From Pseudoruegeria sp. HB172150 (GTDB taxonomy: Bacteria > Pseudomonadota > Alphaproteobacteria > Rhodobacterales > Rhodobacteraceae), in NCBI RefSeq assembly GCF_013184805.1, contig NZ_JAATNG010000002.1, forward strand, positions 496,001-560,000: DNA of 64,000 bases, in the 5' to 3' direction. Positions 1 to 64,000 of this stretch are shown here, one piece after another; the first letter of the stretch is position 1, and each line of letters starts with the position of its first letter. Both the position numbers and the translations under genes were made by a program. The notes under the pieces are model-generated. The model was not told where the DNA came from. It did not search any database and worked only from the letters and a program-made list of their open reading frames with translations.

Positions 1-1077
1 CGCATGGCGATCACCCAGGTGCGGGCCAACGTCATCGGACAGACACCGCATTACATCATGCAGGTCGTTGCCTTTAGCGGTGTGATCGCAATCTGCCTAG
101 TGTTGCTGGAGCCAGATGCGCTTGCGAGCGGCTCGTCGCTAAGCGCGATCCTGCCCACCCTCGGCGTATTCGCGTTCTCGGCACAGCGGTTGATCCCGGA
201 ATTGTCGAAGTTCTACCGCTCGCTGACCCGGCTGACATATGGAAATGCGGCTGTTGACGCCGTGCATCGTGACTTGAACATTGGGGCGGCCACGCCTCTT
301 GATTACAAGCAGAAGGAATTGGTTCGGCTTGGTTTATCTCGCGCTCTGACGCTCGACAATGTCGGCTATAGCTATCCGAATGCGGAACGGCCGGGGCTTT
401 CAGGCGTGTCGCTGGAAATTCGCGCCGGAGAGAAAATCGGCATCGTCGGAGGCACCGGCGCAGGCAAGACGACACTCGCCGACCTTATCCTGGGACTACT
501 GCCACCGTCGAAGGGGCAAATCCGGTCCGACGGCACCGAGATCGTACCCGAGAATTTGCGGGCCTGGCAGCGCACGGTCGGCTATGTGCCGCAAGAAATA
601 TTCCTGACGGATTCGAGCATTGCCGAAAACATCGCTTTCGGTCTGCCGAAAGAGGAGGTCGAACAGGACCGGGTTCTGAAGGCAGCGCGGATCGCGCAGA
701 TCCATGAGTTCATCTTGAACGACCTACCCGACGGGTATGATAGTGCGGTTGGCGAGCGCGGTGTAAGGCTTTCGGGCGGACAGCGGCAGCGCATCGGCAT
801 AGCGCGCGCGCTGTACCACGACGCCGATCTGATCGTTTTCGATGAAGCGACCAGCGCGCTCGACAACCTGACCGAACGAGAGGTGATGAGCGCAATCCGG
901 GCGCTACCCGGCGACAAGACGATCCTGATGATCGCGCACCGCCTGAGCACGGTGAAGGAATGCGATCGGATTGTCCTGATGAACCGTGGGCAGATCGAAG
1001 GGCTTGGCAGCTGGTCAGAACTTGCCAGTTCCAGCGATGAGTTTCGCCGTCTGATTGCCTCGACCGAGTTCGCCTGA
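1..1077 (+). CDS. ABC exporter (flippase-type), C-terminal part, cut by window edge
   Basis: This is the C-terminal 358 residues or so of a fused permease-ATPase ABC exporter; the frame is open to base 1, so the true start lies upstream. The first ~110 residues contain membrane segments of the transmembrane domain. The nucleotide-binding domain follows, with Walker A (GGTGAGKTT, about residue 149), the ABC signature LSGGQ (about 256), Walker B with LIVFDEATSALD (about 276) and the H-loop AHRLST. The order is that of MsbA/PglK-type exporters. Placed at the head of a glycosyltransferase series, it probably flips a lipid-linked saccharide or exports glycan; that role is inferred from context. 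Its stop is followed 74 bp later by the next glycosyltransferase in the same direction. Confidence 0.9.
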   Translation, partial: RMAITQVRANVIGQTPHYIMQVVAFSGVIAICLVLLEPDALASGSSLSAILPTLGVFAFSAQRLIPELSKFYRSLTRLTYGNAAVDAVHRDLNIGAATPLDYKQKELVRLGLSRALTLDNVGYSYPNAERPGLSGVSLEIRAGEKIGIVGGTGAGKTTLADLILGLLPPSKGQIRSDGTEIVPENLRAWQRTVGYVPQEIFLTDSSIAENIAFGLPKEEVEQDRVLKAARIAQIHEFILNDLPDGYDSAVGERGVRLSGGQRQRIGIARALYHDADLIVFDEATSALDNLTEREVMSAIRALPGDKTILMIAHRLSTVKECDRIVLMNRGQIEGLGSWSELASSSDEFRRLIASTEFA

Positions 1078-1151
1078 TGCTGGCATCGGCTTTCGGATTG
1101 GCGGTGCGTTGATGGCCGGCCACCAGTTGTTTCGTACAAAGGAGAGCGTCA

Positions 1152-2123
1152 TTGCCTTCGGTTAGCGTCGTGATTCCGGCCTACCGCCCCGACGGTTTTG
1201 ACGCGCTGAGGGCGTCGATGGCCGTGAATACCGATACGGACGCGGAATGGATCGTTGTCGATGACGGGTCCGGACCCGCATATGACCCGGTTTTCGAAGG
1301 ACTTGCGGATACGGATGTGCGGGTGCTGCGCCTGCCGGAGAACCGGCGTCAGGGGGCTGCGCGCAATGCGGGGCTGGCGGAGGCTGGCGGGGCGTGGGTC
1401 AAGTTCCTCGACGCAGATGACCGCTTGGACCCCGAGCATCTCAGCGCGCTGTTGCGGGCTGCCCGGGGGGCCGCGTCCGGAGGCATTCCGTTCGCGCCGA
1501 CGAAGCATGTCTTTGTCGACGGTCGTGCGAGTCCGAACGATACTTGGCGGGATATTGCAGCAGAGCCCGAAGCGCAGCTTGCGCGCCTGCTTGCACGGCC
1601 ATTCCTGCACCATTGCGGGGTGCTGTTTCCGAAGGAGTTGCTGACCAAACTTGGCGGGTATGACGAAACACTTACAACGGACGAGGACGGCGATCTGCTG
1701 ATCCGCATGCTACAGACCGGCACGCATTTCATAGCGGTGCCGGAGGTCAATTACCTCTACGTCCATGCAGAGCGGGGCGGTCGTGTGTCGTCCGACAACG
1801 ATGTCAGGAAACTGGAGGCGCGGTTGCGGGTCTGCGACAAGGTCGAGGAAAGCTACGCGGCACAGGGGACGGAGATGCCGCCGGGTATTCGGCGCGCTCT
1901 GGCGCAGCGGTTGGACAAGATCGCGATGTCCTATTGGGCGGTGGACCGCGCGCAATCGAAGGCGGCGCTGAATCGCGCGTCGCGGTTGGATCCCGGGTAT
2001 GTGCCTGATGCGCGGTGGCCTTTGCGAACTCTACGCCGCGTGGGCGGGCCTTCGGCGGCACTTGCGGCATCTGGGGTCTACCGACGTCTGCGCAACCGGC
2101 CCGCAGGAGGGACACAGGGATGA
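1152..2123 (+). CDS. family 2 glycosyltransferase
   Basis: A 323-residue GT-A fold glycosyltransferase. The N-terminus has the family pattern VSVVIPAYRPDG, then VVDDGSG (near residue 38) and a DXD-like FLDADD (near 85) expected to bind the metal and nucleotide sugar. The start is a TTG preceded by AAGGAGAG at a good distance, and no ATG fits. Sugar donor and acceptor cannot be told from sequence. It is soluble, presumably working at the cytoplasmic face of the membrane on lipid-linked EPS repeat units. Its TGA overlaps the ATG of the next gene (ATGA), so the two are translationally coupled. Confidence 0.88.
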   Translation: MPSVSVVIPAYRPDGFDALRASMAVNTDTDAEWIVVDDGSGPAYDPVFEGLADTDVRVLRLPENRRQGAARNAGLAEAGGAWVKFLDADDRLDPEHLSALLRAARGAASGGIPFAPTKHVFVDGRASPNDTWRDIAAEPEAQLARLLARPFLHHCGVLFPKELLTKLGGYDETLTTDEDGDLLIRMLQTGTHFIAVPEVNYLYVHAERGGRVSSDNDVRKLEARLRVCDKVEESYAAQGTEMPPGIRRALAQRLDKIAMSYWAVDRAQSKAALNRASRLDPGYVPDARWPLRTLRRVGGPSAALAASGVYRRLRNRPAGGTQG

Positions 2124-3340
2124 AGCTGCTGGCGATCAGCGAGCATTATTTCCCTCGGGTCGGCGGTACGGTGAATTACCTGCACGAGACGTTGTCTGCC
2201 CTGGTTCGGCAGGGCGTGGATGCGGAATTGTGGGTGCCAGGACCGGCCCCGGAAAACTGGTTGCCGGAAAATGTGGACGCGCCGGCGTATAGGGTCCGCT
2301 GGGTCGACGCCGGCTATCCGTCCGAAGGCGACCCCGGGCGGGAGCAGCGTTACCTGTTCTGCAAACGGGTGAATGACGAAGCTCACGCAGCGGCGCGTTC
2401 GCCGGATGCACCGAACCTGGTACATGTGATGTTCGGGCTGTTCGTCATGGAGGTGCTAGACACAGCCGGGCTGAGCGTCCCGACGGTCGCGACTGTCCAT
2501 AACGTTCCCCCCATGGAATGCGCACTTCTGCCACCGGAAGCGCCGGCGCTGGCGCGGCTCAAAGAACTGGCACGCTTGCAGGCAGTGTCCTGGAAAAACA
2601 ACGGCAGATTACGCCGACATCACTACGATCAGTACATTGTGCCTTCCCGGCAGGTTGCGTCATTGCTGTCAGGCGTGCTCCCGCGCGCACCGGTTCAGGT
2701 TGTGCCACATGGCCCCACCGGTGAATTGCTGAATTTGATGTCGCCGCCCGCGAAACGTCAGCCAGAACCCGGTGCGCCACTGCGTCTGCTGACAGTCGGT
2801 GGTTTCGCGCCCCATAAGCGCCAACACCTGATCCCCGAGGTAGCCGATCGGCTGAAAGCGGGCGGCCATCGCGTGGAATGGGATGTTGTCGGCCCGGCAG
2901 GGCGGATCGCCGGGTATTTCAGTTCCATCGAGACGGACATTCAAAGACGCGGGCTGGGCAGCAATGTTCGGTTGCACCGGGCACTGCCGTTCGGAGAGCT
3001 CGCAAAATTCTACGACCGGGCCAACCTCTACGTCCAGCCGTCGACTGAAGAAGGCTTTTGCATCACCGCGCTTGATGCGGCTGCCGCAGGCTTGCCGGTT
3101 GTTGCGTCTCCTGCCGGGGCACTTCCGGAGATCGCCGCGGCGGGCGGCGGCTTGCTTGTCGAGAGCGCGATCGCACCGCTAACAGATGCCATCGGTCGAT
3201 TTGTTGCTGAGGAAAGGTGGCACAAGGCAGCGGGGCGTTCGGAACAGATACGCGATACATATTCCTGGAAATCGGCTGCCGCGACGCTTCTGGAACGGTA
3301 TCATGCCCTAACGAAAGTAACGCGGCGCGTCGATGCCTGA
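2120..3340 (+). CDS. family 4-type glycosyltransferase (GT-B)
   Basis: A 406-residue GT-B glycosyltransferase. The start chosen is ATG 2120, with AGGAGG at 2105-2110 and an ATGA overlap with the gene before; a longer reading from 2015 would sit inside that gene. The N-terminal acceptor domain begins MKLLAISEHYFPRVGG. The C-terminal donor-binding domain has LLTVGGFAPHKRQHL and the region PSTEEGFCITALD. The usual E-x7-E pair of GT4 enzymes appears here as E-x7-D. It belongs to the EPS operon, and donor sugar specificity is unknown. It overlaps the start of the next glycosyltransferase by 8 bp. Confidence 0.88.
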   Translation: MKLLAISEHYFPRVGGTVNYLHETLSALVRQGVDAELWVPGPAPENWLPENVDAPAYRVRWVDAGYPSEGDPGREQRYLFCKRVNDEAHAAARSPDAPNLVHVMFGLFVMEVLDTAGLSVPTVATVHNVPPMECALLPPEAPALARLKELARLQAVSWKNNGRLRRHHYDQYIVPSRQVASLLSGVLPRAPVQVVPHGPTGELLNLMSPPAKRQPEPGAPLRLLTVGGFAPHKRQHLIPEVADRLKAGGHRVEWDVVGPAGRIAGYFSSIETDIQRRGLGSNVRLHRALPFGELAKFYDRANLYVQPSTEEGFCITALDAAAAGLPVVASPAGALPEIAAAGGGLLVESAIAPLTDAIGRFVAEERWHKAAGRSEQIRDTYSWKSAAATLLERYHALTKVTRRVDA

Positions 3341-4481
3341 TCCTCTGCAGGTCCTGCTGCTGACATCGAAACTGTCGCCCGCCGCGGGCGGTCTGGCTGT
3401 CTCGGTGCCCGGCATGGCGCGCAGCGTCGACCGGTTCGACGACATCTCCGTCGATGTAATGGGTACGGTCGATCCGGATCGGCCCGAAGCTGCGATGGAC
3501 TGGGGGCCACGGGTTCATCCTTTCCGTGTTTCCGGGCCGGCGGCGCTGCAATACGCACCGGGGATGGCTGGCGGGATCACTGCGCTGTCGCCGGACCTGA
3601 TCGATGTACAGGGATTGTGGACCTATCCATCGCTGGCGAATTTGCGACACTACCGGCGGCAAGGGAAACCGTATCTGGTCACGCCACGGGGAATGCTGGA
3701 CCCTTGGGCTCGGCGGAACTCACGGTGGAAAAAGGACCTTGCCGGCTGGTGCTTCGAAAATGCGCATCTGGAGGGGGCGCATTGCCTGCGGGCGACAGCC
3801 GATATGGAAGCGGAGCACTTCCGCGAACTCGGCCTGACGAACCCGGTCGCGATCATCCCCAACGGCCTCGACGTGCCGGCGCTGCTGCTGCGGCCGGAAA
3901 AGCCGCTTCGGCGGGTTCTTTTTCTGAGCCGGATACACCCGAAAAAAGGCATTGATTATCTGCTCACTGCTTGGGCCTCGCTTGAGGCCATGTTCCCCGG
4001 GTGGGAACTAGTGATTGCCGGGCTGGATGAAAATGGCCACGAGGCCGCGATGAAGCGGCACTCTGAAAAGCTGGGACTGGCGCGCGTGAAGTTTCCCGGC
4101 GCAGTCTATGGCGATGAGAAACAGGCACTCTACCGATCTGCGGACCTGTTCGTTCTGCCGACACATGCCGAGAATTTCGGCCTGGTGATCGCTGAGGCAC
4201 TGCTGCAGGAAGTTCCGGTGATTACGACGAAAAATGCCCCATGGTCCGGGTTAGAAGAGCACGCCTGTGGCTGGTGGCTCCGGATGGATCAGTCGGATTT
4301 GACCGGCGCAATGGCGGCAGCCATGGCGCGCGAGTCAAAGGAGTTGCAGGACATGGGAGCAAGAGGCCGTAACTGGATTGCACGCGACTTCGGCTGGGAC
4401 GTCATCTCCTCGCAACTGCGTGAATTGTATCATTGGGCTGCCGGTCAGGGTGCGCAGCCAGGCTGCGTCCATAGTCTGTAA
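3333..4481 (+). CDS. family 4 glycosyltransferase (GT-B)
   Basis: A 382-residue GT-B enzyme. It shows a glycine-rich N-terminal site (LSPAAGGLAVSVPGMAR), a donor-domain start at VLFLSRIHPKKGIDYLL, and the E-x7-E motif in HAENFGLVIAEALLQ. Such enzymes move a hexose or deoxyhexose from a nucleotide sugar to a lipid-linked acceptor. Its ATG lies within the end of the preceding glycosyltransferase, so the series 1152-4481 is one transcription unit. It is followed by a 343-bp gap before the tyrosine kinase, which may begin a new unit. Confidence 0.88.
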   Translation: MPDPLQVLLLTSKLSPAAGGLAVSVPGMARSVDRFDDISVDVMGTVDPDRPEAAMDWGPRVHPFRVSGPAALQYAPGMAGGITALSPDLIDVQGLWTYPSLANLRHYRRQGKPYLVTPRGMLDPWARRNSRWKKDLAGWCFENAHLEGAHCLRATADMEAEHFRELGLTNPVAIIPNGLDVPALLLRPEKPLRRVLFLSRIHPKKGIDYLLTAWASLEAMFPGWELVIAGLDENGHEAAMKRHSEKLGLARVKFPGAVYGDEKQALYRSADLFVLPTHAENFGLVIAEALLQEVPVITTKNAPWSGLEEHACGWWLRMDQSDLTGAMAAAMARESKELQDMGARGRNWIARDFGWDVISSQLRELYHWAAGQGAQPGCVHSL

Positions 4482-4824
4482 TTTCCAGCGTGTCAGGCCG
4501 GCTCGCCCTTGTCAGTCCCGTTGCGGCTCGCCCGGTGGTCCGCCGATCATATCGGTCAGTGAGACAGATTGTTTGCCCGATGTTGCATACGCGAGCACAC
4601 GTTTCATCGTGTTTCAACTCGAACGCCTTGAAGTGATGGAAAAAATGCAACTGCCACACGCCCGGCAATTCGTAGCTGGTATGGCTTACCGTGAAGGGCG
4701 GTTCAGTTTATGATGAAAAGCAGTTAATGGGGCTGCGGCCCAGCAAGCGATCCGGGAGGCATCCGTTTTATGACGGTTACGGCAGGATCCGGATGAGACG
4801 AGAACGACGGTCCGAAGTCCCAGA
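4482..4824 (+). other. 343-bp non-coding gap, likely promoter region
   Basis: No open frame here has a convincing start or coding character. The gap separates the glycosyltransferase operon from the Wzc-like gene and is the longest break in this first EPS run, so a promoter for 4825 onward is likely. I could not identify a specific -35/-10 pair with confidence. A short hairpin, GGGC-tgcg-GCCC, lies at about 4731-4742. Confidence 0.35.
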
Positions 4825-7017
4825 ATGGAAATCTCGCGCGTGAACTACAATCCCGACCAGTCCTCCCGTTACGAAGACCGAGGCGCCGGCGAAAACAAGG
4901 CGCAACAATTCAGGTCGGAACGTGTAGAGGAGAACGAACTCGATATTGGCCAGCTTCTTGGCGTGATCTGGCGCGGGAAGTGGTTCATTGCATTCTGTGC
5001 TGTCATCGCGCTTGGTATCGGTTGGTATTATGCTACGCGTGTGGTCGTACCGAAATATGCCGCTGAGAGCAGGTTGCTGCTGCAGGTGCGGGACCAGAAT
5101 GTCGTTGATCTGGAGAGTGTTATCTCTGGTGTCGGCAAGGATCAGGCTTCTCTGAATACCGAAGTCGAGATTATGCAGTCACGCGGCCTGATCGAGCAGC
5201 TGGTTAGAGATCTGGAGCTAACGGAAGACCCTGAATTCAACAGGCTTCTTCGGGAACCATCACCCTATTCGTCAGAAGTGTTGTTGAACCGGTTACGGCA
5301 GCTTTTGGGTCGTCAGGTCGTGGTGCGCGGGGAGCCCGATGAACAGGTTGTCATGAACCTCACCCTACGGGCCGCACAGAACGCGATAGCGGTTACAGCC
5401 GAGCGCGGAACGTATCTATTTCGGATCCGGGTCACCACGGAAAACCGTGCCAAATCCAAATTGATGGCGAACCGGCTGGCCGAAATCTACCTGGATGATC
5501 AAATCAGGACTAAGTTCTCAGCCACTGAATATGCGGTGAACTGGCTTTCGCAGCGTGTGACCGAGCTTGAGGCGGAGCTCGAGGAAAAAGAGAACGCGAT
5601 CCAGGACATCAATACCCAATCCAACATGATCAGCACGGCAGCGTTGGAGGCTCTAAATCTGCGGGTAAGGGAGTCGCGGGCCCGTCTGCAGGTTGTAGAG
5701 GCTCGCCAGGCAAGGACTCGCGAGCGGCTTGCCGCGCTGACATCGATGCAGGGAACGGAACTCTACGCCACAATGGCCGCCGAGTCCGATGATCCGCAGC
5801 TTGAGGAGCTTGCCAGCAGCGCAGAGAGCGGTGACAGCGGAGCACAGGCAGCTTTCGCCTCGCGCGTTGCCACCCTGATTTCGCGCGACCAGTCGGCGCT
5901 TGCTCAGCAGCAGCCGGAGCTTGACCGCCTTCAGTCGGCACATGACGAACTGGTGAACGAGATGGAGGCTCGGACGGCGGATCGTGCCAAGGCAGACAAT
6001 CTGTTGCGAGAGGCGGAGACGACGCGCGTGCTCTACGAGACTTTCTTGGCGCGGCTCAAGGAAACGTCGATCCAGATCGGGTTGCAACAGGCGGACAGCC
6101 GGATCTTGTCCGACGCTTCTTCGGGTTTCCGGGTGGAGCCAAAGACGAACCGCATACTGACGATGGCCTTCCTGCTGGGAGCGACGTTCGCGGTGGCAAT
6201 CCTGATGCTTCGCCATTTCATGCGCGACGGGTTCCGTACGGCTGACGAACTCGAGGCGGCCACTGGACTTACGGTTGTCGGCCAGGTCCCGAAGATGCCC
6301 ATTCGACGGCGCAAAGGTTTGTTGGACTATCTTGTAAGGAACCCGACATCTGCGGCGTCTGAAGCAGTTCGCAATATCCGTACGTCAGTCCTGCTGTCTA
6401 ACGTGGACAACCCACCGCGCGTGATCATGTCCACGTCTTCGGTTCCGGGCGAAGGCAAGACGACCCTTGCGATCGCCTTCTCGCATAACCTGTCCGGGCT
6501 TGGGAAGCGCGTGCTGCTGATCGAAGGCGACGTACGGCGCCGGACCTTCAAGAACTATTTCCGGCAACCCGGCGGTGGTGGCCTGTATCAGGTGATCGCC
6601 GGAACGTTGTCGCTGGACGAAGCGCTAATCCAGGATCCGGAACTCGGTTTCGATGTACTCATGGGGGATAATGCCTCAATCAACGCGGCGGATTTGTTCG
6701 CTTCCGAGCGGTTTCGTGAATTCATGAAATTCGTGCGCGAGCAGTACGATTTTGTGGTTATCGACACCCCGCCCGTTCTGGTCGTCCCCGATGCCCGCGT
6801 TCTCGGCCACTATGTCGATGCGATCATGTATGCTGTCCACTGGGACAGAACCCCGAAGTCGCAGGTTCAGGACGGTGTGCGCCAGCTTTCCTCGGTCGGT
6901 CTGACTGTTAACGGCCTGGTGTTGTCCCAACTCGATCCCAAACGGATGCGGAGATACGGCTACGGAGGTAAATATGGCGCGTATGCGGGTTACGGACGTC
7001 GGTACTACAACACGTGA
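4825..7017 (+). CDS. polysaccharide co-polymerase / BY-type tyrosine autokinase (Wzc/ExoP-like)
   Basis: A 730-residue inner-membrane chain-length regulator fused to a bacterial tyrosine kinase. A first membrane segment lies near residues 50-72, and a Wzz-type periplasmic domain with long coiled-coil helices runs to about 430. A second membrane segment sits near 443-465. The cytoplasmic kinase has Walker A STSSVPGEGKTT (about 536-547), Walker A' LLIEGDVRRR and Walker B FVVIDTPPVL. It ends in a tyrosine cluster (at least seven Tyr in the last ~20 residues), the usual autophosphorylation tail. It should control polymer length and export together with the Wzy-like protein downstream. No gene for a partner outer-membrane export protein (Wza) is in the window. 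Confidence 0.95.
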   Translation: MEISRVNYNPDQSSRYEDRGAGENKAQQFRSERVEENELDIGQLLGVIWRGKWFIAFCAVIALGIGWYYATRVVVPKYAAESRLLLQVRDQNVVDLESVISGVGKDQASLNTEVEIMQSRGLIEQLVRDLELTEDPEFNRLLREPSPYSSEVLLNRLRQLLGRQVVVRGEPDEQVVMNLTLRAAQNAIAVTAERGTYLFRIRVTTENRAKSKLMANRLAEIYLDDQIRTKFSATEYAVNWLSQRVTELEAELEEKENAIQDINTQSNMISTAALEALNLRVRESRARLQVVEARQARTRERLAALTSMQGTELYATMAAESDDPQLEELASSAESGDSGAQAAFASRVATLISRDQSALAQQQPELDRLQSAHDELVNEMEARTADRAKADNLLREAETTRVLYETFLARLKETSIQIGLQQADSRILSDASSGFRVEPKTNRILTMAFLLGATFAVAILMLRHFMRDGFRTADELEAATGLTVVGQVPKMPIRRRKGLLDYLVRNPTSAASEAVRNIRTSVLLSNVDNPPRVIMSTSSVPGEGKTTLAIAFSHNLSGLGKRVLLIEGDVRRRTFKNYFRQPGGGGLYQVIAGTLSLDEALIQDPELGFDVLMGDNASINAADLFASERFREFMKFVREQYDFVVIDTPPVLVVPDARVLGHYVDAIMYAVHWDRTPKSQVQDGVRQLSSVGLTVNGLVLSQLDPKRMRRYGYGGKYGAYAGYGRRYYNT

Positions 7018-7112
7018 CATACGTGGGCGCATTATGGTCAAGTAGACAGCGAAGGGAGGCGAGCAGGGTCCTCGCTTTGTTGGCACAAAAGTCTGTTCGC
7101 GGGGCCTGAACA

Positions 7113-8468
7113 ATGGCTACCGGCTACAGCATTTTCGACCCGCTGGTTGTTCTGATTAGCTTTGTGCTGACGCTTTACCTTCTGATCAAGGATCCGCAGC
7201 GTCTGCTTCTCTACATCCCACTGATGCTGTCGTTGTTCTTTTTCGTTCCCTTTGTCACGCTTCTTACCAACTGGCACACGGTTCCGATGCTGATCGCCGG
7301 TTGGTGGGTGTTCCAGAAAAAGACCAGGTTCCCTGCTTCGATATCGTTACCGATCGCGGTCATCTTCGTGTCTTTTGCGGCCCAGTTCCTGGTGTCGGTT
7401 GTCTACGGCGATGTCGGTACTCGGCTTATCTTGCGGGCGTCTCACTATGTCGGCGTATTCGCGCTTTTCCTGTTTGCGTATTACATGTCGCGCCGTCCCG
7501 GCGGATATCTGCTTCTTCTTCAGGGATTTGCACTCGCGGCAGCAGTACATTCCATCTACAGTTTCTACCAGATTATCGCATTTGACCTCGGGCTGCCGTT
7601 TCGCGGTTTGGTCCGTGATCAGTCCGGAACGGCCAGCGCAGCTGTCGAAAGCGGGTTGTTTTTAAGGGTCAACGGACTTTCCAGTGAACCGAAAAGGCTG
7701 GCGTACGTGTTGTTCGTTGGTGCGCTGGCATGTTTCGAACTGGTTCGGATTGACGTAGAGAAGCGACGAACCCTCTATCGCGCCTTCGGTTATCTATCTT
7801 TGATTGCTTCGATACTAACGTTCTCTGGGTCATACTACCTTGCCTTAGTCCTGTTTGGGATCACAATGGCACTGGTCAATATGTCGGTATTGAAGTCTTT
7901 CGCCGTTCTTTCATTCGCGTGTCTGCTTGTTGCAACGTTTTTAGGATCTGCAACCGAACGTTACCTAGATGCAATGCAGCAAGGCATCGACCGACGGTTT
8001 CAGGAGGTCGAGATCGGGCTGGACGGAGAGGTCGTCTATCGGCAGGAGTTCTTTGCGCAGGACTATGTTGCGAACCACCCGAGCGTCGTTGCCACAGGGT
8101 TGGGAATTGGCCGCTACAATGTGGCGCTTTTCAGGGAATATGGGCTCGGTGTCGGATATGGGCAGAACGGGCGAATTCTGCCACTGAACTCGAACTTTTT
8201 TGAACTGATATTCGATCTTGGCGGGCTGGCGACCATCAGCTTTTACGCTTGTATTCTGGTTCTCACCATACGTGCGAAAAAGGCAGGAGAGAGATTTCTG
8301 TTCATGGCCCTCGTTATGCTTGCTTATCAAAGTCTGACTATTCAAGTCCTCCATTTTCTAGTTCTAGTTATGGGAGCGGCGATGGCCAGGTTGAAGACTC
8401 CTGCTATTGTGGATAAAGTGAAACGGCCGGCTCAAGGTATGCCGACGGTGCTCAAGCATGAAGTCTGA
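7113..8468 (+). CDS. Wzy/O-antigen-ligase-like polysaccharide polymerase
   Basis: A 451-residue polytopic membrane protein with about ten hydrophobic segments. A large soluble loop (around residues 285-370) contains RRFQEVEIGLDG and GLGIGRYNVALFREYG, typical in layout of Wzy polymerases and WaaL-like ligases. Sequence in this class diverges quickly, so the assignment rests on topology, length and position just after the Wzc-like kinase. It would polymerise undecaprenyl-linked repeat units in the periplasm. Codon use is somewhat more AT-rich than in the glycosyltransferases, as is common for such genes. Confidence 0.78.
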   Translation: MATGYSIFDPLVVLISFVLTLYLLIKDPQRLLLYIPLMLSLFFFVPFVTLLTNWHTVPMLIAGWWVFQKKTRFPASISLPIAVIFVSFAAQFLVSVVYGDVGTRLILRASHYVGVFALFLFAYYMSRRPGGYLLLLQGFALAAAVHSIYSFYQIIAFDLGLPFRGLVRDQSGTASAAVESGLFLRVNGLSSEPKRLAYVLFVGALACFELVRIDVEKRRTLYRAFGYLSLIASILTFSGSYYLALVLFGITMALVNMSVLKSFAVLSFACLLVATFLGSATERYLDAMQQGIDRRFQEVEIGLDGEVVYRQEFFAQDYVANHPSVVATGLGIGRYNVALFREYGLGVGYGQNGRILPLNSNFFELIFDLGGLATISFYACILVLTIRAKKAGERFLFMALVMLAYQSLTIQVLHFLVLVMGAAMARLKTPAIVDKVKRPAQGMPTVLKHEV

Positions 8469-8582
8469 CCCTAGCTTTCTTGGTGTCAGAAGCGCCACTG
8501 TTGTCATCAGTGTCCCAGCGAAGCACGTGCTGGAAGGCAACGTGTCGGCTTGCGCCGACAGTCAATTGGAGCGGGTGCCGGC

Positions 8583-10388
8583 TTGAAGTACCGTCCGGAG
8601 ATCGACGGCCTTCGCTCCGTTGCGGTGGTTCCCGTCATCTTGTTCCACGCCGGTTCGTCAGTCTTCTCCGGCGGCTTCATCGGTGTGGATGTGTTTTTCG
8701 TGATCAGTGGTTATCTGATCACCGAAATCATACTGCGTGAACTGGATCAGAAACGCTTCTCAATCCTGAAATTCTACGAGCGACGAGCGCGAAGGATCCT
8801 TCCAGCGCTGTTTGTAGTGATCTCAGCGTGCTTTCCTTTCGGCTGGTTTCTGATGTTGCCGGACCCATTCGAAAACTTTGCGCAGAGCGTCGTTGCGACG
8901 CTGATCTTTGCAAACAATGTTCTCTTAAATATGACCAGTGGTTATTGGGATACGGCGGCAGAATTCAAGCCGTTGCTGCACACCTGGAGTCTAGGTGTGG
9001 AAGAACAGTACTACATTGTAGTGCCGCTGCTCTTTTGGATCACCACAAAATACGCCAAGCGATTTGTTCCTCACGTTGCAATTTTTTTGGCATTTCTGAG
9101 TTTCGCCGTTTGCCAGTTCTGGATGCTTGTCCGGCCTGACCACGCCTTCTACATGATCGATGCACGTGCATGGGAATTACTGGTCGGCTCGCTGGTCGCC
9201 ATTGCGTTTCGCAAAGGGATGACCCGGCCGAATGAGGCAGCAGCGCTACTAGGTCTCGCGGCCGTCCTCGGGTCGATTTTCTTGTTCGGACCGGAGACAC
9301 CTTTTCCGGGGTATGCGGCTTTGCTACCGGTTGTAGGAAGCGCAGCAGTCATCGGCTTTGGTCAGCAGGGAACCTTGACTGCCAGGCTGCTGTCAAATCG
9401 GCTTCTGGTCTGGACTGGGTTGATTAGCTACAGCCTCTACCTGTGGCATCAACCAATGTTCGCCTTCATGCGGATAGCCAGTGTCGAAGAGCCGTCATTG
9501 GTAACGATGTACTCTCTGATACCCCTGTTGTTCCTGCTGTCATATCTGACTTGGCGATTTGTCGAGCGACCGGCGCGCAATCCGGCTCTGTTGCCCAGCA
9601 AACCGGCCTCGGTAGTTGGGGCTGCAGGAATTGCTGTCTTCATGATTGCAATCGGTGTGACCATTCACGTCAACCATGGCTTTCCCGGCAGGATTTTCGA
9701 TATGAAAGAGAACCGGGCCAGCGACTACTACATTGCCTATAACAGCCGAGTGCACAGGTTTGAGGCCAACACGTTCGAGTCGAACGGGGCCTTGAACCTG
9801 GTCGTCGTCGGAAACAGCCAAGCGCGTGACTTCGTGAATATGATGACGGAAGCAGGTGAGCTTGAACGGTTCAACCTTGTGTACCGGCCGTACTTCGACG
9901 TTTGCGAACTCGGGCGCGAAGACAGTGAAACCTACGAACTTATCCGGTCGGCCGATGCAGCCATCTTTGTGACCTATCACCTAACCGACGTGTGCTGGGA
10001 GGAGATCGAGGGCTCCGGATTGCTTGATACAACAGCAGTCTTGTTCGTGGGCCTGAAGGATTTCGGCTACAATTTGAACGCGTTCGGAAGGGTTCCGGCA
10101 TCGGAACGAGCGGACATTAGAGTTCGAGTCGACGAAGACGTCGTGCGAAGGAACAGAAGGATAAAGAGTATTTTGCCGGCTGGGTACTTTCTAGATATCC
10201 TCGGGAATGCGTCTGAGACAGGAGATGAACTGCCTGTGTTCGACTCTTCAGGGGCAATTCTGTCCGGGGACCGTGTCCACGTGACGAAGCCTGGGGCGGA
10301 ATATTTCGGCTCCCTTCTTTTCGAGACAGAGGTCTGGAAGGAATTTCTGGGAGAATTGGAGATTGCCGCCAAAACACCTGACCGGTGA
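8583..10388 (+). CDS. membrane acyltransferase with SGNH domain (OafA-like)
   Basis: About 601 residues. The N-terminal half is an acyltransferase-3 domain with KYRPEIDGLRSVAVVPVILFH at the start, RRARRILPALF, and about ten membrane segments to residue ~370. The C-terminal half is periplasmic and SGNH-like, with LVVVGNSQARDF and the late block DRVHVTKPGAEYF, which supplies the expected Asp/His pair. The protein should O-acylate (commonly acetylate) a cell-surface glycan. Starts are uncertain: TTG 8583 gives the usual family N-terminus and has GGAG upstream, while TTG 8550 would add 11 residues. It is the last gene of this strand before a convergent gene. Confidence 0.85.
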   Translation: MKYRPEIDGLRSVAVVPVILFHAGSSVFSGGFIGVDVFFVISGYLITEIILRELDQKRFSILKFYERRARRILPALFVVISACFPFGWFLMLPDPFENFAQSVVATLIFANNVLLNMTSGYWDTAAEFKPLLHTWSLGVEEQYYIVVPLLFWITTKYAKRFVPHVAIFLAFLSFAVCQFWMLVRPDHAFYMIDARAWELLVGSLVAIAFRKGMTRPNEAAALLGLAAVLGSIFLFGPETPFPGYAALLPVVGSAAVIGFGQQGTLTARLLSNRLLVWTGLISYSLYLWHQPMFAFMRIASVEEPSLVTMYSLIPLLFLLSYLTWRFVERPARNPALLPSKPASVVGAAGIAVFMIAIGVTIHVNHGFPGRIFDMKENRASDYYIAYNSRVHRFEANTFESNGALNLVVVGNSQARDFVNMMTEAGELERFNLVYRPYFDVCELGREDSETYELIRSADAAIFVTYHLTDVCWEEIEGSGLLDTTAVLFVGLKDFGYNLNAFGRVPASERADIRVRVDEDVVRRNRRIKSILPAGYFLDILGNASETGDELPVFDSSGAILSGDRVHVTKPGAEYFGSLLFETEVWKEFLGELEIAAKTPDR

Positions 10389-10501
10389 AAGGCTTGCAAT
10401 AGTGCGCATGATCAATTGGACCAGCCGGCGCAGACGCAAGAGGAGTGCGGTGGCCGAAATTCCGGAATTGGACCCGAAAACGTCAACAATTCTTATGAGG
10501 G

Positions 10502-13500
10502 CTAAGTCCATTCTTCGACTTCGACTTCACATCTTGTCACCTTGCCCAGACTGCCTTCGCGGCCGTCCATCTCGATGTCGAAGGTCCAATAATACTGATC
10601 ATTGACCACGGAGTCTGTCCAGACACCACCAGCCTCTGAAATTTGGCCAATTCCGTGAATCTGAAAATTTGAGATTGAGAGCGCCATCGCTCCCTCTCGA
10701 TCGGCCGCGACCGTGTTGACGAGTGTAGCCTTGATGAATTCGTCGCTATAACTGAAGTACAAACGGTACTCCGTATCAAGAACACCGTCCGGCGTCGCAT
10801 AGCGTACGCGGAGCTTGCCGTCTCGCGAACGCTGATCGACCGCGCCCGTGCCCATGTCTTCGATCCGTACCTTGATCCGATGCGGACGGTTGGCGTAGAC
10901 ATCATCTTCGTCGTAAACGCCGCATTTCATCCAGAGCTTGTCCTTCAGGCCTATACAAGGCGTCTGATAGGCGCTGAACGTGGGTACCTGCATCTGCCGG
11001 GTCGCAGTGCCTTCGCCAGCATAGATGGACCAGCCGGACGTATCGACCGGGTCGCCGGTCGCGACATCGGCGAGTTGGAACGTATCCGTTGTGATCCCTG
11101 CGACCTTCCAGACGGTGCCGTTGACTTCGGCCATACCGTCGACGCCGTTGATGTATACAAAGTCGCCGTCCTGAAAATTGTGCCCGGTGGACGTCACAAC
11201 GCCCGGGTTGGATTGGGTTATGCCGGTGATCCCGGCCCGTAGTGCCCAGGCGCTGATGTGACCGCCGCCGGTGAAAGAGCCGAAGCCGGTGGTATCGATC
11301 GGCGCGCCAGTGTTTCTGTGGCGCAGCTCGAAAGTGTCCGTCGTAGGATTGCCAACCTGGTATCTTATTCCATCCAACTCGGTCATTCCGCCGATCCCGA
11401 CGAGGTACAGGAACTGGCCATGGGCCAAGCCGTGGCTCGGTGCGGTGACAATTCCTTGCGCTGCCTGCGTGATGCCGATGACCGGCTGACCCATTGGAAA
11501 TGAGCACCAACCGGTGTCCAAGGGCACGTGGATCGGCTTGCCAAGGCCCATGATGCTCTGGAAAGCGCGCGTTTTCGTGCGATCGACCGGCGCGGTGAGT
11601 CGCGTCAGTTCGTCAACGTGGATCCTGCAATCTGGATTGCTGAGCCCCTGCGCTTCAGCAATGTAGGGGACGGCGCAGTCCTCGATCCTGATGCGGCCTT
11701 CTTTGCCGGGCTTGATTGCAGCCTTGGTCGAACGGAACCGGCGGAGGGTTCGTGTGTAGTCGGTTGCCATCTGCTCGTACTCGTCGAGCAAGATGGGCAG
11801 GTTTGTTTGGCTGCCTTCTGTTTCCGCATCGGATGTCGATGAGCAGTTTTCTACGGTTTCCCCCAGCCCGCGCAGGTCAAGTCCCAGCAGTCCGCCGGTG
11901 ACGCTATCGTGGACGTTTCGGAAGACGGGCCGGATCGTCGGGTGACACTGAATGATCCCATCCGTATCGATGCCGACACCGTTCTCGAACAACAAGTCCT
12001 GCGCCCAGTTGCTGGCGTCGAGGTGGCGCACTTGCTCTGCGACGAAGTTCCTGACTGTCACAAAGCGCGAGCCACTGGTTATCGAATTGTAGCGAACCTT
12101 GCTTATCCTGCAGTGGTCGTAGGTGAGATTGTCGCACTTCGACGTCACGAAGCCATCCGAAAAATCTGGCTGCCATCCGGCGACTGGTCCCTCTATGGTG
12201 CAGTGTTCGACCAGGCCGGAAAGGCCGCGGAATCTGACTGTCGTGGCCGGGTCGCATAGAAAATCCAAGTTTTGAAGGTGGACGTAGGCGGGCTTGTAAC
12301 TCGATACCTCGGTTGGCGTCGTGCCAGGGTTCCCACCGAGATTGCCTTCGATCGAATCGAACCAGAAATCCAGCGGTTGATCGAGTTGCACCCTATTGCC
12401 ATCGAAGGCGGCAATCCTGCGAATGCACTGCTTGCGATAGCTCCAGCCGGTCTCCACCCGAGTGTCGGGCGCATTCAGGTAGAGCATGTCGCCGACATTC
12501 ATTCCCGTTACGTCCGCCAGTTCGATGAAAGTCGACCCACGTGGAGCATCTGTGGCAAGCACCGTCTCTGGTCCTTGAGGTCCTTCGAACTTGATGCCCT
12601 GGCCGGTGACATGCAGCGTTGTTCGACCGTCCGAGTACATCCTGAAGCGGCCATTAGCCGGCGCATAGATGTAGACGTTCTGGTTGCAGCGGATCCTCCC
12701 TTGCGGCAACCGAAGAGAGCAGCCGCGCGCAATGGCCGCCGCGCAGGCTGATTCAAATAGGGTGTGCATATCCGTTGTCCCGGTGACGTCGGGTTGCCAT
12801 GCGCCGAAATCCATAACTCCTTCTCGCGGAAGGACGTAAAGCTTGGTGCCATTCACTGTTACATCGTGATCGGAGGCACCGAGGGCTGCGACCTTGTAGG
12901 CGAAGCCTTCTTCCCGGGTGCGTATTACGGTGTTCTCGGCAAAGGTGGTGGCGGACGTGAAGAGATCGGAGGCGGTGTTGAACAGCACATCGCTGTGCCA
13001 GCCAAGAAGACTTTCACTGCCCGCGTCGTTGCGGAAGACTTGGAGGCCCGGCAGGGTGGCGACAAAGAATACTTCCGTGTCGTTGGTCGCGGCCAGGCCG
13101 CTGGCGACGCTGTCATATGTATCGCTGCCCGCGACCTGCGCAGCCACCGCATCAATGTTGACGCTTTGACTGACGGTTATCAGGTCCGTCTTTGCCTTGG
13201 CGCTTGCGACGGAAGCGTCGTTGTCTTCGGAAAGGGTTTTTATCCAGCCTGTGAGGCCTGCAAGTGCCGTGTTTCCATCATCCGCGAAGGTGAATGCCGC
13301 GCCGCCGGCGGCCACGGTCGCGCCGGCCCGGAACACCTCGCCGCGTGCTACAGCTGCCTTGAACCGATCGGAATTCGTGTACTGGATACCGGTTTCGTAG
13401 AGCTTGACGCCACCGGCCGTCTCTGCGTGAGCGTCAACGGCCCCCTGATCGGCAATGCGGAAGTATGTCGCCGCCGTGCTTGCAAGGATGATGTCGCCCG

Positions 13501-13879
13501 GAACGACTTTTGCGCGGCCGGTTCCCGCAGCGTAGGAAAGGATTTTGTTCTCTTCAATTTCCTCGACCGTCCGAAATCCGTGCTTGATCCCCAGGGACAC
13601 TGACGAGCCGATGGTGATGTTGTCCTGAGCGAACAGAGTCTCTTTGATGGGGGAAAGGATCACGACTTTGTAGTTGCCGTCGACCAGGTAACAAAGGTCG
13701 AACGCACCGTCGGAACTAGCCTTGAGGGGGTTTGACTGGGTGATGGTCAGCCCGCTGTCGCGATAAATCGGTGCCAACGTATCGCTGCCAGCAACATAGA
13801 TAAACTTCCGCGCCCCCGGGACTGGATTGCCCGATCCATCCAATGCATGGTTGGCGCTTTCAAGATTGAAGAGACCCAT
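10502..13879 (-). CDS. tailspike-like beta-helix protein (putative polysaccharide lyase/depolymerase)
   Basis: A 1125-residue protein on the strand opposite the EPS genes. ATG 13879 is chosen because it has GGAG 8 nt upstream and gives MGLFNLESANHALDGSGN; a longer frame to 14020 lacks such support. Residues 1-100 resemble phage tail-fibre or tailspike N-termini (DGSGNPVPGARKFIYVAG, LKASSDGAFDLCYLVDGNYKV). Residues ~355-700 have the pectate-lyase-superfamily layout of a right-handed beta-helix, beginning FGAWQPDVTGTTDMHTLF and LRLPQGRI. Two ~80-residue repeats follow (about 795-875 and 880-960), each with ITQ..GVVT..H....G...Y..GI.GM.E..G and TDTFEL. No signal peptide is visible. Likely role: cleavage of the EPS or a prophage-derived adhesin. 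Catalytic residues cannot be assigned. Confidence 0.75.
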   Translation of the reverse strand: MGLFNLESANHALDGSGNPVPGARKFIYVAGSDTLAPIYRDSGLTITQSNPLKASSDGAFDLCYLVDGNYKVVILSPIKETLFAQDNITIGSSVSLGIKHGFRTVEEIEENKILSYAAGTGRAKVVPGDIILASTAATYFRIADQGAVDAHAETAGGVKLYETGIQYTNSDRFKAAVARGEVFRAGATVAAGGAAFTFADDGNTALAGLTGWIKTLSEDNDASVASAKAKTDLITVSQSVNIDAVAAQVAGSDTYDSVASGLAATNDTEVFFVATLPGLQVFRNDAGSESLLGWHSDVLFNTASDLFTSATTFAENTVIRTREEGFAYKVAALGASDHDVTVNGTKLYVLPREGVMDFGAWQPDVTGTTDMHTLFESACAAAIARGCSLRLPQGRIRCNQNVYIYAPANGRFRMYSDGRTTLHVTGQGIKFEGPQGPETVLATDAPRGSTFIELADVTGMNVGDMLYLNAPDTRVETGWSYRKQCIRRIAAFDGNRVQLDQPLDFWFDSIEGNLGGNPGTTPTEVSSYKPAYVHLQNLDFLCDPATTVRFRGLSGLVEHCTIEGPVAGWQPDFSDGFVTSKCDNLTYDHCRISKVRYNSITSGSRFVTVRNFVAEQVRHLDASNWAQDLLFENGVGIDTDGIIQCHPTIRPVFRNVHDSVTGGLLGLDLRGLGETVENCSSTSDAETEGSQTNLPILLDEYEQMATDYTRTLRRFRSTKAAIKPGKEGRIRIEDCAVPYIAEAQGLSNPDCRIHVDELTRLTAPVDRTKTRAFQSIMGLGKPIHVPLDTGWCSFPMGQPVIGITQAAQGIVTAPSHGLAHGQFLYLVGIGGMTELDGIRYQVGNPTTDTFELRHRNTGAPIDTTGFGSFTGGGHISAWALRAGITGITQSNPGVVTSTGHNFQDGDFVYINGVDGMAEVNGTVWKVAGITTDTFQLADVATGDPVDTSGWSIYAGEGTATRQMQVPTFSAYQTPCIGLKDKLWMKCGVYDEDDVYANRPHRIKVRIEDMGTGAVDQRSRDGKLRVRYATPDGVLDTEYRLYFSYSDEFIKATLVNTVAADREGAMALSISNFQIHGIGQISEAGGVWTDSVVNDQYYWTFDIEMDGREGSLGKVTRCEVEVEEWT

Positions 13880-14233
13880 TTCTCGAACTCCAATTCCAGT
13901 TACCGGCACGATGTGCAGTGGCAAACCATGTCCGAATGCAGCGTGGGTGTGGGCGCTGGCCGAACGTGCGGACTGCCTCTTCGACCCTTGGCTGGACGAG
14001 GCCGGGACAATGGTCGCCAATTTCTAACCCGTTGATAATACGACGCGCGTTGCCTTCCGCGGGCGGCAACGCGCCAATGGTTGTTAAAGCCCGTCGGCAT
14101 TTCGATCTTGCCTGCCTGACGGGTCCGGGTCCATGAATTGAGAGGCAGGTCGAAAGCACTGTTGCGGCAAAGCCAGAATTGCAGGGTTATCAGGCTGGAA
14201 GGCTGCGGGAAGCTCTGCTAGAGGAGGATCCGA

Positions 14234-14314
14234 ATGAAACTTCCGTCGCGGCATCGGACCTGTGGCAGAACATTGAGGCCCTGTGAAAATATCAGTCGTA
14301 ACAGCGGTTTATAA
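14234..14314 (+). CDS. possible 26-residue leader ORF overlapping the next glycosyltransferase start
   Basis: AGGAGG at 14222-14227 is the best ribosome-binding site in this gap, but it serves ATG 14234, which is out of frame with the glycosyltransferase starting at GTG 14283. The resulting ORF ends at TAA 14312-14314, overlapping that gene by 32 nt. The peptide (MKLPSRHRTCGRTL...) resembles nothing I know. It could couple translation into the GTG-started gene, or the strong site could be incidental. Confidence 0.25.
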   Translation: MKLPSRHRTCGRTLRPCENISRNSGL

Positions 14315-15044
14315 CAGGGTGGACACGATCGCGCAGGCGATCCAGAGCGTTCAGTCACAGACCTATTCCGACATCGAGCACATCATCCAGGACGGGGGCT
14401 CGAATGATGGCACTTTGGAGGTCGTCGAGCGCCTCATACCCGATCGCGACCTGATCCAGACCGGGCGGGACGGCGGTATATACGACGCAATCAACCGCGG
14501 CATTCAGCGGACGACGGGTGATGTCGTCGGGTTAATGCATTCCGACGATTTCTTTGCCTCGCACGCGATCCTCGAGCGCGTAGCAACTGCCTTTGCAAAT
14601 CCATTGGTGCAGGGTGTTTACGGCGATCTAGACTATGTTTCGGCAGCAGATCCAAACCGGATCGTGCGGCACTGGCAGTCCGGGGACTACTCTCAGAAGC
14701 GTTTGCGGCGCGGCTGGATGCCGCCGCACCCGGCCTTGTACCTGCGAGCTGACGTCTACCGCCGATGGGGTCTTTACGATACCGCCTTCAAGATTTCGGC
14801 GGATTACGATGCTGTCTTGCGGTATCTGACGAAAGACGGGATGAGATTGGCATATGTGCCGGAGGTTTTCGTGAAGATGCGTGTTGGCGGCGAAAGCAAT
14901 CGATCACTCGAAAGGATCATGCTGAAAAGCCGCGAGGACCTACGGGCGATTCGCAAAAACAGGGTAGGGGGCGTCGGAACACTGGCCATGAAGAACCTGA
15001 GCAAAATCCCCCAGTTCGTGACTGCAGGTTTCCGCTCGGTATGA
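14283..15044 (+). CDS. family 2 glycosyltransferase (WcaE-like)
   Basis: A 253-residue short GT2 enzyme. It starts [22 protein letters not shown], then [14 protein letters not shown], and has a DXD-equivalent MHSDDFF near residue 82. The pattern [23 protein letters not shown] is common in colanic-acid-type WcaE and related enzymes, which fits the adjacent gmd and fcl. An in-frame TGA at 14274 excludes any longer start, so GTG 14283 is the only good choice. Its stop codon overlaps the gmd ATG (ATGA). Confidence 0.87.
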
Positions 15045-16162
15045 CGAAGACGGCGCTCATAACTGGCATCACCGGGCAGGACGGGTCGTATCTTGCAGAA
15101 TTCCTGCTGAAGAAGGGCTATGAAGTTCACGGCATCAAGCGCCGGGCGTCGTCGTTCAACACCGAGCGGATCGACCACATTTACCAAGACCCGAACCAAC
15201 CCGACCCTCGGCTGATCCTCCATTATGGCGACCTGTCCGATACGTCCAACCTGACGCGGATCGTCGCCGAAGTACGCCCTGACGAGGTGTACAATCTTGG
15301 CGCTCAAAGCCACGTCGCAGTAAGTTTCGAAGCACCGGAATACACGGCGGACGTGGACGGCATCGGCACATTGCGCCTACTTGAAGCGATACGTTTTCTG
15401 GGGCTCGAGAAGTCAGCACGTTTTTATCAGGCTTCGACGTCCGAGTTGTACGGGTTGGTCCAGGAGACGCCGCAGACGGAATCCACACCGTTCCACCCGC
15501 GTTCTCCGTACGCAGTGGCAAAGCTATACGCCTATTGGATAACCGTGAATTACCGCGAAGCCTACGGGATGTATGCCTGCAACGGGATCCTCTTCAACCA
15601 TGAGAGTCCGCGGCGGGGCGAAACATTCGTCACGCGAAAGATCACCCGTGGCCTGGCGAACGTGGCGCAAGGGCTGGAGCCTTGCCTTTACATGGGCAAC
15701 CTCGATGCTCTGCGGGACTGGGGCCACGCGAAGGACTATGTACGGATGCAATGGCTGATGCTGCAGCAGGACAGTCCGGAAGATTACGTGATCGCGACCG
15801 GTCAGCAGTACTCGGTGCGTGAATTCGTGCGCTGGTCAGCGTTGGAATTGGGACTGGATCTGGATTTCGAAGGCACCGGCGCTGAGGAAATTGGGCGGGT
15901 AGTCGGCAAGAAGGACAATCTGGCCCCGGCCGTTGAGGTGGGTGATGTGGTTCTAAGGATCAACCCGCGTTACTTCCGCCCGGCTGAGGTGGAGACGCTT
16001 CTGGGAGACGCGTCGAAAGCCCGGGATAAGCTGGGATGGACGCCAGAAATCACAACACGGGAAATGTGTGCCGAGATGATCGCGGCCGATCTGGAAACCG
16101 CACGGCGTCACGCATTCCTCAAGGAACACGGTATGGCGGTTCCGGTGTCCCTCGAGACCTGA
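15041..16162 (+). CDS. gmd: GDP-mannose 4,6-dehydratase
   Basis: 373 residues. It converts GDP-D-mannose to GDP-4-keto-6-deoxy-D-mannose, the first step to GDP-L-fucose (or GDP-rhamnose and related sugars). An extended SDR Rossmann start is visible ([19 protein letters not shown]), then the STSELYG block, the Tyr-x3-Lys pair in [10 protein letters not shown], and the family-specific [18 protein letters not shown]. Length matches the family (~370). ATG 15041 overlaps the previous stop; longer frames upstream lie within that glycosyltransferase. It is paired with fcl 28 bp downstream. No mannose-1-phosphate guanylyltransferase is in the window. Confidence 0.97.
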
Positions 16163-16190
16163 TGGTCGATCCGGAATAGGAGCGGTGTGC

Positions 16191-17159
16191 ATGAAGGTCT
16201 TCGTCGCAGGGCATCGCGGCATGGTCGGCGGCGCGATCCTGCGCCGTCTGCAGGCGCGCCGGGAGGGTGGCGAAGCCGTCCAACTCGTCACGCGAACGCA
16301 TTCCGAGCTGGATCTGAGCTGCCAGGCGGGGGTGCGAGAGTTCTTTCGGGCCGAAAGACCCGATGCGGTAATCCTGGCGGCGGCCAAAGTCGGCGGAATA
16401 CTCGCCAACAACACCTATCCCGCGGATTTCATCTACGAGAACCTGATGATCGAGTGCAATGTGATCCATCAGGCGTTCGAGGCGGGTGTAACTCGTCTGC
16501 TCCAGCTCGGATCCAGTTGCATCTATCCGCGCGAGGCGCCGCAGCCTATGCGCGAGGACGCGCTTTTGACCGGTCCGCTAGAACCCACCAACGAGCCATA
16601 TGCAATCGCCAAGATCGCCGGGATCAAGCTGTGTGAAAGCTACAACCGACAGTACGGCGTCGACTACCGTAGTGTCATGCCCACCAACCTTTACGGCCCA
16701 GGAGACAATTTTCATCCGGAGAACAGCCACGTGCTGCCAGCTCTGATCCGGCGGTTTCACGAGGCGAAGGAGAGCGGGCTGGAATCGGTGTTCATCTGGG
16801 GCAGCGGCACTCCGCGGCGTGAGTTCCTGCATGTTGATGACATGGCTGGGGCGGCACTGTTCGTTCACGATCTGCCACCCGATGTCTACCGCGCTAATAC
16901 CGAACCGATGCTTAGCCACATCAACATTGGCTGCGGCAAGGATGTTTCGATCTGGAACCTGGCGGAACTGGTTGCAGAAATCGTCGGTTACGGCGGCCGG
17001 ATCGAGCGTGACGACACGAAACCGGATGGTACGCCGCGCAAGCTGATGGACGTGTCGCGTCTGGTGTCATTGGGTTGGAAGCCAAGGATCGGTTTGCGAG
17101 ATGGCATTGCGGCTACGTACGATTGGTACCTTGCCAATAACGGGCAGACGCGTGACTAA
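16191..17159 (+). CDS. fcl: GDP-L-fucose synthase (epimerase/reductase)
   Basis: 322 residues. NADPH-dependent 3,5-epimerase and 4-reductase that finishes GDP-L-fucose. Motifs: [19 protein letters not shown] at the N-terminus, [18 protein letters not shown], and the Tyr-x3-Lys pair in [23 protein letters not shown] 16191 has AGGAG 8 nt upstream and is preferred over GTG 16185. With gmd it shows that the polymer made here probably contains L-fucose. Confidence 0.96.
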
Positions 17160-17349
17160 GATCGCTGGAAATGCCGATGCTCAGCGAATGGTCCGTACTT
17201 CCGACCGATCGAAGGTAACGAATGTGCAGCGAAGAGCGGAGATTTGTCGGTCCGATGTTCGAGTACGATGGCTCCGAAGCTCTCTCGCTCTGTCCGTATG
17301 TGAACATCTGGTTGTCGGCAGCCAATCTTGAGATGCGATTGAGTTTTTG

Positions 17350-18168
17350 ATGAAACCGACCTTCATTTTAGGATTGGGCGCACCGAAGTCGGGTACAACT
17401 TGGCTTTATCGCTACATCAATGCGCTGCCCGTTTCCAATCTCGGTATCCGGAAGGAGTACCGCGTTCTGAACGCGAGAGTGTCCGTTGACCCCGCCAAGC
17501 GCCGCGTCGGACTTGGAAAGATTTTCGCGAACAGGCTGGGTCCAATCCCGATGCCCTGCTACGCGGAAATCATTCGTTTGCCGATGCTGCGGATCGATGG
17601 CTTCTATGAATGGTACTTTCGCCGACTGATCTCCGGGGCCATGTGGATGACCGCGGATATCTCGCCGGGATACATGACGATGACCGAGGACCAACTTGAA
17701 GCTGCTGCCGAACGCCTAAAGCGGGCCGGCTTTGACGTGAAGGTTGTCTTCCTTATGCGCGATCCTTTCGAGCGGTGCTGGAGCGGGGCGCGCATGCGTA
17801 AGCGAAACGGACTGGAACCATTTTCGTCTCAAACTGACGAGCAGAACCTCAAAGCAATCTTGGAAGACGAGAACGTGGTAGCGAGAACCCGGTATGAGTT
17901 GACGGTTGCCGCGGTGGATGCAGTTTTCTCTGAAGATGCTGTGTTCTACGGTTTTTACGAAACGCTGTTTTCTAAGCAGGAGATTCAGCGTTTGAGCGAC
18001 TTTCTGGGCGTCAAGCCGGATTTCTCGATGCTGGACGCTCATTACAACAAATCGCCGAAAACTGAGAAGATCGGCGAGGATCTTGTCAGCCACGCTACCG
18101 ACATATTCAGAGAGACATATGCTTTTTGTAACACCCGTTTTCCGGTAACGACAGAAATCTGGCACTAA
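17350..18168 (+). CDS. PAPS-dependent carbohydrate sulfotransferase
   Basis: 272 residues with the sulfotransferase fold. The 5'-phosphosulfate loop is LGAPKSGTTWLYRYI at the N-terminus and the 3'-phosphate-binding segment is VVFLMRDPFERCWSGARM near residue 135. Both are needed to bind 3'-phosphoadenylylsulfate. The late region YGFYETLFS..EIQRLSDFLG is typical of bacterial carbohydrate sulfotransferases. It is separated from fcl by 190 bp and may have its own promoter. ATG 17350 is preferred to TTG 17347. It implies sulfation of the EPS. Confidence 0.85.
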   Translation: MKPTFILGLGAPKSGTTWLYRYINALPVSNLGIRKEYRVLNARVSVDPAKRRVGLGKIFANRLGPIPMPCYAEIIRLPMLRIDGFYEWYFRRLISGAMWMTADISPGYMTMTEDQLEAAAERLKRAGFDVKVVFLMRDPFERCWSGARMRKRNGLEPFSSQTDEQNLKAILEDENVVARTRYELTVAAVDAVFSEDAVFYGFYETLFSKQEIQRLSDFLGVKPDFSMLDAHYNKSPKTEKIGEDLVSHATDIFRETYAFCNTRFPVTTEIWH

Positions 18169-18180
18169 TCGAGTTTGAAG

Positions 18181-18263
18181 GCTGCGCCGATTACGCAGCA
18201 ATTCTTGCGAATTGCCAACTCGATCTGTAACTAAATGACCATGCCGGCGAATTGTTCCGGCAT
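18181..18263. terminator. two hairpins between convergent genes, possible bidirectional terminator
   Basis: Between the ends of the sulfotransferase (+) and the methyltransferase (-) there are two stem-loops. The first is GCTGCG (18181-18186) with CGCAGC (18194-18199). The second is ATGCCGG (18241-18247) with CCGGCAT (18257-18263). Neither is followed by a clear T-run on either strand, so intrinsic termination is possible but not shown. Confidence 0.3.
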
Positions 18264-18345
18264 CGAGAAGGCGGCGTCTCTGACGCATCCGGCGAAGCCG
18301 TAAGGGGCATATTTAGACTACTCATTGGTACCGCTCCTCAGAAAC

Positions 18346-19212
18346 TCAGGACGCCGTCAACTCACTGTTCTCGAATACGGCCACGTAGTACCTCGTACCG
18401 AAATGTACCATCCGAAATCCGTGGGCGTAGAGAAAGTCCGTAACGGGAGCGAGGGTTGTTTCTTTGGACGCGCCGCGTTCAGGTCCCAGCGCTGCGGCTA
18501 TATAATGGATCCGTTTTAGGGCATTTTCCGACCCAGCCAGAACTTCCGGTTCGGCACCTTCCGCTTCCAGCTTTAACAGTTTGATCGGCGCTTCGTTGGG
18601 AATGCCTTCGACAAACTCATTCAGAGTCGTGGCCTCGACTTCAAGAACCTGGTTGGCATTGCCCGGGTCGATGAGTGAGGAGTCTCCTGATTCGTTTCTG
18701 TCGAAGAAGCGCAGGACGCCTGGTTTGTCGGAGAGCGCCTTGTTCACTGGCGTCATCGCAGCAGTGCAGTTCGCGACGAGTGCCTTGAACTCGCGCGGGT
18801 CAGGCTCGAAGGAATACGTTCTGGCACCTTTAGAGGCACAGTAGATACTGAATTCTCCAATATTGGCGCCGCAATCGAGCACGATATCACCAGGTTCGAT
18901 CGTCACTGCGCCTCCGATGTAGGTTTGTGCCAGACCGTTTTGGCGTTTGTCGATGCCTTCCGCCTGCATCTCGAGGCGCTCACGCCGAGCTACGTAGATT
19001 TGCTTTTCTCCGTCTTTGACGAGAAAAAGCGAATTGTCCTCATTGAATTCGATCGAGACCGGGTTCGATTGCCCCCTGCGCAGGAACAGGTTCGCTATCC
19101 TGGAATAATTCCTGGCGAAGATTTTGTTGTCGTCCGACTTTAGGAACAGTCCCGATGTTCTGCGGGCCAGAGATCCTATATACATCCGAAAAGTGTATTT
19201 CGCGGATATCAT
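18346..19212 (-). CDS. FkbM-family methyltransferase
   Basis: 288 residues. A class I SAM-dependent methyltransferase of the FkbM type: the SAM loop is VLDCGANIGEFSIYCASKG, followed by TYSFEPDPREFKALVANC, the late KLLKLEAEGAEPEVLAG, and the C-terminal FGTRYYVAVFEN. Such enzymes O-methylate sugars in glycans and glycolipids. ATG 19212 has GAGG five bases upstream; GTG 19215 is too close. It faces the EPS operon and is not co-transcribed with it, but the function suits the locus. Confidence 0.85.
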   Translation of the reverse strand: MISAKYTFRMYIGSLARRTSGLFLKSDDNKIFARNYSRIANLFLRRGQSNPVSIEFNEDNSLFLVKDGEKQIYVARRERLEMQAEGIDKRQNGLAQTYIGGAVTIEPGDIVLDCGANIGEFSIYCASKGARTYSFEPDPREFKALVANCTAAMTPVNKALSDKPGVLRFFDRNESGDSSLIDPGNANQVLEVEATTLNEFVEGIPNEAPIKLLKLEAEGAEPEVLAGSENALKRIHYIAAALGPERGASKETTLAPVTDFLYAHGFRMVHFGTRYYVAVFENSELTAS

Positions 19213-19371
19213 CACGCCCTCGATCCGTTTTTTGCGAAGCCTGCGTCAGCAGTTGCTCTTCAGGGCATCTGACCATAACCTCTTCGGCCGTTCCACACGA
19301 AAACTCGAATGTCCAAGCCATTCGTCCCAAGTGGCGAAATGGCGCCGCGTTGAGGTTGCCTGTGGAAAAGC

Positions 19372-20733
19372 CTACAGTTCTCGGCGCAGTCCTAGGACCG
19401 CTGTACGGTAAGCTGCGGAGATTTCGTCCCGCCTAAGATGACGCCCTTCGGAGACCAGTTTTCGACCGCCGGACCAGACCGCGTCGACAAATTCACGCCC
19501 GCCAGCAAAAATGAAGGTGTCGAGGGCCGTGTCTCCATCCAGCCCTTCCAAATCCGGATGGGTTTGGTCCAGCGATAGTAAGTCGGCCCAGCCGTCCAAC
19601 TCGATCCGCCCGTTGCCGCGGTTCGCGGCCCGAGCTCCACCGGCGCTCGCGTCTTCCAATAGGCGTCGTCCGGTTGACCGACTTTTCGTGGCAAGCGCGG
19701 CGCGGGTGTGATCTCGGAGCCGCTGGCTTGTGTCGAGTTGGCGCAGTTCTTCAGCCAATGAGATCCTGATGTTGCTATCAGATCCGATTGCGAATGCGCC
19801 GCCTGCTTCAGTCCAGCGTACTCCGTCGAAGATTCCGTCGCCGAGGCTCGCCTCTGTTAACGGGCAGAGCCCCGCGACAGCTCTTGTCGCCGCTAGGCGC
19901 GTCGTTTCCTGTGGTGTCATCTGGGTGCAGTGAATCAGACACCAGCGCCGGTCCAGTGGGATGTTATCAAGCGCCCATTCCACCGGGCGAACGCCATAAG
20001 CGGTCTCGATCTCTTCGACTTCGGCAACTTGCTCTGCCAAGTGCATGTGCACTGGTCCGTCTGGCGCCATTGAGGCGATTAGTGCGATATCGGCGGGCTT
20101 GACGGCCCGCAGGGAATGCAGCGCCGCACCAAGTGTTGAATCGTGGGGCAGGGCGGCAATCGAAGCCGCTGCGTCCTCCATGAGCCGCGAAAACCTTTCC
20201 GGGTCATTCCCGAACCGGTTCTGGCCCGGATCAAGCGGGCGACCGTCGCAACCGCCGTACTGGTAGTGGACGGGCAATAGTGTGAGCCCGATTCCACTTT
20301 GGTCCGCGGCAGCCGCGATCCTTTCACTCATTTCTCCGAGATGAATGTAGGGCGTGCCGTCGTGGCCATGATGCAGGTAGTGGAACTCGACGCTGGCACC
20401 GAAGCCGGCCTCTAGCATCTCCATCTGGACATATGCCGTGATCGCCTGCACCTGCTCAGGTGTTAGCTGTTCCAGAAACCGGTACATAAGGACCCGCCAC
20501 GTCCAGAAGCTGTCCTTCCCAGAGGGGCCGCGGCGCTCTGTCAGACCTGCCATTGCGCGCTGAAAGGCATGGCTGTGGCAGTTCGCGGGAGCAGGCAACA
20601 GCAGCTCAACGTGGTCCCCGTCTGCAGGAACTCCAGCTTGGATATCGGCGATCCGCCCCTCCCGAACTTCTAGCCGCACATCCCGCATCCAGTCAGATCC
20701 AACCAGCGCCTGCTTTGCCCAGATCACCTGCAT
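19372..20733 (-). CDS. hutF: formimidoylglutamate deiminase
   Basis: 453 residues. It hydrolyses N-formimidoyl-L-glutamate to N-formyl-L-glutamate plus ammonia, the step that defines the five-step histidine pathway. It is an amidohydrolase-fold enzyme: metal site PANCHSHAFQRAMAGL, VEFHYLHHGHDG, MHLAEQ, IHCTQMTP and GSDSNIRISLAEELRQL are all present. ATG 20733 has GGAG upstream and gives the usual MQVIWAKQALV start. It is divergent from hutI across a 78-bp operator region, and its product is the substrate of HutG encoded on the other strand. Confidence 0.95.
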   Translation of the reverse strand: MQVIWAKQALVGSDWMRDVRLEVREGRIADIQAGVPADGDHVELLLPAPANCHSHAFQRAMAGLTERRGPSGKDSFWTWRVLMYRFLEQLTPEQVQAITAYVQMEMLEAGFGASVEFHYLHHGHDGTPYIHLGEMSERIAAAADQSGIGLTLLPVHYQYGGCDGRPLDPGQNRFGNDPERFSRLMEDAAASIAALPHDSTLGAALHSLRAVKPADIALIASMAPDGPVHMHLAEQVAEVEEIETAYGVRPVEWALDNIPLDRRWCLIHCTQMTPQETTRLAATRAVAGLCPLTEASLGDGIFDGVRWTEAGGAFAIGSDSNIRISLAEELRQLDTSQRLRDHTRAALATKSRSTGRRLLEDASAGGARAANRGNGRIELDGWADLLSLDQTHPDLEGLDGDTALDTFIFAGGREFVDAVWSGGRKLVSEGRHLRRDEISAAYRTAVLGLRREL

Positions 20734-20760
20734 CGCCAATAACTCCGATTGACAGATAAT

Positions 20761-20789
20761 ATGTGCATACATAATCATATTTCGTATGA
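20761..20789. promoter_or_regulatory. candidate HutC operators between hutF and hutI
   Basis: The 78-bp divergent region carries ATGTGCATACAT (20761-20772), an imperfect palindrome whose core TGTGCATACA (20762-20771) resembles the TGT...ACA sites of GntR/HutC regulators. TCATA-TTTCG-TATGA (20775-20789) is a perfect 5-5-5 inverted repeat. A HutC-type regulator is encoded at the end of the hutIHGU run. Binding to both promoters, relieved by urocanate, is inferred from the known biology of HutC. Confidence 0.5.
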
Positions 20790-20811
20790 ACCATTCAAGG
20801 CCGGTAATTTC

Positions 20812-22005
20812 ATGCTTTTGACCAATGCACGCATTGCGACTTTTGCAACTTCAGATCGTTATGGCCTTATCGAGGAAGGGGCGGTCGCGCTCGAGGAAGG
20901 TAGCATCGCTTGGGTCGGCCCACTGGAAGAGCTGCCGAAGAGGTACCGTTCCAACAATGCAGAAGACCTGGGCGGACGGCTTGTCACGCCAGGGCTCATT
21001 GATTGTCACTCGCATATCGTTTTTGGCGGTCACCGGGCGGCTGAGTTCGAATTGCGGCTGGAAGGCGCGAGTTACGAAGAGATCGCTCGGGCGGGTGGCG
21101 GCATCGGCTCCACAGTAGGGGCGACACGCGTAGCGACGGACGCGGATCTGCTGGCGGGTGCGCTGACCCGTGCCGATGCGCTGATCGCGGAAGGTGTCAC
21201 GACTTTGGAGATCAAATCTGGCTATGGGCTAGATACCGAAACAGAGCTGCGCATGTTGCGTGTGGCCCGTGAGGTCGGACGGATTCGGAATCTGACTGTC
21301 AAAACCAGTTTCCTTGGCGCGCACGCTGTACCGCTGGAGTATTCGGGGCGCGCAGATGCCTATATCGACGAGGCGGTGATTCCTACGCTCAGAGCCGGGC
21401 ACGAGGAGGGGCTGCTCGACGCTGTTGATGGTTTCTGTGAAGGCATCGCATTTGACCCGGCTCAGATGGCACGGGTGTTCGATGCGGCGACGTCCCTCGG
21501 CCTGCCGGTCAAACTGCATGCCGAGCAACTGTCGCATCTCGGAGGCACGAAACTGGCCGCCGAATATGGTGCCCTTTCCGCGGACCATGTGGAGTATGCC
21601 ACCGAAAATGACGTCATCGCACTGGCCCGCGCCGGAAGCGCCGCTGTTCTGCTGCCTGGCGCGTACTACACCCTGCGCGAAACGCAGATGCCGCCAATTG
21701 CCGCGTTCAGGTCCCACAATGTGCCAATGGCTGTCGCCACGGACTGCAACCCAGGGTCCTCGCCACTAGCTTCGCTACTATTGGCTATGAACATGGCGTG
21801 CACGCTGTTTCGATTGACACCTGAGGAAGCATTGGCCGGCGCGACCGTCAACGCCGCGCGGGCATTGGGCCTGACAAATCGAGGCATGTTGCGGTCAGGT
21901 GCATGTGCGGACCTTGCTGTATGGGACGTAGAGACCCCTGCAGAGCTTGCCTATCGCATCGGCTTCAATCCGCTTCACCGGCGCATCTGTGGGGGAGAAG
22001 GCTGA
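20812..22005 (+). CDS. hutI: imidazolonepropionase
   Basis: 397 residues. It hydrolyses 4-imidazolone-5-propanoate to N-formimidoyl-L-glutamate. Amidohydrolase features: [30 protein letters not shown] as the metal-binding entry, [14 protein letters not shown], and the late [25 protein letters not shown] 20812 gives the usual N-terminus [11 protein letters not shown]; in-frame codons back to 20749 would cover the operator region. The TGA overlaps the hutH ATG (TGATG). Confidence 0.96.
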
Positions 22006-23537
22006 TGGCAGACCTCATTCCTGGTGATACGTCGCTGGCGCAACTCGAAAGCATCTGGCGGGATAGTGATACGGTGCGGCTCGATCCTGCGGCGCGGGAC
22101 GGGGTCGAAACGGCGGCTGCCATGGTGCGCGATGCGGCGGCGGGGGAAGCGGCGGTCTACGGCGTCAATACCGGCTTTGGGAAACTCGCCAGCGTCAAGA
22201 TCGCGCCCGGAGATACAGCGCGGCTGCAGAGAAACCTGGTTCTCAGCCATTGCTGCGGCGTTGGCGATCCGCTCGACCCGGCGACCACACGGCTAATGAT
22301 GGCACTGAAGCTCCTTTCGCTTGGGCGTGGTGCAAGCGGTGTTGCCTGGGAAACCGTGGCGATGATTGAGGCGATGTTGGAACGGGACGTTTTGCCGGTA
22401 GTACCCGAGCAAGGGTCAGTCGGGGCATCGGGCGACCTGGCACCACTGGCGCATCTTGCGGCCGCGATGATCGGCGAAGGCGAAGCTTACCTCGATGGTG
22501 AAAGGTTGCCTGCGCGTGACGCGATGAAGCGTGCCGGGCTGACGCCGATCGAACTTGGGCCGAAGGAAGGGTTAGCACTCATCAACGGCACGCAGTTTTC
22601 GACCTCGTCGGCGCTGGTAGGCCTGTGGCGGGCGTGGGACAACCTCCGCGCAGCCGTGGTGACGGGCGCGTTATCGACCGACGCGATCATGGGTTCCACT
22701 GCGCCGTTGCTGCCGGGGATCCACGCGCTGAGGGGGCATGCCGGGCAGATCGAGTTCGCCCGGGCACAGCGCGCGTTGATGGCAGGGTCAGAGATCCGCG
22801 AAAGCCACCGCGAAGACGATTCAAGAGTGCAAGACCCGTATTGCATTCGCTGCCAGCCGCAGGTCGTAGGCGCCGCGATGGACCTGTTGCGTTTTGCTGG
22901 ACGAACACTGGAGATCGAAGCGAATGCAGTGACCGACAATCCGCTGGTCATTGTTGAGCAAGGGCGCATTGTCTCGGGCGGGAATTTTCATGCAGAGCCT
23001 GTTGCATTTGCAGCCGATCAAATCGCTCTGGCTGTGGCAGAAATCGGGTCCATCGCACAGCGCCGTGTCGCGATGATGGTGGATCCGACGCTCAGTTTCG
23101 ACTTGCCGCCATTCCTTACACCGGACCCGGGTCTGAATTCCGGCCTAATGATCGCGGAAGTGACGAGTGCCGCGTTAATGAGCGAAAACAAGCATCTCGC
23201 CAACCCGTGCTCCACGGATTCCACGCCCACTTCCGCCAATCAGGAAGACCATGTCAGCATGGCGGCTCACGCAGCGCGGCGGCTGGGCCGGATGAATAGA
23301 AATCTGTCCGGCATCTTGGGGATCGAGGCTATTTGCGCCTCACAAGGCATAGCATTCCGTAGGCCGCTAAAGACCAGTATGCCGTTGCAGAGTGTACTCG
23401 AACGACTGCAGGAAGCCGTACCGCAGGTTGCCGAGGACCGGTTCTTGGCACCTGACCTCGAGCGGGCGGCGGAACTCATCCGGAACGGAGGCCTTGTTCA
23501 AGGACTGGAGTTGCCCACACTGGAGAAGCGCGCATGA
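22005..23537 (+). CDS. hutH: histidine ammonia-lyase
   Basis: 510 residues. It removes ammonia from L-histidine to give urocanate, the entry step of the pathway. The MIO prosthetic group forms from Ala141-Ser142-Gly143 in [16 protein letters not shown]. Further family blocks are [11 protein letters not shown], the catalytic-Tyr region, [15 protein letters not shown] and AVTDNPL. ATG 22005 overlaps the hutI stop and has GGGGGAGAAG upstream. Its last codons overlap hutG (ATGA). Confidence 0.98.
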
Positions 23538-24334
23538 ATCCGGTTGAGGTTGTGCAAGGCGACGGCCCGGTTGTTCTCGGCCTACCCCATACGGGCACTT
23601 GGCTGCCAGACGAAGTATTGGCCAAACTGAACGAGCGTGGCAAAGCGCTTTCGGACACCGATTGGCACATTCATCGCCTCTATGACGGGCTATTGCCTGG
23701 GGCCACGACCGTGCGCGCGACATTCCACCGGTATGTGATTGATGTAAATCGCGACCCGTCCGGTGTCAGCCTGTACCCCGATCAGAACACGACTGATCTT
23801 GTTCCGCTAACCGATTTCGACGGTGAAGGGATCTGGATCGTCCCGCCCGATGCTGACGAGATCGAAGCACGCCGGTCTGCATTCCATGCTGTCTATCATG
23901 ATGCTCTCGCAGCGGAACTGGAGCGCGTGAAGGCGCGCCACGGGGTGGCGATCCTATACGATTGCCACTCGATCCGTTCGCATATTCCATTCCTGTTCGA
24001 CGGTAAGCTGCCGGATTTCAACATTGGAACCGACTATGGAAAAACTTGCGATCCCGCGATTGAGAGTGCAGTGGTTAAAATCTGTTCGCAAGCAACGCCT
24101 TATACAACGACCCTCAACGGCCGGTTCAAGGGCGGCTGGACCACACGTCACTATGGAAAAACTTCGAACGGATGTCATGCGATCCAGATGGAACTAGCTC
24201 AGTCGACTCACCTGACCGAAGAAGCTCAGCCCTGGACCTATGATGTGTCCAAAGCAACGATCTTGCGCAATCACCTGAAAGAAATACTCGACGCTTTGGT
24301 TGCTTTAGCTGGAAGCCTGGGAGGAAAACCATGA
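23534..24334 (+). CDS. hutG: N-formylglutamate deformylase
   Basis: 266 residues. It hydrolyses N-formyl-L-glutamate to glutamate and formate, closing the HutF branch. It is the FGase/HutG type: [60 protein letters not shown]-type metal site (split here only for reading), GGWTTRHYG and the late IQMELAQS. It overlaps both neighbours by ATGA, so hutI-hutH-hutG-hutU are tightly coupled. It is not the arginase-like HutG of four-step pathways. Confidence 0.95.
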
Positions 24335-26013
24335 CTAATCCCCGCCACAACCTTCGGGACGTCTATCCGCCGACTGGTACCGAGATTACCGCTAAAAGCT
24401 GGCTGACCGAAGCGCCTATGCGGATGCTGATGAATAACCTGCACCCGGACGTTGCCGAGAACCCACATGAACTAGTGGTCTATGGCGGGATCGGGCGGGC
24501 GGCGCGGACTTGGGAGGATTTCGACCGAATCGTTGCGACGCTGAAGTCGCTAGGAGAAGACGAGACGCTACTCGTTCAGTCTGGCAAGCCGGTGGGGGTT
24601 TTCCGTACACATGCGGATGCGCCGCGTGTTCTGATCGCGAATTCCAACATCGTGCCGCATTGGGCAAACTGGGATCACTTCAACGAACTCGACCGGAAGG
24701 GGCTGGCCATGTATGGCCAAATGACCGCCGGATCTTGGATTTACATTGGATCTCAAGGTATTGTCCAGGGAACTTATGAAACCTTTGTAGAGGCAGGGCG
24801 GCAGCATTACGAAGGCGACCTTACAGGCAAATGGATCCTGACTGGCGGTCTCGGCGGCATGGGCGGCGCACAACCCTTGGCAGCAGTTATGGCGGGAGCC
24901 TGCTGCCTGGCGGTCGAATGTGACGAGACGCGGATAGATTTCCGTATGCGTACCAAGTACGTGGATACCAAAGCTCATACATTGGACGAGGCGCTGGATC
25001 TGATCCGGCAATGGACTAAAGCCGGTGAGGCGAAATCGGTTGGGTTGCTGGGGAATGCGGCGGAAATCTTTCGGGTACTGGCCGAACGTATGAAGGTTGG
25101 CGGAGAACGCCCTGATATCGTGACGGATCAGACCTCTGCGCATGATCCGGTGCATGGCTACCTGCCGCTTGGCTGGACGGTCGCCGAATGGCGGGCAAGG
25201 CAGGAAACTGCGCCGAAGGAGGTCGAGGCGGCGGCGCGGGCCTCGATGAAGCAACACGTTGCGGCGATGGTGGACTTCTGGAATTCGGGTGTGCCGACGC
25301 TTGATTATGGCAACAACATCCGGCAGGTCGCGCTTGAGGAAGGGCTGGAGAATGCGTTCGTCTTTCCGGGCTTCGTGCCGGCCTACGTACGGCCGCTGTT
25401 CTGCCGAGGCGTCGGACCGTTCCGCTGGTGCGCTTTGTCGGGCGATCCTGAAGACATCTATAAGACCGACGCCAAGGTGAAGGAGTTGATCGACGATCCG
25501 CACCTTCACGCCTGGCTCGACATGGCGCGAAAGCGGATCAGTTTCCAGGGGCTGCCGGCGCGGATCTGTTGGGTCGGGCTTGGACAGAGGCACAGGCTGG
25601 GGCTGGCGTTCAACGAAATGGTCCGGACAGGTGAGCTGAAGGCGCCGGTGGTGATCGGGCGGGATCACTTGGACTCGGGGTCGGTGGCGAGTCCGAACCG
25701 TGAAACGGAGGCGATGAAAGACGGGTCCGACGCGGTATCGGATTGGCCGCTGCTGAATGCCCTGCTGAACTGCGCCAGCGGGGCGACCTGGGTCAGCCTG
25801 CACCATGGCGGTGGAGTGGGTATGGGCTTTAGCCAGCATGCCGGGATGGTGATCGTTTGCGACGGCACAGAGGAGGCAGGTCGGCGGCTGGAGCGGGTAC
25901 TTTGGAACGACCCGGCGAGCGGTGTTATGCGGCACGCAGATGCGGGCTACGAAGAGGCTCTGGATTGTGCCAGGGAGCACGGGTTGAGATTGCCGGGGAT
26001 CCTTGGATCGTAG
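24331..26013 (+). CDS. hutU: urocanate hydratase
   Basis: 560 residues, the normal length. It converts urocanate to 4-imidazolone-5-propanoate using a tightly bound NAD+. Visible blocks: [60 protein letters not shown] (NAD-binding), and the conserved cysteine region [18 protein letters not shown]. The start overlaps hutG. A long open frame on the opposite strand across this gene is a compositional shadow. Confidence 0.98.
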
Positions 26014-26022
26014 GAGCCCCCG

Positions 26023-26721
26023 ATGAATCAGGACGTCAATTCGTGGCGCGGCGTACAAGCGGAGTTGCTCCGTCGCATCAACGAGCGTGAATGGGTGCCG
26101 GGCAGCCTGCTGCCCACGGAGGCCGAACTGGCCGGCGAGTTTGGATGTGCTCGGACGACCGTTAACCGGGCGATGCGCGAACTTGCCGAAGCTGGATTGC
26201 TTGACCGCAAACGACGGGCTGGAACGCGGGTCGCTCTGCATCCGACCAGCAGGGTTGTTCTGGATATCCCGATCATTCGGCAGGAGGTCGAGCAGCGCGG
26301 AGCCCGGTGGCACCATGCGCTCCTGGAACAAAGAACGGAACCGGCGCCGACGTCGGTGACGAGCCGTATGGACCTATCGGCGGGCACGAAGATGCTACAT
26401 GTCCGGTCGTTGCACTTTGCGGACAACCATCCATTCCTGCTGGAGGACCGATGGTTGAACCTGGCGGCGCTGGCAGATGCGGAAACTGTGGATTTCGGAA
26501 AAGTGACCTCGAATGAGTGGCTGATTCAGAACGTACCCTACACGACGGGCGACATTTCTTTTTCCGCGATAAGTACCGACGCCGACACCGCGTCTCTTTT
26601 GGAGGCGCAGGAAGGCGAGGCCGTATTCGTTGTAGACCGTCTAACTTGGAACGAAAGAGAGCCGATCACGTCGGTCCGCCTGACCTATGCGCCTGGGTAC
26701 CGATTGAACACGCGAGTCTGA
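26023..26721 (+). CDS. hutC: GntR-family histidine utilisation repressor
   Basis: 232 residues. An N-terminal winged helix (LLPTEAELAGEFGCARTTVNRAMRELAEAGLL, residues ~28-60) is joined to a UTRA ligand-binding domain (about 95-225) ending in SVRLTYAPGYRLNTRV. This is the HutC subfamily, which represses hut genes and responds to urocanate. It starts 9 bp after hutU and so is the last gene of the operon. The likely targets are the inverted repeats at 20761-20789. Confidence 0.93.
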   Translation: MNQDVNSWRGVQAELLRRINEREWVPGSLLPTEAELAGEFGCARTTVNRAMRELAEAGLLDRKRRAGTRVALHPTSRVVLDIPIIRQEVEQRGARWHHALLEQRTEPAPTSVTSRMDLSAGTKMLHVRSLHFADNHPFLLEDRWLNLAALADAETVDFGKVTSNEWLIQNVPYTTGDISFSAISTDADTASLLEAQEGEAVFVVDRLTWNEREPITSVRLTYAPGYRLNTRV

Positions 26722-27151
26722 TCGACGCAAATCTCCCTGTAATCTCCCTGTTTCCTGCAAGATTCGGCTGTGATCCTGTGGCACTTTTTCCTGAATAGAG
26801 CCAGTCGGACATGGTGACCGCATTGGGGCTGTCTTGGTAGCACGAATTGTGCAGCCTTGCGTGGGATTTCCACAAGAACACTGTCCTCGCCGTCCGGTCG
26901 AGTTTCGTGCTCTTGAGGTTTATCCGCTGCTCAGGCGCTCGTGAAAGCAAGTCACCGAGGGTAGAGCCGTGTCTGTGCGTCTACGCGCGGCCTAGCCCAA
27001 GTGGCGGCGTGTACGGAGGGTGCGGGCCGGAAGACCGCCGGTATCAGATACCGGCGCATTCCGGTCCGGCCCGACATCAAGGACAGCAGCCCTCTGAAGC
27101 TCAACGTCCGGTCCGTTGGTTCGTTAAGTAAAGGGGCTGACCGCTCAATCG
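26722..27151. other. 430-bp intergenic region between convergent genes
   Basis: No gene is supported here. It holds a short tandem duplication (ATCTCCCTGT twice near 26731-26750) and a strong nested inverted repeat listed separately. Small open frames have no good start sites and no recognisable sequence. Confidence 0.4.
27024..27072. repeat. nested GC-rich inverted repeat (hairpin)
   Basis: The inner palindrome has 10-bp perfect arms CGCCGGTATC (27036-27045) and GATACCGGCG (27047-27056) around a single A. It is enclosed by outer 8-bp arms GGGCCGGA (27024-27031) and TCCGGCCC (27065-27072). There is no T-run on either side, so it is not a standard intrinsic terminator, although it lies between the 3' ends of hutC (+) and the winged-helix gene (-). 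Confidence 0.6.
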
Positions 27152-27610
27152 CTACCGGAACTCAGCGCGAGCAACTTCCTTTCTATCCGCCAGGCAAACT
27201 GCGGCCGAAGAGGTAACCGGGCGTTTAAGCATGTTTTCGGACGAAGCGTGCTCAGAAGCGAGCTGGAGTTCGGGAAGGGTCTCGTAGGTAACGAGCGTGT
27301 CGGCAACAAAGCGGAAGCCGCGACCGTGGTAGGTGCGGATCACCGTCTGCTCTTTTCCGTTATCCGCAAGCGCTTTTCGAGCCGATTTTATTCGGCTGCT
27401 TAGGGTGGCGTCCGAAACTAGCCGGCCGTCCCAGATGGTTTCAAAAAGCTCGTCGCGAGTTACAACGCGGTCTCGATTCTGCATAAGAAAAAGGATGAGG
27501 TCAAAAACCTGTGGCTCGACCGGCTGCTTGACGCCGTCGCGATACAGGTCACGGCATGCGACATCCACATAGCTTTGCTGGAACCAGATTATTTGACGGC
27601 GTCTTGGCAT
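27152..27610 (-). CDS. OmpR/CadC-type winged-helix transcriptional regulator without receiver
   Basis: 152 residues. The main domain is a C-terminal-type OmpR winged helix placed at the N-terminus: VEPQVFDLILFLMQNRDRVVTRDELFETIWDGRLVSDATLSSRIKSARKAL (two segments, about 28-80), then IRTYHGRGFRFVA. There is no receiver and no visible membrane segment after it; the last ~45 residues are low in structure. ATG 27610 has AGGAG 7 nt upstream. Targets are unknown. A 17-nt palindrome just upstream may be its own operator. Such stand-alone domains are also found fused to sensory or adenylate cyclase modules. Confidence 0.75.
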   Translation of the reverse strand: MPRRRQIIWFQQSYVDVACRDLYRDGVKQPVEPQVFDLILFLMQNRDRVVTRDELFETIWDGRLVSDATLSSRIKSARKALADNGKEQTVIRTYHGRGFRFVADTLVTYETLPELQLASEHASSENMLKRPVTSSAAVCLADRKEVARAEFR

Positions 27611-27626
27611 GTGAAACTCCTCGGAT

Positions 27627-27643
27627 GTCCTGGGCCCCAGGAC
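27627..27643. promoter_or_regulatory. 17-nt palindrome upstream of the winged-helix gene
   Basis: GTCCTGGGCCCCAGGAC has perfect 7-bp arms around GCC and lies 17 to 33 nt before the ATG at 27610. This is a position suited to an autoregulatory operator or a leader hairpin. Confidence 0.4.
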
Positions 27644-28313
27644 CACCTATTGCGTTATGTCGAACGGATGCGGGCAAGTCCGCGATGGCAGGGAACTAGC
27701 CAATTGACGCGACGGAAGCTTCTCTGAGTTGTCCCGACACTGTAAGAAACTGTGTCAGGTTTTCGGTGCTCGACGTTGCGGACTTGCTCACTTTCCGCTT
27801 CGCTGGTGTGGACCGGTTTTCCTCGAATCGAGCGTCTCCAGTGCTCACGCCTGCACAACTTCTCCTAGTAGTTTCCAGATTGCCTCCAAGCTTTGGCAGC
27901 GGTGGATCTCTAAAATTGTGCCTGCGGCGTCCGGTCTCTTGGCGATAGCCACCACTCACAGCTCATCCGGAACATGTGGAACGGATGTTCTTCTGCCATT
28001 CGACCGGGCGCCAGCGGTCGTGGGGCCCCGCAGTAGAAATAGCGGGCTGAAATGTCCGCTATGTCGAAGCTTTGGGGGTGGAATATACATTTTCTTACAC
28101 CTCTGCGACAGTTCGGGGGAGTCTCAAGCAGGGATTTTCGGGTAGATTTAGCGCGGGTTGGGTGCCGGCAGAAGTCTATCTTCGCATGTCTAGAGATCTC
28201 ATGATTGTTCGTGGGAGCCAGTCAGGGGTGTGCCAAAATGGCTAGCTGCGGATACTTCACGAGGTCGACATTTCACTTGTCGGAATCTTGGTTGTGTTAG
28301 TGAGGGATTTTGT
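27644..28313. other. 670-bp gap upstream of the two-component genes
   Basis: I find no convincing gene. Open frames of 60-138 codons exist on both strands but start without a ribosome-binding site and are rich in Ser, Cys and Arg in the way of non-coding GC-rich DNA. The promoter of the response regulator must be in the right-hand part, which is more AT-rich (about 28085-28310). Confidence 0.35.
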
Positions 28314-29072
28314 ATGACAGAAGACAAGGAAGCGAATTGTAACGCGGATCTGTCCGACATGAACCGGATACTACTGGTCGACGATGAGGACTCGATCCGT
28401 GAGCCGCTTGCGGCGTACCTTACTGCGAACGGATATCAAGTCGAGCAGGCGGCTGATGCGACGGAAGCGCGTAGCACGCTGGATCGGCAGGCATGCGATC
28501 TTGTCGTGCTGGACATCATGATGCCGGGCGAAGATGGGCTGAGCCTTTGCCGCTCAATCCGCGAGACCCACAAGGTGCCCACGATTTTGCTGTCGGCACG
28601 GGGCGAGGAGGTTGAAAGGATCATCGGGCTGGAGATTGGCGCCGACGACTACGTGACCAAGCCGTTCAACCCGCGCGAGTTAATGGCGCGGATTCGGGCG
28701 GTGCTGCGACGCAGTCTGGAAAAAGCAGGCGCCGGTTGGACTGAAGAGCGGGGGAACGAACTTTCATTCGGTGGCTGGGTCCTAAAGCTCAACGAGCAGG
28801 TATTGATGGATCGCGAAGGCGTGGCGGTAGCGCTGTCGACCGGGGAATTCACATTGATGCATACCCTGCTGTTAAGGCCGAGGACCATTTTGAGCAGAGA
28901 ACAACTGCTGGATGAGACCCGCGGTCGTTCGGCAGACGTATTCGACCGGAGCATTGACAACATGATCAGCCGGCTTCGGCAAAAGATCGAGGAGGATCCG
29001 AAGAACCCGCAGATCATTAAGACGGTCTGGGGCGCAGGGTACATGCTTGCCGAAGACGTGCGGGGGCAATGA
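28314..29072 (+). CDS. OmpR-family response regulator
   Basis: 252 residues. The receiver domain starts NRILLVDDEDSIREPL, the phospho-acceptor is Asp67 in VVLDIMMPGEDG, and the conserved Lys is in ADDYVTKPFNPRELMARI. The C-terminal winged helix ends in RSIDNMISRLRQKIEEDP and TVWGAGYMLAEDV. ATG 28314 has GAGGG upstream; in-frame sequence before it (from 28230) is not protein-like. The stop overlaps the kinase ATG (ATGA), so the two form one operon. The regulated genes are not evident. Confidence 0.95.
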   Translation: MTEDKEANCNADLSDMNRILLVDDEDSIREPLAAYLTANGYQVEQAADATEARSTLDRQACDLVVLDIMMPGEDGLSLCRSIRETHKVPTILLSARGEEVERIIGLEIGADDYVTKPFNPRELMARIRAVLRRSLEKAGAGWTEERGNELSFGGWVLKLNEQVLMDREGVAVALSTGEFTLMHTLLLRPRTILSREQLLDETRGRSADVFDRSIDNMISRLRQKIEEDPKNPQIIKTVWGAGYMLAEDVRGQ

Positions 29073-30451
29073 GGCCGGCATGGTCTCGCATACGCGAGGT
29101 TAGCCTGCGGGCGCGCCTGTTGACGATCTTCGTGATGGGCCTGTGGTCGGCGCAGATTCTGTTCGTGCTGCTCGATTCTGCATTCAAAGAGGCGCGATAT
29201 CACCGCCTGATGAAAGAGCGCGCCATAGAAACGATGGCTGAGCAAGCCGAGGCCATCGTTGCATTCCCTGGAGCTACCCTTCCGGTACGCCGCAGCATAC
29301 CGGTTACGCTCCGTTCCAGGGTCTGGGCTTCTGAGAAGAGTGCATTCGAGTCACTAGTTGTTCCTAGAGACCCGCAACTTGAGAATTGGTTTCGATCGGT
29401 GCTGATGGACAAGGGCATCGTCGTGGACGAATTGCATGCCGCTTATGCCACGGATGTCGAGACGCCGGCGTCGGTTGAAGCGCGCGCAAGGTTTGCCGGT
29501 CCACGCGAATTGCCTACCTATACGTATATTGCTTTACAGGTCAGTGGTGCCACCGGTTGGATCAACGGTCAAATTGCCTCCTACGCGCGACCCGATCCGG
29601 TAACGATGCATGACATACTGCTGAATCTGCTTATCTTTGCGATGGTTGGCGGGGCTGGCGTAGCCCTGATTACAAAGCAGATCACGAGCGCACTCGTCGA
29701 TCTGAAACAAGCCGCGGAGAATTTCGGTCGGCCGAACGCAGAGCCAGTCGATCCCGAACGTGGCCCGGTCGAATTTCGTGAGGCGATTGTCGCGCTCAAC
29801 GAGGCGGGGGAGCGGATTGCCGAGCTTCTGGATCAGAAAAACGTTATGCTCGGCGCGATCAGCCACGAACTGCGCACGCCTCTGACATCACTTCGGTTGC
29901 GGCTTGAAGGATTGCAGGATGACGAGGAGCGTCATCGCGCCATCACCACCGCCGAGGAAATGGCACGCATTCTGGATGAAATCCTCGAACTCGCTAGGGA
30001 AGGAAATAGCCAGACCGCCGGCGCCCGCTACGACCTGAGCGCGATGCTGGTCGACGTGGTCGCAGATGAACAGGAACGTGGGCGCGACGTTTCGCTGACC
30101 TGCCACGAGCGTCTGGTGGCGAAGATCCGGCCTGCCTCCATGCGAAGGCTGCTACACAATATCATCGGAAATGCTGCTGTTTATGCCGGATCGGCGCGTG
30201 TCAGCGCCTGGCGGATAGGTGAAGTGATCCACATCGTCGTTGAAGATGACGGTCCAGGCATGACGGAACAGGACCTGCAGACAATGTTCACACCGTTTCA
30301 GCGCGGCGAGGCTTCGCGAAACCGCAGCCTGGGCGGGGCAGGCCTGGGATTGGCGATTGCCCGGGCCATTGCACGTGCACATGGAGGCGACATCAGTATT
30401 TCCAATCGAGACCCGCACGGTCTGCGCGCTGAGATCTCGCTGCCGGGGTGA
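29069..30451 (+). CDS. membrane sensor histidine kinase
   Basis: 460 residues. The first membrane segment is near residues 17-37, a periplasmic domain of ~150 residues follows, and a second membrane segment lies near 187-206. Then come a HAMP-like linker and the H-box GAISHELRTPLTSLRLRLE with His266. The ATPase domain shows an N-box (HNIIGNAAVYA), G1 (VEDDGPGM) and G2 (GGAGLGLAIARAIARAHGG). It pairs with the response regulator immediately upstream. The periplasmic domain has no recognisable ligand motif. Confidence 0.94.
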   Translation: MRPAWSRIREVSLRARLLTIFVMGLWSAQILFVLLDSAFKEARYHRLMKERAIETMAEQAEAIVAFPGATLPVRRSIPVTLRSRVWASEKSAFESLVVPRDPQLENWFRSVLMDKGIVVDELHAAYATDVETPASVEARARFAGPRELPTYTYIALQVSGATGWINGQIASYARPDPVTMHDILLNLLIFAMVGGAGVALITKQITSALVDLKQAAENFGRPNAEPVDPERGPVEFREAIVALNEAGERIAELLDQKNVMLGAISHELRTPLTSLRLRLEGLQDDEERHRAITTAEEMARILDEILELAREGNSQTAGARYDLSAMLVDVVADEQERGRDVSLTCHERLVAKIRPASMRRLLHNIIGNAAVYAGSARVSAWRIGEVIHIVVEDDGPGMTEQDLQTMFTPFQRGEASRNRSLGGAGLGLAIARAIARAHGGDISISNRDPHGLRAEISLPG

Positions 30452-30477
30452 ATTTCTGGTCTGATGCCTCTCGGCGC

Positions 30478-30987
30478 CTAGTTGTAGGATTCGATTTTTT
30501 CCGCCGACAGCGCATAGCCGATTTCTGCGAGCTGGGTGCCCGTAGCGGCGGTGCCAAACATCCCGGTGACATAGACCGGTTCGTAAAGGCCTTTACTTTC
30601 AAATGGACTTTCAGTTGTAACGAAGACGAGCTGGTTCGCGGGCGGTGGCGGCACGTGAATACAGGCACCTACGAAAGGTGCCAGAATGAATGCGGTTATC
30701 CCGGTAGCATCGAAGTCGAGCGGAACGACAAAACCCGGCAGCCGCACGATCTTCCCATTGTAGGCATTGGTGACGGCAGCAGCTTCTTCCTGTTCGAAGC
30801 CAGTTGTCAGTTCGCCGTGCTGTACCACGCCCAACTTGCGGAGCGCATCGAGTTTCACGCCGCCATCACCATCGGGGATCAGATCGGCCCATTCTAGCTC
30901 GACCACATCGCCGGCCGCGCGGGCAAGCGAAGGTAGTACGGGCAGCAAAGCAATCTGGCCTAGGAGCGAGCGGCGGTTGGGGTGCAT
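30478..30987 (-). CDS. DUF3299 protein of a ZrgE-like type, exported
   Basis: 169 residues. The N-terminus MHPNRRSLLGQIALLPVLPSLARAAG is a signal peptide with a twin-Arg start (NRRSLLG), suggesting Tat export. The body has VVELEWADLIPDG, VRLPGFVVPLDFD, the conserved PFVGACIHVPPPPANQ and YEPVYVTGMFG, all features of DUF3299. In Vibrio cholerae a DUF3299 protein is part of the zinc-regulated zrgABCDE cluster, and the gene order here agrees. ATG 30987 gives a proper signal peptide. It is the last gene of the minus-strand operon. Its biochemical role is not known. Confidence 0.8.
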   Translation of the reverse strand: MHPNRRSLLGQIALLPVLPSLARAAGDVVELEWADLIPDGDGGVKLDALRKLGVVQHGELTTGFEQEEAAAVTNAYNGKIVRLPGFVVPLDFDATGITAFILAPFVGACIHVPPPPANQLVFVTTESPFESKGLYEPVYVTGMFGTAATGTQLAEIGYALSAEKIESYN

Positions 30988-31022
30988 CAGTCGAACCTTT
31001 AAATTCGGAATCCCAATACGGA

Positions 31023-32108
31023 TCACTGTTCCGGCAAGCTCATTGTTTGCGCCAAGGTGACATACTGGTTCACGGCGAACAGGTCGGCGATATCAGCGAA
31101 TTTGTGCCCTCGCGCGGCTTCGGCCATCGCTTCCGACTGGCTCCAGTCGCTCTGGAAACCGAACTGTCGGGCGACAGCGGGAGCGAGTTCAGGTGCCTCG
31201 AGAAGGACATCCGTGGTGATCTGGCGGATTGCCTGGCTGGTTTCCGGCGCTCCGGCTCTCGCCAGAATAGCAAATGATTCCAGGATTTTCTCTCGGGTAC
31301 TGAAAGGGATCGTATCACTGCGCAGGTAATCGTTGGCAATCTCCTCGGCCGCGACTGACCCATTCAGTTCCACCAGCGCAGAGGAATATGCGCCAAGATA
31401 CGGCAGGTCCGTATCAACGTTGTTGTGCAGGCCGGATTCCAATACCTCGGTCAGTTCGATTCGCCCCGCGAGTCCGGCTAGCAGGATTCGGATCGGGAGC
31501 AGTTCAGGATCACCCGTTGCGATATCCTCGCCGCTTGGCAGATGCTCAAGATTGAGTTCGCGCAGCACGCTATAGTCGGCTCGGTCCAGTTCCTTCAGGG
31601 CCAAGGTGCGCACCTCCTGCGACGAATGGTCGAGCAAACTGGCGAAGAGCTGGAAACGTTCCTGCTCGTCACCGAAGCTCCAATTCGGAAGCTGTGGCAC
31701 GATCTGTTCGATGACTGCCTGATAGGAGGGATCCAGATACGCCGCATTGTACCATGCGGCGTCAGTTCCAGGCTGGGAAGCATCCTCGTAACCTGAGACC
31801 TTAACAAGGAGGACACTGTCTTGTGGATTTTCAGCAAGCTTGTCCATGATGGCATTGTCTACCGGTAACTCGATAGTGTCAGTCCGCGTTGGTCCGGCGA
31901 GAGTGTCGGTAACGCGGTATCGGGTGGTGTCGCTAGCGTCGGCGCGGGCTAGGACGATGGCTTCACTACCCAACAGGACATCTACCAGAGTCGGGTCGGG
32001 TGAATAGGTGTGGAATGCGCAAGGCCAAGCTGGCGGTGCAGCAAAGTTCAGCACCAGTGCGGTTGCGCAGGCTAGGCGCAAATGCCGATTGGATTGCACG
32101 GTTGGCAT
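31023..32108 (-). CDS. exported protein of unknown function, possibly helical-repeat
   Basis: 361 residues. A signal peptide is likely at the N-terminus (LACATALVLNFAAPPAWP), followed by CAFHTYSPDPTLVDVLLGSEAIVLARAD. The mature N-terminal part looks beta-rich (VLARAD..DTTRYRVTDTLAG). From about residue 140 the sequence is helical, with Leu/Ala spacing like HEAT-type repeats (LFASLLDHSSQEVRTLALKEL, STREKILESFAILARAG). I do not recognise the family. It sits 5 bp after the permease gene and 35 bp before the DUF3299 gene, so a part in the same transport or sensing system is inferred from position only. Confidence 0.6.
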   Translation of the reverse strand: MPTVQSNRHLRLACATALVLNFAAPPAWPCAFHTYSPDPTLVDVLLGSEAIVLARADASDTTRYRVTDTLAGPTRTDTIELPVDNAIMDKLAENPQDSVLLVKVSGYEDASQPGTDAAWYNAAYLDPSYQAVIEQIVPQLPNWSFGDEQERFQLFASLLDHSSQEVRTLALKELDRADYSVLRELNLEHLPSGEDIATGDPELLPIRILLAGLAGRIELTEVLESGLHNNVDTDLPYLGAYSSALVELNGSVAAEEIANDYLRSDTIPFSTREKILESFAILARAGAPETSQAIRQITTDVLLEAPELAPAVARQFGFQSDWSQSEAMAEAARGHKFADIADLFAVNQYVTLAQTMSLPEQ

Positions 32109-32113
32109 TCCTG

Positions 32114-33364
32114 TCAGATCCTCACCATCATTCCATCAGTCAGCGACATGCGGTAGGCACGCCAGGCCGGCGCAAGGCTGATAAGCCCCCCAGCCACCAC
32201 CACGACTGCCATAACCGTCAACTCGCGGAGCGTCGGAGGCTCTGGCGGCAGATATATTCCGAAGGCCGAGTCGATGTAAGGGCGCGCAATTCCCATCCCC
32301 GAATAAAGCAACGCCATGCCGATCAGCACACCTGCCAACGCCATTAATGCGGCCTCTGTGGTCAACAGCGCTATGATTATCCAGGGTCGTGCCCCGACCG
32401 CACGTAGGATCGCCATCTCGCGGCGGCGTTCATTGAGGCCTGAAAAGATCATTGCGGCCATGCCGAGCAGAGCGGTTGCCACCACCATCGCGGATACGCC
32501 GATCAGAGCTCTTTCGGCGACGCCGATGATATCCCAAAGCTCCTGCAGAGCGACGCCGGGGATGATCGCAAGTAACGGTTCCTCGGGATACTCGTTGATC
32601 CAACGTTGCAAGCCGAAGATCTGCAGGCGAGATTTCACCCCGATCATTGCCGCAGTTACGGCGCCGGGCGTCAGTTCCATGCCGCGCACCTCGTCGGCGC
32701 TGACTGTTTGACCGGGTATGCGTGCCCCGTTCTTCCAGTCAATATGGATCGCTTCAATGGCCTCCAGACTTACAAAGACAGTGCGGTCAACCGGTGTGCC
32801 GGTCCTGGCGAGAATCCCTGCAACACGGAATGGCTTATCGTCATGCTCGGTAAAGGACGCAAGTCCGTGGGCAACGATGATCTCCTGCCCGATCTCGTAT
32901 CCGAGTTGCTCGGCGACCTCGGCACCAACAGCTGCGTCGAACAGGTCTTCGAAATGTTCGCCCTGAACGAGAGTCAAGTTGCGCCCGCCGCGATACTTGT
33001 AACGGTCGAAGAATTCAGTCGAGGTTCCCATGACCCGGAATCCGCGATGGCTGTCGCCCAGCGAGATCGGCACGATCCAGTCTATTTCTGGTTGGGCGGC
33101 GATATCTTGGTAGCTCTCCCAAGTGACGTTGTTTGTCGCATTCCCTACTCGGAAAACGGAGTAGAGCAGCAATTGCACACCGCCCGAGCGCGCGCCGATA
33201 ATCAGGTCCGTATCGGAAATCGTGTCAGCGAAGCTGTCCTTCGCACCGGTCCGCACCTTTTCAACCCCGAGAAACAAGGCGACCGACAGTGCAACGGCAA
33301 AAACTGTTAGACCAACGGTCAAACGGCGGCTTAACAGCGATTGCCACGCTAGGCGCAACAGCAT
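32114..33364 (-). CDS. FtsX/MacB-type ABC transporter permease
   Basis: 416 residues. A first membrane segment is at the N-terminus (LTVGLTVFAVALSVALFLG), then a large periplasmic domain to about residue 290. Three membrane segments follow (LIGVSAMVVATALLGMAAMIF, WIIIALLTTEAALMALAGVLIGMALL, ELTVMAVVVVAGGLISLAPAW), with the loop RRREMAILRAVGARPW before the second, the FtsX signature. It should pair with the ATPase at 34239-34961 and the ZrgA-like protein between them, as in zrg clusters. Members of this class often act as mechanotransmission complexes more than as classical importers. Confidence 0.85.
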   Translation of the reverse strand: MLLRLAWQSLLSRRLTVGLTVFAVALSVALFLGVEKVRTGAKDSFADTISDTDLIIGARSGGVQLLLYSVFRVGNATNNVTWESYQDIAAQPEIDWIVPISLGDSHRGFRVMGTSTEFFDRYKYRGGRNLTLVQGEHFEDLFDAAVGAEVAEQLGYEIGQEIIVAHGLASFTEHDDKPFRVAGILARTGTPVDRTVFVSLEAIEAIHIDWKNGARIPGQTVSADEVRGMELTPGAVTAAMIGVKSRLQIFGLQRWINEYPEEPLLAIIPGVALQELWDIIGVAERALIGVSAMVVATALLGMAAMIFSGLNERRREMAILRAVGARPWIIIALLTTEAALMALAGVLIGMALLYSGMGIARPYIDSAFGIYLPPEPPTLRELTVMAVVVVAGGLISLAPAWRAYRMSLTDGMMVRI

Positions 33365-33419
33365 CGTCTATTACTTTCTGTCTCCGGCGCGCCGCCTCGG
33401 GATCGGGGCGGCGCGCAGG

Positions 33420-34061
33420 TCAATTCAGCTCCAGAAGTGGTGCGTCACCCGTGATTTCGGCGGCGGCGGCATCTGTGTCGGTCACGTACTGGATCTCGAT
33501 TTCCCGAGCATTGGGATAGGAGCTGAAGAAAGGAAAGTCTATTGCCGTCAGTGCGGTCGGGTCGGTGCAGCGTAGCTTGTATGTCGCGTGGAACTCTGTG
33601 TGTTCGCCATGCTCGCCCTCGTGGTCATGATCCTCGCCTCCGGCATGTTCGTCATGCTCCTCGGGGTCATGTTCCTCACCTTTGGCATGTTCCTCGTGCT
33701 CGCCGTGTTCTTCACCTTCCTCGTGCGCATGTTCTTCCTGGAATGCGTGGTCGTGGATATGAGACATAACTTCGACCAGATAGCATCCGGCGTCTTCCGG
33801 CAACTTGAACAGGGAGTCAGGCTGTGCCAGCGACAGAACGGCGACGCCGACCGCGGCTTGATCTTCGGAGCTTTCGGCTTCGTGTTCGAACCCGACGATA
33901 TCGACGCCGGGCGAATGAATGTCGATCGCAACGGTGTCGCCCTCGATGGCTACCTCTAGCTTGCTGACACCATGTTCGTGAGCGCCAAGCTCACGATGCT
34001 CCTGTGCCAAGGCCGGTGCGGCGATGAGGGCCGCGGCCGTTGCAAGACCAAGTCTTTTCAT
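33420..34061 (-). CDS. zrgA: ZrgA-like zinc-associated periplasmic protein (DUF2796)
   Basis: 213 residues. A clear signal peptide (KRLGLATAAALIAAPALA) is followed by HRELGAHEHGVSKLEVAIEGD, the DUF2796 start. The central segment (about residues 105-160) is made almost only of His, Glu, Asp and Gly with many HxE and ExH pairs, a likely zinc-binding region. It ends with Cys-containing YKLRCTDPTALTAIDFPFF. ATG 34061 has AAGGA upstream. A promoter-like region with Zur-type repeats lies directly before it. The role in zinc capture or sensing is by analogy with zrgA of Vibrio cholerae. Confidence 0.85.
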   Translation of the reverse strand: MKRLGLATAAALIAAPALAQEHRELGAHEHGVSKLEVAIEGDTVAIDIHSPGVDIVGFEHEAESSEDQAAVGVAVLSLAQPDSLFKLPEDAGCYLVEVMSHIHDHAFQEEHAHEEGEEHGEHEEHAKGEEHDPEEHDEHAGGEDHDHEGEHGEHTEFHATYKLRCTDPTALTAIDFPFFSSYPNAREIEIQYVTDTDAAAAEITGDAPLLELN

Positions 34062-34088
34062 GGTTTTTCCTTTTTCCGGACATTTAGG

Positions 34089-34113
34089 CCGCATTATGCG
34101 GTTACGAGATAAC
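34089..34113 (-). promoter_or_regulatory. candidate Zur operator and promoter of zrgA
   Basis: CCGCAT-T-ATGCGG (34089-34101) is a perfect 13-nt palindrome and GTTA-CGAGA-TAAC (34101-34113) is an inverted repeat close to the GTTAT...ATAAC form of alphaproteobacterial Zur sites. On the minus strand TTGTAA and CATAAT, 16 nt apart, make a plausible promoter with the repeat in its spacer, 40-60 nt before the zrgA start. Confidence 0.45.
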
Positions 34114-34238
34114 GTTACAATGACAAACCTCTGCCAAAGTGAAGTCAACAGTCGGGGCACAAGTGGCCGCCCTGCATCTCATTGAAAGGGCAGCAAATTC
34201 CGATTGCATCGGTACGGCGATCACCCGCGCCGTTCGGA

Positions 34239-34961
34239 TCAGGCCCGTAGTCTGCGCTCAGCTACAGCAATGCGCGACAAGTCTTCCACTCGATCGAATC
34301 GCGCAGCCAGCCGCTCGTCATGACTTACCATCAGTAGAGTCGCGCCAGCTGCTTCTGCTTGATCCATGAGCAGATCCAGAAACGCGGATTGCGATCCGGC
34401 GTCCAGTGCAGAGGTCGGCTCGTCGGCCACGATTAACGCCGGTGCTCCGATCAGGGCGCGTGCGGCAGCAACACGTTGCTGCTGGCCGATGCTCAACTCA
34501 GCCGCGCGAGCACTGCTAATGAGTTCCGTTTCTAATCCGAGTGCGCCCGTCAAGCGCAGAGCTTCCGCCTTGGGATCTTCGAGACGGCGGCGACGTTCGC
34601 CGGCAAAGGACAGCGGTAGCAGGATATTTTCCAGGGGCGTCGCGTATGGAAGTAGATTGAACATCTGAAAGATCACGCCGATGTGGTCTGCGCGGAACCT
34701 GTCCCGTTCGGGGCCGGACAGGTTCGAGAGCGCCGTTCCGTCTACTTCGACCGTGCCTTTGTTGGGTACGGTGATACCGCAGATCAGGCTGAGCAATGTG
34801 GATTTCCCCGAACCGCTTGCGCCCAGCAGGAACAATTTTTCCCCCCGCGGGATTGAAAAATCCGGCACGCTCAGGGAGAATTCTGTGCGGCCCGGCCACG
34901 CAAATTCCAGGGAGCGCAGCCGGACCGCGATATCGGATGAGACCTCAGCCATGGCCGGCAT
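34239..34961 (-). CDS. LolD/MacB-type ABC transporter ATPase
   Basis: 240 residues. Walker A is LLGASGSGKSTLLSLICG, the Q-loop region FQMFNLLPYATPLENILLP, the signature ELSIGQQQRVAAARAL (SIGQQ in place of SGGQ), Walker B ALIVADEPTSALD and the switch SHDERL. It belongs to the subfamily that drives FtsX-type permeases. ATG 34961 has GGAGA at the right distance; a TTG at 34988 is less likely. It is the first gene of the Zrg-like operon, with a Zur-like palindrome 150 bp upstream. Confidence 0.9.
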   Translation of the reverse strand: MPAMAEVSSDIAVRLRSLEFAWPGRTEFSLSVPDFSIPRGEKLFLLGASGSGKSTLLSLICGITVPNKGTVEVDGTALSNLSGPERDRFRADHIGVIFQMFNLLPYATPLENILLPLSFAGERRRRLEDPKAEALRLTGALGLETELISSARAAELSIGQQQRVAAARALIGAPALIVADEPTSALDAGSQSAFLDLLMDQAEAAGATLLMVSHDERLAARFDRVEDLSRIAVAERRLRA

Positions 34962-35110
34962 CGTGGGCTCTCCGATAACTCTTTGCAATCGACTTGGCGC
35001 CTTTCCGGTGTGCGGACTGCGGAATGGCCGCGAGCCGTCGCACCGAACGAGCTAGGAAACCTGCGATGCGAGCAGCCGCCATCCGTAGAATCCTTAGGCA
35101 CGAGTCGTGC

Positions 35111-35127
35111 ATGTAATGATATTACAT
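35111..35127 (-). promoter_or_regulatory. candidate Zur box upstream of the Zrg-like operon
   Basis: ATGTAATGATATTACAT is a perfect palindrome with 7-bp arms and a 3-nt centre, of the AT-rich type bound by Fur-family Zur repressors. A TTGACA hexamer lies on the minus strand at 35157-35152. The operon starts at 34961. Confidence 0.5.
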
Positions 35128-35235
35128 ACCATTCGCCGACGCCGCCCACGTTGTCAAGCACAGCGCCTGCCCGCCTTCTATGCATAGCACCGTTTTCAGT
35201 ATTCCTTCGTTTCAAGGGAGGCGTCGCGAAACTCT

Positions 35236-36753
35236 TCAGCCTTTTAAAACGGCCGTGGCGCGGGACTGGGTATCGTCGGGAGTGCCTGTGGCGTCTATTC
35301 GTTCCCACGTAACCTGGCCAATGTCGCGTGCGATCTGGCGACCGACCACGGACGCATCAGCATCGGAAGCATCCCCCATTCGGTCAGCTATGCGCGCAAG
35401 GAGGACTTCGCTCGGTGCGTCGAGCCAGAGGCCAGTGAATGGAACTCCGGCTTGACGCCCCAGTTCCTCCACGGCCGCGCGTAGGTCCGGTGAAAGCCAG
35501 GTGGCGTCAAGCAGAACCGAGTGGCCGGCCCCGAGCAGGGTGCCAGCCCGGCGAAGCAGCACATCGTAGACCGTTTGAGTCTTTGATCCAGAGTAGGCGT
35601 CGTTGGACAGGTGCGCCAGCGGGTCGACCCCAGCTAGTCGTTTTCGTTCCAGATCGGTGCGCAGGTGTATGGCGCCGGACTGTGCGCCGATGGTCGCGGC
35701 GAGTTTGCGGGATAGGATAGTTTTTCCGCTGCCGGACAGCCCGCCCACTGCCACAATGCGCGGCGCCGGAGGCGAGAGAGCAACGATAGCTTCGTCAAGA
35801 TATGCGCATGCATCTTCGCCACTCTGACCGGGATGATCTGTGGCGCGGTCTGTCTGGACATCGACCATGGCGCGTATCGCTGCGCGTACGGCAATGAATA
35901 AGGGTAGGGCGGCGACGCCAGCATCCTCCTTGCCGTCCTGCACAAAGAGCCAGGTGCTGAGGGTTTGGTTGGCGGCCAGGTTATGGCCACGATACTTCAG
36001 ATCCATCAGCAGGAAGGCAAGGTCATAAAGCACGTCGCAGGTGCCGAGCACCTCGTCGAATTCAAGCGCATCAAAGGGCACGGGCTTTCCGTCGATAAGG
36101 ACGAAGTTGCGCAGATGCAGGTCACCGTGACAGCGGCGTACGTGGCCGTCGGAGCCACGTTGGGTCAGCAATGGACCTGTTTTCTCGAGTTCAGCGCGCG
36201 AGAGGTCGTGGAAGTGTGTGATTTCTTCTTTCCCAAGCTCCCCGTGCATCTGCCCGAATGCCAGATCCAGTTCGTCCAAGATCGCGCCGATCAGCTTGGC
36301 ACCATCTTCCAAACGCGTCGGCGCAGCTGCATGAAAGACAGCGACAGCGCGGCCGAGTTCCTCAGCCATGTTTGCATCCAAATCGCCGCGCGCCGCCACT
36401 TCAAGCAGTTCGTTTTCTTTCGGGAAGCGGTGCATCCGAAGCACCCATTCGACGACTGGACCGCTACCGTTGATGGCAAGGCCACTATGTTCGCGTGTAA
36501 TCGAAACAACGTCGCAGTAGATCGATGGAGCGACGGGCTGGTTCAACTCAAGTTCTCGTTGCAGCATCTTCTCCCGCAAGTCCAGTGTCGAAAGGTCCAT
36601 GTACTCGTACTTGGTTGCGCGTTTGATCTTGAGCGCAGTGCCTCCGGCAAGGAATACGTGCGCGCCATGGGTCTCGACATGTTCCGGTTCGATCCCATCA
36701 TGGGTTCCCGGGTGCATCAGGAAGCGGATTACATCGGTTTGGTCGTCGCCCAT
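35236..36753 (-). CDS. fusion of aminoglycoside-phosphotransferase-like kinase and P-loop ATPase
   Basis: 505 residues. The N-terminal half (to ~330) is kinase-like: FLAGGTALKIKRATKYEYMDLST, the catalytic loop RRCHGDLHLRNFVLIDGKPVPFDALEF with HGDLHLRN, and DVLYDLAFLLMDL. The C-terminal half has Walker A AVGGLSGSGKTILSRKLAAT (about 335-354) and resembles zeta-toxin/gluconate-kinase-type P-loop kinases (LDATWLSPDLR, LWLDAPSEVLLARI). This two-domain arrangement is widespread in proteobacteria and its substrate is unknown; antibiotic resistance should not be assumed. ATG 36753 has GGAG upstream; ATG 36786 is the alternative. Confidence 0.85.
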   Translation of the reverse strand: MGDDQTDVIRFLMHPGTHDGIEPEHVETHGAHVFLAGGTALKIKRATKYEYMDLSTLDLREKMLQRELELNQPVAPSIYCDVVSITREHSGLAINGSGPVVEWVLRMHRFPKENELLEVAARGDLDANMAEELGRAVAVFHAAAPTRLEDGAKLIGAILDELDLAFGQMHGELGKEEITHFHDLSRAELEKTGPLLTQRGSDGHVRRCHGDLHLRNFVLIDGKPVPFDALEFDEVLGTCDVLYDLAFLLMDLKYRGHNLAANQTLSTWLFVQDGKEDAGVAALPLFIAVRAAIRAMVDVQTDRATDHPGQSGEDACAYLDEAIVALSPPAPRIVAVGGLSGSGKTILSRKLAATIGAQSGAIHLRTDLERKRLAGVDPLAHLSNDAYSGSKTQTVYDVLLRRAGTLLGAGHSVLLDATWLSPDLRAAVEELGRQAGVPFTGLWLDAPSEVLLARIADRMGDASDADASVVGRQIARDIGQVTWERIDATGTPDDTQSRATAVLKG

Positions 36754-36918
36754 GCGGTCTCCGTCGGCCGGTGAATCCCCAGACATCAAGTATGTGTGTC
36801 GACTATCATTGGCAAAACCTGTTTCAGGGCAATTACGTCGATGATATGGCGGGTAAATCTTGCGATCCGCGGCGCTTGGACGGTGCCTGGGTAATCATCC
36901 CGCCATCTAAAGCTGCAC

Positions 36919-37257
36919 CTATGAGTTGGCGTTGCGTACCTTGCGAAACGCCTCGGAAATTGCTTGTTGATTTGGCTCCGGCTGGTCGGCTACAGCGGCC
37001 GCCAAACAGCGAAAATCTCGCCGTGCCGCGTGAAGCTGGTCGATGAGCGAAAGCACCACCGGTAACATGTCGACACCGATCGACATTTCCTTTTTCAGAT
37101 CGCAGACCAGCTGAATGCGCGCGATGTCGAGTTCGTCGTAGACGGGTCCGTTTTCGCCTTGTCGCGGTCGAACCCAGCCCTCGCGAACCCAGCCGCGAAG
37201 TTCGCGCACAGTCAGTCTTTGTAGTTGTGCAACGACTTCGCGCTCTTCGTATCTCAT
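36919..37257 (-). CDS. cbpM: CbpM-like chaperone modulator
   Basis: 112 residues. A MerR-like helix-turn-helix (VAQLQRLTVRELRGWVREGWVRP) is followed by YDELDIARIQLVCDLKKEMSIGVDMLPVVLSLIDQLHAAR. CbpM binds the J domain of CbpA and inhibits it. Its start overlaps the cbpA stop (4-bp ATGA), so the two are coupled, as expected for regulator and target. Confidence 0.88.
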   Translation of the reverse strand: MRYEEREVVAQLQRLTVRELRGWVREGWVRPRQGENGPVYDELDIARIQLVCDLKKEMSIGVDMLPVVLSLIDQLHAARRDFRCLAAAVADQPEPNQQAISEAFRKVRNANS

Positions 37258-38183
37258 GCCGTCCTCCGCTGCTTCGTTCGCGGGTCGTGGTTCACGTGCT
37301 CACGCCATTCGCGTGCTAGATCGCGCATCTGCTCGTCGATTTTTTCGGGCAGGACGATCCTGATCCGAACGAATTGATCGCCTGCCTTGCCGTCCTTCGG
37401 GTGAATCCCCTTTCCTTTGAGCCTAAGGCGGTGGCCGGAAGACACGCCAGAGGGGATGGTCATCGACACATTACCGGAGATCGTTGAAACTTCGGCGCGA
37501 CCGCCGAGGACCGCCTCGTCGAATGATACCGGCAGCTCGACCTCGATGTTGTTGCCGTCTCGGGAGAATTGGGGATGCGGTCGGACGTGGACCGTAACGA
37601 GCGCGTCGCCAGGTTTTCCGCCGCCGATTCCTGGCTTACCTCTGCCTCGGAGCCGCAAAGTCTGACCCTCACGCAAGCCAGCGGGGATAGTTACCTCCAG
37701 AGCGTCGCCGCGGGTGAAGGCGAGCTTTTGCTTTGCACCAAGCGCCGCGTCGAGAAAGTCGATCTCAAGGTCGAAATGCAAGTCTCCGCCGTCCACCGAA
37801 AACGTTCCAGACTGTGTGCGGCGACCAGAGCCCCGACCGAAGATGTCGCCGAAGATATCGGAGAAGTCTTCGAAATCCTCGGAGCGGGCGTTGTAGGAAT
37901 AGCGGCCCTGCGGGTCGGAGCCGGCATAATCTCGGTAGTACTGCCTTTGCGGCTGTTCGTGGCCCGCTGCGTCGATCTCTCCTGCGTCGAAGCGGCGGCG
38001 CTTATCCGGGTCGCGAAGAAGGTCATACGCGCCAGACAGCGCCTGGAATGCGGCCTCTTTGCTTTTGTCGCCGGGGTGCAAGTCAGGGTGCAGTTCCTTG
38101 GCCTGCTTCTTATAGGCTTTCCGGATCTCGTTGTCTGATGCCGTTCTTTGGACGCCAAGGATTTCATAAGGATCGTCGCTCAC
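37254..38183 (-). CDS. cbpA: DnaJ-class curved-DNA-binding co-chaperone CbpA
   Basis: 309 residues. J domain at residues 4-68 (DPYEILGVQRTASDNEIRKAYKK) with the HPD motif in ELHPDLHPGD. A Gly/Phe/Asp-rich linker follows (EDFSDIFGDIFGRGSG). The two C-terminal beta domains carry VTIPAGLREGQTLRLRGRGKPG and MTIPSGVSSGHRLRLKGKG. There is no cysteine zinc finger, which separates CbpA from DnaJ. It acts with DnaK. Confidence 0.95.
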   Translation of the reverse strand: MSDDPYEILGVQRTASDNEIRKAYKKQAKELHPDLHPGDKSKEAAFQALSGAYDLLRDPDKRRRFDAGEIDAAGHEQPQRQYYRDYAGSDPQGRYSYNARSEDFEDFSDIFGDIFGRGSGRRTQSGTFSVDGGDLHFDLEIDFLDAALGAKQKLAFTRGDALEVTIPAGLREGQTLRLRGRGKPGIGGGKPGDALVTVHVRPHPQFSRDGNNIEVELPVSFDEAVLGGRAEVSTISGNVSMTIPSGVSSGHRLRLKGKGIHPKDGKAGDQFVRIRIVLPEKIDEQMRDLAREWREHVNHDPRTKQRRTA

Positions 38184-38306
38184 GTATCAATCTCCGACTG
38201 GGACGTGCGAATGGTTACAACATCATTTAAGAGTGCGTATCGTCAGCGCCAAGTCTGGCGGTATCCGTGAAGGCGCCCGGTTTAAAGGTGGTATCCGTCT
38301 GTCGGC

Positions 38307-38350
38307 GGCGTGCAGGCGTTTAGAAGAAGGCGTGCAGGCGTAAAGAAGAA
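38307..38350. repeat. tandem 22-bp direct repeat, two copies
   Basis: Copy one is 38307-38328 and copy two 38329-38350. They start GGCGTGCAGGCGT and end AGAAGAA, and differ only at two adjacent bases (TT versus AA). They lie just after the stop of the mini-bactofilin gene. A further short duplication, GGTATCCGT, is found nearby at about 38263 and 38289. Confidence 0.7.
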
Positions 38351-38360
38351 ATGGTACGCC

Positions 38361-38588
38361 TCAGACCCCGGAGATGATTGACCCGCCGCGATTGATTGTA
38401 TCGCCGGCAATCATCGCTTCCAGCCGAACAACCGCGCCTGTCTCGACTACGAGGTTGCCGCCGACCATACCTTTCAGGGTCAACTCCACATCTTGGGCGA
38501 CCGTCGCGTTTCCACCGACCAAAACGTCGAACTCTCCGCTCTCGGCGAAGGTATGATCCCCCATGATAAACGAACCGTTTCGTTGCAT
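38361..38588 (-). CDS. small bactofilin-like polymer-forming protein
   Basis: 75 residues from ATG 38588, which has AGGAGG six bases upstream; a longer frame to 38765 has no such site and looks non-coding. The sequence has the short repeating beta-strand pattern of bactofilins: FDVLVGGNATVAQDVELTLKG, then MVGGNLVVETGAVVRLEAMI and AGDTINRGG. Bactofilins usually have a ~110-residue beta-helix core, so this is either a minimal form or a half-length relative. It stands alone between cbpA and the second EPS block. Confidence 0.6.
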   Translation of the reverse strand: MQRNGSFIMGDHTFAESGEFDVLVGGNATVAQDVELTLKGMVGGNLVVETGAVVRLEAMIAGDTINRGGSIISGV

Positions 38589-38890
38589 GCATCCCCTCCT
38601 GCCATTCACCCGTACAAACCTATTCTGTCTAACGGAGTCGTAAAGGGGAACCGGCAGTATTCCGAACGGCAGTACCGCTCGGAAACGGTGTTTCAGGACA
38701 CAATTGGCTAGTCCAGATTGTGCGGGGTCGGGGAAGGGATTGATGCGGCCCTCGAAATCGGTCACGGACGAAACCGGATCATAACCATATCGGGCGTGCA
38801 GAGCCTTTGCCCCGTTTCGCTCAGTACATTAGCTTCGCTTGACCACTGGAAGGGAACCGCTTTGATTGGGCCCGCGATTGGAAAGCCAGA

Positions 38891-39772
38891 ATGAGTACAC
38901 CTAAGGTGACATTGGAACGGCCACTGGCCAAGCCGCCGCTGCCGACTCTCATCTGGCGCCATGTTGAGCTGCGTGTTCGCAAAGCGACCAGTTCGATGCG
39001 CGCGCTGCCAGATTTTGTGATCGCAGGTGCCCAGAAATGCGGAACCAGTTCAATGCACCAGTATTTCCTGCAGCATCCGTGCCTGTTACCGGCTTCAATC
39101 AAGGAGGTACACTTTTTTGACGGTGGGCTTGATCCGAACTGGGACAAATATGCTGAAGGCGAGACGCTCTACCGAAGCTATTTTCCTCTTCGGTCTAGAG
39201 TAAACCGCAAAAACGCGCTGTGTTTCGAGGCGTCACCGGACTATATATTTAATCCGGTTGCCGCTGAGCGCATGGCGCAGATTATCCCGAATGCAAAAAT
39301 TGTCGTTCTGCTGCGCGACCCGGTGGAGCGCGCGATCTCGCATTATTTCCACGAGCGTCGCAGGGGACGCGAAACGGAGTGCATCGAGATTGCCTTCGCC
39401 CGCGAGAATGAGCGCCTTGCCGTACCGATGGAGCAGAGAGCCTATAAAGATACGGTGTTCATCAATCAGTCCTACAAGTTGCGGGGCCGTTACGCCGAGC
39501 AACTTGAACTATTGTACCGGCACTTTCCCGTTGAGAACGTTCTCGTAATCGAGTCCGAAGCATTTTTCGAGGAACCGATGACGTCACTCGAACAGGTACT
39601 GGCTTTCGTCGGGATGGAAAGCTTCCCGGTGACGATTGACGTCAAGCCGACGGGCAAAGGTGCAAACCGAACCGAAGTTCCAAATAGCATTCGGGACCAT
39701 CTTTCAGATTATTTTTCAGAGCCGAATGAAGCGCTCGCAGATCTGCTTGGGCGTCGGTTTCGATGGATGTGA
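38891..39772 (+). CDS. PAPS-dependent sulfotransferase
   Basis: 293 residues. The 5'-phosphosulfate loop is FVIAGAQKCGTSSMHQYFLQHP (about residues 42-63, here split by family convention), followed by KEVHFFDGGLDP, ASPDYIFNP and the 3'-phosphate site VVLLRDPVERAISHYFHERRRG. This pattern is that of heparan-sulfate-type carbohydrate sulfotransferases. The gene opens the second EPS block, and its end overlaps the next glycosyltransferase by 10 bp. It is the second of three sulfotransferase-fold genes in the window. Confidence 0.9.
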   Translation: MSTPKVTLERPLAKPPLPTLIWRHVELRVRKATSSMRALPDFVIAGAQKCGTSSMHQYFLQHPCLLPASIKEVHFFDGGLDPNWDKYAEGETLYRSYFPLRSRVNRKNALCFEASPDYIFNPVAAERMAQIIPNAKIVVLLRDPVERAISHYFHERRRGRETECIEIAFARENERLAVPMEQRAYKDTVFINQSYKLRGRYAEQLELLYRHFPVENVLVIESEAFFEEPMTSLEQVLAFVGMESFPVTIDVKPTGKGANRTEVPNSIRDHLSDYFSEPNEALADLLGRRFRWM

Positions 39773-40905
39773 TTGAAGCGCCAAGCCTGGTTCCCGGCCG
39801 GGTTTCCCTTATCGTGCCATGTTACAATGTCGAGCGATATTTGGGTGATTTCTTAGATTCGGTGGTGCAGCAAACCTACAAGCATCTGGAAATCATCCTG
39901 GTCAACGACGGCGCCAATGAAGCGACGACGACTCTGTTGCGAGACGCTGTTCCGAGACTCGAGTCGGAGAGTTACATCGTCAAGCTGATCGAGCAGGCGA
40001 ACAAAGGTCTTGGTGGCGCTGTCGATACAGGGCTCAAGCATTTCTCCGGCGAATTCCTAATGTGGCCCGACCCCGACGACTGGTTGCTTCCGAATTCCGT
40101 TGAGCGACGGGTTGCTTTGCTGCGAAAGAACCCGGAGGCTGGATTGCTCCGTACCAACGCACAGCTCTTTATCGAACTCAGCCAGAAATTTGAAGGGTAC
40201 TTCATGCCGTGTGATTCCGAGCCGCACTGGCAGGACGGTTTCTTCGAAGACCTCTTCTTTATGCGGAATTACCATGCTCCGGTTTGCCATACGCTCCGGA
40301 GCAGAGACTTCCTGACGGCAAACGCGCGGCGTGAGATCTTCCACACCTCGGTATCCTCCCAGAACTTCCAAATGTTAGCGCCGGTTGTCGAGAAATTTCC
40401 TGTCCTCCAGGTGCCTGAGGTACTTGCAGTGTATCGCGTACGCGCGGATTCCCGCTCCCGGGCCCCATCCAAAAGCCCCGACAAGCTAGTAGCTCGTTTT
40501 GACCAGATCATAGAATTGATTTCGAACACGCTACCGAGACTGGAAACCTATCAAGAGAGAGCTGCAGAACAGGTTGTTAACTACCATTGGCGGAACAACA
40601 TGCTACCGACCACTTTCCGCGGCGGAATGGAAAAAAAATCTATGGATGTGATTGAGCGGAGCTCATTGAGCGTTAATCGTAAGGCGATTGCATCCGCTCT
40701 CGTTCGAATTCGCTGCAACGGGGCACTATCCGGATTCGACCGGCAGACGGGCCGAGTTATTTCCCGCGCGCTTGCACGGCTGTTTGATGCAATAGTGAGG
40801 ATGCCAGAGCAAGAAGTCCGCTGGGGTGCGGGGCCGTTGTGGTCCGGTGCGCAGCTCACTCCCCCTGTAAGTGCCCGTAGGCAGTCACCAGATCCACGAA
40901 ATTAA
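39763..40905 (+). CDS. family 2 glycosyltransferase
   Basis: 380 residues. GT-A start VSLIVPCYNVERYLGDFLDSVVQQTY, IILVNDGANEATTTLL and a DXD-equivalent WPDPDDWLLP near residue 108. The second half is helical and of unknown use. The start lies inside the sulfotransferase gene, suggesting coupled translation, so the sugar added by this enzyme might be the one sulfated. That link is inference. Confidence 0.85.
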   Translation: MDVIEAPSLVPGRVSLIVPCYNVERYLGDFLDSVVQQTYKHLEIILVNDGANEATTTLLRDAVPRLESESYIVKLIEQANKGLGGAVDTGLKHFSGEFLMWPDPDDWLLPNSVERRVALLRKNPEAGLLRTNAQLFIELSQKFEGYFMPCDSEPHWQDGFFEDLFFMRNYHAPVCHTLRSRDFLTANARREIFHTSVSSQNFQMLAPVVEKFPVLQVPEVLAVYRVRADSRSRAPSKSPDKLVARFDQIIELISNTLPRLETYQERAAEQVVNYHWRNNMLPTTFRGGMEKKSMDVIERSSLSVNRKAIASALVRIRCNGALSGFDRQTGRVISRALARLFDAIVRMPEQEVRWGAGPLWSGAQLTPPVSARRQSPDPRN

Positions 40906-40945
40906 TTTTCTCTCTCAATATGCAATAGCTCAGAAGGCAGAAGAG

Positions 40946-41947
40946 ATGCGCACACTGAAAACCCTTGCCCGCTCTCTGCTGGGAAGTAGGTATCAGAACT
41001 ACCTCGTCTTCCGTTACCGGCGTAAGTTGAAGAAACAATATGCTTACGATTTTTCTCGCTACTCAGAAGCGGCGTACAACTCTTGGTCCGATGCATCGCG
41101 GGAGACTTTGGAAGCACAGGTCGTCCTCGAATATCATAGAATTGAGAAAGGGCTCGCACTTCCAAACCCAAAACCATTGTTCGGATTAGACGTAGTGCGT
41201 GGCTTGATTGAGTCTGTCACTCATTTCGAAACCTGCTTCGGCTCAACATTGGCAACTGAACGGGCGCGCGCTGCCATCGCGTCCTATGTGGATTTCAATG
41301 GAAATGAACCGGAATTAGACTTCATTCCTGCTTCGTTCCGAGTTTTGAAGGAGCCACGCGCTACAATCGAAATCTCGAGAAAAGAGCTTGAGCAATCTAC
41401 AAAAATCGGATTCGAAGAATTTGCGCGAAGCAGACATAGCATTCGCAACTTCAGTGGAGCTCCTATTGACGTCGAACAGATACTCGAGGCGGTCTCAATT
41501 GCGCAGACGGCACCGTCTGTCTGCAACCGCCAATCGGGCCGCGTGCATGTAATGGTTGGCCGTGAACAGATCGATAAGGCGTTGAGCTTCCAGAATGGAA
41601 ACCGAGGATTTGGTCACCTTGCCGGCGCGGTTCTGATAGTAACTTCCGACATGAGGACCTTTGCGCATTCTTACGAACGCAATCAATGTTGGGTCGATGG
41701 CGGTTTGTTCGCCATGATGCTGAACCTCGGCTTGCACGCACAAGGCTTCGGCACATGCATGTTAAACTGGAGTGCGGATGCTGATCGGGACCAGAGTATG
41801 CGCAGCGCATTTGACATTCCAGACCATGAGTGTGTGATCACGATGATGGCTGTTGGGCATGTCCCGACGAGCTATCAAGTCGCCCGGTCAGCGCGTCCGG
41901 GCGTGGAGGCTGTCGCGACCGTTCACCAGGAATGTACCGAATGTTGA
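40946..41947 (+). CDS. nitroreductase-family flavoprotein of an EPS locus
   Basis: 333 residues. The C-terminal ~190 residues form an FMN-dependent nitroreductase fold: FARSRHSIRNFSGAPIDVEQILEAV, then APSVCNRQSGRVHVM, GHLAGAVLIVTSDM, WVDGGLFAMMLNLGLHAQGFGTCMLNW. The N-terminal ~140 residues (RTLKTLARSLLG..., RIEKGLALPNPKPLFGL) are an extra domain. Nitroreductase-like proteins next to polysaccharide pyruvyltransferases recur in EPS clusters, but the reaction is not established. ATG 40946 has a purine-rich AGAAGAG upstream. Base composition is visibly more AT-rich than in neighbours. Confidence 0.8.
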   Translation: MRTLKTLARSLLGSRYQNYLVFRYRRKLKKQYAYDFSRYSEAAYNSWSDASRETLEAQVVLEYHRIEKGLALPNPKPLFGLDVVRGLIESVTHFETCFGSTLATERARAAIASYVDFNGNEPELDFIPASFRVLKEPRATIEISRKELEQSTKIGFEEFARSRHSIRNFSGAPIDVEQILEAVSIAQTAPSVCNRQSGRVHVMVGREQIDKALSFQNGNRGFGHLAGAVLIVTSDMRTFAHSYERNQCWVDGGLFAMMLNLGLHAQGFGTCMLNWSADADRDQSMRSAFDIPDHECVITMMAVGHVPTSYQVARSARPGVEAVATVHQECTEC

Positions 41948-41995
41948 CAGACAGATTTACCGCGCATTTTCAGTTTGAAGCTGGCGGACTGTGAT

Positions 41996-43267
41996 ATGGA
42001 ACCAAAGACGATCCCGACCACTTCCCCGATTCTGTCCAGTTCAGATCAATTCTTGTTTGTCGGCAACGGCCCTTACCGCAATCGTGGTTGCGAGGCTATC
42101 GTTCGGGGCACGATGAAAATCCTGTCGGGGGTTTGGGGTGAAGCGGTCACTGCGCGAGCGGGTGTCATGGCGGCCCCATTAACTGTTGAAGATCAGCAGG
42201 CCGGAGAAATCGACCGGCGAGTGACGAATTTTCCGGTTTCTCATGTTGGTAGTCGGCTGAGCAAGAAATGGTGGATGGCACAGGCCAACAAGCGGCTGGG
42301 GACCGGCTTCCACCATCACTCCGAAGATCTGGCCGGCCACTACGAGGGTGTCAAGGCTGCGATGCAGTTGGGCGGCGACAATTACTCGCTCGATTACGGG
42401 CGCCCCTGGGATTACATCGCGCTGGATCGTTACCTGCAAAAGCGAGGAGTGCCGGTTTTTATCTGGGGTGCTTCGGTGGGGCCGTTCGAGGCGGACCCTG
42501 AATTTGCACCGACAATGTATGGGCATCTGAAAACGCTGGATGGAATTTTCGTACGCGAGACCGAGACGCTGGCCTATCTTGAAAGGCACGGAGTTTCGGA
42601 CAATGTGCAGCTCGTTGCCGACCCGGCTTTCGTGATGACGAAGTTCGCACCCGCCGACCCTACGGTTCGTTCGCTAGTCTGTGAGGAGACGATTGGCATC
42701 AACATCAGCCCGCTGGTTGCGCGCTTTTCTGCCGATGGCGGCACTGTTGACGAATGGCGCGAGAAAGCAGCCAAAATGATCATTGCCTGTGGGAAACGGA
42801 CCGGCCGGCCGATCCTCCTGATTCCGCATGTTGCCTCGCCGAAACCCGACGAAGACGATTATGCGTTTTTGCAGTCGCTACAGGCCAAGGTCGGTGACTT
42901 GGCCGGTGTATCTGTCGGGATCGCACCGGCACTGGGTGCAGCTGAACTCAAATGGATAATCGGGCACTGCGCGGTATTTGCCGGCGCGCGAACCCATTCG
43001 ACAATTGCGGCGTTGTCGAGCCATGTACCGACTCTGAGCCTTAGCTACTCGGTCAAATCCATCGGCATTAACAAAGACATCTTCGGGCACCAGGAGTTCT
43101 GCCATTCCGTCAAAACAATTACGCCGGATCAGTTCGCGGAGGTGATCGCACAGATGATCGACGATGCTGCTGCGATCCGCGCGTATCTGGATGAGAAGAT
43201 CCCCGGAATACAGGCAAGGGCACGCTCGGCCGGAACATTTTTGCGGAGCAAGCTGGAGGACCGTTGA
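41996..43267 (+). CDS. polysaccharide pyruvyltransferase family protein
   Basis: 423 residues. It probably transfers pyruvate from phosphoenolpyruvate to a sugar of the EPS, adding a ketal with negative charge. Family features: FLFVGNGPYRNRGCEAIVRGTM at the start, AMQLGGDNYSLDYG, FIWGASVGPFEADP, VRETETLAYLERHGV, LVADPAF, and the late FAGARTHSTIAALSSHVPTLSLSYSVKS. The start is likely ATG 41996; TTG 41975 is possible. It follows the nitroreductase gene by 48 bp. Confidence 0.88.
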   Translation: MEPKTIPTTSPILSSSDQFLFVGNGPYRNRGCEAIVRGTMKILSGVWGEAVTARAGVMAAPLTVEDQQAGEIDRRVTNFPVSHVGSRLSKKWWMAQANKRLGTGFHHHSEDLAGHYEGVKAAMQLGGDNYSLDYGRPWDYIALDRYLQKRGVPVFIWGASVGPFEADPEFAPTMYGHLKTLDGIFVRETETLAYLERHGVSDNVQLVADPAFVMTKFAPADPTVRSLVCEETIGINISPLVARFSADGGTVDEWREKAAKMIIACGKRTGRPILLIPHVASPKPDEDDYAFLQSLQAKVGDLAGVSVGIAPALGAAELKWIIGHCAVFAGARTHSTIAALSSHVPTLSLSYSVKSIGINKDIFGHQEFCHSVKTITPDQFAEVIAQMIDDAAAIRAYLDEKIPGIQARARSAGTFLRSKLEDR

Positions 43268-43268
43268 T

Positions 43269-44069
43269 TTGGACACTACGGGCAAATCGCTTCCATTGCT
43301 TGGCATGCGGACGGTGCTGATCCTGCGGAGCAGGGAGGCACGCGCATATGCTGCAGACCTAAAGGGGGCGAAGGCTAGCGACGGTAAGAAAAATGTCCTG
43401 ATCTTCGGTCAGGGGCGTGCTGGAACGACCCTGTTCGAGCAACTGATGTGCTCGACTGGGCAGTTCGTTGGGTATCACGAAGTTCTCAACACCGTCACAC
43501 GCGAGGTTCTCTGGCCAATTCGCTTCGTGCGTGGCCTTGGCCGGTGGGTTCCCGGGGAAAACGTCATTCTGCACGTTAAGCCGGAACATTTGGGTGGCGC
43601 GCGACGGCGGCCGGTAGACGAGCGGGCGTTTCTCGAGGCAATGCACGACGACGGATGGACTATCGTCCATATCCGGAGAGCAGACATCATCCGCCAGATG
43701 CTCTCAAAATACATTGCTAAAGCGCGTGGCGCTTATCACAAGACAGACGAGCAGGAAGAGAGGATCAACCTGCAAATCCCGCCACAGGAATTTTTGGAGC
43801 AGTACGAGCGGCGCACCGGTCTGTTGCAGAAAGAAGACAACATTCTGGAAGGGCTGCAACACCTGAAGATCAGTTATGAAAGTGATCTTGAATCGCCGGA
43901 ACGTCATCAGAGGACCATAGACGAGATACTTGACCAACTGGGATTGGAGCGGCGGCCGGTATCTACGGCGCTGAAGAAAATCACCACCGCACCTGCGAAG
44001 GACTATCTGTCGAATCTGAATGAGTTGCGCGAAGCCCTGACCGCGCGGGGCGTGGAGTGGACGTTGTGA
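43269..44069 (+). CDS. sulfotransferase-like protein
   Basis: About 266 residues. The P-loop-like segment NVLIFGQGRAGTTLFEQLMC resembles the 5'-phosphosulfate loop, and WTIVHIRRADIIRQMLSKYIAKA the 3'-phosphate-binding helix. The C-terminal part contains LKISYESDLESPERHQRTIDEILDQLGL. It is a more divergent member than the other two. TTG 43269 follows GGAGG at 43255-43259 and is the start chosen; ATG 43305 is the next option. It belongs to the EPS run. Confidence 0.72.
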   Translation: MDTTGKSLPLLGMRTVLILRSREARAYAADLKGAKASDGKKNVLIFGQGRAGTTLFEQLMCSTGQFVGYHEVLNTVTREVLWPIRFVRGLGRWVPGENVILHVKPEHLGGARRRPVDERAFLEAMHDDGWTIVHIRRADIIRQMLSKYIAKARGAYHKTDEQEERINLQIPPQEFLEQYERRTGLLQKEDNILEGLQHLKISYESDLESPERHQRTIDEILDQLGLERRPVSTALKKITTAPAKDYLSNLNELREALTARGVEWTL

Positions 44070-44105
44070 TTTGGCGGTCGGTGCACCTGTGGGAGTGGAG
44101 TTGAC

Positions 44106-45041
44106 GTGAACACGGATGTTAGCGTCGTTATCCCTTGTTACAACAAGATGCGCTACGTTGCGGCCGCTATCGAGAGCGCGCTTGCGCAGGAGTATCCTGT
44201 CGAGGTGATCGTCGTCGACGACGGTTCCACCGATGGCAGTCTCGACGAGATCAAGCGCTTTGACGGTCGGATCCGCTGGGTCACTGGGCCGAATCGCGGC
44301 GGCAGCGCGGCAAGGAATATTGGGATTGGGATGTCGGACAGCACCTGGATCCAGTTTCTCGATGCGGACGATATATTGCCGACAGGCAAGATTATGGCTC
44401 AGGTCGCCGCGATGAAGGGGGCGCCAGCCAACGCGTTGGCGTTCTGCGGATGGTCCCTTTTGCATGACGACGGCAAGGTTGAACCACCGGACTCGCGCCA
44501 GTTCTGGCACGAATATCCCGATGGTATCTCCTTACTGATCGAGATGTGGTACGACGGCGGTTTCTTTCCGCCGCATGTCTGGCTTGTTCCGCGCAGCCTG
44601 ATCGAATTGGCCGGGACCTGGGACGAAACGCTGACTGGCGACGATGACGGAGAGTTCATTGGGAGAATGCTGGCTGCCTCGTCCGAACTGCGGTTTTGCT
44701 GTGATATCAACGTCATGTATCGTGATCCCCCGGAAGGGTCAGTCAGTCGCGACAAGTCATTGAAGTCGGCACGCAGTTTCTGGCGTGCGTTTGAGAGCGT
44801 ATCCGGCCACCTTCTCGCACAGCGAACCGACGAGCCTACGCGCAAAGCGTGCCTGGCTCGGGTGCGCAAAACGGCTTATGCGTGGCGTGAAGTCCCCGAA
44901 GTCGTGGAAAAAGCAGCCGCTTGGGAAAAGTCCAGCGGCCTCTTCGATTTCAGCCCGACACTGCCTACGAAGACGCGCTATCTTGTGGGATTCTTCGGTC
45001 TCAAACGCGGGTTGAGGCTACGACGCCTATTGTCCGGCTGA
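44106..45041 (+). CDS. family 2 glycosyltransferase
   Basis: 311 residues. Motifs: VSVVIPCYNKMRYVAAAIESAL, VIVVDDGSTDGSLDEI, and FLDADDILPTGK. GTG 44106 has GGAG upstream. It closes the second EPS block and converges on the tRNA-Sec gene 73 bp further on. In its mid part (WLVPRSLIELAGTWDETLTGDDDGEF) it resembles the glycosyltransferase at 1152, with a similar acidic block at the same place. Confidence 0.88.
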   Translation: MNTDVSVVIPCYNKMRYVAAAIESALAQEYPVEVIVVDDGSTDGSLDEIKRFDGRIRWVTGPNRGGSAARNIGIGMSDSTWIQFLDADDILPTGKIMAQVAAMKGAPANALAFCGWSLLHDDGKVEPPDSRQFWHEYPDGISLLIEMWYDGGFFPPHVWLVPRSLIELAGTWDETLTGDDDGEFIGRMLAASSELRFCCDINVMYRDPPEGSVSRDKSLKSARSFWRAFESVSGHLLAQRTDEPTRKACLARVRKTAYAWREVPEVVEKAAAWEKSSGLFDFSPTLPTKTRYLVGFFGLKRGLRLRRLLSG

Positions 45042-45114
45042 GTTTAGACAGGCGGATGCCCGGCCTCTCTGAAGGGCCACCAGACTGTGTCAGTCGTACT
45101 GCCCCTAAGTAGTT

Positions 45115-45210
45115 TGGCGGAAGAGAATGGGAGTCGAACCCACCTAGGACTGGCTGACAGTCCCACCCGGATTTGAAGTCCGGACGCCCCACCGGGGACG
45201 CTTCTCTTCC
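45115..45210 (-). tRNA. selC: tRNA-Sec (UCA anticodon)
   Basis: The 96-nt RNA folds as a selenocysteine tRNA. It has an 8-bp acceptor stem (GGAAGAGA with TCTCTTCC), a D arm with 6-bp stem, an anticodon stem CCGGA/TCCGG and a loop CTTCAAA with anticodon TCA at 45176-45174. A long extra arm (GGACTG-TCAG-CCAGTCC region) and a TTCGA T-loop follow. The 3' GCCA is encoded. It reads UGA and works with SelA and SelB encoded directly upstream on the same strand. The selB frame ends inside it, at 45144. Confidence 0.97.
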
Positions 45211-47168
45211 GCAAGGCGTTGGGACGGATCGATGCCGTCTGCCCCAGTTCCAAAATCGGCGATTCGATGTGGTACCACGCACCGCAGGTCGTCCCGGCGT
45301 ACCGTCAAGCCGATCCGGTCGAAATATTCCAGGATCTCTATCGAAACTTTCCGACCGTTTTCTAAACGGTTCCTGAGCGCCGCAGCTGGGAACCAGCCGT
45401 TCTCGGCGGCTGCCGCAATGTCGCCGACAATTGCCGCGATATCCAGCAGCGCTTCCCGCGCGAAAAATCGGTCTCGCGCAAGTTCGATCACGGCGTTCTG
45501 TTGCGCCATGGATTTGAGCACACGGCGGACATCAATCTCTCTTGCGCCAAGCTCGGCCGCGCATTCCTCGACCTTTGGCGGCCGGAACCGATTGCTGCCT
45601 GAAAGTAGCGGCCGGATGCGCAGCCATAGGTGGTGGTCGATTCTGTCGAGTGCGAGTTTGTGGTCCGGCAGGCAGATCGCCCCGCCTCGGGAGGAGAACG
45701 TTCCGTCGGCCACCATTTGGCGGATGATGGCGGCACCATGCGTTACGCCGTGGTTCTTCTCTAGAGCTTTCGCCAGCGATGCCAGTCCGCAGCCCAGGAT
45801 TTGCGGATTCATCCGGTGAAATACTTCTAGTGCCGAGCGCACAGAAACAATTAGCCGATCCCACACCGGTTCCGCCAGTACCAGGTCGTGGTCAGTCTGC
45901 GTTACATGAACATGGGACACCTGTTTCAGAAGCCGCTCCAGCTGCGGCTGACTCATCGCCCGGTCGCGGGCAAATGCGGCGATGTCCACGGTGAAAGGTT
46001 CGGTTGCAAGCAATCCTTCAAGGCATACGACAGGATCGGCCCGGCTCAGCGCACCCAATTGGGCGAGTCGTTTCGGACTGCGCCTGCGGCGGCGCGGACC
46101 TCGCAGGTCGATCACATGCCCGCCGCCCAAGGTTCGCGCGCCGCCCGCTTCCCGGACGATAAACCGGTCGCCGACGCTGGTAGCGATTTCCTTGTCCAGA
46201 ACAAGCTGAACTCGGCCGGTTTCTCCTGGACGGATGTCATCTGCCTGGAGCAGCGCAAGGCGCGCGACGGTCTCCGAAGCGCCATGATGCAGACGCACAG
46301 GCGTCCAGTGCGCCAGCGGGCGGGACTCGTCGCATAGAGTGTTCAGGATTGCGTCGATGGTGTTCGTGGGGGAATGGGCACCCTCGTCCAAGATGAAATC
46401 GCCGCGCGAGATGGCATCGACCTCAATAGCATCGCCTACGAGATTGAGAGCACAGCGATCGCCCACGCGTCCCGTTTCGGCGGGGCGGTTCTGCGTATGC
46501 ATGCCGCGCACCCGCGCCTTCATACCCGCAGGGCTGACCAGGACATTATCGCCGACACTCACGTGGCCCGAGATCACGGCGCCGGTAACGACAGTTCCTG
46601 TGCCTCTCAGTGTGAAACATCGGTCGACCGCGAGCCGGAACAACCCGTCCGAGGAACGAGGTTCAAAAGATTTTTCCTGAAGCACTAGTTCTGCGTGTAG
46701 CTCAGCAATGCCTTCTGACGTAACGGTAGAGACCTCAAAAACCGGAGCCGATGCAAGCGGCGTGCCTTTCAGAAGCTCTGAAACCTGCGACTTTACCTCC
46801 GAGCGTCGGTCCCGGTCTGTGAGATCGCACTTTGTCAGCGCAACCGCGCCTCTCGTCAGCCCAAGCAGCATGACGATGTCGAGGTGCTCACGCGTTTGCG
46901 GCATTATTCCGTCATCGGCAGCCACAACCAGCAGCACGGAATCGATGCCTGTTGCTCCGGCAAGCATGTTGCGGATGAACCGCTCGTGTCCGGGTACATC
47001 CACGAAGCCTAGCACACTGCCATTTTCGAGGCCGAGATAGGCAAACCCTAGGTCGATGGTGATGCCGCGCGCCTTCTCTTCCTTAAGCCTGTCCGCGTCG
47101 ACGTCGGTAAGTGCCTGAACCAGAGCCGTCTTGCCGTGATCGATATGGCCTGCCGTACCGATTATCAT
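45144..47168 (-). CDS. selB: selenocysteine-specific translation elongation factor
   Basis: 674 residues. The GTPase domain starts [22 protein letters not shown], with switch [21 protein letters not shown]3 [21 protein letters not shown] and G4 TKCDL. Domains II-III follow ([17 protein letters not shown]), then C-terminal winged helices that bind SECIS RNA. ATG 47168 overlaps the selA TGA (ATGA). The conserved part ends near [16 protein letters not shown]; the last ~36 residues are unlike other SelB and the final 21 codons plus TAG are read from within the tRNA-Sec gene. It delivers Sec-tRNA to UGA codons such as that at 51206-51204. Confidence 0.97.
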
Positions 47169-48583
47169 TTCGGCACCTGTGGCGATCTCCACGCTGCCAG
47201 ATTGGCCAGAAAGTCGGCTTCAGACTTGAGGCAGCGCAGGTCCAGCAGTACTGTCTGCCTGGCGATGCGGCCGATCACTGGTTTTGGCAGTTGCCTCAAG
47301 CTTTCAGCCAACAGTTCCGGTGCACGGCCACCTTCGGTAAGTGGCTTGATGGCCAGCGCCGCGCTGGGCAAGGTTTCCACGGGCATTGCGCCGGAGCCGA
47401 TCTGGCTGCGGCAATCGGCAATGGTGACGCGGTACTCGGAACCTAGAGTCTCCCCGACCAAGGGGGCGAGGCGTTGGGCGGCAGCGCGAATTTCGTCCTC
47501 ACTTCGGGCGAGAAAGCGATAGGTCGGCAATGTCTCGGCAAGGCACTCGGTCTTGCGGTAGAGTCTCAGAGTAGCCTCGATTGCGGCTATGCGGATCTTG
47601 TCGGCGCGCAGAGCGCGTTTCATCGGGTTCGCGTTGAGCTGGGCGATAAGGTCCTTTCGGCCGACTATGAACCCGGCCTGCGGTCCGCCAAGTAGCTTGT
47701 CACCGGAAAAGGTAACAACGTCCGCACCTGCGTCAACAGCCTGCCGCACAGTGGCTTCCGGCGCCACGCCGTAAGGAGCCAGGTCGATCAGAGTGCCGGA
47801 TCCCAGGTCATCGACCATTGGCACGCCCATCTCGCGTGCGATCGCTGCAACCTCACTGGTCGGGACTTCTGCGGTAAAGCCTTCGATGCGATAGTTAGAG
47901 GTGTGGACCTTCATCACAACGCCGGTTTCGCTGTCGATTGCGTTCAAATAGTCGCTCTTGTGGGTCCGGTTCGTGGTTCCCACCTCGACAAGCTGCGTAC
48001 CTGCGCTGGCCATGATCTCGGGCATGCGAAAGGCGCCGCCGATCTCGATAAGCTCTCCGCGCGATACGATGGCCTTACGGCCGAAAGCCAGCGTGTTGAG
48101 CGTTAGCAGCACGGCGGACGCGTTGTTGTTAACTACAGTTGCGTCTTCGGCGCCAGTCAGTTCGCAGAGCAGATCGCGCAGGATGTTGTCGCGTTCACCG
48201 CGACCACCGCTGTCGATGTCGAATTCGAGTGCAACGGCGTTTCGCATTGCCTCGATGGCGGCGTCGATTGCGCAATCGGCCAGCTGCGCACGGCCGAGAT
48301 TGGTGTGGAGCACGGTCCCGGTCAGGTTAAAGACAGATGTCAGACGCGGTTTATGCGCAAGTTCCAATGCGGCGCTAGCGGTGGCGGATATGTCCGCGAC
48401 AGTGGCGATCGCAGCCCGTTCCAATCGCGCGGCGTTTAGAGCATCCCGAATGGCGTCCGCTGTTACTGTATGGCCATATCGTTCGCGCAGAGCCTGGCCG
48501 ACGGGCGATTGCAGCACTTTGTCTACCGAAGGCAGGCGCCTCGCATCTGCAGGTATCTTCGTCTTGCTTTCCGCTGATCCCAT
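47165..48583 (-). CDS. selA: L-seryl-tRNA(Sec) selenium transferase
   Basis: 472 residues. PLP enzyme that converts Ser-tRNA-Sec to Sec-tRNA-Sec with selenophosphate. N-terminal RRLPSVDKVLQSP is the tRNA-recognition start. NLTGTVLHTNLGRAQLA, VVNNNASAVLLTLN and the PLP lysine about Lys296 in FSGDKLLGGPQAGFIVGRKDLI are visible. It starts 15 bp after the reductase gene stop and overlaps selB by 4 bp, so reductase, selA and selB are one unit. selD is not in this window. Confidence 0.98.
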   Translation of the reverse strand: MGSAESKTKIPADARRLPSVDKVLQSPVGQALRERYGHTVTADAIRDALNAARLERAAIATVADISATASAALELAHKPRLTSVFNLTGTVLHTNLGRAQLADCAIDAAIEAMRNAVALEFDIDSGGRGERDNILRDLLCELTGAEDATVVNNNASAVLLTLNTLAFGRKAIVSRGELIEIGGAFRMPEIMASAGTQLVEVGTTNRTHKSDYLNAIDSETGVVMKVHTSNYRIEGFTAEVPTSEVAAIAREMGVPMVDDLGSGTLIDLAPYGVAPEATVRQAVDAGADVVTFSGDKLLGGPQAGFIVGRKDLIAQLNANPMKRALRADKIRIAAIEATLRLYRKTECLAETLPTYRFLARSEDEIRAAAQRLAPLVGETLGSEYRVTIADCRSQIGSGAMPVETLPSAALAIKPLTEGGRAPELLAESLRQLPKPVIGRIARQTVLLDLRCLKSEADFLANLAAWRSPQVPK

Positions 48584-48598
48584 CCGACTACCGAGCGC

Positions 48599-49534
48599 CT
48601 AGGTTTCGCGCCATTTTCCGCTGGTGAGGTACATATCCAACGCCGAAGCCGCGGCTGTTGCGTCGCCCATCGCGGCTGCGGCCCGGTGCGGCGAAGCCTG
48701 GCGCACGTTTCCTACGGCGCAGATGCCCCGGGCGCTGCTGCGCATGAACAAATCCACGTTGATGCGGCCGGTCTCGTCAAGCTTTACGCTGTCGCCGGCG
48801 AATTCCGTGTTGGGGACGAGACCGATGAAGGTGAATATCGCATCCGCCGCGATGTCGTCCTCATTGCCCGACACCAAGTTCTTGATCTTCACGCGGGTGA
48901 CGACGTTGTCACCAATGACTTCGACCGGTTCGCTGGAAAAGCGGCACTCGATTTTCGGATGATCGAGGATTGAATTCTTGTAGGCGGCCTGTCCCGACAG
49001 CGCCTCGCCGCGGACCACCATGATCACCTTTTCCAGCTGCTCCGCCAAAACCAGCGCTTCCTGCATCGCGGAGTCACCGCCGCCCGCTACGACGGCCACT
49101 TTGCCGCGCAGCAAGGGAGCGTCACAGCTTGCACAATCGCTGACGCCTTTGCCCTCCAGTCTCTCGACACCGGGCACGTCCAGTTTCGCCAGCGAGGTTC
49201 CTGAGGCGATGACAACACTCCGCGCGGCAATCGCGCTTTCATCTGATGTGACCAGCCAGCAGTCGTCACTGGGAGCTATCCCTTTTGCCGGGTGATCCGT
49301 GAATATCACTCCGAACTGCTCGGCCTGCTCCTGCGTGATCGGGCAAAGGTCGTATCCTGCAATGCCGTCCTCGTGGCCCGGAATGCCGTCAATCTGGTTT
49401 ATCTTTACAAGCTCGCCCCCTGGCACACCGTCTGCAAGAAGGATGGCACTGTATCCCAGCCGTCCGATGGAGAGTGCTGCGCTGAGCCCGGCAATCCCGC
49501 CGCCGATGATTGCAACGTCGTGTTCGGCGCTCAT
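48599..49534 (-). CDS. thioredoxin-reductase-like flavoprotein of the selenoprotein locus
   Basis: 311 residues. FAD site DVAIIGGGIAGLSAALSIGRLGY, NADPH site VAVVAGGGDSAMQEALVLAEQ, and the redox pair Cys-Ala-Ser-Cys in GVSDCASCDAPLLRGK (CATC in classical TrxB). The C-terminal FAD motif is GICAVGNVRQ (usually GDV). It is a low-molecular-weight TrxR fold. Its place between a selenoprotein and selA, coupled by ATGA to a 41-residue ORF, suggests a dedicated reductase for the selenoprotein and not the housekeeping TrxB; this is inference. Confidence 0.88.
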   Translation of the reverse strand: MSAEHDVAIIGGGIAGLSAALSIGRLGYSAILLADGVPGGELVKINQIDGIPGHEDGIAGYDLCPITQEQAEQFGVIFTDHPAKGIAPSDDCWLVTSDESAIAARSVVIASGTSLAKLDVPGVERLEGKGVSDCASCDAPLLRGKVAVVAGGGDSAMQEALVLAEQLEKVIMVVRGEALSGQAAYKNSILDHPKIECRFSSEPVEVIGDNVVTRVKIKNLVSGNEDDIAADAIFTFIGLVPNTEFAGDSVKLDETGRINVDLFMRSSARGICAVGNVRQASPHRAAAAMGDATAAASALDMYLTSGKWRET

Positions 49535-49656
49535 GCAAGAGCCTCTCTTATGATCGTGTTTTCAGAATACTGGATGGTTGGACTGATGCCGGGAAACGCT
49601 GGTGCGGCCTGCTCACTCCGAACCCGCCGAACTGGCGTGAAATCGACATGGCGCAT
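49531..49656 (-). CDS. 41-residue small ORF coupled to the reductase gene
   Basis: ATG 49656 is preceded by GGAGGAG seven bases away, one of the best ribosome-binding sites in the window. The frame runs 41 codons and its TGA (49533-49531) overlaps the reductase ATG as ATGA. The peptide begins MRHVDFTPVRRVRSEQ and ends NTIIREALA; it has no Cys, no membrane segment and no motif I know. The combination of site and exact overlap argues for real translation, either as a small protein or as a coupling leader. Confidence 0.62.
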   Translation of the reverse strand: MRHVDFTPVRRVRSEQAAPAFPGISPTIQYSENTIIREALA

Positions 49657-49737
49657 GGCACAACTCCTCCCATTCGACCAAGTAACCGCCAGAACACAGA
49701 AACACAGAGCGGCACGATTTGGTATTCGGGGAGTCGG

Positions 49738-49780
49738 AAAAAATGCCTTCGCGAAACGAGCAAGCTGGGTGACGCGAAGG
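49738..49780 (-). terminator. intrinsic-terminator-like hairpin after the selenoprotein gene
   Basis: On the minus strand CCTTCGCG (49780-49773) pairs with CGCGAAGG (49753-49746) across a 19-nt loop, and a run of six T (49743-49738) follows two bases later. It lies 56 bp after the selenoprotein stop and about 80 bp before the small ORF. It may end the selenoprotein transcript, or attenuate read-through into the reductase-selAB genes. Confidence 0.6.
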
Positions 49781-49835
49781 TTTCTATTACGTGCGTATTA
49801 CCGCTGATATCGGAAAAGCTGTGCCGCCTGAGCTA

Positions 49836-51494
49836 TCAGCGCCAGTCGTCCACCAGTACCGTTGGGCCGTCCTTGCTAAGGGTACCGGCTCCGGGGCCGC
49901 GGTAACGGCCGCTAATCATCTTGAAGGCCCCCTGGGTTTCTCCGCCGAGCACGACGATGTTGATGTCCTCTGGCCGAAACATATTAACCATGTCGTCCGG
50001 CGCTGCCTTCCACCGGCTGGCATAGGGCTCGATCCCCGCCACTGCGTGTGGTTTGATCAGGCTGGTTATCCACTGGTCGTCCCAGTAGTTCCGCGCCGGA
50101 ATCTTGGCATTCTCGGCGCACCATTCGATTAGCGACTGCTTGGTGAAGCCCATGTCGTCGAATGCACGGGCGACCAGCGGGTCCATGACTATCAGCGGTG
50201 GGCTGAAATGATCGGTGGCAGTCAGGCAGCGAATGAACTTTTCTTGCCATGTATCCCGCGGTCCGAAACCTGATTGAGTGTACCAGCCGCCGAAGAAAAC
50301 GCTGACGGTGCTGTCAGTGGGCTTATACCCGTTGTCGACGTGGAACGGCGCCCACGGGCTGCGCTCCTCAGCTTCCGGGAAGCAGGCAGTGTAGTTCCAG
50401 TTGCTCCCGACCGAGCCCATGTAGGTGTCGCCGGGTACCGATCCTCCCTGAACGTTCTGTGAGGTTAGACAGAAGGCGCGCCCGATAGTGGAGTTCGCGT
50501 GGTTATAGGGCCCGAGCGCGCCGATCCCGCTGTTCATGCCAAGCTCTTCCCGGATCGGGCCGTTGACGACGGAAATCGTCGCCCAACTCGTGGTGCTGCT
50601 CGAGCGGGCGGAAACGCCACTCGCCGCGAGTGCCAGGATCACGGGCAGGTATTCCGGTCGTGCGCCGGCCATCACCGCATTTATCGCGACCTTCTCGACA
50701 TCGAATGCCCAGGACTCGCGGAAGGCGGCTGGCCGCATGTGGCCGACGATTTTGTCGTGGCTGACAGAGGTTCCACTGAGCATCGCCTCGACTCGCGCCT
50801 CGGTGGGCAAAATGATCGGCAACTGATCAGTCCAGCGGTTCTCATGGAACAGGAACTGGAGGTCATCTTCTGTATCGGGTTCCAGATAGCGCGGCATGTC
50901 TCGCTCGAAGCTGGCATCCTTCATGTCCTCGTCGGTCAACGGCGCGGTCAGACCCTGGATCACACCCTGCATGAACGGGCGCTTCTCTACCGGGTCGGTG
51001 CCCTCGATGTAGGCCCGCAACTCAGAAGGCGAAAGCCCCACGATCGGATGCGGCACGAAGCAATTGCGCAAAGTTGGCAATCCCCCGGCGCGCGCCGTGG
51101 CTTTGGCAAGCCGCGCGAAGGTATGCGTCGAAACTGGGATCGTAGGGATCCCGGCTTCTTCCAGTGCTAATGCGAAGCCCACGACCGTGGGACAGCAGGT
51201 GCTTCAGAGGCCGACGCCCATGATGGCGGCATCGCCATCCCCGACCACCCTGGCTCGCATTTCAGGATCATCGACCCAGCTTTCGCGAGGTTTGATGATA
51301 CGCGTTTCAACGCTCGGCAGATTTTCGGCAAACCAGATTTTGAGCTGCTCCATGAATGCGTCGGCATTGTCGAACAGCGCGTCGATCAGGTACAGTACCT
51401 TTCCGTCGAGAGTCGGTTGACGGTTGGCCAGTCGCTTCCCCACCACTTTCGGGGGGTAGCCCCTTGGGTCCAGCACCTTGAGTTTCTCTGCCAT
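49836..51494 (-). CDS. UGSC-like selenoprotein with in-frame UGA (Sec97)
   Basis: Two open segments in one frame, 51494-51207 and 51203-49836, are divided only by TGA 51206-51204; read as Sec they give 552 residues. ATG 51494 has GAGGAG upstream. Around the UGA the protein reads DAAIMGVGL-U-STCCPTVVG, a U-x-x-C site (U97, C100) with an extra Cys101, after a beta strand and before a helix as in redox proteins. The downstream half continues without a break: GIPTIPVSTHTFARLA, CFVPHPIVGLSPSELRAYI, MAGARPEYLPVILAL, VVNGPIREELGMNSGIGALGPYNHANSTIGRAF. These blocks recall the UGSC family of (seleno)proteins, whose function is unknown. SelA, SelB and tRNA-Sec are encoded just downstream. A stop-codon pseudogene is much less likely. 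The terminal stop is TGA followed at once by TAG. Confidence 0.9.
51171..51206 (-). promoter_or_regulatory. candidate bacterial SECIS element with its UGA
   Basis: After the UGA (51206-51204) the mRNA can form UGC (51197-51195) with GCA (51173-51171), an internal loop UGU/CUUC, and a 5-bp upper stem CCCAC (51191-51187) with GUGGG (51182-51178) closing the loop GGUC (51186-51183). The loop is 17 nt from the UGA. A GGUC-type apical loop at this distance is what SelB recognises in known bacterial SECIS elements such as that of E. coli fdhF. Confidence 0.75.
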
Positions 51495-51814
51495 CTGCGT
51501 CTTCTCCTCTTCAATACGAGCAGTGTCCCTGTCCGGGGAGCACTCCTCGACCGCCGGAACGGACCTCCGGAACGGCAGCAGAATAGCTGCTCATCTAGTA
51601 TAGCTACGCGAATGCGACGCCTGTCAACCAAGGTGATGACGGCGGAGATCTTGGTAACGATCTGTATTCAAAATAATTTTCCGATTCTGGAAATCACTTG
51701 ATCCAATTTGGATAAGGCAAAAGCCATTGATTTTGGAACTGCGACGGAACTCCTGCGGTGATCCGTATAACGTTCCGGAGAGATCGGATAACCGAGCAGA
51801 AAAGAAACTGGTTC
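51495..51814. other. 320-bp divergent intergenic region
   Basis: It lies between the selenoprotein gene (-) and the macA-like gene (+) and must hold both promoters. No gene is supported. The right half (about 51660-51740) is AT-rich and holds the palindrome listed next; an imperfect repeat ATTTTCC-N6-GGAAAT lies at about 51676-51694. Confidence 0.4.
51701..51713. promoter_or_regulatory. 13-nt palindrome in the divergent region
   Basis: ATCCAA-T-TTGGAT is a perfect inverted repeat about 100 bp before the macA-like start and 207 bp before the selenoprotein start. It is a candidate operator; no regulator gene is adjacent. Confidence 0.4.
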
Positions 51815-52984
51815 ATGAAAAACGCGCTTCGCATCGTGGCCGTGCTGTTATTGGCCGGGACGGCATTCTGGGGGTGGACCCTGTACTCAAACGATCGCGG
51901 CCAAATTGCGCCCGTTACGGCTGCGGTGTCTCGCGGAACGGTGGAGGAGACAGTGCTAGCTTCGGGTGTGATCGAAGCTAAGCAACTAGTAAGCGTCGGT
52001 GCGCGTGTGTCCGGTCAGATCGAGACGCTTGCCGTTACCCTTGGTCAGGACGTCGACAAAGGCGACTTAATTGCCCAGATCGATTCACTGGACCAGCAAA
52101 ACGAGGTGCTACAGGCCGAAGCCGATCTGGCGAATATTGAAGCCCAGATCGCAGCAAAAAAGGCCAGCCTTCGAAAGGCCGAGCTGATCCTTGATCGTCA
52201 GGAGGGATTGGTCGAAAAGGGGATTGTCACCGAGGAGGATCTGGAGAGCGCAACTTCGGATACGCTGGTGTACCGGGCCGAAGTCAAGGCGCTTAAGGCC
52301 CAGCAGTCACGTGCGGAGGTTACTGTATCGTCGGCCAAGATTGCGCTTGAAAGGACTGCAATCACTGCGCCGATTAGTGGCACGGTCGTGGCGATCGTGG
52401 TGGATGAGGGCCAAACCGTCAATGCCGCCAATGACGCCCCCACGATCGTGAAACTCGCAAATCTGGACAATATGATCGTGAAAGCCGAAATCTCAGAGGC
52501 GGATGTGGTGCACGTGCGTCCGGGTCAGGAAGTTGCCTTCACGATACTTGGCGAGCCGGACACAGAGTACACAGCAGTGGTGCTCGATATTGAGCCCGCG
52601 CCATCAGAGATTGAGACAAGCGATACGATTTCGACGGATGAAGCTATCTATTACAATGGCCTGCTCGAAGTAGAAAACGCTGACCACAAGCTTCGTATAG
52701 GAATGACGGCTCAAGTGTCGATTGTGTTAGACCGAGCCGAAAATGTACTGACCATTCCCGCCTCGGCGATCAAGAAAACATCCGATGGCTACACTGTGGA
52801 TGTGTTTGAGGCAGGAACCGGAACCACACGGGCTCAGCCGGTCGAAGTGGGTCTGAACGACAAGGTGACAGCAGAGATTCTGTCCGGTTTGACAGAGGGC
52901 GACCGGGTCGTAAGCGGTACGGCCGTTGCTGCCGAAACAGTTACGGGCAGCGACAACCGCATGCCACCGCCGATGGGGCTTTGA
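51815..52984 (+). CDS. MacA-like periplasmic adaptor (membrane fusion protein)
   Basis: 389 residues. One N-terminal membrane anchor (LRIVAVLLLAGTAFWGWTLY), then biotinyl-lipoyl half-motifs (VSVGARVSGQIETLAVTLGQDVDKGDLIAQID and its partner TAITAPISGTVVAIVVDEGQTV) flanking a coiled-coil hairpin (about residues 85-180). Beta-barrel and membrane-proximal domains follow to the end. It links the MacB-type transporter to an outer-membrane TolC channel, which is not encoded here. ATG 51815 gives the signal-anchor at the N-terminus. The stop is followed one base later by the macB ATG. Confidence 0.92.
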   Translation: MKNALRIVAVLLLAGTAFWGWTLYSNDRGQIAPVTAAVSRGTVEETVLASGVIEAKQLVSVGARVSGQIETLAVTLGQDVDKGDLIAQIDSLDQQNEVLQAEADLANIEAQIAAKKASLRKAELILDRQEGLVEKGIVTEEDLESATSDTLVYRAEVKALKAQQSRAEVTVSSAKIALERTAITAPISGTVVAIVVDEGQTVNAANDAPTIVKLANLDNMIVKAEISEADVVHVRPGQEVAFTILGEPDTEYTAVVLDIEPAPSEIETSDTISTDEAIYYNGLLEVENADHKLRIGMTAQVSIVLDRAENVLTIPASAIKKTSDGYTVDVFEAGTGTTRAQPVEVGLNDKVTAEILSGLTEGDRVVSGTAVAAETVTGSDNRMPPPMGL

Positions 52985-52985
52985 C

Positions 52986-54932
52986 ATGACGGAGCCGCTG
53001 ATTTCTCTGCATGGCATCTCGCGAAGCTTTCAGGCTGGCGAGGATACGATCACGGTTCTTCGGGATGTCGACATCGACATTTGGCCTGGTGAACTGGTGG
53101 CGATCGTCGGAGCGTCCGGTTCAGGCAAGTCCACGCTGATGAACATTCTGGGATGCCTCGACCGCCCGACCTCGGGTGTCTACCGCTTTGGCGGGCAGGA
53201 TGTTGGCGGGTTGGAAGCTGATGCGCTTGCCCGACTGCGCCGCGAGCACTTCGGTTTCATCTTCCAACGCTATCAATTGCTGGCGGATCTGAATGCCGTC
53301 GGTAATGTTGAGGTGCCTGCGATTTATGCCGGAGAAAGCCGCCAGTCGCGGAGGGACCGCGCGGAGGAGTTGCTGACGAAGCTTGGGCTGGGTGACCGAC
53401 TGAACCACCGGCCAGGCGAGTTATCCGGCGGACAGCAGCAGCGGGTTTCTGTGGCCCGTGCGCTTATGAACGGTGGTGAAGTTATCCTTGCAGACGAGCC
53501 GACCGGTGCACTGGATAGTAAGAGTAGCGCGGAACTGATCGACCTGATGCTGGATCTCAACGGTCGGGGCCACACTATGGTCATTGTGACCCATGACCCG
53601 GAGGTCGCAAAGCACGCAAGGCGCGTGATCGAGATCCGGGATGGAAAGGTAATTTCGGATCTGCGGACGCACGACGACAGGGACAGAACCGATGCTATGG
53701 GAATGCGGGTGCCGCGCCCCGCCGGCCCTGGAGCCGCGTTGCGCCGGTTGAAGGAAGCAATGGCCATGTCAATCCTGGCATTGCTGGCACACCGTGTTCG
53801 CAGCGTGTTGACCATGCTCGGGATCATCATAGGCATCGCGTCTGTCGTTCTGGTCGTCGCCTTGGGCACCGGAACACAGGAGAAGGTTCTGGAGAACATC
53901 AGTTCGCTCGGGACCAACACGATCTCGATCCGTTCCGGTAGCGGCTTCGGTTCGAGGGACGCGCACAGGACAGAGACTTTGGTGCCGCCAGATGCCAGCG
54001 CGCTCGAATTGCAGAGCTACGCCGAAAGTGTGTCTCCCGCAGTCAGCAACACCGCGTCTGTCGTTTTTCGTAATGTAGAAGCCTCGGCATCGATTAATGG
54101 TGTGAGCGGAGGCTACTTCGAGGTGCATGCCTACGAGACCGTTGCGGGCAATGTGTTCGATGCCAATGACGTGACGGATCGTGGTCAAGTGGCTGTGATC
54201 GACGAGGATGCTCGGGACACCTTTTTTTCGGATGGCTCCGATCCGCTGGGCCAGGTGCTACTGGTTGATCACGTGCCGGTCCGGGTGATTGGTGTTGTCC
54301 GATCGACCGGCGCCAGTTTCGGCCCGTCTTCGCTGAACGTCTGGGTGCCTTACACGACCGCCATGGCGCGGATTTCCGGCCAGGATCATCTGGACAGCAT
54401 TTCGGTGCGAGTTGCAGATGACTACGATATGGGCCTGGCGCAGCAGGAGATTTCCGTGCTCATGCTGCAACGACACGGGACACGGGACTTCTTCCTTTCT
54501 AACAGTGACACGATCAGAGAGACGATCACTTCGACGACGCAGACCCTGACCATTCTTGTAGCCATGATCGCGGTGATCTCACTCATCGTCGGAGGCATTG
54601 GTGTTATGAATATCATGCTGGTATCCGTCACCGAGCGGACCAAAGAGATCGGTGTGCGTATCGCGATAGGGGCCAGGCGGTCCGACATTGTAAGTCAGTT
54701 TCTGATTGAGGCGATTCTAGTCTGTCTCGTAGGAGGCATTGTCGGGGTTGTCTGCGCTATGGTGGGAGGCCAACTGGTCTCCGTCTTTATCGAAGACGTG
54801 CGATTGAGCTTTTCCACAATTGCCATCGTCTTAGCTTTCATATCGTCGACTGCGATTGGTGTTACATTTGGCTTTCTGCCGGCACGTTCCGCGGCTCGGT
54901 TGGATCCTGTAGTGGCCCTCAGCCGAGAGTAG
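52986..54932 (+). CDS. MacB-like efflux ABC transporter (ATPase-permease fusion)
   Basis: 648 residues, the usual MacB length. The ATPase domain has Walker A IVGASGSGKSTLMNILGC, Q-loop FIFQRYQLL, signature LSGGQQQRVSVARAL and Walker B VILADEPTGALDSKS. After a linker (about 225-265), a first membrane segment is near 280-300, then a periplasmic domain. Three C-terminal membrane segments with VMNIMLVSVTERTKEIGVRIAIGARR and LPARSAARLDPVVALSRE complete it. Substrates of such pumps include macrolides, peptides and siderophores; nothing here identifies which. Confidence 0.95.
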   Translation: MTEPLISLHGISRSFQAGEDTITVLRDVDIDIWPGELVAIVGASGSGKSTLMNILGCLDRPTSGVYRFGGQDVGGLEADALARLRREHFGFIFQRYQLLADLNAVGNVEVPAIYAGESRQSRRDRAEELLTKLGLGDRLNHRPGELSGGQQQRVSVARALMNGGEVILADEPTGALDSKSSAELIDLMLDLNGRGHTMVIVTHDPEVAKHARRVIEIRDGKVISDLRTHDDRDRTDAMGMRVPRPAGPGAALRRLKEAMAMSILALLAHRVRSVLTMLGIIIGIASVVLVVALGTGTQEKVLENISSLGTNTISIRSGSGFGSRDAHRTETLVPPDASALELQSYAESVSPAVSNTASVVFRNVEASASINGVSGGYFEVHAYETVAGNVFDANDVTDRGQVAVIDEDARDTFFSDGSDPLGQVLLVDHVPVRVIGVVRSTGASFGPSSLNVWVPYTTAMARISGQDHLDSISVRVADDYDMGLAQQEISVLMLQRHGTRDFFLSNSDTIRETITSTTQTLTILVAMIAVISLIVGGIGVMNIMLVSVTERTKEIGVRIAIGARRSDIVSQFLIEAILVCLVGGIVGVVCAMVGGQLVSVFIEDVRLSFSTIAIVLAFISSTAIGVTFGFLPARSAARLDPVVALSRE

Positions 54933-55186
54933 ACGCTTCCGCGAAATTTTGTTTTCTCTGCCCAAACGATCCCTCCCGAGTCAAGGTGCAGCTGTCCTTG
55001 CCGGTGCGCGTCGTTTCAGGTTGGTCTGCCGTGTACTTTCGGTCTGCGGCTCTCTCGTCGCGCTTCCACGGCGGGCAGGATGGACGATATGACAATATTC
55101 CAAACAATAGGGCGCACGGGCTTTGACTCGTCTGCCCGCACTTGTTGGTTTGCATATGATCCGAGCGCAGGGTTGTTTGTTGATGT

Positions 55187-56065
55187 TCATTGATGAATCG
55201 CCGTCCGAGCGCGGCTCGCATCGAAGGTAGTCCAGGCGGCTGCGGAGACGACCAGGACGGCGCCGATCCAGAACCCTCTCGTTGGAATCTCTTCGAAAAC
55301 TAGGTAGCCGACGCTGACGGACAGAACCAGGCTGAGATAGCCGAGGATCGACAGGAAACCGGCCTCGCCATGGTGATGCGCACGGAGGAAGCAGGCTTGC
55401 GCCGACTGTGCGAAGACTCCGATAAGGAGGAGTGGCGCGAGGTGGCCAGGCTGCACCGGCACCCAGTTCCACAGCGCGAGCGGGGCGGTGAAGGCAGCCA
55501 GACCTGCGGTGTAGTAGGTCATCATGACGATCTGCGGCGTGCCGCGTAGGCGCCGAGTAGCGATCACAGCGCCGGATCCGGATAGGATGACCACGCCAAG
55601 TGCGGCGAGGCCCGACGTCCACGCAACCTCAGTCGGGTTAACGGCAATCAGCACGCCGACAAGCGCCACGGCCGCTGCGACCCAGCGGGCTGTGCCGATG
55701 GTTTCGCGCAGTAGCAGTGCGGCCATGACCATGGTGACGATTGGACGTGTGAAATTGACAGCGGTGAACAGCGCCAATGGTAGCCGCGCGATTGCGAAGA
55801 AACTGGCCGTCAGCGTAATGACGGACAAAGTGACGCGTAGCAGGTGTAAGAGCATATCCTTGCGCGGGCGAAAGCTGGCGCGGTGGCGCCAGATCAATGG
55901 GGCCAACAGCACTAGTCCTACGGCGGCGCGCAGGAAAACAACTTGTGCGGCAGCGTAGTCGGCGCCGAGGGCTTTCACGATCGACAGCGCCCAGATGTTG
56001 AGCGACATGTCCGCGATCAGCCAGGCGCCCCCCTTGATGTTGTCGCGCGGATCGTCCGCGTTCAT
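55187..56065 (-). CDS. EamA/DMT-family transporter
   Basis: 292 residues with ten predicted membrane segments in two EamA repeats of five, e.g. IADMSLNIWALSIVKALGADYAAAQVVFLRA at the start and SVSVGYLVFEEIPTRGFWIGAVLVVSAAAW at the end. ATG 56065 overlaps the stop of... the convergent reading is not relevant: on this strand the preceding PIG-L gene ends at 56062, giving an ATGA overlap. It is therefore the third gene of a ROK-PIG-L-EamA operon. Members export or import small metabolites; substrate unknown. Confidence 0.88.
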   Translation of the reverse strand: MNADDPRDNIKGGAWLIADMSLNIWALSIVKALGADYAAAQVVFLRAAVGLVLLAPLIWRHRASFRPRKDMLLHLLRVTLSVITLTASFFAIARLPLALFTAVNFTRPIVTMVMAALLLRETIGTARWVAAAVALVGVLIAVNPTEVAWTSGLAALGVVILSGSGAVIATRRLRGTPQIVMMTYYTAGLAAFTAPLALWNWVPVQPGHLAPLLLIGVFAQSAQACFLRAHHHGEAGFLSILGYLSLVLSVSVGYLVFEEIPTRGFWIGAVLVVSAAAWTTFDASRARTAIHQ

Positions 56066-58395
56066 TTCCTCGGAGCCACGAAATTCGCCATAAGCCGGAA
56101 GGCGCCGGGTACGAGGTTTTCCATCTGGATGTGGACGATCAGGGCACAATGGACATGGCGGCCCTTGCCGATGTCGGCGACCAGTAACGCTCCCTTATGT
56201 GGCGCCTCGTTGGGATCCGCCAATTCGAGAAGCGGCGTGTACGCGTCATCCCAGCTTTTGGCGAAATACAGGCCGCGCTCTTTCACCCAACCATCCCAGT
56301 CGGTGGGGCCGATTGGATTTGGACCGGAAAGGACGGGATGGTCGGTGAGTTGCGTCACTGCGGCTGTCTCGTCAGTAACACGCCATCGCAAGCTAGGTTG
56401 GCCGACCTCCAGTCGCCGGGGCGGCACGGTGTCCGGGTCCCAGTTGTCCCAGGGCCGATGATACAATGTCACCAGCGTTCCGCCGGACCCGACCCATTCA
56501 TTGATCCGGGGCATGAGTTGAACCAGCCCTTCCCGAAAGCGAAGGGCGAAAATGCCGATGACAATCGTATCCAGTTCGGCGAGTCGCGGGCCGTCGAGAT
56601 CCTCTGGTGACAGCTCGGTCACATTTGCGCCAAGTGCGGCGAGCCAATAGCCGATACGGTCATTGCCGCTGCCGATGTATCCGATCCGAGCGTCCGGAAC
56701 TGATACGTCGAGTACACGGACCTTCAATGCGGCGGGCCGGCTACGGGCAGTGGGGTCGATATGATCGTAGGAGATGCGGCGCACCATTGAAGCCGGACTC
56801 CTGCCGAGCTTTACTGGCAGAGTGTACAACCCCGGATGTACGGACTCTGGAGCGGTAATGGAGTGACCGGTATCCGTTTCGGTGGTGGACCAGCCAGCCG
56901 GTAAATCGAACTCTGGTGACGCACCGGCGGGGTGAACGTCTGAAACCCGCAAAGACAAGGTTCGACCCGGTGCATTTAGGTTCAGGATCTGAGTCTCCGG
57001 GGTCAGCGAGGCTGTTGTGGCAGGCAGGGCAACCGGCGGTAGTTCCAGCGGCAGACGAGCCTGTGTGTCGCCGAGGTTCAAGATCAGCGCAGGGGCCGGC
57101 GGCGACAGCGGATCATAAATGGCGCGGTACGGGTCTGTGGGGGCGGCGTCGGAGGCGAGGCTGAGCTGCGTGTCGGTGGCAAACCAGCCTTGCGGCAGAT
57201 CGAGCTGCGCCTTCGCCGCAGGTGCGTCACCTTTCATGAGCTCGACTGTCAGAGGCGTGCTCTCGCCTGGTCGCACCCATTGAGCGCCGGTACGGGCGCG
57301 CGCCTCGGCACCAACGGCCAGCCGTAAAACGTGTCCGAGCTGATCTTCTTTGGCTGTCAGACGGTGGAGAATGTCCGGTGCTGCCTCTGGCGGGCAGACA
57401 TCGCGCGCGTCGCGGATCGCAGCGAGCGCGCTTTTTGCGGCGTCTGCTATCGCGGCACAGTCAGGAAAAGCGGCGCGTATCTCGGTGATGGCTTTGGCAG
57501 CGGCGGCAAGATGTATGTTCGCGGGACCAGCATCGAGATCGGCGAGCGACACCGGCAGACCGGCCGCAACGTCGTTGTCAGGAGCGGGCACGTGGCTTTC
57601 CAGCAGATGCAGCGGGAATTCGCGTTCCGTTCCGTTCGCAGGCCATCGTCCCATGCCTTGTGTCCGGTGGAAGGCACGGGAGTGTTGGCCGATACGTTCC
57701 CAGGTCCAGCCCGTGACAGGATCGCGGCCAGACGGGAGTGTCAGCGTCGCGGGCGGCGGCGGCAGGTCGTCGTCATAGGCTTGTCCTGCGCCGGACCAGG
57801 CGGGCAAATAGAGTTTCTTCACTTGCCAGGGTGCAGCATTCGACGGGAAATTGGGGTCGGCTGCCGCGGCCATCGCGAGCCTAACGGATTCGGTCATCGC
57901 GCGGTGGTGGCCATGCTGGCCGGGAATATCCAGGAAGGTCGGACACAGGATATCGGGCCGGTCGATCCGCAGGATCTCGACCATGCGTGCAAGCGTCCGG
58001 TCAGCACCCCAACGTCCCAGTGTTTCGACGCCACTCTTGGAAAATCCGAAATCGGTGATCGGGTCGTCTGGCCCTTCCGACAGCCAGTACATCCGCATTT
58101 GGAGGACATCGCATGCGCGTTCCATTTCGCGCGTTCGCAGCGCACCCAGATCGGCCCCGGCCTCGGTTCCAATGTCGTTCTGTCCGCCTTCGCCGCGCGT
58201 CGAGCAGGCGTAGCTGAGATTTATGCCGCGGCCATGAAGCATGCCGGCCAGCATTGCAGAGGTCTCGTCATCCGGATGCGCGCCGGAATTCATGAACCTG
58301 ATCACAGAACCCAGCGGCAGAAGCGCCAGCCCGAGGTCGGTCAGGCGCGCATGAGCGCGGTCGTCGGCGAGGCGGCGTTGGTCTCTGGTTGGCAT
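56062..58395 (-). CDS. PIG-L/LmbE-family deacetylase with long C-terminal region
   Basis: 777 residues. The N-terminal ~260 residues form a PIG-L zinc deacetylase: FMNSGAHPDDETSAMLAG (the HPDDE zinc motif near residue 40), ACSTRGEGGQNDIG, TREMERACDVL, and DILCPTFLDIPGQHGHHRAMTESV (second zinc His). The C-terminal ~450 residues are beta-rich and end in a segment like a ThuA/glutamine-amidotransferase fold (RIGYIGSGNDRIGYWLAALGANVTELSPEDL, LDTIVIGIFALRFREGLVQL). PIG-L enzymes de-N-acetylate sugar conjugates. It starts 7 bp after the ROK gene, so it should be under the same control as the divergent transporter genes. Confidence 0.88.
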   Translation of the reverse strand: MPTRDQRRLADDRAHARLTDLGLALLPLGSVIRFMNSGAHPDDETSAMLAGMLHGRGINLSYACSTRGEGGQNDIGTEAGADLGALRTREMERACDVLQMRMYWLSEGPDDPITDFGFSKSGVETLGRWGADRTLARMVEILRIDRPDILCPTFLDIPGQHGHHRAMTESVRLAMAAAADPNFPSNAAPWQVKKLYLPAWSGAGQAYDDDLPPPPATLTLPSGRDPVTGWTWERIGQHSRAFHRTQGMGRWPANGTEREFPLHLLESHVPAPDNDVAAGLPVSLADLDAGPANIHLAAAAKAITEIRAAFPDCAAIADAAKSALAAIRDARDVCPPEAAPDILHRLTAKEDQLGHVLRLAVGAEARARTGAQWVRPGESTPLTVELMKGDAPAAKAQLDLPQGWFATDTQLSLASDAAPTDPYRAIYDPLSPPAPALILNLGDTQARLPLELPPVALPATTASLTPETQILNLNAPGRTLSLRVSDVHPAGASPEFDLPAGWSTTETDTGHSITAPESVHPGLYTLPVKLGRSPASMVRRISYDHIDPTARSRPAALKVRVLDVSVPDARIGYIGSGNDRIGYWLAALGANVTELSPEDLDGPRLAELDTIVIGIFALRFREGLVQLMPRINEWVGSGGTLVTLYHRPWDNWDPDTVPPRRLEVGQPSLRWRVTDETAAVTQLTDHPVLSGPNPIGPTDWDGWVKERGLYFAKSWDDAYTPLLELADPNEAPHKGALLVADIGKGRHVHCALIVHIQMENLVPGAFRLMANFVAPRK

Positions 58396-58402
58396 GTGGG
58401 AC

Positions 58403-59569
58403 CTATCTTGCGGCGATCATAGGAGTGAAAGCCTGGTTGATGACGAGCGCGGCTGCGCCCAGCGTTGCGGTCATCCGGCCGGACGCGCCTCTTAGCAGTC
58501 GGGGGCGTTCGCGGTCGGGTCGTGTGGCAACGGATCGGTCCGGCAGCGAGACGCCAGCGATCATGTGGTCTAGCAGCGAGTCGGGCATCGCGCCGCCAAG
58601 GATGATCGCCTGCGGATCGAACAGGTTCTCGATGATGGCGACGGCGGCGGAAAGAGGCTCGGCCGTGCGGTCTAGCCATTGGGAGAGGGCTGGATACTCC
58701 TCGGCATAGAGCTGTGCGAGATCTTCGCCGCTTTCGACGTTTACTCCGGTATTGCCGAGAGCACGCTGAACTGACAGTCGGCTGACCGCAGATTCCAGAG
58801 GGACGATGGCGCCGTCTGAAGGTACCGGGATATGGCCAATCTCACCCGCGTTGCCATGTGTGCCGGCCACCAGTCTCCCCTCATTCACGACGCCAAGCCC
58901 GAGGCCGGTGCCGAAATAGAGGAATGCATATGTGTCGAGCCCACGAGCAGCGCCGTTCACCCGCTCCGCCATGGCGGCGGCGTTCGCGTCGTTCTCGACT
59001 ACCACAGGAAGGTTCAGCGCGTCGGAAAACAGCCGGGCAGGTTCGACATCGTCCCAGGCAGACAGTTCGGAACCGCTTTCTCGAATACCGGTCGCGCCGA
59101 ACGGGCCGGGCATAACCATGCCCGCTCCCAGCAAGTGCGCATCTGGGTTTTCCGCCAAAGCTATGTCGCGGAGCGAGAGTACGGCGTCGGTTACGTGATC
59201 GGGGTGTGTGTCGGCAAGCGCCACACGGCGCGAAAAGAGCGTCTCGCCCCCAAGGTTCAGGACAGCTGCAAAGAGCGCGTCAGGCCGGATCTCGACCCCC
59301 AGCGCATGCGCGCCTTCCGGATTGAGTGTGTACTGGACGGCGGGAAGGCCGCGCACGCCTGCGCGACGTCCACATTCCACGATCAAATCTTCACTCAGCA
59401 AATCGGCGATGATGTTCGAAACTGCCTGGGTCGACAGTCCGGAGGACCGCGCAATCTCGGCGCGACCGATCTGTCCTGCCGCGCGGACCCGGGACAGGAC
59501 CACCTGCCGGTTGTGGCTGCGTGATCTTTCGGCATTTGCGCCGACAGTTTCCAGCGGGCGGACGATCAT
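58403..59569 (-). CDS. ROK-family transcriptional repressor
   Basis: 388 residues. N-terminal winged helix (NRQVVLSRVRAAGQIGRAEIARSSGLSTQAVSNIIADLLSEDL in two helices, about 20-62), then a sugar-kinase-like ROK domain with [48 protein letters not shown]. The usual zinc Cys cluster of ROK proteins after the EIGH motif is not seen here. It probably binds the inverted repeats just upstream and senses a sugar brought in by the ABC transporter transcribed divergently. Confidence 0.92.
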   Translation of the reverse strand: MIVRPLETVGANAERSRSHNRQVVLSRVRAAGQIGRAEIARSSGLSTQAVSNIIADLLSEDLIVECGRRAGVRGLPAVQYTLNPEGAHALGVEIRPDALFAAVLNLGGETLFSRRVALADTHPDHVTDAVLSLRDIALAENPDAHLLGAGMVMPGPFGATGIRESGSELSAWDDVEPARLFSDALNLPVVVENDANAAAMAERVNGAARGLDTYAFLYFGTGLGLGVVNEGRLVAGTHGNAGEIGHIPVPSDGAIVPLESAVSRLSVQRALGNTGVNVESGEDLAQLYAEEYPALSQWLDRTAEPLSAAVAIIENLFDPQAIILGGAMPDSLLDHMIAGVSLPDRSVATRPDRERPRLLRGASGRMTATLGAAALVINQAFTPMIAAR

Positions 59570-59576
59570 GAGGCCC

Positions 59577-59620
59577 GATTAACTCAATACACTTGATAAC
59601 TCAAGCATGTTGAGTTAATC
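59577..59620. promoter_or_regulatory. ROK operator: nested inverted repeats
   Basis: GATTAACTCAA (59577-59587) and TTGAGTTAATC (59610-59620) are perfect 11-bp inverted arms 22 bp apart. Inside them CTTGA-TAAC-TCAAG (59592-59605) is a second perfect repeat with the same TTGA/TCAA half-site. The element starts 8 bp before the ROK start codon and lies 69 bp before the binding-protein gene, fit to control both directions. Confidence 0.75.
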
Positions 59621-59688
59621 GGAGAAAAGCTCTGACAAAACACGTCACCGGGGCATCGACTGCGCCCCAGGAAAACAGGGAGACGACA

Positions 59689-60957
59689 ATGGAATACGAA
59701 AAAACAAGGGCGATGTTCCTTGCCTCAAGCCTTGGCATCTCGGCGCTGTTCGCGGGCGGCGCGCAGGCGGTCGAGATCGAGTACTGGCAATATTTCTACG
59801 ACGCACGTGTCAAGGCCATGGAGCAGTTGATCGAGACGTTCCAGGAGCAGAACCCGGACATTACGGTCACCATGACGACCTTCCCGTATGATGACTACCG
59901 TACCAAGGTCGCTGCCGCGATTCCCGCAGGGGAGGGGCCGGACGTTGTGCAATTGTTCTATGGCTGGTTGAACGATTATGTTGCAGCGGACTTGATCCAG
60001 CCATTGCCTGCCGATGCATTTCCGCCGGAGAAGATCGACGAAGAATTTTTCCCGATGGTCCAGGCGATGAAAGGGGATGAGGGTTATTGGGCGCTGCCTA
60101 CTGCGGTGCGTTCTCTCGCATTGTTCTACAACAAACGCCTCTTCGAAGCGGCCGGCATCGAGGAGCCGCCGGCGACACTCGACGAACTCGTAGAGGACGC
60201 CAAGAAAATGACCGAAGTCGATGGCGCAGGCAACGTGACCCAGGTCGGACTGACCGCCGGGATGACCGCGCAGGACCACCATTGGTTCCGGGAGGTCTTG
60301 GTTCGCCAGTTCGGCGGAGACCCGTATCTCGATGACTACAAGACAGTGAATTACAACAACGAAGCCGGTCTTGACGCGCTTAATTTCTACGTCGGTCTGG
60401 CCGAGGGTGATGTGCCGGCCACCTCTTTCGGCTTCATGGACGAACCGCAGGCTGCCTTCAAGGCAGGACGCGCTGGTATGCATATCGACGGGTCGTTCCG
60501 GATCGGATCGCTGGCAGACATTCGCGGCCTCGAGTGGGGGGTAGCCGAGTTGCCCGCTGGTGCGGACGGTACCCAGTCGAACTACTCGTCCTACTGGGTA
60601 AACGCCATCACAACGAAAGCAGAAGGCGAGAAGATGGACGCCGCGGTCAAGTTCATGGAGTTTGTCACTTCGGACGAAGCGATGCAGGTTTGGCTTGACG
60701 TCGTTGGTGAATTGCCAGCGAAGCCGTCCGTTGGCATGACTGATGACAATGCTAACGACCCTGTTTTCGGTCCCTTCATTCGCGGCCTAGAATATGCGCA
60801 TACCACCAAATTCGCCAATGAAAGCGCCCAGCGCGAAGCGATGAACCACATGGTGGAAAGGATCACCATCGAGGGAACCGATCCCGCTGACGCGCTCGCC
60901 ACGGCTGCCGAGGAAGAGCAGAAAGTGCTCGACGACTACTACGCCACTTCGAACTGA
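59689..60957 (+). CDS. ABC transporter extracellular solute-binding protein (sugar type)
   Basis: 422 residues. Signal peptide at the N-terminus (MFLASSLGISALFAGGAQA), then VEIEYWQYFYDARVKAMEQLIETFQEQNPDI, the start of family-1 carbohydrate-binding proteins. GPDVVQLFYGWLNDYV, ALPTAVRSLALFYNKRLFEAAGI and AAFKAGRAGMHIDGSF are further family blocks. ATG 59689 has GGGAG upstream. It delivers substrate to the two permeases that follow; the ATPase is not in the window and may lie downstream or be shared. Confidence 0.95.
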   Translation: MEYEKTRAMFLASSLGISALFAGGAQAVEIEYWQYFYDARVKAMEQLIETFQEQNPDITVTMTTFPYDDYRTKVAAAIPAGEGPDVVQLFYGWLNDYVAADLIQPLPADAFPPEKIDEEFFPMVQAMKGDEGYWALPTAVRSLALFYNKRLFEAAGIEEPPATLDELVEDAKKMTEVDGAGNVTQVGLTAGMTAQDHHWFREVLVRQFGGDPYLDDYKTVNYNNEAGLDALNFYVGLAEGDVPATSFGFMDEPQAAFKAGRAGMHIDGSFRIGSLADIRGLEWGVAELPAGADGTQSNYSSYWVNAITTKAEGEKMDAAVKFMEFVTSDEAMQVWLDVVGELPAKPSVGMTDDNANDPVFGPFIRGLEYAHTTKFANESAQREAMNHMVERITIEGTDPADALATAAEEEQKVLDDYYATSN

Positions 60958-61024
60958 TTTGATCCAGTGCACCCCGGCCCGCTCGGGGCGGGGTGCAGCC
61001 CATTGGGGCGCGAGGAGTCAACGG

Positions 61025-61918
61025 GTGCGTTTATACCGCAATCTTTCCATCCGACAGAAACAGATCGTCTGGGCATGGACCTTTCTGTCGCTGCCGGTCC
61101 TGTTCTATGTGGTGATCCGGTTTTATCCGACCGGAAATGCCATCGTCATCTCGTTCCAGGACTGGAATCTTCTGGGTGACCGGACCTGGGCAGGGCTTGA
61201 GAACTACCGCAAGCTTGTGGCTGATCCTGTGTTCTGGAAGGTGTTCGGGAACACGTTCCAATACCTGCTTATCGGTACGCCGATCAGCCTCGTGATTTCC
61301 TTTGTCATTGCCTATCACCTCGACCGCGTGCGTTTCGCACACGGTTTTATGCGGATGCTGTACTTCCTCCCTTTCATGACCTCGGCGGTGGCAATGGCCT
61401 GGGTCTGGCGCTGGTTCTATCAACCGGTGCCAATCGGCCTCTTCAACAACTTCCTGGCTTCGATGGGCATTCCGCAGGTCAAGTTTCTTGCATCGACCAC
61501 CAACGCTCTGCCCGCAATTCTGGCGCCGGCCGTCTGGGCCGGGCTGGGGTTCCAGATCATCATTTTCATGGCCGGCCTGCGCGCCATACCACCAAGTTAT
61601 TATGAAGCCGCGCGCATTGACGGGGTTTCGTGGTGGACGGTGCTTTGGGAGATCACGATTCCGCTGTTGAAGCCCACAATTGTTTTTATCGTTGTGTTCT
61701 CGTCAATCGGGTTTCTTCGGATCTTCGACACCGTATTCAACATGACATCCACCAATCCAGGTGGCCCGCTCAATTCGACGAAGCCTTTGGTGCTGATGAT
61801 CTACCAGACTGCGTTTACCTCTTTCGACATGGGCTACGCCGCGGCGCAAACGGTGGTGCTTTTCCTGGTGCTACTGGTGGTGAGCCTGCTGCAACTCTGG
61901 ATCCTGAGGGACAAGTGA
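61025..61918 (+). CDS. ABC sugar transporter permease (MalF-type)
   Basis: 297 residues with six membrane segments. The cytoplasmic EAA loop is YYEAARIDGVSWWTVLWEITIPLLKP. GTG 61025 has GAGGAG upstream and gives a short cytoplasmic N-terminus; the frame open to 60959 has no such site. It forms the membrane channel with the next gene, whose start is one base after this stop. Confidence 0.93.
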   Translation: MRLYRNLSIRQKQIVWAWTFLSLPVLFYVVIRFYPTGNAIVISFQDWNLLGDRTWAGLENYRKLVADPVFWKVFGNTFQYLLIGTPISLVISFVIAYHLDRVRFAHGFMRMLYFLPFMTSAVAMAWVWRWFYQPVPIGLFNNFLASMGIPQVKFLASTTNALPAILAPAVWAGLGFQIIIFMAGLRAIPPSYYEAARIDGVSWWTVLWEITIPLLKPTIVFIVVFSSIGFLRIFDTVFNMTSTNPGGPLNSTKPLVLMIYQTAFTSFDMGYAAAQTVVLFLVLLVVSLLQLWILRDK

Positions 61919-61919
61919 A

Positions 61920-62798
61920 GTGGCAGTAGCAGAAGAAATCCGCGCGTCCTCCGAAACGCTTCTTGACCGCAAAGCGACACGGCGTCCGGCAAACCTGGGC
62001 CAGATCATCCGCTGGACGATCCTGTTTCTCGGCGGGATTCTGATGGTGATGCCTATTGCCTTCATGATTTCGACCTCGCTGAAATGGCCGCACGAGGTTT
62101 ACAACCTGAACCTCATCCCTGAAGAGCCGACGCTCGATAACTATCGCTATGTGCTGGAGGACGGCCGGTTCTACTGGTGGTTCCTGAACTCGCTTATCAT
62201 TGCCACGATCACGACGCTTTCGAATGTCTTCTTCGACAGCCTGATTGGCTACACCCTGTGCAAGTTCCGCTTCCCAGGGCGCTACATCGTCTTCATCGCA
62301 ATCCTGTCGACGCTGATGATCCCGACCGAAATGCTGGTAATTCCGTGGTACCTGATGAGCCAGCAGTTCGGCTGGCTGGACACTTACTGGGGAATTATGT
62401 TTCCCGGGCTTATGACCGCCTTTGGAACCTTCCTGATGAAGCAGTTCTTCGAGACGGTGCCTGACGACTTCATTGAGGCGGCACGCATAGATGGGCTGAA
62501 CGAGTTCCAGATCTGGTGGACCGTCGCGATGCCGCTGGTCCGCCCGGCGCTGGCCGCACTGGCGATCTTCGTCTTTCTTGGAAACTGGACGGCCTTCATC
62601 TGGCCGCTGATCGTGACCAACTCGACGGAACACTACACGCTGCCCGTTGGGCTGTCCTCGTTCGGTGACGAGGCAGATGTGGCCTGGGAACTGATAATGA
62701 CGGGTGCAGCTATCTCGACGCTGCCGACACTGATCGTCTTCCTGATCTTCCAGCGCTTCATTATCCGCGGTGTTGTCATGGCGGGGCTGAAGGGATGA
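61920..62798 (+). CDS. ABC sugar transporter permease (MalG-type)
   Basis: 292 residues with six membrane segments and the EAA loop FIEAARIDGLNEFQIWWTVAMPLVRP. GTG start at 61920. The end FQRFIIRGVVMAGLKG is typical of MalG-like subunits. It overlaps the lyase gene by ATGA. Confidence 0.94.
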   Translation: MAVAEEIRASSETLLDRKATRRPANLGQIIRWTILFLGGILMVMPIAFMISTSLKWPHEVYNLNLIPEEPTLDNYRYVLEDGRFYWWFLNSLIIATITTLSNVFFDSLIGYTLCKFRFPGRYIVFIAILSTLMIPTEMLVIPWYLMSQQFGWLDTYWGIMFPGLMTAFGTFLMKQFFETVPDDFIEAARIDGLNEFQIWWTVAMPLVRPALAALAIFVFLGNWTAFIWPLIVTNSTEHYTLPVGLSSFGDEADVAWELIMTGAAISTLPTLIVFLIFQRFIIRGVVMAGLKG

Positions 62799-64000
62799 AC
62801 GACACCACCCGCTTTCCGGATCCGGTCTATCGCGACACTGTGCTAGCCCCGCTTTTTGAAGGGGTTAAGACGCATTTCGCGGCACATATGGGCGCGCTGA
62901 ACAAGGCGCATCTCGTGATGCTGGCCGAGACCGGAATTCTGTCTGCTTCGGATGCCGGGTCAATCGCCGACGCCTTGTCCGACATCGAAGTAGACGTCGA
63001 TATCGCCGCATTGAAGTATACGGGCGAACACGAAGACTATTTTTTCCTTGTCGAGAGCGAATTGCGGCAGAGGCTGGGCGATCTAGGAGGTGCGCTCCAC
63101 ACCGCGCGGTCCCGCAACGACATGGATCATACACTGTTCAAGCTTGCCCTGCGTGGCCGCGTCTCGGCACTGATAGGTCAGGTGCTGGGACTGGCCGACG
63201 CGCTGATCGCCAAGGCCCGCATGGAAGCCGAGACGCTGATAGTTGCCTATACTCACGGACAACCGGCGCAGCCGACCACCTGGGGCCACTACCTCGGTGC
63301 CGCAATCGAGGTTTTGCTGCGAGACGCGGAGCGTCTCGAAACTGCCGCCGAGGGGCTGGAGCATTGCCCAATGGGAGCGGCGGCGATCACAACCTCTGGC
63401 TTTCCGATCGACCGCGATAGGGTCGCTGAGCTTTTGGGCTTCGACGGCCCGTTGTTGAACTCTTACGGCTGTATCGCATCGGTCGACTACATCACCGGCC
63501 TCTATTCGGCGATCAAGCTGGTCTTCCTGCATCTCGGCCGTCTGATACAGGACATGCAGTTCTGGTCCGCCTTTGAGGTTCGGCAGCTTTACGTGCCGAA
63601 TAGTTTCGTACAGATCTCGTCGATCATGCCGCAAAAGCGGAATCCGGTGCCCATCGAGCACCTCCGACATCTGGCCAGTGTAACGGTAGGGCGCTGCGAC
63701 ATGATCAACGGAGTGATGCACAATACGCCCTTTACCGACATGAACGACAGCGAAGGCGAGGTACAGGCGGCGGGATACGCCACCTTTGAAAGCGGCGGAC
63801 GTGTGCTGGACCTTCTGGCGGCTCTCATCCCCGCATGTTCCATCGACACGGCGCGTGTCCGGGCCAATGCGGATGCCGCCTGCGTCACCATAACCGAGCT
63901 TGCCGATACGCTCGTCCGTGACGAGGGGCTGACCTTCCGGCAGGCGCACGAGATCGCTGCGAAGACGGCGAAGGCCGTGATAGCCGATGGCGTCCCGCTC
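62795..64000 (+). CDS. argininosuccinate-lyase-family enzyme, 3' end beyond window
   Basis: The frame is open for 402 codons to the window edge. Fumarase/aspartase superfamily signatures of the ASL branch are present: LGGALHTARSRNDMDHTLFK, YTHGQPAQPTTWGHY with the catalytic Thr-His, NSYGCIASVDYITG, and the signature loop SSIMPQKRNPVPIEHLR with the catalytic Ser. The start overlaps the permease stop (ATGA), so it is coupled to a sugar-type transporter. It may be a catabolic C-N lyase on an imported succinyl- or aspartyl-conjugate and not the arginine-pathway enzyme; that is inference from position. Confidence 0.85.
   Translation, partial: MNDTTRFPDPVYRDTVLAPLFEGVKTHFAAHMGALNKAHLVMLAETGILSASDAGSIADALSDIEVDVDIAALKYTGEHEDYFFLVESELRQRLGDLGGALHTARSRNDMDHTLFKLALRGRVSALIGQVLGLADALIAKARMEAETLIVAYTHGQPAQPTTWGHYLGAAIEVLLRDAERLETAAEGLEHCPMGAAAITTSGFPIDRDRVAELLGFDGPLLNSYGCIASVDYITGLYSAIKLVFLHLGRLIQDMQFWSAFEVRQLYVPNSFVQISSIMPQKRNPVPIEHLRHLASVTVGRCDMINGVMHNTPFTDMNDSEGEVQAAGYATFESGGRVLDLLAALIPACSIDTARVRANADAACVTITELADTLVRDEGLTFRQAHEIAAKTAKAVIADGVPL

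Follow-up and report, generated by a model that had tools for sequence, protein, structure and literature searches.

A predicted UGSC-type selenoprotein gene beside selA-selB-selC in Pseudoruegeria sp. HB172150, and the probable kinship of its selenocysteine domain with GrdB/PrdB

The selenoprotein gene and its neighbours

The window, that is, the whole 64,000-nucleotide stretch of DNA analysed here, carries on its reverse strand what the sequence predicts to be a compact run of genes, in which a UGSC selenoprotein gene and a flavoprotein gene of its own are followed by selA-selB-selC (Table 1). The selenoprotein frame starts with ATG at 51494, ends with the stop codon at 49838-49836, encodes 552 residues and contains a single internal stop. 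A sequence-only reading had proposed one frame with TGA as the sole interruption, and this was borne out, the TGA being codon 97 of 552. The split expected from automatic annotation was also seen, as mechanical ORF finding gave a 96-residue piece (51204-51494) and a 448-residue piece from GTG 51182. SelA, SelB and tRNA-Sec had been placed directly downstream; they do lie downstream, but the thioredoxin-reductase-like gene sits between the UGSC gene and selA.

Table 1. Coordinates in the window of the selenoprotein gene, its parts and its neighbours.
Feature	Position	Strand	Remarks
UGSC-type selenoprotein gene	49836..51494	-	552 codons; Sec predicted at codon 97, encoded by TGA; range includes the stop codon
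Sec codon 97, TGA	51204..51206	-	context IMGVGL-U-STCCPTVV; presumed resolving Cys is codon 100 (U-S-T-C)
SECIS-like hairpin (predicted), CCCAC-GGTC-GTGGG	51178..51191	-	positions 16-29 from the T of TGA
UGSC domain, residues 7-162	51009..51476	-	PF24696; probably distantly homologous to the Sec end of GrdB/PrdB
C-terminal domain, about residues 202-552	49839..50891	-	unmatched by sequence in Pfam and the PDB; probable 'Unknown_1' partner of PMC2398784
Thioredoxin-reductase-like flavoprotein, CASC dithiol	48599..49534	-	TIGR01292, 236 bits (cut-off 343)
selA, selenocysteine synthase	47165..48583	-	TIGR00474, 567 bits
selB, Sec-specific elongation factor	45144..47192	-	TIGR00475, 420 bits; 3' end overlaps the tRNA-Sec gene
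selC, tRNA-Sec, anticodon TCA	45115..45210	-	ARAGORN, one found

The selB frame enters the tRNA-Sec gene by about 22 codons; in the nearest relative (L033) the selB stop lies just ahead of tRNA-Sec. The overlap may reflect a lost stop or may be genuine. A selD gene was found elsewhere in the genome (315.9 bits), its frame being fused, as judged by eye, to an NADH-dehydrogenase-like part, and none of the ten matches to formate dehydrogenase homologues in the genome had an internal stop. The protein or its partner domain was present in 5 of 398 genomes of the host phylum and in 7 of 149 genomes of the host order. Ten of the 149 genomes of the order had selA above the cut-off, and six genomes had both selA and the protein or partner domain. 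Four selA genomes (G006, G054, G092, and G113) gave no match to either, indicating that the UGSC protein is not the sole Sec user in the order. The seventh genome with the protein or partner domain, G014 (L013), has no selA above the cut-off. Its site holds Cys, and some 25 codons further on another TGA interrupts the frame; this gene is probably decayed and, because of the broken frame, is no clean control.

The neighbouring flavoprotein resembles thioredoxin reductase over nearly the whole TIGR01292 model (5-303) and keeps the CxxC as CASC, although its score is under the family cut-off. A second thioredoxin-reductase-like copy elsewhere in the genome, 31% identical to that of the window, is the likelier housekeeping enzyme. 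The survey of partners took in L021 and 23 GTDB loci, 24 in all, each of the (U/C)-S-[TS]-C group. A thioredoxin-reductase-like homologue on the same strand was found at 16 of them, with CASC in all 16, and lay within 177 bases of the match at 14; the distance was 1332 bases at L033 and 2232 at L045. The gene was absent from the other 8 of the 24 loci. As four of these (L041, L043, L050, and L056) are full loci, about 15.5 kb long, the association is common rather than universal. Among 111 flanking ORFs selected from 200 candidates, Pyr_redox_2 was the commonest family (12 ORFs; the next had 4) and TIGR01292 matched 11. These 111 ORFs gave no hint of a substrate, as the neighbours vary; they include binding proteins, transporters, luciferase-like proteins and CoA enzymes, and apart from the flavoprotein no family matched more than four ORFs. 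We consider it likely that the electrons come from the neighbouring flavoprotein, with a confidence that the four full-length loci lacking the gene reduce; the Trx/AhpC-like part with a CxxC on the partner protein of split relatives (see below) also speaks for this route.

Selenocysteine at codon 97

A scan of genome contigs with the single protein gave no match, and an alignment profile did find relatives. In the profile scan of GTDB genomes at least 590 stretches matched, 583 of them relatives by tblastn, and the best 80 loci were used, a sample thereby biased to the nearest kin. These 80 loci span nine named phyla, namely, Pseudomonadota (31), Acidobacteriota (15), Myxococcota (11), Chloroflexota (7), Bacillota (7), Rokuibacteriota (3), Actinomycetota (2), Thermodesulfobacteriota (2), and Hydrogenedentota (1), with one unplaced record. 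Alignment A3 comprises 103 rows, which are the window protein and 102 ORF matches from these loci, each covering at least 280 query residues. With the window counted, the column of codon 97 holds TGA in 69 rows, Cys in 13 and another residue in 10 (two Leu, two Ser, two Ala, and one each of Met, Asn, Thr, and Gly); 11 rows do not reach the site. Cys or Sec, expected at this position in homologues, was therefore present in 82 of the 92 readable rows, and the 10 rows without either suggest that some family members work otherwise. Among the matches listed there was no group of relatives that ends at residue 96 or starts just past it, a statement that concerns groups and not individual gene starts. 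Cys occupies the +3 position in 68 of the 69 TGA rows and in 78 of the 82 rows with U or Cys. Thus, the proposed U-x-x-C site stood, but the added Cys (residue 101) did not prove to be a family trait, since only 7 of the 69 TGA rows have it.

The nearest relatives, L033 (79%), L034 (77%), and L035 and L036 (61%), all have TGA at this codon. In a quick tree of 89 rows, from which the motif columns were left out, the window belongs to a clade of 10 rows that all have TGA (SH-aLRT 100), and an all-Cys clade of 7 rows lies within the same 22-row group; across the whole tree the state (U, Cys, or other) changed at least 13 times. The genome itself encodes a nearly full-length paralogue, 52% identical, with Cys at the site (GVGH-C-STCA). 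The paralogue (L002, L142; G000:C1, about 1616000) is flanked by TRAP transporter genes (two DctP and DctM), a short-chain dehydrogenase and a GntR/FCD regulator, and its surroundings are likely an organic-acid catabolic locus.

Codon positions were compared on both sides of the TGA. Between the window and L033, divergence before the TGA was 0.59 at third positions versus 0.11 and 0.10 at first and second positions, and after it 0.54-0.64 versus 0.12-0.21. The corresponding values for L035 were 0.53 versus 0.26 and 0.21 before the TGA and 0.48-0.50 versus 0.19-0.32 after it; the third-position bias thus exists on both sides, with a weaker contrast in remoter relatives. Alternatively, translation might really end at the TGA, with no Sec made, and the two pieces might be distinct proteins or what is left of a decayed gene. 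The stop codon itself, and nothing more, speaks for this; 69 of the 92 readable rows share the TGA at this position, which together with the biased divergence on both sides leaves it a negligible chance. On the same two observations a pseudogene or a sequencing error was rejected, and an error in the window, which had been named as something that would undo the proposal, is very unlikely because 69 rows have the TGA. We conclude that the gene almost certainly encodes a selenoprotein in which UGA is read as Sec.

A hairpin lies just past the TGA, and near relatives have a common stem in which +16 to +20 pair with +25 to +29. Within the U-S-[TSG]-C group, at least four of the five pairs are formed at 26 of 28 TGA sites versus 1 of 11 Cys sites, and the GGTC loop is found at 20 of 28 and 2 of 11, respectively. 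In fixed alignments, 27 TGA genes have standard pairs in 87.4% of their pair cells, and 11 Cys genes in 38.2%. The former value was reached by 3 of 500 shuffles, and shifting the partner by 1-3 columns lowered pairing in the TGA genes to 18-70%. Covariation is thin, with a two-sided change at one pair (18 with 27) in three sequences (the window, L033, and L034 per alignment), probably a single event. The 51-nt segment of the window is of ordinary stability (z about +0.2 to +0.3). Hairpin z-scores of 88 TGA and 25 Cys sites differed with p 1.8e-5, a value that is indicative only, because related and partly duplicated loci were counted and rows with other residues were excluded. These results point to a SECIS-like hairpin that is commoner in TGA than in Cys genes; its loop may resemble that of the E. 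coli fdhF element (GGUC).

Kinship of the UGSC domain and nature of the C-terminal domain

The N-terminal part of the protein matches the UGSC family PF24696 with E 1.2e-25 and 91.1 bits (gathering cut-off 25), and U97 with C100 corresponds to the U position and the Cys at +3 of that family. In contrast, the score against the NCBIfam equivalog UGSC_fam NF041046 was 71.5 bits, under the curated cut-off of 125, which indicates that the window protein is a distinct UGSC branch. It shares the domain, the UxxC site and the exchange of Sec and Cys with the family, but its motif is U-S-T-C instead of U-G-S-C and it is fused to a C-terminal domain of 350 residues. The identification as a UGSC-family selenoprotein, made at the outset from the letters alone, agrees with the PF24696 match, the U/Cys exchange at 97, the Cys paralogue, the TGA-linked hairpin and the Sec machinery. 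Likewise, the remark that this family has no known reaction accords with a 2026 review (PMC13188914), which in its passage on UGSC counts it among families with largely uncharacterized functions.

The UGSC profile was compared with GrdB by hhalign, profile against profile, using clostridial PF07355 loci as the GrdB set. The profiles of UGSC (86 rows) and GrdB (10 rows) aligned over 95 columns with U on U (probability score 95.9, E 5.4e-9 for a single comparison), and the E value was 1.9e-6 when the motif was masked. Controls gave 0.052 with GrdB reversed and no better than 0.053 in 30 shuffles of its columns. Two short PrdB-like proteins (L115, L124) matched the UGSC profile with E 1.7e-7, and the match to GrdE was weak (E 0.0016, probability score 15.8, 56 columns). 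As an independent check, the 103 members of A3 were scanned against 18950 NCBIfam models. UGSC matched 93 members, and the next five families, TIGR01917 (19), NF040794 (14), TIGR04483 (10), TIGR01918 (7), and NF040795 (7), were all of the GrdB type, each remaining family matching at most three members. Single-member matches to GrdB models are weak (best E 1.1e-4) and most members have none, so that the support lies in their agreement. BLASTP of the window protein against one GrdB aligned U97 to U350 (E 0.007), and the U-x-x-C-x-x-C form of GrdB occurs in 11 relatives' entries with U or Cys, some of them closely related.

The likeness extends over about 95 columns around Sec, with a strand, UxxC at a helix start, E..GIP and then PHP; thioredoxin-linked reduction may be a further common trait. 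The GrdB/PrdB families (the five NCBIfam models above and PF07355) are the B subunits of glycine, sarcosine, betaine and D-proline reductases. Unlike GrdB, the window protein has no match to PF07355, the part before Sec, up to E 5, and UGSC members span nine named phyla rather than fermenting clostridia alone. PF07355 had no match in the genome, and 14 controls were equally silent. In nine of nine full-length matches (L113, L116-L123; open frames of 350-372 residues) the PF07355 match ended at 347 of 347, and in L113 the next residue is Sec. Since this Pfam model stops just short of the Sec codon in these loci, it is blind to kin of the catalytic segment, and the kinship may have stayed hidden for that reason. 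Taken together, these profile comparisons make it very probable that the Sec segment of GrdB/PrdB and the UGSC domain are remotely homologous.

Beyond the UGSC domain the protein gave no Pfam match up to E 5. A search of PDB sequences gave none up to E 5 with alignment A2 and four chance-level matches up to E 1 with A3. Polar positions conserved in the C-terminal domain include D223, T231, N272, N334, R339, E374, E376, and W381, which look like an active site. This domain was also considered as a relative of GrdE/PrdA, a candidate rejected on the hhalign result against GrdE (E 0.25). A structure model from the 103-row alignment was confident (pLDDT 94.8, pTM 0.93), and one from the single sequence had pLDDT 31.8. 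The predicted order around Sec is beta-alpha-beta-alpha-beta-U-alpha-beta-alpha-beta. Foldseek of the confident model against the PDB returned 1425 matches up to E 10, none at E 0.001 or better (best 1.2e-3); consequently, the fold neither supports nor opposes the GrdB kinship. The 50 matches listed are weak and mostly alpha/beta, among them a NagZ-type hexosaminidase, a phosphosugar isomerase, NrdI and a flavodiiron protein. A solved structural relative of the GrdB sequence was also sought, and none was found.

A fusion of UGSC with 'Unknown_1' was reported in 2008 from the GOS survey (PMC2398784), so the architecture seen here is probably not new. The GOS fusions probably have the same two domains; in the relevant part of that survey the reductase partner is not named, and PrdB is treated as a family separate from UGSC. 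No link between UGSC and GrdB/PrdB was found in the passages on UGSC selenoproteins in the open literature. Within the open literature searched, as far as its accessible text goes, the outlines of the selenoprotein, and probably of its architecture, have been described, and the kinship, partner and mechanism are not in print.

The two domains are also found apart. In five genomes of a single related genus, g3, the partner domain is on a protein with a Trx/AhpC-like part, adjoining a separate UGSC gene with TGA and a tRNA-Sec gene. L007, the sole g3 protein scanned, matched PF00578 with E 6e-5, below the cut-off, and the CxxC in the frames read is CETC or CGTC. In all five genomes the same strand carries selA some 3 kb upstream, and a SelB tail was seen, by eye only, just upstream. 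At L003-L007 and L015 the order is tRNA-Sec, the partner-domain gene with its Trx/AhpC-like part (Pfam scan of L007 only) and the UGSC gene with in-frame TGA. Plasmid records gave matches in 24 of 72,556, 11 of which cover at least 80% of the protein. On haloarchaeal plasmids L026, L029, and L031 the two domains are adjacent genes with Cys at the site. The Acidovorax sp. T1 plasmid p2-T1 (L023), typed as conjugative IncP, carries a UGSC fusion gene with in-frame TGA, and its gene table, which is incomplete, gives the short first piece alone as a hypothetical protein. The motif region of the homologues on Vibrio and Sporomusa plasmids (L027, L028) reads D-M-G-T-S and has no Cys, and aconitase X and DUF126 genes are nearby; this Sec-free branch may do other chemistry.

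A candidate reaction and its alternatives

The mechanism that we propose was inferred from GrdB/PrdB chemistry, which is established knowledge and is summarized in PMC13188914. Remote homology does not transfer reaction or substrate. The Sec, the kinship and the linkage to the partner have support from the sequence; reduction, the path of the electrons and the role given to the C-terminal domain are proposals. The window protein would be a reductase. A small substrate, probably one with a carboxylate group, would lie against the C-terminal domain; the Sec97 selenolate would attack a carbon-heteroatom bond of this substrate (or a similarly electrophilic one), and Cys100 would resolve the selenium adduct to give a selenenylsulfide. 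The thioredoxin-reductase-like flavoprotein, with NADPH, FAD and CASC, would re-reduce the selenenylsulfide directly or via thioredoxin. The C-terminal domain would then take the place of GrdE/PrdA of the classical reductases without similarity to GrdE. Overall, the reading that seems to us, on balance, the probable one is a selenoenzyme driven by NADPH, which would attack a small organic substrate and be regenerated via U97-C100; that the attack is a nucleophilic reductive cleavage is suggested by analogy and is put forward tentatively.

The same U97-C100 pair could instead act on disulfides or peroxides, in a thiol or peroxide oxidoreductase of Trx-like fold that attacks no organic substrate. 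The UxxC motif, the thioredoxin-reductase-like neighbour and the Trx/AhpC-like part that split relatives carry on the partner protein are consistent with this, and a Trx-like fold was supposed for UGSC proteins in the GOS survey (PMC2398784). However, the profile kinship is with GrdB/PrdB, the 14 Pfam families that the 103 members match include no Trx family, the predicted beta/alpha order around Sec argues otherwise, no thioredoxin title appears in the 50 weak Foldseek matches listed, and the conserved 350-residue domain would be left without a role. We regard this alternative as unlikely. Slightly less likely still is a GrdB-like redox switch or sensor governing the C-terminal domain, which would itself do the catalysis, as a hydrolase or lyase, for instance. 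Ten rows without U or Cys are still family members with the C-terminal domain, and haloarchaeal plasmids and a Roseovarius plasmid encode the two domains in separate, adjacent genes, as a switch would allow; nevertheless, the UxxC pair is kept in 68 of 69 TGA rows, the linked flavoprotein suggests turnover, and Sec is costly for a mere switch.

If the reductase reading is extended to the whole family, UGSC would add another major branch to the glycine/proline-reductase selenoenzymes, one that is widespread beyond the fermenting clostridia. Its pyruvoyl subunit would be replaced by a domain of new fold, its NADPH-flavoprotein-thioredoxin-Sec chain would be mobile as a cassette with selA-selB-selC, and it would cleave C-N, C-O or C-halogen bonds of imported organic acids; in this full form the picture is speculative and rather doubtful. 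The placement beside GrdB/PrdB, the likely reductase partner and the conserved second domain nonetheless turn 'function unknown' into a defined assay, in which NADPH oxidation by the flavoprotein is followed with the UGSC protein and candidate organic acids. This would be a first testable chemistry for a widespread selenoprotein family without a known reaction. Three UGSC-fusion homologues per locus were observed at L093, L057, L063, L099, L100, and L075, as if substrates had diversified.
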